From Candidatus Rokuibacteriota bacterium (GTDB taxonomy: Bacteria; Methylomirabilota; Methylomirabilia; Rokubacteriales; CSP1-6): a DNA stretch of 42,184 nt. Position 1 is the first letter of the stretch. Each line of letters begins with the position of its first letter. Positions 1 to 42,184 of this stretch are shown piece after piece. The stretch covers positions 1-42,184 of the forward strand of contig JAUSJX010000013.1 in NCBI GenBank assembly GCA_030647435.1. Direction: 5' to 3'. The translations under genes were made by a program, and so were the position numbers. Below the pieces are notes generated by a model. That model was not told where the DNA came from. It made no database searches and saw only the letters and a list, made by a program, of their open reading frames with translations.

Positions 1-88
1 TGCGGCGCAGCAGATGGGTCTCGTACAGCTTGCCCTTGTAGGCGCGTCGTGTGGTAACTACATGGGCAGGGCCATTCCTAGTTGGCAT
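1..88 (-). CDS. IS1634-like transposase, N-terminal fragment cut by contig edge
   Basis: Only the first 29 codons are present; the rest lies beyond base 1. The reading begins at an ATG at 88-86 and contains the run RRAYKGKLYETHLLRR. From memory this resembles the N-terminus of IS1634-family DDE transposases, where an R-x-Y-K-G-K-x-Y-x-T-H-L-L-R-R stretch precedes the catalytic domain. The sequence just upstream (89-240) is clearly poorer in GC than the rest of the window, as expected for mobile DNA. No catalytic residue is in view, so the family call rests on this short motif alone. Confidence 0.55.
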   Translation of the reverse strand, partial: MPTRNGPAHVVTTRRAYKGKLYETHLLRR

Positions 89-240
89 AGGACGTACTAT
101 ACCAACAAACGGCGTTAGTGTCAACATTATTAGTGACTACACTCCAGCACCAAAAACAATCCCCAACCGACGGAAACTCCTCGCAAAAACAGGGGAATGC
201 GTAACTACGACGATTCAGTGCAAGGGGGGAACTTCAGGCT
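89..240. mobile_element. Probable end region of the insertion sequence
   Basis: This stretch lies between the truncated transposase start and the GC-rich chromosomal sequence that begins near 245. It is AT-richer than anything else in the window and has no convincing gene on either strand. It probably holds the promoter and one terminus of the insertion sequence. The terminal inverted repeat and target duplication cannot be recognised because the other end is missing. Confidence 0.35.
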
Positions 241-248
241 AGAAACGG

Positions 249-377
249 CGCAGACGGCCGAGAAGGGTCCAGATGCGAGGCGGTGCCCGACCGCCGCACG
301 CGAGGCGTAGTCTCTCTACGTTGAGCGCGCGGCCGAGGGCACCAACGAAGCAGATGGGCCCTTATCGGCCGTCTGCG
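249..377. repeat. 13-bp inverted repeat around the 3' end of the LOG-family gene
   Basis: CGCAGACGGCCGA at 249-261 is the exact reverse complement of TCGGCCGTCTGCG at 365-377. The right arm encodes the last residues (ADGR) of the LOG-family protein. The two arms are 103 bases apart. A smaller hairpin, GGCGGT-N5-ACCGCC (279-295), lies between them. It could be a 3' processing or termination structure, but neither hairpin is followed by a T tract. Confidence 0.35.
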
Positions 378-1399
378 TTGATGAAATCGATCAGCTGGCG
401 AAGGCGGGAGAAGCCGCTGCGGTTGAACGGCAGAACGAGACGCGGCAGATCCTGGAACTCGCCTCGCTCGCTTTCCAGGGCTTGCGGAACCTGGTCCGCG
501 GGCCCCTTCAGGATGTCCGAGAAGCGCAGCGAGATCTCCGCCACGACCGCCGGCGGCAGCGCGTGGCGCAGGCGGATGACGAGGTTCTCGCCCACGTAGC
601 GGTGGGAGTGAAAGACCCTGTAGAACCCCTCGATCTCCCCCGCCGCCTCTTCCACGCTGTCGACGACGCGAAAGAGGCCCATATCTTCGGCCGAGATCAT
701 TCCCGTCTCCACCATCTGCTCCCGCACGAACTCCACCCAGCGGCGCCAGAAGCACCCACCGGGAGCGTCCACCAGGACCACGGGGACGATCCCGGCCTTG
801 CCCGTCTGAATCAGGGTCAGCGTCTCGAACATCTCGTCGCCGGTGCCGAAGCCGCCGGGGAAGAAGGCCATGGCCCAAGCCTCCCGGACCAGGAAGAGCT
901 TGCGGGTGAAAAAGTACTTAAAGGATATGAGCTTGGGGTCGTCCGCTATCCAGGGGTTGGCATCCTGCTCGAATGGCAGGCGGATATTCATGCCAAACGA
1001 CCGCTCGCGCCCCGCGCCCTCCTGGGCGGCGCCCATGACCCCGCTCCCGGCTCCGGTGATGACCATCCATCCCGATTCTGTCATCCGCTTCCCGAAGCCC
1101 CGAGCCTGCTGGGACACGGGGTGGTCGGCGGGGGTGCGGGCCGAGCCGAAGACCGTGACCTTGGGGACGCTCCGATACGGCGCGAAGACCTTGAAACCGT
1201 AGCGAAGCTCCTTCAGCGCGGAGTTGGCGATCTTGAGGTCGGCGACCTGCGCTCCGTCCTCGAACATCTTGAGCGCGGTGGTGAGCATCTCCGCCTGATA
1301 GCGCCACGTCCCGCCCGGCACGCGCAGGCGCTCGAGGAGCGCGTCGATCTGGCGGTTGGCATCCTCGTCCTGGAGCTGGTAGCGCCGTTCTGCGCTCAT
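362..1399 (-). CDS. LOG-family (TIGR00730-like) Rossmann-fold protein
   Basis: The 345-residue protein has the Rossmann opening VTVFGSART (about 81-89), the glycine-rich ITGAGSGVMGAA (about 114-125) and the family signature PGGFGTGDE (about 181-189). PGGxGTxxE is the nucleotide-binding and catalytic motif of LOG/lysine-decarboxylase-like proteins. Characterised members are cytokinin riboside 5'-monophosphate phosphoribohydrolases or related nucleotide hydrolases; the substrate here is unknown. It is longer than short LOGs because of N-terminal helices and a C-terminal extension. It is the last gene of the pst-phoU run. An alternative ATG at 1423 overlaps the phoU stop as TGATG and would add eight residues. 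The chosen ATG gives MSAERRYQ, and neither start has a strong ribosome binding site. Confidence 0.8.
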   Translation of the reverse strand: MSAERRYQLQDEDANRQIDALLERLRVPGGTWRYQAEMLTTALKMFEDGAQVADLKIANSALKELRYGFKVFAPYRSVPKVTVFGSARTPADHPVSQQARGFGKRMTESGWMVITGAGSGVMGAAQEGAGRERSFGMNIRLPFEQDANPWIADDPKLISFKYFFTRKLFLVREAWAMAFFPGGFGTGDEMFETLTLIQTGKAGIVPVVLVDAPGGCFWRRWVEFVREQMVETGMISAEDMGLFRVVDSVEEAAGEIEGFYRVFHSHRYVGENLVIRLRHALPPAVVAEISLRFSDILKGPADQVPQALESERGEFQDLPRLVLPFNRSGFSRLRQLIDFINADGR

Positions 1400-1422
1400 G
1401 TGGCCAGCATACACCCAGGGCA

Positions 1423-2079
1423 TCAGCCGAGCGTGTGGCGGACCATCTTCGCGTCCACGAGGTAGATCACCATCTCGGCGACGTTGGTCGCGTGGTCCGC
1501 CACCCGCTCGATGAAGCGCGAGATCAGGATCAACCGGATCGCCCTCGGGATCGTCCGCGCGTCCTCCATCATGAAGGTCAAGAGCTCGCGGAAGATCTGC
1601 TCCTTGAGGGCATCCACCTCCGCGTCCTCGGCACAGACCTTGCGGGCCAGCTCGGTGTCCCGCGCGACGAAGGCGTCGAGGCTCTCCTTGACCATCCGCT
1701 GGGCGATCGAAGCCATCCGCGGCAGGTCGATGTACGGCTTGAGCTGCGGCTCGCGGTTCAGCTCCAGCACCCGCTGGGCGATGTTCACGGCCTGGTCGCC
1801 CATCCGCTCGAGGTCGGTGACGATCTTCATCGCCGTCGTGATGAAGCGCAGGTCCCCCGCCGCCGGCTGGTGCAGGGCCAGCAGACCGACGCAGGTCTCG
1901 TCCACCTCGACATCGTAGGCGTTGACCTGCTGGTCGCGCTCGATGACCTCCTGGGCCAGCGCGTCGTTCCTCTCGATGAGCGCCCGCATCACGCGGCGGA
2001 TCTGGTCCTCGACCAGGCCGCCCATGACCAGCAGCGTCTGCTTGAGGGCCTCGAGCTCTTCGTGGAAATGCCGTTGCAT
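1423..2079 (-). CDS. phoU: PhoU phosphate-signalling protein
   Basis: The 218-residue protein is all-helical and made of two similar PhoU halves. Each carries the expected metal-binding type motif: DLERMGDQAVNIAQ in the first half and ERVADHATNVAE in the second. PhoU links the Pst transporter to the PhoR kinase and keeps the Pho regulon off when phosphate is plentiful. It lies 15 bases downstream of pstB in the same operon. Length and motifs are typical. Confidence 0.95.
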   Translation of the reverse strand: MQRHFHEELEALKQTLLVMGGLVEDQIRRVMRALIERNDALAQEVIERDQQVNAYDVEVDETCVGLLALHQPAAGDLRFITTAMKIVTDLERMGDQAVNIAQRVLELNREPQLKPYIDLPRMASIAQRMVKESLDAFVARDTELARKVCAEDAEVDALKEQIFRELLTFMMEDARTIPRAIRLILISRFIERVADHATNVAEMVIYLVDAKMVRHTLG

Positions 2080-2094
2080 GGCAGTCTCCCGGGC

Positions 2095-2913
2095 CTATCC
2101 GAACCGGCCGGTGATGTAGTCCTCCGTCTTCTTGTCGCGGGGGTTGGTGAACAGCTCCCGCGTGGCACCGAACTCCACCAGCTCCCCCAACAGCATGAAA
2201 CCCGTGTAGTCGCTCACGCGGGCCGCCTGCTGCATGTTGTGCGTCACGATCACGATGGTGTAGCTGTTTTTGAGCTCGAGCATGAGCTCCTCGATCCTGG
2301 CCGTGGCGATGGGGTCGAGGGCCGAGCAGGGCTCGTCCATCAGGAGCACGTCCGGCTCCACGGCGATGGCCCGCGCGATGCAGAGCCGCTGCTGCTGGCC
2401 GCCGGACAGTCCGAGCGCAGACTCCTGGAGCCGGTCGTCCACCTCGTCCCACAGCGCGGCCGCCCGCAGGCTCCGCTCCACGATCCCTTCGAGATCGGAC
2501 CGGTTCGTCACCCCGAGGATCCGGGGCCCGTAGGCAACGTTCTCGAAGATGGACTTCGGGAACGGGTTCGACTTCTGGAAGACCATGCCCACGCGCTTGC
2601 GCAGCTCCGTCACGTCCTGGCCGGGGTCGTGGATGTCCGTGCCGCCGATCCGGATGCTGCCGGTGATCCTGACCCCGTCCACGAGGTCGTTCATCCGGTT
2701 GAGGCACCGGAGCAGCGTGGACTTGCCGCAGCCGGACGGTCCGATGTAGGCCGTGATCCGGTGCTTCGGCATGGACATCGTGACGTCCGTGAGCGCCTGC
2801 TTCAGTCCATACCAGAGGTTGAGCTGCTCGATCTCGACCATCGGGGTCTCCATGATGGCCCCTTCCGAGGTCGGCGCGTGAAGCCCTCCGGTGACGCTGA
2901 CAGGTCCGGCCAT
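2095..2913 (-). CDS. pstB: Phosphate ABC transporter ATP-binding protein PstB
   Basis: The 272-residue ATPase energises phosphate uptake through PstC and PstA. It shows Walker [10 protein letters not shown] (about 58-66), the Q-loop region [11 protein letters not shown], the signature LSGGQQQR (about 169-176) and Walker B VLLMDEP (about 189-195) followed by CSALD. All are diagnostic of PstB. The ATG at 2913 is preceded by a strong AAGGAGGAG ribosome binding site; an upstream in-frame ATG at 2934 lacks one. About 25 poorly conserved residues precede the ABC domain. It is separated from pstA by 22 bases. Confidence 0.96.
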
Positions 2914-2935
2914 GACTCCTCCTTGTGGTCCCATT

Positions 2936-4549
2936 CTAGACTGCGGACGTCGCGTACTTGCGGCGGAGCCGGTTGCGGGTCGCGATCGCGAACAGGTTCA
3001 GGAACACGACGATAAGCAGGAGCAGCAGCGTCGTCGCGAACACCATCGGGCGCGCCGCGTCGACGTTCGGGGACTGGAAGCCCGTGTCGTAGATCTGGAA
3101 GCCCAGGTGCATGAACTTCCGCTCGAAGTGGAAGAACGGCCACTGCCCGTCGATGGGCAGCGACGGCGCGAGCTTGACCACGCCGGTGATCATGAGTGGG
3201 GCGACCTCCCCGGCAGCCCGGGCCATGGCCAGGATCAGCCCCGTCAGGATCGACGGCATGACGGCGGGCAGCACGACCCGCAGCGTGGTCTCGAGCTTGG
3301 TCGCGGAGAGCGCCAGCGACGCCTCGCGCATCCCGCCCGGGATCGCGGCCAGCCCCTCCTCCGTGGCGACGATCACGACCGGCACCGTCAGCAGCGCCAG
3401 CGTGAGCGAGGCCCAGAGGATGCCGCCGGTCCCGAACGTCGGCGTCGGCAGCGCTTCGGCGAAGAAGAGCCGGTCGATGGTGCCGCCGACACCGTAGATG
3501 AAGAAGCCCAGGCCGAAGACGCCGAAGACGATGGACGGCACGCCGGCCAGGTTGTTGACGGCGATGCGCACGGCGGACACGAAGGGCCCCTGCCGGGCGT
3601 ACTCGCGCAGGTAGAAGGCCGCCAGCACGCCGAGCGGCGTCACCACGATGCTCATCAGGATCACCATCAGGATGGTGCCGAAGATCGCAGGGAACACCCC
3701 GCCCTCCGTGTTCGCCTCGCGAGGCTCACCCGACACGAACTCCCAGACGTGGGCTGCGTAGAAGGCGCACTTGGCGAAGAGCCCCATCGCGTTCGGGAAC
3801 CGGACGTCGAGCACCTGCGCGAGAGGGATGTCCTTCTCTTTGCTGCCGTCGGCCGCAACGACAAGAGTGAGCGTCTGGCCCTTCCGCAGCTCCGCCAGAC
3901 GCGCCGTGTGCGCCTGGTACCTTTCCTGAAGCGGCGCCAGCTGCTTCTGGAGCGTCTCGACCTGCGGGCCGAACGTGATGCCCTTGAGCTCGAGCCCCTT
4001 GAGTTTGAGGCGCAGTGCTTCCTGCCTGGCGTTGATCGCGCCGATCTCGACCTTCTCGATGGCCCGGATCTGTCGCCGCACCCGCTCCGTCTCGTCCATG
4101 CGCTTCTGGACCTCGGCCCAGGAGCCCGCCCCGCCCACGGCGATCGCCTTGCCCCCATCCCGCACTTCCTTGAGGCTGCCGATCAGGAGCCCCCACTCCG
4201 TCCTCTCGATCACGGCCACGTCCGCGGGGCGGTCGCGCCTGGCGATGCGGGACTCGTCCACCCACTGAAAGTCGGCGCCGTAGAGATCGCGGTTGGCCAC
4301 CTTCACCTTGATGCGGTACTCGTTCCGCTTCCCGGGCACGGGCTCGCGCTCCACGATCTGACCCGTCATAACCGAGCCGTCGGAGAGGGTCAGTCGCGTG
4401 ACATCCTTGGGCCAAAAGAAGCCCATGCCATTCCACACGATCAGGGTGATCAGCCCAACGACGAGCAGCAGGGCTAGAGTAAGAGCACCTCCGGTCAGCC
4501 AGATGAAGGGCTCGCCCGTGCTCCAAAAGCTCTTTTGGCGCACGCTCAT
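2936..4549 (-). CDS. pstA: Phosphate ABC transporter permease PstA, long form
   Basis: The 537-residue inner-membrane permease is about 250 residues longer than classical PstA. A first membrane helix (about 16-38) is followed by a large periplasmic region. This contains an acidic and basic heptad-rich stretch ([16 protein letters not shown] and onwards) likely to form a coiled coil. The conserved permease domain occupies roughly 290-537, with an EAA-type loop near [17 protein letters not shown]. Similar long PstA proteins with a DUF3333-like insert occur in Pseudomonas relatives. The start overlaps the pstC stop as ATGA, which implies translational coupling. Confidence 0.93.
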
Positions 4550-6837
4550 AGGTACCGGTACTTCCTGCGAAGCTTCAGCCGGATCAGCTCCGCCGCCGTG
4601 TTGAGCACGAAGGTCATGAAGAAGAGCACCAAAGCCGAGAGGAACAGCACGCGGTAGAGGGTCCCGCCGTCTGGCGCCTCGGGCAGCTCCACGGCGATGT
4701 TTGCCGACATCGCCCGGAAGCCGCTGAACATGTTCCAATCCATGATGGGGGTATTCCCGGTCGCCATCAGGACGATCATGGTCTCGCCGACCGCCCGCCC
4801 TAGGCCGATCATGATTGCCGAGAAGATGCCCGGGCTGCCGGTCGGCAGCACGATCCTGAGCGCCGTCTGCCATCGGGTGGCGCCGAGGGCCAGCGACCCC
4901 GCCCGGAGATGCCCGGGCACATTGGCGAGCGAGTCCTCGGCGATCGTGAAGATGATCGGGATCACGGCGAAGCCCATCGCGATCCCGACGACGAGCGAGT
5001 TCCGCTGGTCATAGGTGAGACCCAGCGCCGTCAGGACCCATCCCCGGTAGTTGCCCTGCATCAGCGTGCTCTCGACGAGGCCGCCCAGCCCGAGGGCGAT
5101 CCAGATGCCGGCCAGCACCACGGGGACGAGAAGGAAGGCCTCCGTCCCCGTCTTGAATCCGCCCCGGATGCTGAGCGGCACCAGGCGCCAGAGAGCGTAG
5201 GCGGCCAGAATCACGACCGGCAGGACGAGTGGGACGAGGAAGAGCCCGGGTACGATAGGCTCCAAAACGGGGGCGAGCCAGAGCCCCGCCAGGAATCCCA
5301 GCACCACGCTCGGGAGCGCCGCCATGATCTCGACCACGGGCTTGACGTAGGCCTTCACCGACGGGTGCATGAACTCGCTCACGTAGAGAGCGGCCAGGAG
5401 GGCCATGGGCACGGCGAAGAGCAGCGCGTAGAGCGTCCCCTTGATCGTGCCGAAGATCAGCGGGGTCAGGCTCATCTTCGACTCGAAGTCGTCGGTGCCC
5501 CCCGTGGATTGCCAAACCCAAGTCGGTTGGGAGTAGCCCTCGTACCAGACCTTGCCAAAGAGCGTCTTGAGCGTGGTCTCAGGGTGCGGGTTGTCCACCT
5601 GCCACAGGGCGATGACGCCCTGCCCGTCCTCGGCCAGCAGGGCGTCGGTCTTCGGCGCGAAGACGAGCGCCTCCAGACCCGGGCGCTCGGCCTTGAAAGA
5701 CAGCAGAGTCTGGCCCGAGGTGCCGTAGCTGACATGGACGCTGCCCGAGCCGTCGGCCGTGGCAAAGCCCTTGTCCCGCTTCGAGGCGGTCATGGCTACG
5801 ACCGGCGCGGCGTGGGCGGTGAACTCGTGGGTCCGCGTCAGCCGCTTCTCGCCGCCGCCGGGCGGCGGCACGACCTGCCAGCTGCTGACACCACCGGCCT
5901 GGTCGCCGACGACCAGCGTCCGATCACCGAGCAGGAATCCCAGGACCGTGACGGGAACGCCGGGCTTGCTCGCCACGGCCACGACCTCAACCAGCTTGGG
6001 CGATGCAGGATCCTTCAAGCCGTAGCGCAGCACTTGGCCCTGCGATGTGCCGATGAAGAGCTCCTCGGCGCGGCTGTCGAGCTTGAGCGCCGTGATCTCG
6101 CCCGACAGCTCCGGGGCGAACGATGCCAGCGACTCTTCACGGCGCGTGCCGCCGATCAACGCCTTCTTCTCGACGACGCTCTGGATGACGAGGTCGGCAG
6201 GGCCAACCTGCGCCACCGTCACGCCGCCGGCATCCGTGCCGGCCGCGGCGAGCCGGCGCACTGCATGGCGCTTCTGCGGATCGAGCACCGCCGGCTCCCC
6301 GAAGGCGGGCGCGGCCGCCACGGTGCGCTTGCCGTCCCTGAACGTGACGTCGAACCTCACGTCGAGCGGGATGGCCCGGCCGTCGGAGGTGCCGAGGACG
6401 AGCCGCGTCTTGCCGAGCGAGGCCACGGAGGTGACCGTCGCGCTGCCCAAGCCGGGCACGGCGATGGCGGGGATGTCCCGGCCCCCCTTGAGTGGGGCGA
6501 ACTCGAGGCTGCCGCGGGATGTGAGGGTGTACGCGATTTCCCGGTACTCGTCGACCCCGATCGCGTCGCCCGGTGCCGGCCCGCGTCCCGCAGCCGCTGT
6601 TCCGTAGCTCCCGACGAAGGTCGTGGTCGGCGGCTTGAAGAGCGGATACACCTCCACGGCGATGACGAAGAGGATGGCGAGGATGCAGGCGATGATGATG
6701 ATGCCGCCCACGACCACGAGCCGCGAAGCCCAGCGATCCGTCAGGATACGCCGCCCGGTCCGCGCGCGGCTGACGACGAGCGGGCGGGCCGGCGTCTCCG
6801 GCCCGCCCGCGCTAAGGCTCTCGGTGTTGATGGCCAC
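4546..6837 (-). CDS. pstC: Phosphate ABC transporter permease PstC, long form
   Basis: The 763-residue permease has one N-terminal membrane helix (about 36-58). A periplasmic domain of about 370 residues follows, whose repeating beta-rich segments (for example ITALKLDSRAEELFIGTSQG) look like a propeller. The conserved PstC permease domain is C-terminal, with the EAA-type loop AGSLALGATRWQTALRIVLP. Long PstC proteins of this size pair with long PstA proteins in Pseudomonas-like bacteria. The start is a GTG whose G is shared with the pstS stop (TAGTG). Confidence 0.93.
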   Translation of the reverse strand: MAINTESLSAGGPETPARPLVVSRARTGRRILTDRWASRLVVVGGIIIIACILAILFVIAVEVYPLFKPPTTTFVGSYGTAAAGRGPAPGDAIGVDEYREIAYTLTSRGSLEFAPLKGGRDIPAIAVPGLGSATVTSVASLGKTRLVLGTSDGRAIPLDVRFDVTFRDGKRTVAAAPAFGEPAVLDPQKRHAVRRLAAAGTDAGGVTVAQVGPADLVIQSVVEKKALIGGTRREESLASFAPELSGEITALKLDSRAEELFIGTSQGQVLRYGLKDPASPKLVEVVAVASKPGVPVTVLGFLLGDRTLVVGDQAGGVSSWQVVPPPGGGEKRLTRTHEFTAHAAPVVAMTASKRDKGFATADGSGSVHVSYGTSGQTLLSFKAERPGLEALVFAPKTDALLAEDGQGVIALWQVDNPHPETTLKTLFGKVWYEGYSQPTWVWQSTGGTDDFESKMSLTPLIFGTIKGTLYALLFAVPMALLAALYVSEFMHPSVKAYVKPVVEIMAALPSVVLGFLAGLWLAPVLEPIVPGLFLVPLVLPVVILAAYALWRLVPLSIRGGFKTGTEAFLLVPVVLAGIWIALGLGGLVESTLMQGNYRGWVLTALGLTYDQRNSLVVGIAMGFAVIPIIFTIAEDSLANVPGHLRAGSLALGATRWQTALRIVLPTGSPGIFSAIMIGLGRAVGETMIVLMATGNTPIMDWNMFSGFRAMSANIAVELPEAPDGGTLYRVLFLSALVLFFMTFVLNTAAELIRLKLRRKYRYL

Positions 6838-7814
6838 TACTGGATCTTCGACAGCTCTTCCTTGGCGACGGAGGCCGGGATCGGGAAGTAGCCGTCCTTG
6901 ATGACGCCCTCCTGGCCTTCTCTTGACACGATCACCTTCACGAACTCACGGGTGAGCGGATCGAGGGCTTTCCCCGGCGCCTTGTTGATGTAGACGAAGA
7001 GGAAGCGCGCCATCGGGTAGGCGCCGGAATAGGCATTCTCCGCCGCGGCCTCGACGCACTTGCCGCCGTCCTTCTCCGACAGCGGCACGGCGCGCACCCC
7101 CGCCGTGGCGTAGCCGATGCCGCTGTAGCCGGCGGCGTAGCGGTCGACGGTCACACCCTGCACGACGGCGGCCGAGCCCGGCTGCTCCTTCACGGTGTCC
7201 TTGTAGTCTCCGTTCTTCATCACGTGCTCTTTGAAGAAGCCGTAGGTGCCCGAGGCCGAGTTGCGGCCGTAGAGGCTGATCGGCTTGTTCGCCCACTCAC
7301 CCGCGAGCCCGAGCTGCCCCCACGTGGTGACGTCTTCCTTGGCGCCAACGCGGCGCGACTTCGAGAAGAGCGCGTCTACCTGGCTCATGCTCAGGCACTT
7401 GATCGGGTTGTCCTTGTTGACGAACACGGCGAGGGCGTCTACAGACGTGCGGATCGGGATCGGCTTGTAGCCGAACTTCTTCTCGAATTGGTCGATCTCG
7501 GTGCCTTTCATCTCCCGCGACATGGGCCCGAGCTGGGCGGTGCCGGCGATGAGCGCGGGCGGCGCCGTCGAAGAGCCCTTGCCCTCGATCTGGACCTTGG
7601 CGTTCGGATAGAAGCGACTGAAGGTTTCCGCCCAGTGGGTCATGAGATTGTTGAGGGTGTCAGAGCCGACGCTCGAGAGATTGCCGGAGACGCCGCTGAC
7701 GGTCTTGTACGGCTGAAGTCCCGGATCCAGCTGGACTTGCCCCCGGGCAGCCACGATGCCCGAGCCGAGCACGGCGGCCGCCACGGCCACCGCCACCACC
7801 ATCTGCTTTGTCAT
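6837..7814 (-). CDS. pstS: Phosphate-binding periplasmic protein PstS
   Basis: The 325-residue protein opens with a Sec signal peptide (KQMVVAVAVAAAVLGSG, cleavage probably after ARG). The mature protein is of the PBP-like family, with phosphate-loop segments GSDTLNNLM, GKGSSTAPPAL and YGRNSASGTYGFF. It captures phosphate for PstCAB. The ATG at 7814 follows GGAG by five bases; the GTG one codon upstream is too close to that site. It is the first gene of the pst-phoU operon and lies downstream of a Pho-box-like repeat. Confidence 0.95.
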   Translation of the reverse strand: MTKQMVVAVAVAAAVLGSGIVAARGQVQLDPGLQPYKTVSGVSGNLSSVGSDTLNNLMTHWAETFSRFYPNAKVQIEGKGSSTAPPALIAGTAQLGPMSREMKGTEIDQFEKKFGYKPIPIRTSVDALAVFVNKDNPIKCLSMSQVDALFSKSRRVGAKEDVTTWGQLGLAGEWANKPISLYGRNSASGTYGFFKEHVMKNGDYKDTVKEQPGSAAVVQGVTVDRYAAGYSGIGYATAGVRAVPLSEKDGGKCVEAAAENAYSGAYPMARFLFVYINKAPGKALDPLTREFVKVIVSREGQEGVIKDGYFPIPASVAKEELSKIQ

Positions 7815-7881
7815 CACGTCTCCTTTGTCAGTAGGTTCGGTCTCATCTTCCAGCGTCGATGTTTCAGCCGCATAGCCGGCA

Positions 7882-7898
7882 TGTTACGTTTGTGTTAA
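7882..7898 (-). promoter_or_regulatory. Candidate Pho box (direct repeat) upstream of pstS
   Basis: On the minus strand TTAACA-N5-GTAACA forms two 6-bp half-sites spaced 11 bp apart. This is the helical-turn direct-repeat layout bound by PhoB/PhoP-family regulators, and closest to the Bacillus-type TTAACA repeat. It ends about 67 bases before the pstS ATG. A phoB-phoR pair lies a few kilobases away. There is no independent proof of binding. Confidence 0.5.
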
Positions 7899-8089
7899 TT
7901 CCCGCCGAAGACGCGGCCCGCCTTGGGCTCCCTGGAGCGGTGGCGGGCGATCTCGAGATCGGCCGCCTTGGCGTACTGGAGCATCCGTTCCCCGAACCCC
8001 CGATCCCGCACCTCCGGCCGCACGACGAGCTCCTCGATCGTTCCGGCCGAACCCGACCCTATCTCGCATCGATTCAGGCAATAGCCAGC
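7895..8089 (-). pseudogene. Remnant of a GNAT-family acetyltransferase (C-terminal part)
   Basis: This open stretch begins directly after a TAG and has no usable start codon before its middle. It nevertheless reads as the core of a GNAT fold: a strand ending in TIEELVVRPEVR, then RDRGFGERML, matching the acetyl-CoA-binding motif A (V-x-P-x-x-R-x-x-G-x-G), then a helix. It ends at a TAA that overlaps the Pho-box-like repeat. The N-terminal half is missing, so it is most simply a 5'-truncated gene. A function for a protein this short is unlikely. Confidence 0.45.
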
Positions 8090-8099
8090 CTAGGGGATC

Positions 8100-8114
8100 A
8101 TCGGAACATCCGAT
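8100..8114 (+). promoter_or_regulatory. Operator-like dyad before the transglutaminase gene
   Basis: ATCGGA-ACA-TCCGAT is a perfect 6-bp inverted repeat that ends exactly where the putative -35 box (8115) begins. This position suits a repressor or class-I activator. No regulator for it is identified. Confidence 0.35.
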
Positions 8115-8142
8115 TTGACTCCTCGCGGTTCACCTTTACGAT
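8115..8142 (+). promoter_or_regulatory. Sigma-70-type promoter for the transglutaminase gene
   Basis: TTGACT (8115-8120) is followed after 16 bases by TACGAT (8137-8142). This would start a transcript near 8149, about 40 bases before the ATG at 8190. Confidence 0.4.
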
Positions 8143-8189
8143 TCGATCGTGCCCTCCGATCCTCGGCGGGCCGACACAGGGAGGACTTC

Positions 8190-9284
8190 ATGGACAGACG
8201 GACATTCCTGAGAACCGGGATCGGCGTGTCGACCGCGGCGGCCGCGGGGCTGAGACTGCCGCTCAGCGCCATCGCCGCCGAGCCTTCGGGCCAAGCCAAG
8301 TGGCGCACCTTCGAGGTCACGAGCAAGGTCGAGGTCATCAAGCCGTCCGGCGTCACGCGCGCGTGGGTGCCCATGCCCCTTATGCCGGACACCGACTACC
8401 AGAAGAGCCTGGGGCAGAGCTGGATCGGCAACGCGGCCACCATGCGCGTGTATCGCGACGAGAAGTACGGCGCGGGAATCTTCTTTGCTGAGTGGCCCGC
8501 GGGAGAGGCCGCGCCGGTGGCCGAGGTCGTGACACGCTTCGCCACGCGCGACCGCGCCGTGGATTGGAGCGCGCCGGGCAATCCCGCTCCCGAAGACAAG
8601 GCGACGCTCCAGAAGTACCTCTCGGGCACGAAATTCATCACGACCGACGGCATCGTGCGGAAGACGGCGCGTGAGATCTCCAAGAACTCCGGCACCGATG
8701 TCGAGAAGGCCAAGGCGCTCTATGAGTGGATCGTCGACAATACCTTCCGCGACCCCAAGGTGCGCGGCTGCGGTCTCGGCGACATCAAGGTGCTCCTCGA
8801 GACGGGCAACCTCGGCGGGAAGTGCGCCGACCTCAACGCGCTCTTCGTCGGCATGGCCCGCTCGGTCGGCGTCCCCGCGCGCGACATCTACGGAGTCCGC
8901 GTGGCGGACTCGGTCGAGTACAAGAGTCTCGGCAAGAGCGGCGACATCACCAAGGCGCAGCACTGCCGGGCGGAGTTCTACGCCGCGAGCTACGGCTGGG
9001 TGCCGGTAGACCCCGCCGACGTGCGCAAGCTCGTGCTCGAAGAGAACGGCGGGACCCCGCTGACGGACCCGAAGGTGCAGAAGGCGCGCGTCAAGCTGTT
9101 CGGCGGCTTCGAGATGAACTGGCTTGCGTACAACTACGCGGCCGACCTCAAGCTGCCGAACTCGACCGGCGACGCTCTCCCCTTCTTCATGTACCCGCAG
9201 GCCGAGACGGCCAATGAGCGCCGGGACAGCCTCGACGCCGATTCCGTCCGCTACCGGCTGACGTCCCGCGAGATGACCGGCTAG
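8190..9284 (+). CDS. Tat-exported transglutaminase-like cysteine protease-fold protein
   Basis: The 364-residue protein starts at an ATG five bases after AGGGAGG. It opens with a twin-arginine signal, DRRTFLRTG, and a hydrophobic stretch ending near AIAAEP, so it is probably exported folded. The transglutaminase core is intact: Cys212 in GGKCADLNALF, His258 in AQHCRAEFY and Asp274 in VPVDPAD form the catalytic triad. Bacterial members are mostly peptidases or amidases; the substrate is unknown. It is the only plus-strand gene in the first 32 kb. It sits between divergent pstS and convergent phoR. Confidence 0.85.
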   Translation: MDRRTFLRTGIGVSTAAAAGLRLPLSAIAAEPSGQAKWRTFEVTSKVEVIKPSGVTRAWVPMPLMPDTDYQKSLGQSWIGNAATMRVYRDEKYGAGIFFAEWPAGEAAPVAEVVTRFATRDRAVDWSAPGNPAPEDKATLQKYLSGTKFITTDGIVRKTAREISKNSGTDVEKAKALYEWIVDNTFRDPKVRGCGLGDIKVLLETGNLGGKCADLNALFVGMARSVGVPARDIYGVRVADSVEYKSLGKSGDITKAQHCRAEFYAASYGWVPVDPADVRKLVLEENGGTPLTDPKVQKARVKLFGGFEMNWLAYNYAADLKLPNSTGDALPFFMYPQAETANERRDSLDADSVRYRLTSREMTG

Positions 9285-9304
9285 CCGGCGGTCCCTTCAC
9301 GACG

Positions 9305-9328
9305 CTGCCCCCGGCCTCCCGGGGGCAG
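9305..9328. terminator. Bidirectional intrinsic-type terminator
   Basis: CTGCCCCCGG-CCTC-CCGGGGGCAG is a perfect 10-bp stem with a 4-base loop, followed by TCTTGTT. It lies 20 bases after the transglutaminase stop and just beyond the convergent phoR stop, so it can serve both genes. Confidence 0.7.
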
Positions 9329-9334
9329 TCTTGT

Positions 9335-11143
9335 TCAAGTTGTCGGGGGGAGAGCGGCCGGGAGGGTGAAGCGGACCGTCGTGCCCTTCCAGAGCTCGCT
9401 CTCGATGGTGAGCTCGCCCCCGTGGGCCAGCACAAGGTGCTTGACGATGGCCAGACCCAGCCCCGTCCCGCCGAGCTCGCGGGAGCGGGCCTTGTCAACG
9501 CGGTAAAAGCGCTCCGTCAGCCTCGGCAGGTCCGCCTTCGGAATGCCGGCGCCGCTGTCGCACACCGCCACCTCGACGACACCCGGCTCCCGCACGCACC
9601 CTTCCAGCCACACGCGCCCGCCCTTGGGCGTGTACTTGACGGCGTTGTCCACGAGGTTGATGAGAATCTGCGCCAGCCGATCGCGGTCCGCCACCACGTC
9701 CGGCAGGTCAGCCGGCAGCTTTGCCTCCACAGTTACCTGTCCCGCCGCCGCGCGCAGCGCGATGATCGCCAGGACCGAGTCGGCGACCTCGGCCACCGCT
9801 GTGGGCGCGAGGCGAAGGGAGATCCGGCCGAGCTCGATGTTCGACAGGTCCGTCAAGTCGTCCGTCAGTCGTCCGAGCCGCTCGGTGTGCCGGAAGACGA
9901 TCTCGAGGAATTTCCGCGCGTTCTCCGGCTCCTCGAGGGCGCCGTCGAGCAGGGTCTCCAGGTAGCCGTGGATGGCGGTGAGTGGAGTGCGGATCTCGTG
10001 GGAGACGTTGGCGACGAATTCGGTGCGGACCTGCTCGAGGCGACGCAGCTCGGTGATGTCGTGCAGGACCATCACGACGCCCCGCGCCTCACCCGTGAAG
10101 CGGAGCGGCACCGCGTGGACCTGGAGCACGCGCTCCGAGGGTTCCGAGAGCTTGATCTCCCGGCTCACGACCGTGCCGTCCGCGGCCAAGCGGCCCTCGC
10201 CCAGCACGTCGTGGAGGTCCACGTTCCGGATCACTTCGAGGAGCGGCAGCCGCTCGGCGCGGGCCCGGCCCAAGTCGAAAAGAACGCGTGCCCGCTCGTT
10301 GATGAGGATGATGTGGTCGTGGCCGTCGGTGGCGATGACGCCTTCGACCATGGCGTCGAGAACCGCGGTCGCCTTTGCCTGCTCGCGCTCGAGATCGCCG
10401 ATCTTCTCCCTGAGGCGCCCGGCCATGACGTTGAGCGAGCGGCCGAGCGTCCCGATCTCGTCAGGCGAGCGGATGGACGCGCGCACCTCGAAGTTGCCCT
10501 CGCTCATCTGGCGCGCCACGTCCTGCATCTCGACGACGGGCCGCGTCACGCGGCCTGCCACGAACAGCCCGATGCCGAGCGCCATCACGAGCGCGATCCC
10601 ACCGCCCGTCAGCATCACGGCGCGCAGGGATTCGTAGGCGGGTGTCGCGGCTTCGACCGGCGCGGCGAGCCGGAGCACGGCGACGATCCGCCCGGCGCTG
10701 GTCACCGGGGCGGCGACATAGATCAGCGGCGCCCCGAGCGTGGTCGAGCGCCGGACATCGCGGCCAAGATCGCCCGCGAGCGCCGCGCGGACCTCGGGCC
10801 GGCCCGCGTGATTCTCCATGGAGGCCACGCCTTCCGGGGTCCGCTCGGAGTCGGCGAGGACGCGCCCGTCGGGGGCGATCAGCGTGACGCGCGCGAGCGC
10901 CGGCCGTGCCACCCGCTCGGCGAAGGCCTGGGCGTTCACTCCAAGCGCCGCACGCGCCTCGTCGTGGAGCACCCGCACCGCCGTGCCGAGCCGCGCCTCC
11001 ACAGACTCGACGGCCACGTGCTCGAGGCCGCGGGAGAGGTACAGCCCCGCTACCAGCGTGCTGACCGCCACGAAGGCGACGAGCGTCAGCGTGAGCTTGA
11101 GCGCGATGCGGCTGCGGAGCAGGTGGACGGCGCGGCGAAGCAT
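9335..11143 (-). CDS. phoR: Phosphate sensor histidine kinase PhoR
   Basis: The 602-residue membrane kinase has TM1 at about 14-36, a periplasmic sensor of about 135 residues and TM2 at about 173-196. HAMP follows at 197-250, PAS at about 256-365, and the H box FVANVSHEIRTPLT with His382. The catalytic domain has N (LINLVDNAVKYTP), G1 (DSGAGIP) and G2 (GGTGLGLAIVKH) boxes. TM-HAMP-PAS-HisKA with this H box is the layout of PhoR. Its ATG overlaps the phoB stop as TGATG. Being next to phoB and close to pst makes the phosphate role likely. Confidence 0.88.
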   Translation of the reverse strand: MLRRAVHLLRSRIALKLTLTLVAFVAVSTLVAGLYLSRGLEHVAVESVEARLGTAVRVLHDEARAALGVNAQAFAERVARPALARVTLIAPDGRVLADSERTPEGVASMENHAGRPEVRAALAGDLGRDVRRSTTLGAPLIYVAAPVTSAGRIVAVLRLAAPVEAATPAYESLRAVMLTGGGIALVMALGIGLFVAGRVTRPVVEMQDVARQMSEGNFEVRASIRSPDEIGTLGRSLNVMAGRLREKIGDLEREQAKATAVLDAMVEGVIATDGHDHIILINERARVLFDLGRARAERLPLLEVIRNVDLHDVLGEGRLAADGTVVSREIKLSEPSERVLQVHAVPLRFTGEARGVVMVLHDITELRRLEQVRTEFVANVSHEIRTPLTAIHGYLETLLDGALEEPENARKFLEIVFRHTERLGRLTDDLTDLSNIELGRISLRLAPTAVAEVADSVLAIIALRAAAGQVTVEAKLPADLPDVVADRDRLAQILINLVDNAVKYTPKGGRVWLEGCVREPGVVEVAVCDSGAGIPKADLPRLTERFYRVDKARSRELGGTGLGLAIVKHLVLAHGGELTIESELWKGTTVRFTLPAALPPTT

Positions 11144-11832
11144 CAGGCGGCGGGGTCCAGGCGGTAGCCGACGCTCTTGACCGTGAGGATCCGCCGCCCC
11201 TCGGGACCGAGCTTGACGCGCAGGCGGCGGACGTGGACGTCCACCGTCCGCGACTCGATCTCGCTCGCGCGCGAGTAGCCCCAGACGCGGTCGAGCAGAA
11301 ACTCGCGGGAGAGGACTCGCCCGCGCGCCTCGAGCAGCGCGCGGAGGAGATCGAACTCCTTGGGCGTGAGCGCCAGCGCCTCGCCCCCCACGGACGCCGT
11401 GTGGGTTCCGAGATCTACTACCAGCGCTCCAAGCCTCAAGGGTGCCGCACCGGAAGCGGGCCGGCTCCGGCGCAGCACGGCCCTGACCCTCGCCAGCAGC
11501 TCCTTGGGCGAGAAGGGCTTGACGATGTAGTCGTCGGCGCCGATCTCGAGCCCGAGCACCCGGTCGATCTCGTCGCCCTTGGCCGTCAGCATCACAATGG
11601 GCAGCGAAACGGTCGCGGGGTCCTGGCGGAGGCGCCGGCACACCTCGAGGCCATCCATCGCGGGCATCATGAGGTCGAGCAGAACGAGGTCCGGTGGCGC
11701 AGCCTGAACCTGCCTGAGCGCCTCCTCCCCGCTGGAGGCGGCGGACACCAAATAGCCTTCCCGCTTAAGGTGATGGACGACGAGCTCGCGTATGTCCGGC
11801 TCGTCCTCCACGATGAGCACGCGGCTCGACAT
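11143..11832 (-). CDS. phoB: OmpR/PhoB-family response regulator PhoB
   Basis: The 229-residue protein has an N-terminal receiver with acidic pocket ED/EPD, phospho-acceptor Asp53 in LLDLMMP, Thr in MLTAKG and Lys in VKPFSP. A C-terminal winged helix follows (LTPKEFDLLRALLEARG, then VDVHVRRLRVKLG). This is the PhoB architecture. Phosphorylated by PhoR, it would activate the pst operon through Pho boxes. It is co-transcribed with phoR, with a one-base overlap. Confidence 0.9.
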   Translation of the reverse strand: MSSRVLIVEDEPDIRELVVHHLKREGYLVSAASSGEEALRQVQAAPPDLVLLDLMMPAMDGLEVCRRLRQDPATVSLPIVMLTAKGDEIDRVLGLEIGADDYIVKPFSPKELLARVRAVLRRSRPASGAAPLRLGALVVDLGTHTASVGGEALALTPKEFDLLRALLEARGRVLSREFLLDRVWGYSRASEIESRTVDVHVRRLRVKLGPEGRRILTVKSVGYRLDPAA

Positions 11833-11878
11833 GGCGGCGCCATCTTACCAGCCCCGCCCCGGCGCCGCCGCACGCGCT

Positions 11879-12163
11879 CTACTGGGTCTTGGCTCCGTGC
11901 GTGCTCGCGTGGCTCCCGGGCAGGAGCCCCAGGAGGCGCAGTCGCTTGCGGAGCGTATTGCGGTTGATCCCAAGCAGGCGCGCTGCCTTGAGCTGGTTGC
12001 CCGCCGAGAGCTCCAGCGCGAGGCGCAGCAGCGGCATCTCCACGCGCCCCATGACGGTCCGGTACAGACGGCCGCCCTCCGACGTCGCCGAATCACGCAC
12101 GACGGCCGGCAGGACGGCATCCAGCAGCCGGTCGAGCTCTTCCGTCGCGGCTTGCCCTTCCAT
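11879..12163 (-). CDS. Small stand-alone Fis-type DNA-binding protein
   Basis: The 94-residue protein ends in a clear Fis/NtrC-type helix-turn-helix: MGRVEMPLLRLALELSAGNQ, then KAARLLGINRNTLRKRLRLLG. There is no receiver or AAA+ domain, so it is a Fis-like nucleoid or local regulator, or a detached output domain. The ATG at 12163 follows AAAGGA by six bases; an in-frame ATG at 12178 would add five residues but lacks good spacing. It lies between ureD and phoB on the same strand. A sigma-54-type promoter match lies just upstream. Confidence 0.75.
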   Translation of the reverse strand: MEGQAATEELDRLLDAVLPAVVRDSATSEGGRLYRTVMGRVEMPLLRLALELSAGNQLKAARLLGINRNTLRKRLRLLGLLPGSHASTHGAKTQ

Positions 12164-12192
12164 GCCCGATCCTTTCATCGCCTCGAGGAGAG

Positions 12193-12208
12193 AGCAAGGT
12201 CGAGGCCA
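12193..12208 (-). promoter_or_regulatory. Candidate -24/-12 (sigma-54) promoter of the Fis-like gene
   Basis: The minus strand reads TGGCCTCGACCTTGCT, keeping TGGC and TTGC at the correct 12-bp GG-to-GC distance (consensus TGGCACG-N4-TTGCA). Predicted transcription would start near 12182, leaving about 18 bases before the ATG at 12163. Confidence 0.4.
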
Positions 12209-12270
12209 ACGACGCAACGCATGGAAATCAGCCACTTGGATTGGGCGCGGGCCATCCCCTCGCCCATCGG

Positions 12271-12287
12271 TGCCGAACCCGTGAGCA
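12271..12287. promoter_or_regulatory. Single NtrC-like dyad upstream of the Fis-like gene
   Basis: TGCCGAACCCGTGAGCA matches TGCC-N9-GGCA at 7 of 8 positions. It lies about 90-105 bases upstream of the predicted start, where sigma-54 enhancers usually sit. A single imperfect copy inside the end of the upstream region and near the ureD stop could be chance. Confidence 0.25.
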
Positions 12288-12294
12288 GGAGCGC

Positions 12295-13221
12295 CTACAT
12301 CTTGCGCAGGGCCAGAGGCGCTAACCGCCAGAGTCGCGAGCGGCATGTCGCCCACGACGTCTCGACGGCGCGCTGGAGGACAGGGGCCGACGGCGCGAGG
12401 ATCCGTGCGACGACTCCGCCTCGGGCCAGCGTCGTCACGCCCGCGTTCGCGTCGGGCGCGCCGGCGGCGAGAGCAGAGGCCAAGTCGGCGGCGAGCTCGT
12501 CGAGCCCGGCATGCGAGGGCGCGAGGCACGCGACCGTCGCCGTGTACGCCATGCCCTCGGCGGCGCCGAGTCCTCCCCAGCCTCGAGCGCCGCTGAGCAC
12601 CACGCGGTCTTTGAAGAGCAACCCCTCCCGGTCGCGCGCCACGGTGCCGCTGTCGAGCAGGTCGAAGCGCCACGCTTCGCCGCGGGCCGCGCGCCCCGCC
12701 GCCCATGCGTCGCAGAGGATCGCGGAAGCCCCGGGCGCCAGGGCCAGCTCGACGCTCTGGATGAGGCGCGCGCCCGGAGAGGGAATCACGTGGTCGGGCA
12801 CGTACTCCAACGCGGCCCCCTCTTCTACCCGAAAGACCGTGCGCTGGACTGCGGGCAGCCCGGCGCTCCGGTAGACGCGCGTGGCGCTCGGCGTCGAGAG
12901 ACAAACGCGGCTGCCCGCGCCCAGCTCGACGCGCGTCTCGAGGCGGTCGCCGCCCAGCACGCCGCCGGTTGGATTCAGGAGGAAGAGCGTCGCGGCGCCC
13001 GTGCCATCCAGGTCCACGGGCTCGAGCGCCTGGAGCGGCAGCGTGAAGCGGCGGCCGGTGAGGACCGTGCGCCCTGAATGAAGCTCGAAGGCGAGGCCGA
13101 GGAAGCCATCGCGGCCGGTGCGGCCGGACGGCGGCGCCTCAGGACTCGAAGAGGAGCTCGCGCCGGATCCAGTCCACCACTCGGCCGGCGCCGGTGCCGT
13201 CCCGGAGATTGGTGAAGACAA
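12295..13221 (-). CDS. ureD: Urease accessory protein UreD
   Basis: The 308-residue chaperone is the scaffold of the UreD-UreF-UreG complex that delivers nickel to apo-urease. It shows the family segments [27 protein letters not shown] and [15 protein letters not shown]. The start is uncertain. The only in-frame initiators are a TTG at 13221 or codons further inside ureG, giving an overlap of 83 bases with ureG. Clear homology begins near [11 protein letters not shown], about 40 residues in. It is the last gene of the urease set, whereas in many bacteria ureD comes first. Confidence 0.9.
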
Positions 13222-13765
13222 AGGGCCGGTCTCCCCTCATCCGCTTGGAGTCCCGCTCCATCACGGAGAGATCGGCGCCGACGTAGGGCGCCAGGTCGAT
13301 TTTGTTGATGACGAGCAGGTCCGAGCGGGTGATGCCGGGGCCGCCTTTCCGCGGGATCTTGTCCCCCGCCGCGACGTCGATGACGTAGATCGCTGCGTCC
13401 ACCAGCTCGGGGCTGAACGTCGCCGCCAAGTTGTCGCCGCCGCTCTCGACGAAGAGGATCTCGAGCTCCGGGAAGCGCCCCAGCAGCTGGTGGACCGCCT
13501 CGAGGTTGACCGAGGCGTCCTCGCGGATCGCCGTGTGCGGGCAGCCGCCCGTCTCGACACCCAGCACCCGCTCCTGCGGCAGGACGCCGCGCCGGATCAG
13601 GAACTGGGCATCCTCCTGTGTGTAGATGTCGTTGGTGATCACCGCGAGGTCGTGGCTGTCGCGCAGCCTCACGCAGAGTGATTCGACGAGGGCCGTCTTG
13701 CCGGACCCGACAGGCCCGCCGACGCCGATCCGCAAGGGGCGCGGGATCCTGGGGCCCCCACTCAT
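13139..13765 (-). CDS. ureG: Urease accessory GTPase UreG
   Basis: The 208-residue SIMIBI-class GTPase has the P-loop GGPVGSGKT (about 16-24), the nickel-binding CPH motif (Cys75-Pro-His77 in [13 protein letters not shown]), a metal-switch [14 protein letters not shown] and the guanine specificity motif NKID. It couples GTP hydrolysis to nickel insertion into urease. Its ATG overlaps the ureF stop as ATGA. Confidence 0.97.
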
Positions 13766-14463
13766 GACCGGAAGAGCCTCATCTCGAGCGAGGCGTGCCG
13801 GATACCCGCGATCTCGATTCCGGGCGCGAAGCTCCAGAGATCGCCCGCGTCGCGCGCCGCGGCCTCGCGCGCCACGCGCTCAATGACCGGGTGGAGGCCC
13901 CACAGCACGCGCTGCCCCTCCATCTGGCCCATGGAGAGGAGCCGGAGCGCCGCGCCGACCAGCAGCGCCGTGGTCGAGTAGAGATACGCTGTCGCCGCCT
14001 CCTCGGGCGCCCAGCACAGCGCCGAAGCGGCGAGACCATAGGCAACGGCGTGGTGCCCCGGGGCGAGTCCCTTGTCCACGTCGGCGGCGTAGCGAACGAG
14101 TTGCGCTTCACCCGTCAGCGCCGCCGCCACCCTGAGCGTCTGGCGTCCCATTTGCCGGCTGCCCTCCCGGAACTCCTTCACCGGCTTCATCGCTTCGAGC
14201 GTCGCGTCGATGTCCCGGCAGGCCTGGAGGTCTTCCCGCGCCGCGGCCCTCAGCGCTCCCACGGCCGCGGTGGCGTCGCAAGGCCCGGCCGAGCCCTCGA
14301 TCTGGGCGACGAGAAAGCGCTCGAGGTCCTCTCGCCCTCGCACCAGACCCGCCTGGCAATACGTCTCGAGGCCGAAGGAATGGGCGTAACCGCCAGTCGG
14401 AAAGGCGCTGTCGGCGAAGTGAAGGAATGACAGCAACCCCAACCTGGTCCGGCGCTCAGTCAT
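13762..14463 (-). CDS. ureF: Urease accessory protein UreF
   Basis: The 233-residue all-helical chaperone carries the family opening [18 protein letters not shown] and the later [12 protein letters not shown]. UreF bridges UreD and UreG during urease activation. Its first eight bases overlap the repetitive 3' end of ureE, so its translation may be coupled to ureE and sensitive to changes in the repeat. Confidence 0.95.
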
Positions 14464-15121
14464 GGCGGATCAACTCGCGCGGTGGGGGGGGGCCTGGGGG
14501 AGGAGCGCTGGACGCGTCGCGGATGATCAATGCGGTGGGGGGGCCTGGGGGAGGAGCGCTGGACGCGTCGCGGATGATCAATGCGGTGGGGGGGCCTGGG
14601 GGAGGAGCGGCGCCGCTCCCCCCCAGTTCCGGATGATACGCACGTCCGTGCGTGTGGCCGTCCAGCGCGCTCGTCCCGTGCTCGTGAGAATGGCCGCCGC
14701 CGAGCGGGGCAAAGACCGCCGCGCGACGCTTCCAGACGATGCCGAGCCGGGTCAAGAGCTGCTCCATGGCCGTGTCGTCCGGCACGAGAAGATCGTCATC
14801 CGATATCGCCACCGGGAAGTGGCGGTTGCCGACGTCGAACGCGACACGGATCGCCTCGTTTCTGTCCTTGGGCGTGATGGCCAGTATGGGCTCGCGCTTG
14901 CCTTCCACCTCGAGGTACCAGTCGGCCTCGACCGCCACCACGTCACCGGGCCGGAGCAGGGAGCCCGTCGGCAGCGCCAGCGCCACCTCCCTGCCCTGGG
15001 TCGTCACGATACGCTTCCGCGTCCAACGCCGCTCCTCCCAGGTCAGGCAGAGCGTGTCGCGCTCCTTGCCCTCGAGAGCGGAAGGGTCCACGTGCAGGTG
15101 CGGCTCGGTGATCACCAGCAT
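14456..15121 (-). CDS. ureE: Urease nickel metallochaperone UreE with a repeat-expanded tail
   Basis: The 221-residue protein has the N-terminal peptide-binding domain (LTWEERRWTRKRIVTTQGRE) and the metal-binding domain (YHVGNRHFP-like DVGNRHFPVAISDD, then MEQLLTRLG). A histidine-rich segment follows (GGGHSHEHGTSALDGHTHGR). Beyond this the last 50 or so residues are a Pro/Gly-rich tail. A 17-residue unit (PPPGPPTALIIRDASSA) occurs twice, plus a partial third. The tail is absent from ordinary UreE and is encoded by a 51-bp tandem DNA repeat. Function of the core is secure; that of the tail is unknown. Confidence 0.92.
   Translation of the reverse strand: MLVITEPHLHVDPSALEGKERDTLCLTWEERRWTRKRIVTTQGREVALALPTGSLLRPGDVVAVEADWYLEVEGKREPILAITPKDRNEAIRVAFDVGNRHFPVAISDDDLLVPDDTAMEQLLTRLGIVWKRRAAVFAPLGGGHSHEHGTSALDGHTHGRAYHPELGGSGAAPPPGPPTALIIRDASSAPPPGPPTALIIRDASSAPPPGPPPPRELIRHD
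14480..14609. repeat. 51-bp tandem repeat with G tracts at the ureE/ureF junction
   Basis: Copy 1 (14480-14532, 53 bp) and copy 2 (14533-14583, 51 bp) are identical except that the G tract is nine long in copy 1 and seven in copy 2. Copy 3 (14584-14609) is partial, with a seven-G tract. The unit is a multiple of three and stays open in ureE. Confidence 0.9.
14596..14626. repeat. Long hairpin at the edge of the ureE repeat
   Basis: A 16-bp perfect palindrome, GGAGCGGCGCCGCTCC (14604-14619), is flanked by CTGGGGG and CCCCCAG with a single bulged A. It borders the third repeat copy and may promote slippage or duplication. Confidence 0.7.
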
Positions 15122-15123
15122 GA

Positions 15124-16839
15124 CTAAAACAGGTAGTACCGCTGAGCCATCGGCAGGACGCGCGCGGGCTCGCAGGTCAGGAGCTGGCCGTCGGCGCGCA
15201 CCTCGTAGGTCTCCGCGTCCACTTCGATCCTCGGGCAGTAGCCGTTGTTAACCATGTCGGCCTTCTTGAGTCCGCGGCAGCGGCTCACCGCGGAGACCAT
15301 CTTCCGCAGGCCGAGCCGCGACGGCACGCCGGCCTCGAGCGCTGCCTTGGACACGAAGGTCATGGACGTCGAGAACACCGCGCCGCCGTAGGAGGCGAAC
15401 ATGGGCCGGTAGCGCACCGGCTGGGGTGTCGGGATCGAGGCGCTGGGATCGCCCATGGCCGCCGTCACGATGAAGCCGCTCTTCAGGACGAGCTCGGGCT
15501 TGACGCCGAAGAAGGCCGGCTTCCAGATGACGAGGTCGGCCAGCTTGCCCGCCTCGATGGACCCGACCTCGTGCGCGATGCCGTGCGAGATCGCCGGGTT
15601 GATCGTGTACTTGGCGACGTAGCGCTTGGCGCGGAAATTGTCGTTCCTGCCGTCGCCCGGCAGGGTCCCGCGCTGTTTCTTCATCTTGTCCGCCGTCTGC
15701 CAGGTGCGCGTGATCACTTCCGCGATGCGGCCCATGGCCTGCGAGTCCGAGGAGAGCATGCTGATCGCGCCCAGGTCGTGGAGCACGTCCTCCGCGGCGA
15801 TCGTCTCCGCGCGGATCCGGGACTCCGCGAAGGCCAGGTCCTCCGGGATCTTGGGATTGAGGTGGTGGCATACCATGAGCATGTCGAGATGCTCGTCCAT
15901 GGTGTTGACCGTGAACGGCATGGTCGGGTTGGTCGAGGACGGGAGACAGTTGGGCTCGCCGCAGACCTTGATGATGTCGGGCGCGTGCCCGCCTCCTGCG
16001 CCTTCCGTGTGATACGTGTGGATGGTCCGGCCCTTGAAGGCCTTGATCGAGTCCTCGACGAAGCCTGCCTCGTTCAGCGTGTCCGTGTGTATCGCGACCT
16101 GCACGTCCATCTCCTCGGCCACGGAGAGGCAGGCGTCGATGGCGGCGGGCGTCGTGCCCCAGTCCTCGTGGAGCTTGAGCCCGATGGCGCCCGCGGACAC
16201 CTGCTCGCGCAGCGGGTCGAGCCTCGAGGCGTTCCCCTTCCCGAGGAAGCCCAGGTTGATCGGCAGGCCGTCCGAGGCTTCGAGCATCCGGTGGATGTTC
16301 CACGCTCCCGCGGAGCAGGTCGTGGCGTTGGTGCCGGTCGCGGGGCCCGTGCCGCCGCCGATGAGAGTCGTCAGCCCGGCCGAGAGCGCCTCGTCGACGA
16401 GCTGAGGGCAGATGAAGTGGATGTGGCTGTCGATGCCGCCCGCGGTGACGATGCGTCCTTCGCCCGCGATGACCTCCGTCGAGGCGCCGACGATCATGCC
16501 GGGCGTAACGCCGGCCTGGATGTCGGGGTTGCCGGCCTTGCCCACGCCGACGATGCGGCCGCCGCGGACGCCGATGTCGCACTTGACGATGCCCCAGTGG
16601 TCGAGGACGAGGGCGTTGGTGATGACGAGGTCGAGGACTCCATCCGCGGCGGTGGCGCGCGCCGACTGGCCCATGCCGTCGCGGATGACCTTGCCGCCGC
16701 CGAACTTGATCTCGTCGCCGTAGACCGTGAAGTCCTTTTCGACCTCGATGAGGATGTCCGTGTCCGCGAGCCTGACGCGGTCACCCACGGTCGGACCGTA
16801 GAGGTCCGCGTACTGGCGCCGGGGCAGCCGGAGACTCAT
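15124..16839 (-). CDS. ureC: Urease alpha subunit UreC (catalytic)
   Basis: The 571-residue amidohydrolase splits urea into ammonia and carbamate. All active-site residues are visible at positions shifted by five from the Klebsiella enzyme: His139 and His141 (IDSHIHF), carbamylated Lys222 (GLKLHEDWG), His251 (AIHTDTLNE), His277 ([10 protein letters not shown]), flap Cys324-His325 (MVCHHLNP) and Asp365 (SSDSQAMG). It lies 2 bases upstream of ureE and 4 bases downstream of ureB. Confidence 0.98.
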
Positions 16840-16843
16840 GGCC

Positions 16844-17209
16844 TCACGCCCCCTGGAAGCCGGCCTGGGCGGCCTTCTTCACCGCGGCGTCTCGGCGCGC
16901 CGCGTCCACCCTGCCGTCGGCGAGCGCGTTGAGACCGTGGACCTCCCGCGCGCCGGCCAGCTCCACGAGCGTCACCGCTTTCTCATCACCCGGCTCGAAC
17001 CTGACGGCGGTGCCAGCGGGCACGTTGAGCCTCATGCCCCAGGCCTTCGCCCGCTCGAAGCGGAGCGCGCGGTTGGCCTCGAAGAAGTGAAAGTGCGAGC
17101 CGACCTGGATGGGCCGGTCTCCCGTGTTCGCCACCGTCAGTAGGACGGTGCGCCGGCCCGCATTCGCCTCGATGTCGCCGTCGCCGAGGATGTACTCGCC
17201 TGGGATCAT
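16844..17209 (-). CDS. ureB: Urease beta subunit UreB
   Basis: The 121-residue subunit starts at an ATG giving [14 protein letters not shown], the canonical UreB opening, and contains [15 protein letters not shown] and [12 protein letters not shown]. It packs on UreC to form the structural core of urease. It is separate from UreA, as in most bacteria and unlike Helicobacter. A longer open reading frame runs upstream through ureA but is not needed. Confidence 0.97.
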
Positions 17210-17219
17210 CTCTGCCCCG

Positions 17220-17522
17220 CTATCGGATGGGATGGTGGATCGTGACCAGCTTCGTGCCGTCGGGGAAGGTACCCTCGACCTGCACCTCCTCGAGCATCTC
17301 CGGCACGCCGTCCATGACGTCGTCCCGCTTGAGGACGGTAATGCCGAAGGCCATGAGCTCGGACACGCTCCTTCCGTCGCGGACACCTTCGAGCACCTCG
17401 GCGGTGATGAGGGCCAGCGCCTCGGGGTAGTTCAGCTTGAGGCCGCGCCCCCGCCGCCTGCGCGCCACCTCGGCGGCCGTGAAGATCAGCAGCTTGTCCT
17501 GCTCTCGGGGTGTCAGGTGCAT
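17220..17522 (-). CDS. ureA: Urease gamma subunit UreA
   Basis: The 100-residue protein opens [20 protein letters not shown] and ends [17 protein letters not shown], both hallmarks of UreA. It is the first structural urease gene. It starts only 17 bases after the urtE stop, so transporter and enzyme are probably on one transcript. Confidence 0.97.
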
Positions 17523-17539
17523 GGCCGGATGATCTTACG

Positions 17540-18250
17540 TCAAACCGTCAGGTGTTGTCTCACCACATCGTGGCGCAGCTCGGAGGTCGAACCGCTCGCG
17601 ACGATGGCGCCCTTGCGCATGATGGCGTAGGAGCCGGCCAGACGCCAGGCGAACTCGAGGTACTGCTCGACCAGGAGGACGGCGATGCCGCGCTCCTTGA
17701 TGCGCTGGATGGCGTCTTCGATCTGGAGTATCACGTTCGGCTGGATGCCCTCGGTCGGCTCGTCCATGAGGAGGAGCTTCGGCCTCGCCAGGAGGACGCG
17801 CGCGATCGCCAGCTGCTGCTGCTCCCCGCCCGACAGCACGCCGCCCTTGCGGGAGAGTAGCTGCTTGAGCTTCGGGAACAGGTCGAACACCTGCTCGATA
17901 TCGGCCTGCGCGACCCGGCCGTTGCCCGCCGACTTGGGCCGCCCGAGGAAGCCGACCCGCAGGTTCTCGGCCACGGTGAGGTTCGGGAAGATCTCGCGCC
18001 CCTGCGGCACGTAGCCGATGCCGCAGGCCGCCCGCTCCTCCGGCCGGAGGCGGGCGAGGTCTGTGCCGTCGAAGACGATGCGCCCCGAGCGCGCCGGCAG
18101 GAGCCCCATGATGCTCTTGAGCAGGGTCGTCTTGCCGACGCCGTTCCGGCCCATCAGGCACATGACCCCGCCCGCGGGCACGTGGAGCGAGACGTCCCAG
18201 AGCACCTGGCTCTCGCCGTAGGCGACGTCGAGACCCCCAATCTCAAGCAT
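17540..18250 (-). CDS. urtE: Urea ABC transporter ATP-binding protein UrtE
   Basis: The 236-residue LivF-type ATPase has Walker A GRNGVGKTT (about 34-42), the Q-loop segment IGYVPQGREIFPNLTV, signature LSGGEQQQ and Walker B LLLMDEPTEGIQPNVI. EGIQPNVI is characteristic of UrtE. The ATG at 18250 follows GAGG by six bases, better than the TTG at 18262. It pairs with UrtD to power the UrtBC channel. Confidence 0.94.
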   Translation of the reverse strand: MLEIGGLDVAYGESQVLWDVSLHVPAGGVMCLMGRNGVGKTTLLKSIMGLLPARSGRIVFDGTDLARLRPEERAACGIGYVPQGREIFPNLTVAENLRVGFLGRPKSAGNGRVAQADIEQVFDLFPKLKQLLSRKGGVLSGGEQQQLAIARVLLARPKLLLMDEPTEGIQPNVILQIEDAIQRIKERGIAVLLVEQYLEFAWRLAGSYAIMRKGAIVASGSTSELRHDVVRQHLTV

Positions 18251-18258
18251 GGGAGACC

Positions 18259-19032
18259 TCAAGCATCGTCGGCGCGGCTCCGGCCCAAGTAGACCTCCAT
18301 CACACGCTCGTCACTCTGGATCTTGTCCACCGGCCCCTCGCACAGCACCCCGCCCTCGTGAAGCACCGTGACCGTGCGCGCGATCCGGCGAACGAACTCC
18401 ATGTCGTGCTCGATGACGAGGACCGCCCGCTCCTCTGCGACTCCCTCCAGCAGCCGCCCGGTCTTCTCGGTCTCCTCGTCGGTCATGCCGGCGACGGGCT
18501 CGTCCACGAGGAGGAGCTCCGCGTCCTGGACCATGACCATACCGATCTCGAGCCACTGCTTCTCCCCGTGGGAAAGCCCACCGGCCCGGTCCCCCGCCTG
18601 ACCGAGGAGGCCGATGCTGTCGAGGGTGGCGTCGATCCGTTCCCGCTGCTCCCCGCTGAGCCGAGCCTTGAGCGTGGGGAACACGCCCTTGCTCGAGCGC
18701 GCGAGCGCCAGCTCGAGGTTCTCCCTCACCGTGAGGTTGGCGAAGACGGACGGCGTCTGGAACTTTCGCCCGATGCCGAGCCCCGCGATCTCGTTTTCCC
18801 GCCGTCCGACGAGGTCGATGTTGCGGCCGAAGATCACGCGCCCCGCGCTCGGCCGGACCTTGCCCGAGATGACGTCGAGGAGCGTCGTCTTGCCGGCCCC
18901 GTTGGGCCCGATGACGACCCGCAGCTCCTTGTAGTCCATGTAGAAGTTGAGCCCGTTGAGCGCCTTGAAGCCGTCGAAGTCGACGGTGACGTCCTCGAGG
19001 TAGATGATCGAGCCCCCCGGCGAGGCGGTCAT
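18259..19032 (-). CDS. urtD: Urea ABC transporter ATP-binding protein UrtD
   Basis: The 257-residue LivG-type ATPase has Walker A GPNGAGKTT, the segment IGRKFQTPSVFANLTV, signature LSHGEKQWLEIGM and Walker B LLLVDEPVAGMTDEET. The substitution LSHGEKQ for LSGGQ and the PVAGMTD run are typical of UrtD. The ATG at 19032 was chosen, with AAGG eight bases before it; a TTG at 19086 would add 18 residues. Confidence 0.93.
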   Translation of the reverse strand: MTASPGGSIIYLEDVTVDFDGFKALNGLNFYMDYKELRVVIGPNGAGKTTLLDVISGKVRPSAGRVIFGRNIDLVGRRENEIAGLGIGRKFQTPSVFANLTVRENLELALARSSKGVFPTLKARLSGEQRERIDATLDSIGLLGQAGDRAGGLSHGEKQWLEIGMVMVQDAELLLVDEPVAGMTDEETEKTGRLLEGVAEERAVLVIEHDMEFVRRIARTVTVLHEGGVLCEGPVDKIQSDERVMEVYLGRSRADDA

Positions 19033-19090
19033 TCTGATTGCCTTGATGTGGAAGATATCGCGCTGCAGCAGGGCCTCTTCGCGCAAGCGG

Positions 19091-20224
19091 TCATCGGGGC
19101 GTCACCTCTACGGCCTTGGCCTCTTCACTCCGGGCCGCCGCGGGCTCAGGCGTCTTGGCCGCGCCGAAGCGCGCCATGAGCTTCTGCGCCGTGCCCACGA
19201 TGCCGTCGGGGACAAAGAGGACGACGGCCACAAACATCCCGCCCAGCACGAGGATCCAGAGATCCGGGTAGTGCGTCGTCAGCAGGCTCTGGAGCCAGTT
19301 GACGCCGAAGGCCCCGACGACCGGCCCGATGAGCGTGCCCCGCCCGCCCACCGCGACCCAGATGATCATCTCGATGGACGGCAGCACCCCGATCCGGGCG
19401 GGGGTGATGATGCCGACCTGCCCGACGTACAGCGCGCCCGCCACCCCCGCGAGTGCCGCCGACACCGTGAAGACGAAGAGCTTGAACGCCGCCGGAGAAT
19501 ACCCGCAGAAGAGCACGCGCGTCTCGCTGTCGCGGATGGCGACCAGGACCCTGCCCGCCGGGGAGCGCACGATCCACCGGCAGAGCAGGTACGCCACGCA
19601 GAGGCACAGGGCGGTGACGACGTAGAGCCCGCGCTGGGTGCTCGCCTCATTGAGCGGAAACCCGAACATGGTCTTGAAGCCGGAGAGGCCGTTGGTGCCG
19701 CCGAGGTTCATCGCGTTGCGGTTGAACGTGAGCCAGGCGCAGAGCGCCAGCGCCTGGGTGATGATCGAGAAGTAGACGCCCCGGATCCGGCTCCTGAAGG
19801 TGAGAAAACCGAAAACCGCTGCAACGATGCCGGGCACGACCACCACCGCGATCAGCGTGAACAGGGCGCTGTAGAAGGGCCTCCAGAACAGCGGCAGCTC
19901 GGTCACGCGGTTCCAGACCATGAAGTCCGGCAGCACGTTCTGGTACACGCCCTTGGCCCCGATCTCGAGCATGAGGTGCATGCCCATGGCGTAGGCGCCG
20001 AGACCGAAGAAGACGCCGTGGCCGAGCGAGAGCACGCCCGTATAGCCCCAGATTAAATCGATCCCCAGCGCCAAGATGGCGTACGTCAGGAACTTGCCGA
20101 AGAGGTTCAGCGTAAAGTTGGAGACCCAGAACGGCGAGCCCTGTGGCAGCGCGTTCAGGGCGGGCAGCACCACGACGAGCAGGACGGCCGCGGCGAGGAA
20201 CGTCCAGCGCTCACGAGTCCGCAT
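19091..20224 (-). CDS. urtC: Urea ABC transporter permease UrtC
   Basis: The 377-residue LivM-type permease has about ten hydrophobic segments and the conserved motifs GYTGVLSLGHGVFFGLGAYA, NGLSGF and VAVGGRGTLIGPVVGAFGVN. It forms the membrane channel with UrtB. Its ATG lies inside the urtB 3' end (14-base overlap). Confidence 0.94.
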   Translation of the reverse strand: MRTRERWTFLAAAVLLVVVLPALNALPQGSPFWVSNFTLNLFGKFLTYAILALGIDLIWGYTGVLSLGHGVFFGLGAYAMGMHLMLEIGAKGVYQNVLPDFMVWNRVTELPLFWRPFYSALFTLIAVVVVPGIVAAVFGFLTFRSRIRGVYFSIITQALALCAWLTFNRNAMNLGGTNGLSGFKTMFGFPLNEASTQRGLYVVTALCLCVAYLLCRWIVRSPAGRVLVAIRDSETRVLFCGYSPAAFKLFVFTVSAALAGVAGALYVGQVGIITPARIGVLPSIEMIIWVAVGGRGTLIGPVVGAFGVNWLQSLLTTHYPDLWILVLGGMFVAVVLFVPDGIVGTAQKLMARFGAAKTPEPAAARSEEAKAVEVTPR

Positions 20225-21899
20225 AGCGTCCCTTCGCCGCGAACAGCCCGGACGGACGCCGCTGGATGAACAGGATCACGACCACGAGGATCGCGACCTT
20301 TCCGAACACGGCGCCGAGGCCCGGCTCGATGATCTTGTTGAGTCCGCCAATGCCGAGCGCAGCCAGGATGGTCCCGAGGAGCTTGCCGACGCCCCCCGTC
20401 ACGACCACCATGAAGGAGTCGACGATGTAGTTCTGGCCGAGCTCCGGCCCCACGTTGCCGATCTGGGTCAGCGCGCAGCCGGCGATGCCGGCCAGCCCTG
20501 CGCCCAGGGCGAACGTGAGGGCGTCCACGCGGCGGGAGCGGACGCCGAGGCAGGCCGCCATGCCGCGATTCTGCGTCACCGCGCGGACCCGCAGGCCCGC
20601 GTCGGTCTTGAAGAGCAGGAGATACATCCCCGCCACAGCGACGGTCGCGAGCCCGATGATGAAGAGCCTGTTATAGGGCAGCTGGATCCCGACCATCACC
20701 GGCACGCCGCCTGAAAGCCACGTGGGCGCGATCACGTCCACGTTCGCCGCGCCGAACCAGAGACGCAGCCCCTGCTGGATCATGAGGCTGATGCCCCAGG
20801 TCAGCAGCAGGGTCTCGAGCGGCCGGCCGTAGAGGAACCGGATCACGCCGCGCTCGAGGGCAAAACCAGCCGCGCCCGCCACGAGGAAGGACAGCGGGAG
20901 CGCCACGAGGAAGTAGTACCCAAAGAATCCCGGAGCGTGCCCCTGGAACCACCCCTGCGTCACGTAGGTGGCGTAGGCGCCGAGCGCCATCAGCTCGCCA
21001 TGCGCCATATTGATGACGCCCATCAGGCCGAAGATGATGGCGAGGCCGAGCGCCATCAGGAGCAGGATGGAGGACAGTGAGACTCCTTGGAACATGACCT
21101 GGATCGCCTGGGTCAGCAGCGTCCAGCGCTCGACCCGCTTGACGGCTTCCGCCGCGGCCTGCTTGAGCGCGGGCGGCGTGTCGGCGGCATCCGCTATCTC
21201 GCGAAGCCGATCGAGCGCGTCGCCGCTCCCGAGAGCGCCTAGCCTGGTGGCGGCGTTGACCCGCTCGGCGGGCGAGCCCGACTTCAGGTGGATGAGGGCA
21301 ACCGCTTCCTCGATCGCGTAGCGCACCCACCTGTCCTTCTCTTTCGCGAGGGCTTCGGTGAGGGCCGGCAGCGCGCCGGCGTCACCGCCGTTGCCCATCT
21401 TCACGGCGGCGGCCTGCCGAACCGTCCAGTCCGGGTCGGCCAGCTGCGTCGTTCCCGAGAACGCATCGATCAGCGGCCTGAGGACGAGACGCAGGCTGCG
21501 CCCCGTCGCGACCTCCGCGAGCTTGGAGAGGTCGGCGTGAAGCGGCTTGCCGTCGGAGCTCTGGAGAGGCTCTCGGCCGTAGGCGGTAAAGATCGGGACC
21601 AGGGTCTTGTCGCCTTCGTTGACCTTGTCCCCGACGATGACGGTCTCCTTCTTGCCTCCCGGCAGCGAACGGACGTAGACGCTGCCCTCGCGAAGGGCTT
21701 CCAGCAGCGGCAGCAGCTTGCGGTCGCCGGTCTTGCCGAGAGCGACCGCCGCCGCCTCTTGCACGGTGGCGTCGCTCGAGGCGACCGCGGCGATGGCTTT
21801 GACGATCTCCGGCGCCGGTGACGGAGCCGCATCCTGCGCTGCTGCCGGGGCAGTGAGCCCCGGCAGCAGCGCGAGCGCCAACAGCAGACGCGTGATCAC
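20211..21899 (-). CDS. urtB: Urea ABC transporter permease UrtB with N-terminal repeat domain
   Basis: The 562-residue protein starts at a GTG and has a signal peptide (LLLALALLPGLTAPAAAQ). A periplasmic helical region of about 240 residues follows, with HEAT-like units (for example DATVQEAAAVALGKTGDRKLLPLLEAL and DWTVRQAAAVKMG). The LivH-type permease comes next, with FGLMGVINMAHGELMALGAYATY and RVRAVTQNRGMAACLGV. The permease motifs identify UrtB. The N-terminal extension occurs in many UrtB proteins, and its role is not known to me. It starts 8 bases after urtA ends. Confidence 0.93.
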   Translation of the reverse strand: MITRLLLALALLPGLTAPAAAQDAAPSPAPEIVKAIAAVASSDATVQEAAAVALGKTGDRKLLPLLEALREGSVYVRSLPGGKKETVIVGDKVNEGDKTLVPIFTAYGREPLQSSDGKPLHADLSKLAEVATGRSLRLVLRPLIDAFSGTTQLADPDWTVRQAAAVKMGNGGDAGALPALTEALAKEKDRWVRYAIEEAVALIHLKSGSPAERVNAATRLGALGSGDALDRLREIADAADTPPALKQAAAEAVKRVERWTLLTQAIQVMFQGVSLSSILLLMALGLAIIFGLMGVINMAHGELMALGAYATYVTQGWFQGHAPGFFGYYFLVALPLSFLVAGAAGFALERGVIRFLYGRPLETLLLTWGISLMIQQGLRLWFGAANVDVIAPTWLSGGVPVMVGIQLPYNRLFIIGLATVAVAGMYLLLFKTDAGLRVRAVTQNRGMAACLGVRSRRVDALTFALGAGLAGIAGCALTQIGNVGPELGQNYIVDSFMVVVTGGVGKLLGTILAALGIGGLNKIIEPGLGAVFGKVAILVVVILFIQRRPSGLFAAKGRYADS

Positions 21900-21907
21900 G
21901 TGAGTCG

Positions 21908-23206
21908 CTAGGCCTTCTTCTGGTACGTACCCTTCTGGTTGACCCAGTCGCACCCCTTGTCGGGGCTCGTGTACTTGCTCCACGGCTCGGCCCTGACCAG
22001 GCCCTTCGAGCGCGAGACGACCTTGAACTGGCCGTCCTTGAGGATCTCGCCGATCAGCACCGGCTTGTAGGTGTGGTGGTTGACCTCGTCCATCTTGATC
22101 TCGCCGCCCGGCGCCAGGAACTTCTGGCCGTAGACGGCCTTGCGGACAGCGGCCACGTCAAACGACTTCGCCTTCTCGACGGCCTGCTTCCAGATGTAGA
22201 CGCCGAAGTAGGCCGCCTCCATCGGGTCGTCCGTGACGCGCTTCGACCCGCCGGGCAGCTTGTTCTTCTCGCAGTAGTTCTTGAAGGCCTGGATGAACTT
22301 CTTGTTCTGCGGTGTGTTGACCGACTGGTAATAGTTCCAGGCCGCGAGATGGCCGACCAGCGCGGAGGTGTCCATACCGCGCAACTCGTCCTCGGCCACG
22401 CTGAAGGCCATGATCGGCGCGGTCTCGGAGCGCAGACCCTGGTTGGTGAACTCCTTGTAGAAGGGCACGTTGCTGTCGCCGTTGATGGTCGAGAGCACCG
22501 TGGCTCCGCCGCCGGAAGCGAAGCGCTTGATCTTGCCGACGATGGTCTGGTAGTCCTGGTGATTGAACGGCGTGTACTCCTCGGCGATGTTGTCCGCCGG
22601 CACGCCCTTCGCGAGCAGGAACGCGCGCAGGATCTTGTTGGCCGTGCGCGGGAACACGTAGTCGGTGCCGAGCAGGTAGAACTTCTTGTACCCACCGCCC
22701 TCCTTCGACATCAGGTACTCGGCCGCCGGGATCAGCTGCTGGTTCGGCGTGGCGCCCGTGTAGAAGACGGCCTTCGAGCACTCCTCGCCCTCGTACTGCA
22801 CGGGGTAGAAGAGCAGGCCGTCGTTGTTCTCGAACACGGGCAGCACCGACTTCCGGCTGACCGAGGTCCAACAGCCGAACGTGACCGCCACCTTGTCCTG
22901 GAGGAGCAGTTGCTTCGCCTTTTCGGCGAAGAGATCCCAGTTCGAGGCCGGGTCAACGACCACGGACTCGATCTTCTTGCCCAGGACCCCACCCGTGGCG
23001 TTGATCTCCTCGAACGCCATCATGCAGACGTCGCGCAGCGACACCTCGCTGATCGCCATGGTGCCGGAGAGTGAGTGGAGAACGCCCACCTTGACCGTGC
23101 CGGCGCTCTGGGCGCGGAGCACGGACGGAAAGCCGATCCCCGCCGCGGCGCCGAAGCCGACGGCCGCCGTCCCTCTGAGAAAGTCCCTGCGTGAGAACCC
23201 TTGCAT
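21908..23206 (-). CDS. urtA: Urea ABC transporter substrate-binding protein UrtA
   Basis: The 432-residue protein begins MQGFSRRDFLRG, a twin-arginine signal, with AAGGAG six bases upstream. The mature protein is a type-I periplasmic binding protein with family segments KVGVLHSLSGTMAISE, FGCWTSVSRKSVLPVFE and YPVQYEGEECSKAVFYTG. These are diagnostic of UrtA (urea or short-chain amide binding). It heads the urtABCDE-urease gene run and has its own sigma-54-type promoter. Confidence 0.95.
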   Translation of the reverse strand: MQGFSRRDFLRGTAAVGFGAAAGIGFPSVLRAQSAGTVKVGVLHSLSGTMAISEVSLRDVCMMAFEEINATGGVLGKKIESVVVDPASNWDLFAEKAKQLLLQDKVAVTFGCWTSVSRKSVLPVFENNDGLLFYPVQYEGEECSKAVFYTGATPNQQLIPAAEYLMSKEGGGYKKFYLLGTDYVFPRTANKILRAFLLAKGVPADNIAEEYTPFNHQDYQTIVGKIKRFASGGGATVLSTINGDSNVPFYKEFTNQGLRSETAPIMAFSVAEDELRGMDTSALVGHLAAWNYYQSVNTPQNKKFIQAFKNYCEKNKLPGGSKRVTDDPMEAAYFGVYIWKQAVEKAKSFDVAAVRKAVYGQKFLAPGGEIKMDEVNHHTYKPVLIGEILKDGQFKVVSRSKGLVRAEPWSKYTSPDKGCDWVNQKGTYQKKA

Positions 23207-23239
23207 GTCCGTCTCCTTCTGACTTCGGGGTGAGTACTG

Positions 23240-23257
23240 GGGCCCTTCATCGGGCCC
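23240..23257 (-). ncRNA. Hexaloop hairpin in the urtA leader (possible ANTAR target)
   Basis: The predicted leader RNA contains GGGCCC-GAUGAA-GGGCCC, a perfect 6-bp stem with a six-base loop. ANTAR proteins bind paired hexaloop hairpins. Upstream in the same leader an AGAC-AGCGGG-GUCU hairpin (A1 and G4 in the loop) is possible but weaker and about 30 bases away. No T-tract terminator follows, so the assignment is tentative. Confidence 0.25.
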
Positions 23258-23323
23258 TGTCCGTTGCCAGAACCGGCGCTCGGCCTCAGACCCCGCTGTC
23301 TCGGCGCGCCGCGCTTCTGGAGG

Positions 23324-23339
23324 AGCAAGCGCCATGCCC
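23324..23339 (-). promoter_or_regulatory. Sigma-54 (-24/-12) promoter of urtA
   Basis: The minus strand reads GGGCATGGCGCTTGCT. GGCA, G7 and TTGC match the consensus TGGCACG-N4-TTGCA with the invariant GG and GC 12 bp apart. Transcription would start near 23313, giving a leader of about 107 bases before the urtA ATG. Confidence 0.6.
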
Positions 23340-23401
23340 GGGAAGACCATCAGTATTTGTCAACAATTACGGGTAAACACACACTGGATATGACGAGGCC
23401 G

Positions 23402-23448
23402 CTGCCTACTTGGTAGGCAGCGGCCAGGTTCTGCCTCAGAAAACGGCA
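23402..23448. promoter_or_regulatory. Tandem NtrC-like enhancer upstream of urtA
   Basis: Two 17-bp dyads of the form TGCC-N9-GGCA lie at 23403-23419 (TGCCTACTTGGTAGGCA) and 23432-23448 (TGCCTCAGAAAACGGCA), 29 bp centre to centre. The overall 17-bp TGC-N11-GCA frame is that of NtrC sites (TGCACY-N5-GGTGCA). They sit about 90-135 bases upstream of the predicted start. The first is also a near-perfect 12-bp stem, so an RNA role is not excluded. Confidence 0.6.
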
Positions 23449-23451
23449 ACG

Positions 23452-24054
23452 CTAGCGTGCAGGGCGGAGCGGACCCATCCCGTCGGTAAGGAGGAGAGCT
23501 TGGGCAACCTCGGCCATGGTCATCCTCGTATCCATGGCCGTCTTCTGGATGCGCCGGAAGGCTTCCGGCTCGCTCATCCCGAGCCGGGTCATGAGGAGCC
23601 CCTTCGCGCGGTCCACGAGCTTGCGCGATTCAAGCTTCCGCCTAAGCGCTTCGTTCTCCTTCCGGACGACCTCGAGCTCGCTGAAGCGCGTGACGGCGAC
23701 GTCAAGGGCGGGGCCGAGCTCCGCGCTGCGCAACGGCTTGAGGAGGAAACCGAGCACGCCGGCGTCGACAGCCCGCGCCGCCACGTCGGGATCGGCGTGG
23801 CTCGTCAACAGCACGATCGGGCACGGCAAGCTCGCCATCACGCGCCGCGCCGCTTCCACTCCGTCGCCGTCGGGCAGGCCCACCGCCAGCAGGAGCACGT
23901 CGGGACGATGCTTGTCCACGAGGCGTAGGGCGTCCTCCACCCGGCTGCCATTGCCCACGACGGTGCCCCCCTGGGAGCCGACGGCTTCGGCCACGGCCGC
24001 CCGGGACGGAGCGTGATCATCGATGATCAGGACCCTCCATCGTTGGGCTTTCAT
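23452..24054 (-). CDS. ANTAR-domain (NasT/AmiR-type) regulator with degenerate receiver
   Basis: The 200-residue protein has an N-terminal receiver fold (RVLIIDDHAPSR) and a linking coiled coil (EVVRKENEALRRKLESRK). A C-terminal ANTAR domain follows (LVDRAKGLLMTRLGMSEPEAFRRIQKTAMDTRMTMAEVA), which binds RNA to cause antitermination. The acidic pair (Asp12, Asp13), Thr/Ser and Lys106 are present, but the phospho-acceptor position reads DVLLLAVGLPD: Ala57 replaces Asp. Phosphorylation in the usual way is therefore impossible. Its place between glnA and urtA implies nitrogen control, like NasT. The ATG at 24054 was chosen; an ATG at 24084 would overlap the promoter match. Confidence 0.85.
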   Translation of the reverse strand: MKAQRWRVLIIDDHAPSRAAVAEAVGSQGGTVVGNGSRVEDALRLVDKHRPDVLLLAVGLPDGDGVEAARRVMASLPCPIVLLTSHADPDVAARAVDAGVLGFLLKPLRSAELGPALDVAVTRFSELEVVRKENEALRRKLESRKLVDRAKGLLMTRLGMSEPEAFRRIQKTAMDTRMTMAEVAQALLLTDGMGPLRPAR

Positions 24055-24067
24055 GCATCCGTGGAAC

Positions 24068-24083
24068 AGCAAGGACGATGCCA
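24068..24083 (-). promoter_or_regulatory. Candidate sigma-54 promoter of the ANTAR gene
   Basis: The minus strand reads TGGCATCGTCCTTGCT, matching TGGCA and TTGC with the correct spacing. Transcription would begin only about three bases before the ATG at 24054, so the message would be nearly leaderless; this weakens the call. Confidence 0.35.
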
Positions 24084-24135
24084 TCTCGCTTGCCTGAAGA
24101 ATCGGACGATTAGGCGCGCTATAGATCGCGCCGCC

Positions 24136-24152
24136 TGCCCAGCCGTCGCGCA
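24136..24152. promoter_or_regulatory. Single NtrC-like dyad upstream of the ANTAR gene
   Basis: TGCCCAGCCGTCGCGCA matches TGCC-N9-GGCA at 7 of 8 positions. It lies about 80-95 bases upstream of the predicted sigma-54 start. One imperfect site in GC-rich DNA is weak evidence alone. Confidence 0.25.
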
Positions 24153-24213
24153 AGCAGTGGGCATCGCCTACTGAGTGAGCAACCGCCTCCTCCCGCCCAG
24201 CCGCCGACGCACG

Positions 24214-24246
24214 ACGGCCCCCGGCGCGCTTGGCGCCGAGGGCCGT
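24214..24246 (-). terminator. Strong hairpin after glnA
   Basis: An imperfect stem of about 13 bp (ACGGCCC..CGGCGC paired with GCGCCG.GGGCCGT, loop about 4-6) starts 20 bases after the glnA stop. There is no T tract on the minus strand, so it may slow or stabilise rather than end transcripts. Confidence 0.45.
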
Positions 24247-24265
24247 GTCCTGTACTGAAGGCAGG

Positions 24266-25690
24266 CTAGATGTCGTAGTAGAGGGCGAACTCGTACGGGT
24301 GCGGACGCAGCCGTACGGGGTCCACCTCGTTCTTCCGCTTGTAGTCGATCCAGGTCTCGATCAGATCAGGCGTGAACACGTCCCCCTTGAGCAGGAAGTC
24401 GTGGTCCTTCTCCAGGTTGTCCAGCACGATGTCGAGCGAGCCAGGCAGCTGCTTGATCTTCTTCTGCTCGGCCGGCGGCAGCTCGTAGAGGTCCTTGTCC
24501 ACCGGCTTGCCCGGGTCGATCTTGTTCGCGACGCCGTCGAGCCCCGCCATCACGCACGCGGCGAAGGAGAGATAGGGGTTGCACGTGTTATCAGGCGTGC
24601 GGAACTCGATGCGCTTCGCCCCCTCGGACTTGCTGTACATCGGGATGCGGATGGCGGCGGAGCGGTTGCGCTGGCTGTAAACGAGGTTGATCGGAGCCTC
24701 GTAGCCGGGCACCAGCCGCTTGTAGCTGTTGGTGCTGGGCGCGATGAACGCCAAGAGCGCGGGCGCGTGCTTGAGGATGCCGCCGATATAGTGGAGACAC
24801 ATCTTCGAGATGTCGGCGTACCCGCCCCGCTCGTAGAAGAGGTTCTTGCCGTTCTTCCAGATGGACTGGTGCGTGTGCATGCCGGAGCCGTTGTCCTGGA
24901 AGAGCGGCTTGGGCATGAAGGTCGCCGTCTTGCCCCACTTCTTCGCGGTGTTCTTCGCGCAGTACTTGTACCAGCAGACCTTGTCCGCCATCTTCGTCAG
25001 CGTGTCGAAGCGCATGTCGATCTCGGTCTGCCCGCCGGTCGCCACCTCATGGTGATGCACTTCCACCCGGACGCCGACCGATTCCAGGGCGAGGACCATG
25101 TCAGAGCGGATGTCCTGAAACTGGTCCATCGGCGGCACCGGGAAGTAGCCCTGCTTGTAGCGCGGCTTGTAGCCGAGGTTCGGGCGGTCCGGCGTGCCCT
25201 CCCGGCCCGAGTTCCACGCGCCGGCCTCGGAGTCGATGAAGTAGAAGCCGTAGTTGTAGCTCTGGTCGAAGCGGATCGAATCGAAGAAGAAGAACTCGAG
25301 CTCGGGCCCGATGAAAATGGTGTCCCCGGCGCCCGATTTCTTGACGTAGGCCTCGGCCTTCTGCGCCACGTAGCGGGGGTCGCGGCTGTAGGCCTTGCCG
25401 GTGATCGGATCCTTGACGTTACAGATGAGGACGAGGGTCGGCACGGCGGTGAACGGGTCCATCTGCGCCGTCGACGGGTCGGGGATCAGCAGCATGTCCG
25501 ACTCGTCGATGGTCTGGAAGCCTCTAATAGACGAGCCGTCGAAGCCCAGGCCGTCCTGGAAGATGCCCTCGTTCAGCTCGGAAACCGGGATCGAGAAATG
25601 CTGCCAGAGGCCGGGGAGATCGATGAAGCGCAGATCAACGATCTTGACACCCTTCTCCTTGGCCATCTTCAGTGCGTCCTTCGGGGTCAT
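24266..25690 (-). CDS. glnA: Type I glutamine synthetase GlnA
   Basis: The 474-residue enzyme condenses ammonium and glutamate using ATP. Visible signatures are DGSSIRGF, the metal-binding [27 protein letters not shown], the ATP segment [10 protein letters not shown] and RIPMYSK. The adenylylation site [12 protein letters not shown] keeps its tyrosine, so adenylylation control (GSI-beta type) is likely. The ATG follows AGGAGG by eight bases. It lies downstream of amtB, with a hairpin in between. Confidence 0.98.
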
Positions 25691-25731
25691 GCGTTCCGCC
25701 TCCTTTGAGATGACGTGGGACTAAAATGCCG

Positions 25732-25761
25732 GGCCGGTGGAGCGTCGCTGCCCCACCGGCC
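25732..25761 (-). terminator. Hairpin between amtB and glnA (terminator or attenuator)
   Basis: GGCCGGTGG and CCACCGGCC form a 9-bp stem with a 12-base loop, itself able to pair AGCG with CGCT. On the minus strand ATTTTAG follows five bases later. It ends about 40 bases before the glnA ATG, so it could terminate amtB messages partially and set glnA levels. Confidence 0.45.
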
Positions 25762-25791
25762 TCGCTACACTAAGCGCTCCGGTTCGATGCG

Positions 25792-27276
25792 TCAATGGGC
25801 CGGGCGCTTGGCCTGCGCCGCCTTCATGGCCTCCGCGAACGCGCCGCTTCCGGGGCCGCTCATCCCGTACTCTCCATACGAGGATCCGCCGAGGGCATAG
25901 GCCGTCTCCGAGTGCTGCGAGAGGTCGAGCCCCGCCATCTCGTCGTCCTCGCTAACGCGAAGGCCCATGACGGCGTCGAGCACCTTGAGGATGACCACTG
26001 TCATCACGAAGCCCAGCACGAGCGTCGCGCCGACCGCCACGACCTGCTTCCAGAGCTGTCCCGGATCGCCATAGAGGAGCCCGTTGGCCCCCGCGTCGTT
26101 GACGGTCTTGGTCGCGAAGATCCCGGTGGCGAGCGCCCCCCAGGTGCCGCCGACGCCGTGCACGCCGACGACGTCGAGCGAGTCGTCGTAGCCGAGCTTG
26201 GTCTTGAGGTTGCAGGCCGTGTAGCAGAGGACCCCGGCGAGCCCCCCGATGACCAGCGCGGCCATGGGCGTGACGAACCCGGCGGCCGGCGTGATCGCCA
26301 CCAGGCCCGCCACGGCGCCCGAGGCGGCGCCCAGCACCGTCGGCTTGCCCCGCGAGCTCCACTCGGTCAGCATCCAGCCGAGCGCAGCCGCCGCGGCGGC
26401 CGTGTTGGTGGTGGTGAAGGCGTGGGCGGCGAGGCCATTAGCGCCGAGCGCGCTCCCCGCGTTGAAGCCGAACCACCCGAACCAGAGCAGGCTCGCGCCC
26501 ATCACCGTCAAGGGCAGGTTGTGGGGCGGCATCGGCTGCTGGCCATAGCCCTTACGCTTGCCGATGACCAGGACGGCCGCCAGCGCCGAGACGCCCGAGG
26601 AAATATGGACGACGGTGCCGCCCGCGAAATCCAGCGCCCCGAGCTTGTGGAGCCAGCCGCCGTCGCCCCAGACCCAGTGCGCCAGCGGGTCATAGACCAG
26701 GGTCGCCCATGCCAGAACGAAGACGATGAAGGTCGAGAACTTCTTACGCTCGGCGAAGGCACCGGTGATGAGAGCCGGCGTGATGACGGCGAACATCATC
26801 TGGAAGAGCATGAACGCCTGGTGCGGGATGGTGGCAGCGTACGCCGGGTTGGGCTCGGCGCCGACGCCGCGCAGACCGACCCACTCGAGCCCCCCGATGT
26901 TGCCGCCCTTGTCGGGCCCGATCGCCAGGCTGTAGCCCCAGAGCACCCACTGGACCGAAATCAGCGCCAGAATGATGAAGCTTTGCATCAGGGTCCCGAG
27001 CGCGTTCTTCTGCCTGACCATGCCGCCGTAGAAGAGCGCGAGCCCGGGCGCCGTCATGAGGAGTACGAGGGCCGAGGACATCAACACCCATGCGGTGTCC
27101 CCGGTGTCGATCTTCGGAGCCGGCGCCCCAGGGGCGCCGGCCGTGGTAGGAGCGGCGGCGGCCGCGGCGGGAGCCGGCGGAGCGGCCGCCGGGGCCTGGG
27201 CGAAGACCGGGCCGGCAGCGCACAGACCCAGGACCGCCATCAGCAGGATGAGCAAGAATACCCGGGACGTTCTCAT
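25792..27276 (-). CDS. amtB: Ammonium transporter AmtB
   Basis: The 494-residue protein has a signal peptide (VFLLILLMAVLGLCAAGPVFAQ) and an Ala/Pro-rich linker of about 35 residues. The 11-helix Amt core follows. Hallmarks are FYGGMVRQKNALGT, the first pore histidine in GGTVVHISSGVSAL, GWFGFNAGSALGANG, and the second pore histidine in VVGVHGVGGTWGALATG. It conducts ammonium and is normally blocked by the PII protein encoded just upstream. The ATG at 27276 follows GAGG by five bases. Confidence 0.97.
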   Translation of the reverse strand: MRTSRVFLLILLMAVLGLCAAGPVFAQAPAAAPPAPAAAAAAPTTAGAPGAPAPKIDTGDTAWVLMSSALVLLMTAPGLALFYGGMVRQKNALGTLMQSFIILALISVQWVLWGYSLAIGPDKGGNIGGLEWVGLRGVGAEPNPAYAATIPHQAFMLFQMMFAVITPALITGAFAERKKFSTFIVFVLAWATLVYDPLAHWVWGDGGWLHKLGALDFAGGTVVHISSGVSALAAVLVIGKRKGYGQQPMPPHNLPLTVMGASLLWFGWFGFNAGSALGANGLAAHAFTTTNTAAAAAALGWMLTEWSSRGKPTVLGAASGAVAGLVAITPAAGFVTPMAALVIGGLAGVLCYTACNLKTKLGYDDSLDVVGVHGVGGTWGALATGIFATKTVNDAGANGLLYGDPGQLWKQVVAVGATLVLGFVMTVVILKVLDAVMGLRVSEDDEMAGLDLSQHSETAYALGGSSYGEYGMSGPGSGAFAEAMKAAQAKRPAH

Positions 27277-27304
27277 TACGGCCTCGCCTCCCTGACCCTT
27301 GCCG

Positions 27305-27832
<528 letters not shown>

Positions 27833-28243
27833 TCAGTCGCGCCAGAGGGTCTCTTCGACTGCGCGGCGGGACTTGAGATTCGCGTCTGTCTCGACTGGTC
27901 GAGGCAGCGCGGCCTCGAGAGCGCTCCAGACATTGCGGAGGTCGGGGCTCTTCTGAGCCGGAAACACGCCCGGGATGGCGGGTGGGCTGTCCATGGTGAA
28001 CGTGCCCGAACAGACTATTACCGGGACCTTCAATCCGCGCCGCTCCATCTGGCGAAGGAAAGCCATGCCGTCGAGGTGAGGCATTCGGAGGTCGAGTACG
28101 ATGATATCCGGCCGCACCCGGTCGAGGGCCGCCAACGCGTCGAGCCCGTCCACCGCCTCGAAGACTTCGAAGTCTCCCTCGAAGCCCATCCGATACAGAG
28201 CCCGCCAAGCCGGATCGTCGTCGACCACCAGCATCTTCATCAT
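27833..28243 (-). CDS. Stand-alone CheY-like receiver protein
   Basis: The 136-residue single-domain response regulator opens MMKMLVVDDDPAWR, has the phospho-acceptor Asp in DIIVLDLRMPHLDG and the Ser in VIVCSG. The following Lys is in AQKSPD. A tail of about 20 residues rich in charge (LKSRRAVEETLWRD) follows. There is no output domain, so it probably acts through protein contacts or as a phosphate sink for the nearby kinases. The second ATG pair (28243) follows GGGAGG by eight bases. It has its own sigma-54 promoter match. Confidence 0.8.
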   Translation of the reverse strand: MMKMLVVDDDPAWRALYRMGFEGDFEVFEAVDGLDALAALDRVRPDIIVLDLRMPHLDGMAFLRQMERRGLKVPVIVCSGTFTMDSPPAIPGVFPAQKSPDLRNVWSALEAALPRPVETDANLKSRRAVEETLWRD

Positions 28244-28269
28244 CGGCGCCACCTCCCGTGCGCCCTAAA

Positions 28270-28285
28270 TGCAATCTGGGGGCCC
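28270..28285 (-). promoter_or_regulatory. Sigma-54 promoter of the CheY-like gene
   Basis: The minus strand reads GGGCCCCCAGATTGCA: GGC, C6 and TTGCA match with the correct 12-bp GG-to-GC spacing. The predicted start near 28259 leaves a 16-base leader carrying GGGAGG. Confidence 0.5.
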
Positions 28286-28323
28286 GGCGGGGAGGGGTCG
28301 ATTATCAGGCACTTAGGGACCCA

Positions 28324-28366
28324 GTGTCAGCGAAGACGTCACCGGCGTGACGGTAGAGCCTGACAC
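28324..28366. promoter_or_regulatory. Nested palindrome, probable activator site
   Basis: GTGTCAG (28324-28330) and CTGACAC (28360-28366) form an outer inverted repeat. CGTCAC-CGGC-GTGACG (28337-28352) forms a perfect inner one with almost the same centre. It sits about 65-107 bases upstream of the predicted sigma-54 start and 23 bases after the NtrC-like gene. It could be an enhancer for that activator, or its terminator. Confidence 0.45.
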
Positions 28367-28388
28367 CGTCGAGGATCGAACGTTCGCC

Positions 28389-29744
28389 CTAGGTGCGCCG
28401 CTGGGGGATGTTGTGGCGGCGCATCTTCGAATACAGAGTGGGCCGGCGAAGGCCCAGAATGGCCGCCGCCGCTTGCTTGTTCCACCCCGTCGATTCGAGC
28501 GCGCGCACTATCGAGAGACGCTCGATCTCCTCGAGGGACCCGGCGGGCGGGATGGCAGTCAGGAGCGGTGCGCCGGCGTTGAGGGCTTCGGGCAGGTCGG
28601 CCGCCGTCACCTGACGCCCGCGGGCCACCAGCACGGCGCGCTCAATGACGTGCTCGAGCTCGCGCACGTTGCCGGGCCACATGTAGGACAGAAGCCGCCT
28701 GAACGCCTCGGGGTCTATCCCCTCCACCGGCCTGTTGTGCTTGAGCCGGAAGCGGTCGAAGAAGCCCTTCACGAGGAGGGGAATATCGTGGGCCTTCTCC
28801 CGGAGCGGCGGCAATTCCACCGTCACGGTGTTGATTCGGAAGTAGAGGTCCTGTCTCAGAGAGCCGTCGCGGACCGCGGCCTCGGGGTCGCGGTTCGTCG
28901 AGGAAATGAGCCGGAAATCGACGGGCACGGCGCGGCTGCCGCCCAGGCGCCGCACGCTCCGGTCTTCCAGCACGCGCAGGAGCTTGGCCTGGAGGTCCGG
29001 CGGCATCTCCGTGATCTCGTCGAGGAGGAGAGAGCCCTTGTGGGCCTCCTCGAGGAGGCCCGGCCGGTCCGAGGTGGCGCCCGTGAAGGCGCCCTTGACG
29101 TGCCCGAAGAGTTCGGACTCGATGAGATCCTTCGGCAGCGCGGCGCAGTTGATCTTGATCAGGGGCCCCTGGGCGCGCGGGCTCTTGGCGTGGACGGCGT
29201 TGGCGGCCAGCTCCTTGCCCGTGCCGCTCTCTCCCACGATAAAGACGTTGGCGTCGGACGCGGCGACCGAGTCGAGCAGCTCGAACACGCGCCGCATGGT
29301 GGGCGAGCCTCCGAGCATCTCGCCGTACCCCATCTGCTCCGCGAGCTGCCGCTTCAGGTCAGAGGTCTCGGCCAGGAGTCCCCGCCGCTCGAGCGCCTTG
29401 CCGAGCAGGGTCAGCATCTCGGCCGAGTCGAAGGGCTTGGTCACGAAGTAGAAGGCGCCTTCCTTGGTCGCCTCCACGGCCTTCGAGATCGAGCCGTGGC
29501 CCGTCATGATGATGACCTCGATGTCGGGGTCGCGACTCTTGAGCAGCCTCAGGAGACCGATGCCGTCGCCGTCGGGCAGAACGAGGTCCACGAGCGCCAC
29601 GGAGAAGTCGCGGCCGTCCAGGCGCGCGGCCGCCTCAGCCGTGCTCACCGCTGTTTCCACGACGTAGCCTTCGCGTTCGAGAATGAGCCGCAGGCCCTCC
29701 GCGATCGCGGGCTCGTCGTCAACAACCAGCACAACCGGCTTCAT
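28389..29744 (-). CDS. NtrC-class sigma-54-dependent response regulator
   Basis: The 451-residue activator has a receiver with Asp53 (ALVDLVLPDGDG) and Lys in VTKPFD. The AAA+ domain carries Walker A GESGTGKE (171-178), the sigma-54-contacting GAFTGA loop (218-223), Walker B SLLLDE and the arginine-finger region. A C-terminal Fis-type helix-turn-helix follows (WNKQAAAAILGLRRPTLYSKMRRH). All parts needed to activate sigma-54 promoters are present. It follows two kinase genes. Whether it is the NtrC of nitrogen control or a separate regulator cannot be told from the sequence. Confidence 0.93.
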   Translation of the reverse strand: MKPVVLVVDDEPAIAEGLRLILEREGYVVETAVSTAEAAARLDGRDFSVALVDLVLPDGDGIGLLRLLKSRDPDIEVIIMTGHGSISKAVEATKEGAFYFVTKPFDSAEMLTLLGKALERRGLLAETSDLKRQLAEQMGYGEMLGGSPTMRRVFELLDSVAASDANVFIVGESGTGKELAANAVHAKSPRAQGPLIKINCAALPKDLIESELFGHVKGAFTGATSDRPGLLEEAHKGSLLLDEITEMPPDLQAKLLRVLEDRSVRRLGGSRAVPVDFRLISSTNRDPEAAVRDGSLRQDLYFRINTVTVELPPLREKAHDIPLLVKGFFDRFRLKHNRPVEGIDPEAFRRLLSYMWPGNVRELEHVIERAVLVARGRQVTAADLPEALNAGAPLLTAIPPAGSLEEIERLSIVRALESTGWNKQAAAAILGLRRPTLYSKMRRHNIPQRRT

Positions 29745-29773
29745 GGCACCACCAGCACAACCGGCTTCATGGC
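29725..29773. repeat. 23-bp direct repeat at the kinase/regulator junction
   Basis: The same 23 bases occur at 29725-29747 and 29751-29773 (period 26). Each contains the regulator's ATG and first codons (MKPVVLV). The duplication places a spare start codon 26 bases upstream, in another frame. Confidence 0.9.
29741..29770 (-). CDS. Nine-codon leader ORF between kinase and NtrC-like genes
   Basis: The duplicated start gives a 9-codon ORF (MKPVVLVVP). Its ATG overlaps the kinase stop as ATGA, and its own TGA overlaps the regulator ATG, also as ATGA. Ribosomes could step from kinase to leader to regulator. It is a by-product of the 26-bp duplication; whether it is translated is unknown. Confidence 0.35.
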   Translation of the reverse strand: MKPVVLVVP

Positions 29774-31239
29774 GCCCCCAGCGGCAGGAGCACCCGCGCC
29801 TGCGTGCCCCGCCCGAGCTGGCTCCGGATGTCCATGCGTCCCCCGTGCTGCTCCACGACGGTGCGCGCGATGGCCATGCCGAGACCGGTGCCGCTGTCCT
29901 TGGTGGTGAAGAAGAGATCGAAGACGCGCGCGCGCGTCTCCTCGGACATGCCGCAGCCCGTGTCCTCCACCACCGCCTCGACGAGTCCCCGCTCTGCTGG
30001 GCGCGTGCGCAGCGTCAGCGTTCCCCCCGCCTCCATGGCCTCGAGCGCGTTGACGATGAGGTTGAGGAAAACCTTGCGGATCTCGCGGGGATCGAGCGCG
30101 GCCTGCGGAAGCGCCGGGTCGAGCTCGAACACCACGCGGATCTCCTTGCCCGCCACGCGGGCCTGGGCAAGGGCGAGGCAGGACTCCAGCAGGCCGTTGA
30201 CATTGGTGGGAACGCGCCGCAAAGACCCCGGCCGGCCGAACTGGGTGATCTCGCGAACCAGGTCGGTCATGTGGTCCACTTCGCGGCTGATCTTGCCGGC
30301 CACCTCGGAGCCCTCGGTGTCCCCGGCCTTGCCGAGCCTGTGCTCGAGATACTCGGCGAAGAGCTTGAGGCCGCCCAGCGGATTCCGGAGCTCGTGCGCC
30401 ACCTGGGCAGCCATGCGCCCGAGCGCCGCCAGTGCGCCGCTTCTCAGGCGCTCCAGCTCCCGCGTATTCTTGAGCGCCACCGCGGCTTGCGAGGAGAAGA
30501 TCGCGAGCAGGTCGAGGTCGTCCGCCGTCGGCTCCACCCGTGTCTCAACTACGAGCGCGCCGGCGGCCCCGCCGCCAACGAACAGCGGAGCGCCCAGCAG
30601 CACCCGCCCGTCGGCGTCGGCCACCGCGGCGGGGATCTTCCGCTCGATCACTGCCTCCGCCGTCTTGGCGAGCTGGTCGATGGAGCCGGGCGCGGCACCG
30701 GCGCTGGCCATGGGCACGAGGCGGCCCTCTTCGAGCAAGAAGACCACGGCCCTTTCGGCCTCGGTCGCCTCGACCGTGGCGTGCGCGATCGCGTCGAGGA
30801 CGCGCTCCATGGTGCCGGAGGATCCCAGCGCTTCGCCCACGGACTTCAACAGCGTCCGGTCGCGGGTCCACCGGCGCGCGGACAGCGCGCGGCCGACCTT
30901 GCCGCGCAGCTCCTCGGGCACGAAGGGCTTCGTCAGATAGTCGAAGGCGCCCTGCCGCACGGCTTCGACCGCGTTGTCGATGGTGCCATGCGCGGTCATG
31001 ATGAGCACGGGCAGGCGTGGCTGGCGCTCGTGCGCGGCCTCCATCAGCTTGAGGCCGTTGACGGGCTCCATGCGCAGGTCGAAGAGCGCCACGTCGAAGC
31101 CGCGGTCGTCGAGGAGCGTGACGGCCTCCCCGTAGTTCCTCGCGAGCGTCACGTCGAGCCCCATGGATTGCAGCCGCATCTCCAGGACCTCGAGGATGTC
31201 CGGATCATCGTCTACGACCAGCGCGCGCGCGGCCTTCAC
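29767..31239 (-). CDS. Soluble REC-GAF-histidine kinase
   Basis: The 490-residue cytoplasmic protein has an N-terminal receiver (Asp54 in VALFDLRMEP, Lys in LTKPF), a GAF-like sensor (about 130-260) and a HisKA domain with H box QVAHELRNPLGG (His282). The ATPase has N (LNLIVNALEAM), G1 (DTGCGMS) and G2 (GTGLGMAIART) boxes. The H box and NtrB-like ATPase suit a partner of the NtrC-class regulator encoded next. The receiver may take phosphate from the upstream membrane kinase, making a phosphorelay. The start overlaps the upstream kinase stop as ATGA. Confidence 0.88.
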   Translation of the reverse strand: MKAARALVVDDDPDILEVLEMRLQSMGLDVTLARNYGEAVTLLDDRGFDVALFDLRMEPVNGLKLMEAAHERQPRLPVLIMTAHGTIDNAVEAVRQGAFDYLTKPFVPEELRGKVGRALSARRWTRDRTLLKSVGEALGSSGTMERVLDAIAHATVEATEAERAVVFLLEEGRLVPMASAGAAPGSIDQLAKTAEAVIERKIPAAVADADGRVLLGAPLFVGGGAAGALVVETRVEPTADDLDLLAIFSSQAAVALKNTRELERLRSGALAALGRMAAQVAHELRNPLGGLKLFAEYLEHRLGKAGDTEGSEVAGKISREVDHMTDLVREITQFGRPGSLRRVPTNVNGLLESCLALAQARVAGKEIRVVFELDPALPQAALDPREIRKVFLNLIVNALEAMEAGGTLTLRTRPAERGLVEAVVEDTGCGMSEETRARVFDLFFTTKDSGTGLGMAIARTVVEQHGGRMDIRSQLGRGTQARVLLPLGAP

Positions 31240-32672
31240 CGCTCGCCCCCTGCCGATGCGGCCCCGACCGGGGGCGCGACGTCCTTAGGCAGGCGCACGA
31301 GGAAGCGGCTCCCCCGCCCCTCCTCGGACTCGACCTGGATGCGCCCGCCGTGCGCCTCGACGAGCCCCTTCACGATGGCGAGCCCCAGTCCGGAGCCTCC
31401 GCGTCCCCTGTGGGCCTGCTTGTACGGGTCGAAGATGCGCGGGAGGTCCGTCGCCGGAATGCCGATGCCCGTGTCCTCGACCGCGATCTCGAGCTCGGGA
31501 CCCAAGTCGGTCAGTCTGACCGTCACCGCAGCCCCGTGTGGCGTGAACTTGATGGCATTGCCGACCAGGTTGACGACCACGCGGAGCAACCGGTCCTCGT
31601 CGCCCTGCAGCGCGAAATCCGAGCCGCTGGTGGCGCGCCCGAGGACCAGGCCCTTGTCCTCGACCTGCGGGCGCAGCTCCTCGAGCGCGCGCACGACGAC
31701 CTTCTCCATGTCCACCGCGCGGCGCTCGAGCGGGAGCAGGCGCGCGCGGAGGCGCGAGTGCTCGAGCACCTGGTTCACGAGCCGAAGGAGCCGATCCGAG
31801 CTCGCGGCGATGATGTCCACCAATCGCGCCTGCTTGGCCGTGAGCGGCCCCTGCACGCGATCGAGCAGCAGATGGGTCGCCTCCTTGACCGAGGTGAGCG
31901 GCGTTCGCAGCTCGTGCGATATGTGCGAGAAGAACTCCTCCTTGAGGTGGTCCACCTCGCGAAGGCGCAGAGCCATGCGGTTGAAGGAGCGCGCCAGCTC
32001 CCCGATTTCGTCGCGGCTCGTCACGGGAAGCGGATGCGTGAAGGAGCCGTCGGCCACCTGGGTCGTGGCGATCGAGAGCCGGCGGAGCGAACGCCTGAGG
32101 TGCACGGCCAGGAAGGCCGTCGTCGCGAGCGCTGCCGCCAGGCTCGCCAGGAGAGCCCAGAACACGGTGTTCCACGTGTGTCCCTCGAGCTGCCGCGCTT
32201 CGAGCTGGGCTTCCTCGAGCGCGCCGTACGTGGCGCCCAGCATCCGGTCGAGGTACGCCCCCGTGCGGTCGGCCGCGAAGCGCCGCTCGGCGTCGAGGCC
32301 GGGCCCCATCGCCGCGAGCCGACGGTAGATGGCAAAGGCGACCATCGCTTCCTGGTGCTGCGACCGCTCCTCCTCACTGCTGAGGAAGGAGCGCGAGAGG
32401 TCGAAGTCCTTGGCTATCCGTGCGGCGCGATCGTTCCAGGCCCTTTGCGCAGGCTCCGCCGCGGCCGGCCTGGCGTCCATCTCGGTCCGCGTGAGACCGC
32501 CCAGCTGCTCGCGCAGCGAGGTGCCCATCCGAAGGGCCGGCAGAGACTGAGTCGCCATGCCTCGATTGACGTCGACCAACCGGCTGATGGCCAGCAGGCT
32601 CCAGGTGGCGACCCCAACCAGCGCCACGATGACGAGCGCCGAAGTCATGAACACCTTGTAGGGCAACCGCAT
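31236..32672 (-). CDS. Membrane sensor histidine kinase (HAMP type)
   Basis: The 478-residue kinase has TM1 (about 8-28), a helical periplasmic four-helix-bundle-like sensor of about 140 residues, TM2 (about 169-190), HAMP (191-243) and an H box FFSHISHELRTPLTS with His253. N (VVNLVGNAIKFTP), G1 (DTGIGIP) and G2 (GSGLGLAIVKG) boxes follow. The ATG at 32672 follows GGGAG by five bases. It is the first gene of the signalling operon. The ligand is unknown. Confidence 0.88.
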   Translation of the reverse strand: MRLPYKVFMTSALVIVALVGVATWSLLAISRLVDVNRGMATQSLPALRMGTSLREQLGGLTRTEMDARPAAAEPAQRAWNDRAARIAKDFDLSRSFLSSEEERSQHQEAMVAFAIYRRLAAMGPGLDAERRFAADRTGAYLDRMLGATYGALEEAQLEARQLEGHTWNTVFWALLASLAAALATTAFLAVHLRRSLRRLSIATTQVADGSFTHPLPVTSRDEIGELARSFNRMALRLREVDHLKEEFFSHISHELRTPLTSVKEATHLLLDRVQGPLTAKQARLVDIIAASSDRLLRLVNQVLEHSRLRARLLPLERRAVDMEKVVVRALEELRPQVEDKGLVLGRATSGSDFALQGDEDRLLRVVVNLVGNAIKFTPHGAAVTVRLTDLGPELEIAVEDTGIGIPATDLPRIFDPYKQAHRGRGGSGLGLAIVKGLVEAHGGRIQVESEEGRGSRFLVRLPKDVAPPVGAASAGGER

Positions 32673-32705
32673 GGTATCTCCCAACCTAGCACAGCCCTCC
32701 CCAAA

Positions 32706-32723
32706 GCGTCACCAGACTGACAC
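32706..32723. promoter_or_regulatory. Dyad upstream of the kinase operon
   Basis: On the minus strand GTGTCA-N6-TGACGC is an inverted repeat (one mismatch) about 35-50 bases before the kinase ATG. Its GTGTCAG arm is the same as the outer arm of the nested palindrome at 28324-28366, so one regulator may bind both. Confidence 0.35.
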
Positions 32724-32897
32724 TCGCCCAGTTCACCTGCTTAGAGATCAAACTTTTACCCCAGATAATCAAGTTCTTAGGAGTTGCAACTTGCTATACC
32801 GCTCAAGGTGGGTCAATCGCCTTTTGAGACCGAGAAGACGCCCGGACCTTGTCCTTCCGGTTGACATGCTGGTCTCCTGACGGCGGTCGGCCTTGCC

Positions 32898-32926
32898 TTG
32901 ACAGGCCACCGGGTGGCGAGCAATAT
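32898..32926 (+). promoter_or_regulatory. Sigma-70-type promoter of the F420 gene run (leaderless)
   Basis: TTGACA (32898-32903) is followed after 17 bases by CAATAT (32921-32926). The predicted start falls near 32933, two bases before the ATG at 32935. That ATG has no Shine-Dalgarno sequence, so translation may be leaderless. Confidence 0.45.
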
Positions 32927-32934
32927 GGCCACCC

Positions 32935-33918
32935 ATGGACTTCGGCTTCGCCCTTCCCGGCCGCGGATCGCTTGCCACCCCCGAAATCGTGATCAAGCTT
33001 GCGCGCAAGGCGGACGAGCTCCGCTACTCGTCGATCTTCGTCACGGACCACGTCGTGATCCCGGCGAGCCAGAGCGCGCCCTATCCCTACTCTCCGACGG
33101 GCAAGTTCGCCGGCGACTGGCGGAACGGGTACCTCGAGCCGCTGACGCTGCTGAGCTACCTTGCCGGCGAGACGTCGCGCGTGAGGCTCGGGACGAGCGT
33201 GCTGGTCATCCCCTACCGCAATCCCGTGGTCACGGCCAAGATGCTGGCGACGCTGGATGTGCTCTCCGGAGGCCGCATCATCCTCGGGGCGGGCGTCGGC
33301 TGGTTCAAGGAGGAGTTCGAGGCGCTCCACGCCGAGCCGTTCGAGCGGCGCGGAGCGGTCACCGACGAGTATCTGCATCTCATGCGCGCGTGCTGGACCC
33401 GCGAGCCGGTGGACTGGCAGGGCGCCTTCTACGGTATGGGACCGGTCAGCGCCATGCCCAAGCCGCGGCAGAAGGGCGGCATCCCGATCTGGGTCGGCGG
33501 GCACACGGACGCCGCGCTGCGCCGGGCAGGCGAGCTCTCTGACGGATGGCATCCCATCGGCCTCAGGCCTCCCGCCATGCTGCTCCCGGAAGAGTACCGC
33601 GACAAGGTCGCCATCATCCGTGACTGGGCGCGGAAGGCCAGGCGTGATCCGAGGGCGATCACGCTGTCCTTCCGCTGCCCGCTGGAAGTGCTCCCGAAGC
33701 GCGCCAAGCCCGCGGGAGGCGAGCGGCAGCTCTTCCGGGGCACGGCCGCCGACGTGATCGGGGACCTCAAAGCCTACGAGGCGCTCGGCGTCACCCACTT
33801 CGTCTTCGACCCGGTCGCGCAGGACCTCCGGGGCTGGCTCGCCATCATGGAGCGTTTCGCCGAAGAGGTCCGCCCCCGGATGCGCGGCAGCTCGGGCCCT
33901 CGCCGGGTCACCGCATGA
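32935..33918 (+). CDS. LLM-class F420-dependent oxidoreductase
   Basis: The 327-residue luciferase-like TIM-barrel protein opens MDFGFALPGRGSLATPE. It contains SSIFVTDHVVIP, VRLGTSVLVIPYRNPV, LSGGRIILGAGVGWFKEEF and PIWVGGHTDAALRRAG. These are typical of F420-using LLM proteins. The substrate is unknown. It is first in a plus-strand run that includes all F420 biosynthesis genes, which supports F420 rather than FMN as cofactor. Confidence 0.88.
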   Translation: MDFGFALPGRGSLATPEIVIKLARKADELRYSSIFVTDHVVIPASQSAPYPYSPTGKFAGDWRNGYLEPLTLLSYLAGETSRVRLGTSVLVIPYRNPVVTAKMLATLDVLSGGRIILGAGVGWFKEEFEALHAEPFERRGAVTDEYLHLMRACWTREPVDWQGAFYGMGPVSAMPKPRQKGGIPIWVGGHTDAALRRAGELSDGWHPIGLRPPAMLLPEEYRDKVAIIRDWARKARRDPRAITLSFRCPLEVLPKRAKPAGGERQLFRGTAADVIGDLKAYEALGVTHFVFDPVAQDLRGWLAIMERFAEEVRPRMRGSSGPRRVTA

Positions 33919-34343
33919 GCGCCCTGCCGGTCGACGTGACCGAGTTCATCGCGAGCGCCCGTCTGGGCCGGCTCGCCACGGCGGACGGGGCGGGCCAGCC
34001 GCTGGTCGTGCCGTTTTGTTACGCATGGGACGGCGAGGCGCTCGTCTCGGCCATTGACGCCAAGCCCAAGCGCGCTGGTGACCTCAAGCGCGTGCGCAAC
34101 ATCCGCGAGAACCCCAAGGTCTCCGTCGTGATCGACCACTACGACGAGGACTGGCGCCGGCTCCGCTGGGTCATCATCCAAGGGCTCGCCGAGATCCTCA
34201 CGGCCGGGCACGATTTCGCCGCCGGCATCGACCTTCTCCTGTCGAAGTACCCTCAGTATCGCGGCATGGGGCTTTCGCGAGACCAGGGAACCATGATCAA
34301 GGTCAGGCCAGGGAAGGTCCTCCAGTGGCGCTACGCGAGCTAG
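33915..34343 (+). CDS. PPOX-class (split-barrel) probable F420-dependent protein
   Basis: The 142-residue split-barrel protein reads FIASARLGRLATADGAGQPLVVPFCYAWDGE. It contains KPKRAGDLKRVRNIRENPKVSVVIDHY, typical of the TIGR03668-like PPOX family. Relatives bind F420 or flavin and reduce small substrates. Its ATG overlaps the previous stop as ATGA. The reaction is unknown. Confidence 0.82.
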   Translation: MSALPVDVTEFIASARLGRLATADGAGQPLVVPFCYAWDGEALVSAIDAKPKRAGDLKRVRNIRENPKVSVVIDHYDEDWRRLRWVIIQGLAEILTAGHDFAAGIDLLLSKYPQYRGMGLSRDQGTMIKVRPGKVLQWRYAS

Positions 34344-35508
34344 CCGCGGTCGAGCGCGCCGCGGGGGGCCGCGTACCCACCGCGGAGGAGGCGGTCGCCC
34401 TGCTAAGGACGCCCGCGTCGCTGATGCCCGACCTGCTCGCCGCAGCGGCGGCGGCGAGGGACCGGGGTCGCGGCCGCCGCATGACCTTCTCGGCCAAGAT
34501 CTTCGTACCGCTGACCAATCTCTGCCGCGACTACTGCGGGTACTGCACCTTCCGCCGCGATCCAGGCGACCCGGGCGCACTGACCATGACGCCGGAGCAG
34601 GTCGTAGCGCTCGCCCGTGCGGGCGAGCGCCTCGGCGCCAAAGAAGCGCTCTTCTCGTTGGGCGACCGGCCGGAGGCGCTCTTCCCCGAGTACCGCCAGT
34701 TCCTGCGGCGCATGGGCCACAGGACGACGCTCGACTATCTGCGCGCGGTGTCGGCGCTGGTCGTCAGCGAGACGAGCCTCCTGCCCCACGCCAATCCGGG
34801 CGTGATGGGCGAGCGTGACCTGTCGTCGCTCCGCGAAGTCAACGTCAGCATGGGCATCATGCTCGAGACGACCTCGGAGCGGCTGCTCGGCCCGGGCCTC
34901 GCCCACGACCGCGCCCCCGACAAAGTGCCGGCTCGCCGCCTCCGGACCATCGCGCTCGCCGGCAAGCTGTCGATCCCCTTCACCACGGGCATTCTCATCG
35001 GCATCGGCGAGACCCACGCAGAGCGCGTCGAGGCGCTGCTCGCGATCCGCGATCTGCACGAGCGCTACGGGCACATCCAGGAAGTCATCGTCCAGAACTT
35101 CCGCCGGAAGCCCGGTATTCCGATGCGCGACCATCCCGAGCCGGTGATGGACGACCTCCTCCGGACGGCCGCGGTGGCGCGACTCCTGCTCGGCCCCGAC
35201 ATGAACATCCAGGTGCCGCCCAACCTCTCCGACGCGGACTTTGCGCGGCTGCCCGACGCGGGCATCAACGACTGGGGCGGCGTCTCGCCTCTGACCCCCG
35301 ACCACATCAACCCCGAGCGGCCGTGGCCCGGGCTCGCGGCGCTCCGGCGCGCCACCGAGCGGGCGGGCCTCGAGCTGCGTGAGCGCCTGGCCGTCTATCC
35401 CGAGTACGCGGCGCGCTCCGAGTTCGTCCACGAAGCCCTGCGCCCGCGCGTGCGCGGCCTCGTGGACGCCGACGGCCTCGTGAGAGGCGACCTCGAAAGG
35501 TGGCGAAC

Positions 35509-35518
<10 letters not shown>
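34325..35518 (+). CDS. cofG: FO synthase subunit CofG (radical SAM)
   Basis: The 397-residue radical-SAM enzyme has the iron-sulfur motif Cys67-x3-Cys71-x2-Cys74 (NLCRDYCGYC). Family segments are MLETTSERLL, GILIGIGET, QEVIVQNFRRKPG and NDWGGVSPLTPDHINPERPWP. With CofH it joins tyrosine and a flavin precursor to form 7,8-didemethyl-8-hydroxy-5-deazariboflavin (FO), the F420 chromophore. The start is a GTG overlapping the previous gene by 19 bases. It is separate from CofH, unlike the fused FbiC of actinobacteria. Confidence 0.95.
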
Positions 35519-36807
<1,289 letters not shown>

Positions 36808-36838
36808 GGCCCGCTCCTAGCGTCGCGCAATGTCGATG

Positions 36839-36867
36839 TTTACGAGCGCGGCCGGCTGGGTTACAAT
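36839..36867 (+). promoter_or_regulatory. Sigma-70-type promoter of the HU-like gene
   Basis: TTTACG (36839-36844) and TACAAT (36862-36867) are 17 bases apart and match the -35 and -10 consensus at 4/6 and 5/6 positions. The transcript would start about 73 bases before the ATG at 36947 and could extend into the cofD group. Confidence 0.55.
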
Positions 36868-36946
36868 CCGGCCCTGTCCGAGACGACCGCGGTCATCCGC
36901 AGTGGCCGTATCGTTCACCCTCAACCCTGAGACGGAGGATCGCCGA

Positions 36947-37234
36947 ATGGCAAAACCCATGAGCAAGTCCGCCACCATCGCTCACCTCGCCCAGAAGACC
37001 GGCCTGGCGAAGAAGCAGGTGGTCGATCTCTTCGAGCAGCTCGAAGGGCTCGCGGTCAAGGAAGCCAAGAACATCTTCGTGCTGCCTCACTTCGGGCGGC
37101 TGGTGCTGGCCAACCGCAAGGCGCGGATGGGCCGCAACCCGCAGACCGGCGAGCCGATCAAGATCCCGGCCAAGCGCGTCGTGAAGTTCCGGTTGGCCAA
37201 GAGCATCAAGGACGCGGTGCTTGGCAAGAAGTAA
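36947..37234 (+). CDS. HU/IHF-family nucleoid protein
   Basis: The 95-residue DNA-binding protein has the HU fold: N-terminal helices (KSATIAHLAQKTGLAKKQVVDLFEQ), then RMGRNPQTGEPIKIPAKRVVKFRLAKSIKDAV. GRNPQTG and the following DNA-bending arm are diagnostic. The ATG follows GGAGG by eight bases. It splits the F420 genes into two groups and probably has its own promoter. Confidence 0.92.
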   Translation: MAKPMSKSATIAHLAQKTGLAKKQVVDLFEQLEGLAVKEAKNIFVLPHFGRLVLANRKARMGRNPQTGEPIKIPAKRVVKFRLAKSIKDAVLGKK

Positions 37235-37724
37235 GGGCTGGGACGGCCTCGCCTTCCGGCCCCTCGCGGACCCGGGGAGCGAGGCGCGAGAGCTCTTCGG
37301 CTTCGTCGGAGCCTGGGCGCCGCCGCCCGCCGACGTCGCGGCGGGCTGGGGCGCGTGGGAAGGTGAGACGCTCGTCGGGGCCGCGCTGCTCGAGCGCGCC
37401 GGAGTGGCCGCCATGCTCCACGGGCCGGCCATCGCGGCTTCGCCAGGTGCGGACCCCGAGCCGGCGCTGGATGCGGCAGCCGGTCTGGTCGCCCTGGCAC
37501 TCGCCTCGGTGGAGGCGGCGAAGGTCGAGACGCTTTTTGCGCGCCCGCAAGGCCTCGACCGCGTGTGGGTGCGCCTCGGCTTCATTCCCGTGCCGGAGGC
37601 CGAGCTGCCGGAGGCCCTCCGCGGCCGTCCCGGCATCGGGCTCTTCGGCTGGCGCGGCGGCAGCGCCCTCTGGAGCGCAGCGGGCCGCGGTCGCGACCGC
37701 CGCGCTTCCCCCGCCCTCCACTAG
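37221..37724 (+). CDS. GNAT-like protein of unknown function
   Basis: The 167-residue protein is not firmly recognised. The late segment RVWVRLGFIPVPEAELPEALRGRPG resembles the C-terminal GNAT motif (R-x-G-F-x-P-V). The region ETLVGAALLERAG looks like the central strands. A clear acetyl-CoA motif A is not visible. It begins at a TTG inside the HU 3' end (14-base overlap) and ends 11 bases before cofD. This suggests a link to F420 genes or simple hitch-hiking. The start is uncertain. Confidence 0.55.
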   Translation: MARSKGWDGLAFRPLADPGSEARELFGFVGAWAPPPADVAAGWGAWEGETLVGAALLERAGVAAMLHGPAIAASPGADPEPALDAAAGLVALALASVEAAKVETLFARPQGLDRVWVRLGFIPVPEAELPEALRGRPGIGLFGWRGGSALWSAAGRGRDRRASPALH

Positions 37725-37735
37725 CCCGCAGGCCC

Positions 37736-38662
37736 ATGCGCATCGTCACCCTCGCCGGTGGGACCGGCGCCGCCAAGCTCCTGCGGGGCCTGGACGCACT
37801 CGTCCCGCCGCGGACGCTGACCATCGTGGGCAACACCGGTGACGATGCGCTGATCTGGGGGCTCCACGTCTCCCCCGACCTCGACACCGTCTGCTACACG
37901 CTGGGCGGCTGGATCGACGACGACCGCGGCTGGGGGCTCAGCGGCGAGAGCTTCAGGACGCTCGGAGAGATGGTCCGCTTCGGCGAACCGACCTGGTTCA
38001 ACCTGGGCGACCGTGATCTCGCCACGCACCTGCACCGCACCCGCCTGCTGCGCGAGGGGCAGACGCTGACGGAGGTCACGGCGAAGATCGCGCAGGACCT
38101 CGGCGTGACCCACGCGGTCCTGCCCATGTCGGACCAGTCCGTGAGGACGTGCGTCCGCGGGCCGGACGGCTGGCTCGGCTTCCAGGAGTATTTCGTGCGC
38201 GAGAAGACCCAGGTCGAGGTGGTGGAAGTGGACTACGCGGGCGCGCACGTAGCGCTCCCCGCCCCCGGAGTCGTCGAGGCCATCGCCTCGGCCCACGCCG
38301 TCATCGTCTGTCCGTCCAATCCCATCACCTCCATCGGCCCCATCCTCGCCGTCCCGGGCGTCGCGCGCGCGCTGGAGGCAACGGACGCGGTCGTCCTCGC
38401 GGTCAGCCCCATCGTCGGAGGGCAGGCCGTCTCCGGGCCCGCCGGACGTCTCATGGCCGCGTGCGGGCTCGAGGTGTCGGCGCTCGGCGTCGCCTCCGCC
38501 TACGCGCCGTGGCTCGACATCCTGCTCGTGGACAACCAGGACGCAGCGCTCACGCCGCGCATCGAAGCCGCCGGGATACGCACCATCGTGACGGAGACCG
38601 TCATGCGCGGCCGGGAGGGGGAAATGGCCCTGGCCCGCCGGGCGCTCGAGGCGCTCGCGTGA
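37736..38662 (+). CDS. cofD: CofD: phospholactate/PEP transferase to FO
   Basis: The 308-residue enzyme transfers the phospho-acid moiety from its guanylylated form to FO, giving (dehydro-)F420-0. It opens MRIVTLAGGTGAAKLLRGL and contains IVGNTGDD, VSPDLDTVCYTLGG, WFNLGDRDLATHLHRT, LPMSDQSVRT, CPSNPITSIGPIL and SPIVGGQAVSGPA. All are diagnostic of CofD/FbiA. Which precursor it uses (lactate, PEP or glycerate) cannot be told from sequence by eye. Confidence 0.96.
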   Translation: MRIVTLAGGTGAAKLLRGLDALVPPRTLTIVGNTGDDALIWGLHVSPDLDTVCYTLGGWIDDDRGWGLSGESFRTLGEMVRFGEPTWFNLGDRDLATHLHRTRLLREGQTLTEVTAKIAQDLGVTHAVLPMSDQSVRTCVRGPDGWLGFQEYFVREKTQVEVVEVDYAGAHVALPAPGVVEAIASAHAVIVCPSNPITSIGPILAVPGVARALEATDAVVLAVSPIVGGQAVSGPAGRLMAACGLEVSALGVASAYAPWLDILLVDNQDAALTPRIEAAGIRTIVTETVMRGREGEMALARRALEALA

Positions 38663-39327
38663 GCGCCGTCGTCGCGGTCCCCGTCAAGGACCTCGTCAAC
38701 GCCAAGCAGCGGCTCATCCCGTTTCTCTCGCCATCCGAGCGCTGCGATCTGGCGCGCGCCATGCTCGAAGACGTCCTCGACGCGCTGGCCCGCGCGCAGG
38801 TCGGCCTGGTGCTGGTCGTCACGCGTGACCCGGCTGTCGAGGCGCTGGCGAGGCGCCACGGGGCGGGGACACTCGGCGAGGAGGCCAACCGCGGCCACAC
38901 GGAAGCCGTCGCCCTCGCCCAGCGGACAGCCCTCGCCCGCGGGGCGCGGCGCTTCCTCACCATCCCAGGCGACGTGCCGTGCGTCACCCCGGCCGAGCTG
39001 GCCGCATTGGCCGATGCGCCCCTGGAGGCGCCGGGTGCGGTCTTCGTGCCCTCGCTGTCTGGCTTCGGGACCAATGCGGTCCTCCTTGCGCCTCCCGACT
39101 CAATGACGCTCAAATTCGGCGAGCCCTCCTTCGACAACCACCTGGTCGCGGCGCGGGCCGCAGGCCTCCGGCCGCTGGTGCGGAGGCTCCCCGGCCTCGG
39201 CCTCGACATCGACGCCCCGGAAGACCTCGCGCTGCTCCTCGACCGCGGCCCCTCCACGCGGAGCGCCGGATTGCTCGCATCGCTCAACGTCCCGGCTCGC
39301 CTGGCGCGCCGCAGCCCGGAGGCGTGA
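38659..39327 (+). CDS. cofC: CofC: phospholactate/PEP guanylyltransferase
   Basis: The 222-residue nucleotidyltransferase opens AVVAVPVKDLVNAKQRL, with LVVTRDPAVEALA, RGHTEAVALAQ, IPGDVPCVTPAEL and FGTNAVLL with FGEPSFDNHL. This is the CofC/FbiD pattern. It activates a phospho-acid with GTP for CofD. The GTG start overlaps the cofD stop as GTGA. Confidence 0.94.
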   Translation: MSAVVAVPVKDLVNAKQRLIPFLSPSERCDLARAMLEDVLDALARAQVGLVLVVTRDPAVEALARRHGAGTLGEEANRGHTEAVALAQRTALARGARRFLTIPGDVPCVTPAELAALADAPLEAPGAVFVPSLSGFGTNAVLLAPPDSMTLKFGEPSFDNHLVAARAAGLRPLVRRLPGLGLDIDAPEDLALLLDRGPSTRSAGLLASLNVPARLARRSPEA

Positions 39328-39329
39328 GC

Positions 39330-40082
39330 GTGCCGCCTCGCTACGAGGTGATCGGCGTCGAGGGTCTGCCCGAGATCGGCGCGGGGGAGGCCCTCTCGAG
39401 CCTCATCGCTCGCGCCGCTGCCGCGCAAGGGACGCCGCTCGCGGCCGCCGATCTCCTTGTGATCAGCCAGAAGATCGTCTCCAAGGCCGAGGGCCGCATC
39501 GTGAGGCTCGCGGAGATCACCCCGTCGCCGGAGACGGTCGCCATGGCCGAGGAGCTCGGTCGCGACGCGCGGCTGATCGAGGTCATACTCCACGAGAGCC
39601 GCCGCGTCGTGCGGCGCGACAAGGGCGTGCTGATCGTCGAGACGCACCAGGGCTGGATCTGCGCCAACGCGGGCGTGGACCAGTCCAACGTCGACGCCGA
39701 CACTGCCTGCCTCTTGCCCGAGGACTCCGACCGCTCCGCGCGCGCGTTGCGGGATGGGCTGCGGGCCCTGACGGGCCACGACCTGGGCATCATCATCGCC
39801 GACACGTTCGGCAGACCGTGGCGCGAGGGGCTGACCAACGTCGCGATCGGCGTGGCGGGGCTCGAGCCTCTCAAGAGCTACCTGGGAGAGAAGGATCCGG
39901 CCGGCCACGTGCTGCAGGCGACGATCCTGGCGCTGGCCGACGAGCTCGCCTCCGCGGCCGAGCCCATCATGGGCAAGCTCGACCGCATCCCCGTCGTGAT
40001 CATCCGCGGGCTCAACTGGCCCCGCGGGGAGAGCGGAAGCCGCCCGCTCCTGCGCGACCCCGCCCGCGACCTCTTCCGATAG
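39330..40082 (+). CDS. cofE: CofE: F420-0:gamma-glutamyl ligase, single domain
   Basis: The 250-residue ligase adds gamma-linked glutamates to F420-0. Family signatures are LLVISQKIVSKAEGRIV, ICANAGVDQSN and IADTFGRPWREGLTNVAIG. It ends after the ligase domain, with no C-terminal nitroreductase-like domain as found in actinobacterial FbiB. The GTG at 39330 follows GGAGG by seven bases; another GTG at 39324 overlaps the cofC stop. Confidence 0.95.
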   Translation: MPPRYEVIGVEGLPEIGAGEALSSLIARAAAAQGTPLAAADLLVISQKIVSKAEGRIVRLAEITPSPETVAMAEELGRDARLIEVILHESRRVVRRDKGVLIVETHQGWICANAGVDQSNVDADTACLLPEDSDRSARALRDGLRALTGHDLGIIIADTFGRPWREGLTNVAIGVAGLEPLKSYLGEKDPAGHVLQATILALADELASAAEPIMGKLDRIPVVIIRGLNWPRGESGSRPLLRDPARDLFR

Positions 40083-40092
40083 AAAGGACCGC

Positions 40093-40743
40093 ATGCGCAT
40101 AGGCATCCTTGGAGGCACGGGCAAAGAAGGGGCGGGACTCGCGCTCCGATGGGCTCAGGCGGGCCACGAAGTCATCATCGGCTCGCGCGACGCCGAGCGC
40201 GCCCGCGCCAAGGCCGCGGAGATCTCCGGCCAGGCGGGCCGCGCCGTGGGCGGCATGTCCAATCGCGAGGCCGCGACCGCTGCCGAAGTCGTCGTCCTGG
40301 CGCTGCCCGCGTCGGGCCTCGCCGCCACGCTCGGCGAGCTCAAGGACGCCTGCCGCGGCAAGGTCGTGATCAGCACCGTGGTGCCGCTGTCCTTCGGGGG
40401 CGGGCGCCTCTTCATCCCGCCCGCCCAGGGCTCCTCCGCGGAGGAGGTGCAGGCGCTGCTCGGCCCCGAGGCGAGAGTCGTCGCCGCCTTCCACCACATC
40501 GCCGCCCACGAGCTCTCCGCGGCGGGCCACGACATCGACTGCGACCTCCTGCTCTGCGGAGCGGACGCGGACGCGAAGAAAGCCGTGGCCGAGCTCGGCA
40601 GCGGCATGGGTCTCCGCGCCGTCGACGTGGGCGCGCTCACCAATGCGGGCCCGCTCGAAGGCATCACCGCCGTGCTCGCCACGATCAATCGCCGCTACAA
40701 GCTCAAGAACTCCGGCATCAAGATCACCGGACTGCCCACCTAG
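40093..40743 (+). CDS. npdG: F420-dependent NADP reductase NpdG
   Basis: The 216-residue protein opens MRIGILGGTGKEGAGLALRWA, a Rossmann nucleotide motif, followed by VIIGSRDAERA for NADP binding. STVVPLSFGGG and VVAAFHHIAAHEL are typical of NpdG/Fno. It moves hydride between NADPH and F420, supplying reduced F420 to the LLM and PPOX enzymes. It starts 10 bases after cofE. Confidence 0.9.
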   Translation: MRIGILGGTGKEGAGLALRWAQAGHEVIIGSRDAERARAKAAEISGQAGRAVGGMSNREAATAAEVVVLALPASGLAATLGELKDACRGKVVISTVVPLSFGGGRLFIPPAQGSSAEEVQALLGPEARVVAAFHHIAAHELSAAGHDIDCDLLLCGADADAKKAVAELGSGMGLRAVDVGALTNAGPLEGITAVLATINRRYKLKNSGIKITGLPT

Positions 40744-40755
40744 AAAGGAATCGAG

Positions 40756-41835
40756 ATGGCCGAAGAGCCCGTCGTCGTTCCCCACGAGCGCCTGATCGAG
40801 TTCATCGTGTCGGTGCTCGAGGGCGTCAAGATGTCGCCCAAGAACGCGCGCCTGACCGCCGATCTGATGGCGCGCACGGACCTCCGCGGCGTGGACTCGC
40901 ACGGGATCGGCATGCTGCCGAAATACGTGGAGTGGACGCGCCTGGGATTCATCCACCCGTGGGCCGAGCCGACCGTCGCCCGGGACGATCTCGCGACAGG
41001 GCTCGTGGACGGTCAGAAGGGGCTCGGCCACCCGGCGAGCGTCATGGCCATGGAGCTGGCCATCGCCAAGGCGGCGACCTACGGCATGGGCATCGTCGCC
41101 GTGCGGAACTCGAACCACTTCGGCGCCTGCGCCAACTACTCGATGATGGCGCTCACGCGCGGGATGATCGGGCTCGCCTTCACCAATCCCCCATTCGTGG
41201 CCATGGCTCCCACCTTCGGGCGCAAGCCCATGATGGGCACCAACCCGATCAGCGTCGCCGCGCCGGCCGCCGCCCGCGAGCCGTACGTGCTCGACATGGC
41301 GACGACCACCGTCGCGGTGGGCAAGTTGAACATCGCCCTGCGCTGGAACAAGCCTATCCCCGAGGGATGGGGGCTCGACGAACGGGCGCAGGCCACCACG
41401 GACCCTAGCCGGGTCCTGGCCTCTCGCCTGCTCTCCCCGCTCGGGGGCAGCCGGGAGCTGGGCAGCCACAAGGGCTATGGCCTGGGCGTTCTCGTGGACA
41501 TTCTCTCAGGCGTCCTCGGCGGCGCCGTCTACGGTGACGTCCTCGACAGGAAGGGACTGCGCGCACAGAAGTTGACCAACACGGGCCACTGCTTCGCGGC
41601 CATCGACATCAAGCGGTTCCGACCGCTCGAGGAGTTCACCGCGGACATGGACGACATGCTGGGCGCGCTTCAAGACATGCCGACGGCCGACGGGCACGAG
41701 CGCGTGTACACGGCGGGCCAGCCCGAGGCGGAGACGGAGCGCCACCGCCGCGTCACGGGCATCCCCGTCGCGCCCGTCCTCGTCCAGCAGTGCAACGACA
41801 TCGCGTCCTCGCTCGGAGTAAAGCCCCTCACGTAA
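40756..41835 (+). CDS. Ldh-family (malate/lactate/ureidoglycolate-type) dehydrogenase
   Basis: The 359-residue NAD(P)-dependent 2-hydroxyacid dehydrogenase belongs to the type-2 malate/L-lactate (ComC, YlbC, AllD) family. Signatures are DLRGVDSHGIGMLPKY, RNSNHFGAC with the catalytic His121, MGTNPISVAAP and LGSHKGYGLGVLVDILSG. The substrate is not predictable by eye. It starts 12 bases after npdG, so it may serve F420 metabolism. Its last 61 bases lie inside the terminal inverted repeat, but the reading frame is complete. Confidence 0.88.
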   Translation: MAEEPVVVPHERLIEFIVSVLEGVKMSPKNARLTADLMARTDLRGVDSHGIGMLPKYVEWTRLGFIHPWAEPTVARDDLATGLVDGQKGLGHPASVMAMELAIAKAATYGMGIVAVRNSNHFGACANYSMMALTRGMIGLAFTNPPFVAMAPTFGRKPMMGTNPISVAAPAAAREPYVLDMATTTVAVGKLNIALRWNKPIPEGWGLDERAQATTDPSRVLASRLLSPLGGSRELGSHKGYGLGVLVDILSGVLGGAVYGDVLDRKGLRAQKLTNTGHCFAAIDIKRFRPLEEFTADMDDMLGALQDMPTADGHERVYTAGQPEAETERHRRVTGIPVAPVLVQQCNDIASSLGVKPLT

Positions 41836-42184
41836 GATTCGCGCGCGGCGGGTCGGGGACGCGGGGCCGGGCGGGGACGCGGCGCGGGGTGCCCTCGGGA
41901 GCGAATCCGACGAGCCGTAGCGCGCCCCGAAGCGCAGGGCGCCTCCGCCGCGCGAGCCGTCCCGCGAAGCGGGGCGGCGAGCGCACCCCCGTCTCGGGGG
42001 ATGGGGGGCAGGCGGAGGCGCCCGAGCGAGGAGGCGCGCGAGGCGAGGAGGTTTGAGCGGACGAGGGCACCCCGCGCCGCGTCCCCGCCCGGCCCCGCGT
42101 CCCCGACCCGCCGCGCGCGAATCTTACGTGAGGGGCTTTACTCCGAGCGAGGACGCGATGTCGTTGCACTGCTGGACGAGGACG
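41775..42184. repeat. Perfect 123-bp inverted repeat at the contig end
   Basis: Bases 41775-41897 are the exact reverse complement of 42062-42184, the last base of the window. The arms include the last 61 bases of the Ldh-family gene and its GC-rich 3' flank. The 164-base spacer (41898-42061) has no gene. It holds several smaller hairpins: CCCGC-GAA-GCGGG, CCCCCG-TCT-CGGGGG, and a 13-bp repeat GGGCGCCTCCGCC with its complement near 42010. An assembly or amplification fold-back is as likely as a real duplication. Confidence 0.9.

Follow-up and report, generated by a model that had tools for sequence, protein, structure and literature searches.

The stretch of DNA analysed here (the window, 42,184 nucleotides) comes from a Candidatus Rokuibacteriota genome of 5.8 Mb in 176 contigs. 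Its minus strand carries, in the order of transcription, the genes hk2, hk1, a gene for an NtrC-class activator, rec, glnK, amtB, glnA, an ANTAR regulator gene and the genes of a urea-type ABC transporter, which beyond its binding protein we take to be of that type from the reading frames. The hk2 gene (31236-32672, minus strand, ATG at 32672) encodes a membrane histidine kinase with a HAMP domain, and hk1 (29767-31239, minus strand) a histidine kinase with receiver, GAF, HisKA and HATPase domains. The activator (28389-29744, minus strand) has the receiver, the AAA+ domain with GAFTGA and the Fis-type HTH of the NtrC class; it reached 392.7 bits against the NCBIfam ntrC model, below the cut-off of 558.6 for NtrC proper. 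The rec gene (27833-28243, minus strand) encodes a stand-alone receiver protein (Pfam Response_reg, 1.9e-17), and glnK (27305-27646, minus strand) a PII protein. On the plus strand, F420 genes were found at 32935-36807, encoding LLM-class and PPOX-class F420-dependent oxidoreductases, CofG and CofH.

A search of sixty relatives with the activator as query revealed that rec lies between the activator gene and glnK in the genus of the window and in the genera g3, g7, g10 and g16, with a degraded form in g23. In family members elsewhere, glnK usually follows the activator gene directly and rec is absent between them. The regulator gene and rec persist without adjacent kinase genes in genus g10. 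The rec gene of one genome (G026, L021/L058) is apparently broken, as its two halves match in different frames.

The promoter region of rec

The best start of rec is the ATG at 28243, eight bases after GGGAGG, which is the correct spacing; it was preferred because the GTG at 28252 would fall inside the ribosome binding site. Upstream of it, a predicted sigma-54 -24/-12 element, GGGCCCCCAGATTGCA, occupies exactly the positions given for it in the earlier note (28285-28270, minus strand). This element (GGGCCC-CCAGA-TTGCA) matches 9 of 11 consensus positions with GG-N10-GC, and it would place the transcription start at about 28259. Sites as good as this one occur in the window at 1.7e-4 per base and strand, so that the chance of finding one in the right place is about 0.5%. 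When eleven rec upstream regions from six genera were compared, GG-N10-GC was found in all of them, and a search of the genome showed that rpoN is present; sigma-54 control of rec, as the earlier note had proposed, is supported by this conservation.

Both palindromes described in the earlier note are present and their arms are exact, CGTCAC (28337-28342) and GTGACG (28347-28352) in the inner one, GTGTCAG (28324-28330) and CTGACAC (28360-28366) in the outer one. Their centres lie half a base apart (28345 and 28344.5), so they are not strictly concentric, and the distance of 65-107 bases from the start that had been given for them holds when counted from the predicted transcription start, but becomes 81-123 from the probable ATG. 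The inner palindrome, CGTCA-N6-TGACG, constitutes the candidate enhancer box CGTCACGCCGGTGACG (28352-28337, minus strand) and follows the consensus yGTCA-N6-TGACr. Its start lies 67-70 bp ahead of the -24 GG in 10 of the 11 rec loci, and its left half is kept in the eleventh (L110). Sites of the CGTCA-N6-TGACG type appeared in 0.07% of shuffles of the rec upstream region, and a box at the conserved distance from the GG in 0-0.3% of the shuffles of single loci. The window and L012/L013 have diverged by 0.7-1.2 at synonymous sites, and although related loci are not independent, the kept positions of box and promoter thus indicate constraint rather than recent descent. A site in enhancer position is supported. 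The outer palindrome fared differently. Its left part contains a half-site, GTGTCA (28366-28361, minus strand), which lies 13 bp upstream of the left half of the box and is kept in seven loci (the window, L010, L012-L015 and L110, the last with one mismatch), but its right arm, CTGACAC (28330-28324, minus strand), survives intact in the window and its nearest relative, L010, alone; in L011 it is degraded, and all relatives further away lack it. The double palindrome hence describes this lineage and not the functional element.

Between the box and the -24/-12 element, an IHF-like site, TAAGTGCCTGATA (28315-28303, minus strand), matches 8 of the 9 positions of YAANNNNTTGATW. In each of the eleven rec promoters, the distance from the -24 GG up to the start of a match to this consensus is 30-31 bp. 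Since some relatives, L012 and L015 among them, have weak individual matches, and some matches are no better than chance, the argument for the site relies on its constant position, and with it at a fixed place in all eleven the full order of enhancer, bend and -24/-12 element is kept. Most glnK promoters have a corresponding IHF-like site 39-43 bp upstream of the GG, about one helical turn away from the position in the rec promoters; in the window this is a 9/9 match, CAAGCATTTGATT (27713-27725, minus strand). Five genes of the HU/IHF family were found in the genome. A gene of this family in the window (36959-37219, plus strand) has IHF alpha as its best match, below the curated cut-off, and a perfect IHF consensus, TAAGAACTTGATT, was observed upstream of hk2 (32779-32767, minus strand).

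Two readings that would dispense with an enhancer have been considered. The rec gene might be transcribed from a sigma-70 promoter, CTGACA-N18-GATAAT (28330-28301), which matches 10 of 12 consensus positions, with the palindromes acting as an operator over its -35, for example of the CRP/FNR type. The geometry of the palindrome resembles that of CRP-family sites, and at hk2 a putative -35 is likewise covered by a copy of the box. However, only the window and L010 have the arm containing the -35 in intact form, and more distant relatives, in which the -24/-12 element and the IHF-like site persist, lack both hexamers; this promoter was rejected as not conserved, and we regard the reading as very unlikely. 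The palindrome could also be nothing more than a transcription terminator of the regulator operon, a possibility that the earlier note had named against itself. A two-stage hairpin (-23.9 kcal/mol, z -2.15) is possible in the RNA of the window, but a U-tract is absent, the terminator search did not report the palindrome, L011 folds differently, and in four more distant relatives the z values (-0.9 to +1.4) show folding no better than that of shuffles. Together with the fixed spacing of the palindrome to the promoter, these results make a terminator hardly credible, and the objection that the earlier note had named is not borne out. Judged by sequence comparison, 28366-28270 is a real and conserved sigma-54 promoter, known in kind, with the standard anatomy of enhancer, IHF site and sigma-54 element and with an unusual receiver as its product.

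Copies of the box and its possible binders

A second copy of yGTCA-N6-TGACr, TGTCAGTCTGGTGACG (32722-32707, minus strand), overlaps the putative -35 in the promoter of the operon of hk2, hk1 and the regulator. This copy is conserved in G001, G002, G004 and G010 and was found upstream of hk2 in 5/5 rec-bearing clusters examined, while none was found in the nine clusters without rec (0/9). The exact box has 36 matches in the genome of the window, and most of those examined fall within coding frames. Among the examined matches, five intergenic copies lie outside the window, four of them followed by a sigma-54-like element. Boxes with such elements precede genes for a two-partner-secretion (TPS) exoprotein (L084 2419, minus-strand numbering), a NERD/helicase protein (L096 1650), a MurB-like protein (L087 2100, minus-strand numbering) and a FeeM-type acyltransferase (L088 2089), and the copy before the exoprotein gene shares the stretch CCTAAGTRCYTGRTAAT with rec. 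A wide regulon of the exact box was rejected, because most of the examined matches are coding and the genes behind the intergenic copies share no theme. A common copy is found before a FecR-domain gene in G002 and G004. These occurrences suggest that, in the lineage, more than one activator makes use of GTCA-type boxes. A search of G001, which is 99% complete, gave three matches of box plus sigma-54 element, of which two were judged coding from their sequence, leaving the rec site as the sole intergenic one. The regions downstream of activator paralogues with 46-48% identity contained no yGTCA-type box, except in genus g4. Elsewhere, in L283 (G007) and L289 (G028), a GTCA-N6-TGAC palindrome with a sigma-54 element stands directly behind the gene of a different activator, which parallels the arrangement at rec.

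The metabolic genes of the cluster carry a different box. Upstream of glnK, a pair of TGCC-N9-GGCA boxes spans 27760-27805 (27760-27776 and 27789-27805, minus strand), with the sigma-54 element CGGCACGACAGGTGCA at 27669-27684 (minus strand), and the same box type is found before glnK across the family. The layout is repeated before urtA and the other urea-type transporter genes, where the pair (23403-23448, minus strand) is accompanied by its own sigma-54 element (23339-23324); in both cases the two boxes are 29 bp apart.

The consensus yGTCA-N6-TGACr equals a published predicted site upstream of DVU2894 orthologues, which are FleQ/FlrA-like sigma-54 activators, and GTCA-N6-TGGC is found at Vibrio cholerae flrBC (PMC4641369). 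The consensus, the orientation and spacing of the half-sites, the location upstream of activator or kinase genes and the use of a sigma-54 activator are alike; by contrast, the rec box precedes a receiver gene within a nitrogen cluster (glnK-amtB-glnA-urt), and a scan of 17 activators of this genome revealed none with a FleQ domain. The PEP-CTERM box shares with the rec promoter the layout of enhancer motif, spacer (about 60 nt) and sigma-54 element, but its motif, which ends TTTACA, and its gene set are unlike those of rec (PMC1569441). PrsR, the PEP-CTERM regulator, was rejected as the binder because the box is maintained in rec-bearing genomes that lack this protein: of the genomes searched, G000 and five without rec gave a PrsR score above the cut-off, and the rec-bearing G001-G004, G006, G010, G013 and G019 did not.

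The interpretation in the earlier note is partly supported. That the neighbouring activator binds the rec box and induces rec has, on the sequence evidence, a little under an even chance, which makes it the likeliest candidate; otherwise the binder would be another of the roughly 25 activators of the genome. According to one alternative, which we hold to be a serious though somewhat doubtful one, the TGCC-N9-GGCA pairs before glnK and urtA are the targets of the neighbouring activator, and a second system feeds rec and the kinase operon through the GTCA box. In clusters without rec the TGCC palindromes, and not the rec box, are the conserved element before glnK, and clusters with and without rec do not differ in the activator's recognition helix, which argues that this protein reads TGCC. 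No exact TGCC-N9-GGCA was found between the regulator gene and rec in the rec-bearing loci, and the extragenic copies with sigma-54 elements described above would point to a wider regulon. Nevertheless, in f8 genomes TGCC boxes lie close to PII genes although the vicinity contains no regulator gene; such boxes need not belong to the neighbouring regulator, and this weakens them as proof of its specificity. The solitary rec site of G001 argues in turn for a binder specific to the cluster, and the scan of 17 activators for FleQ domains and the absence of PrsR from most of the rec-bearing genomes examined also speak against this alternative. The full version of the earlier note, by which the neighbouring regulator binds the palindrome and induces rec and rec then drains phosphate from the kinases, appears unlikely. 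In its favour, the palindrome stands directly after the regulator gene, the operon that includes the regulator has the same box at its promoter and the phospho-acceptor residues of rec are intact. Against it are the competing TGCC-N9-GGCA boxes, the maintenance of regulator and rec without adjacent kinases in g10, and features of the receiver, together with the precedents discussed below, that point equally to direct inhibition.

The rec protein and the proposed circuit

In the alignment of rec orthologues (n=11), D12, D54 and K101 are invariant, D13 is nearly so and a serine or threonine follows beta-4, so the acid pair, phospho-Asp, T/S and Lys of a phosphorylatable receiver were all found. 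The dN/dS of rec against L012/L013, at moderate divergence, is 0.13-0.23, and rec is thus under purifying selection. In the predicted structure, helix alpha-4 is missing between residues 83 and 95, with a local pLDDT of about 67 and a shallow alignment of 11 sequences, and this region is short and proline-rich. The structures nearest to the model are ordinary receivers, and a search of public genomes for named relatives of rec returned generic receivers only.

Two single-domain proteins offer precedents for a feedback role. FixT is a single-domain receiver that inhibits its kinase in a feedback loop and has a 4-Cys motif by which it holds an Fe-S cluster (PMC7078487). The rec protein would resemble it as a single-domain receiver in a two-component circuit, with feedback on a kinase as a proposal, but it differs in its sigma-54 control and its retained phosphorylation residues, and the 4-Cys motif is absent from the alignment of rec orthologues. 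Osp of Rhodobacter sphaeroides is a stand-alone receiver-like protein that acts under regulator control in a kinase-inhibiting feedback loop; it lacks the acid pair and the lysine and is thought not to be phosphorylated (PMC9430884). A similar loop is proposed for rec, in which, unlike in Osp, the acid pair and the lysine are kept. Because of the short, proline-rich alpha-4 region and these precedents, direct kinase inhibition by rec seems at least as likely as a phosphate sink, although a phosphate drain is possible since the phosphorylation residues are retained. As g10 has rec and the activator without adjacent kinases, the partners may lie elsewhere.

In the enterobacterial NtrC control of glnALG, the activator gene is also next to genes for PII, amtB and glnA, the promoters are of the sigma-54 type and a site lies over the -35 of the activator operon. 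The cluster in the window shares these neighbours, the predicted sigma-54 promoters and the site over the -35, here putative. The differences are two unlike box types, an extra receiver gene with its own sigma-54 promoter and, as stated, an activator below the ntrC cut-off.

In the mechanism that we propose, a Fis-type sigma-54 activator would bind the yGTCA-N6-TGACr box at 28352-28337, aided by the half-site at 28366-28361, while an IHF/HU-type protein would bend the DNA at 28315-28303, so that the activator could open sigma-54 polymerase at 28285-28270 and rec would be transcribed from about 28259. The product would most likely feed back on hk1, hk2 or both, either by inhibiting the kinases directly or by serving as a phosphate sink. 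Since the box recurs over the putative -35 of the operon of hk2, hk1 and the regulator, the kinases and rec are probably under the joint control of a single activator. The account as a whole, comprising a sigma-54 rec promoter, a Fis-type activator at the box, an IHF/HU-type bend and rec feedback on the kinases, is in our judgement reasonably probable. A more specific form is tentative and on balance unlikely: one activator would use the GTCA box in two ways, as the enhancer for a receiver lacking alpha-4 and, with a presumed sign of control, as the operator at the promoter from which the kinases and the activator itself are expressed.

The locus offers a fully laid-out sigma-54 promoter, with box, IHF-like bend site and -24/-12 element, whose spacing is kept across genera of an uncharacterised lineage, and a concrete case in which an activator gene beside a box should not be presumed to encode its binder. 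Should rec act back on the kinases, nitrogen signalling would have in it a counterpart of FixT and Osp that is under sigma-54 control. If the two-way use of the box holds, a self-limiting loop would have been grafted onto the nitrogen cluster in one clade, in which the metabolic promoters of glnK and urtA use a different box.
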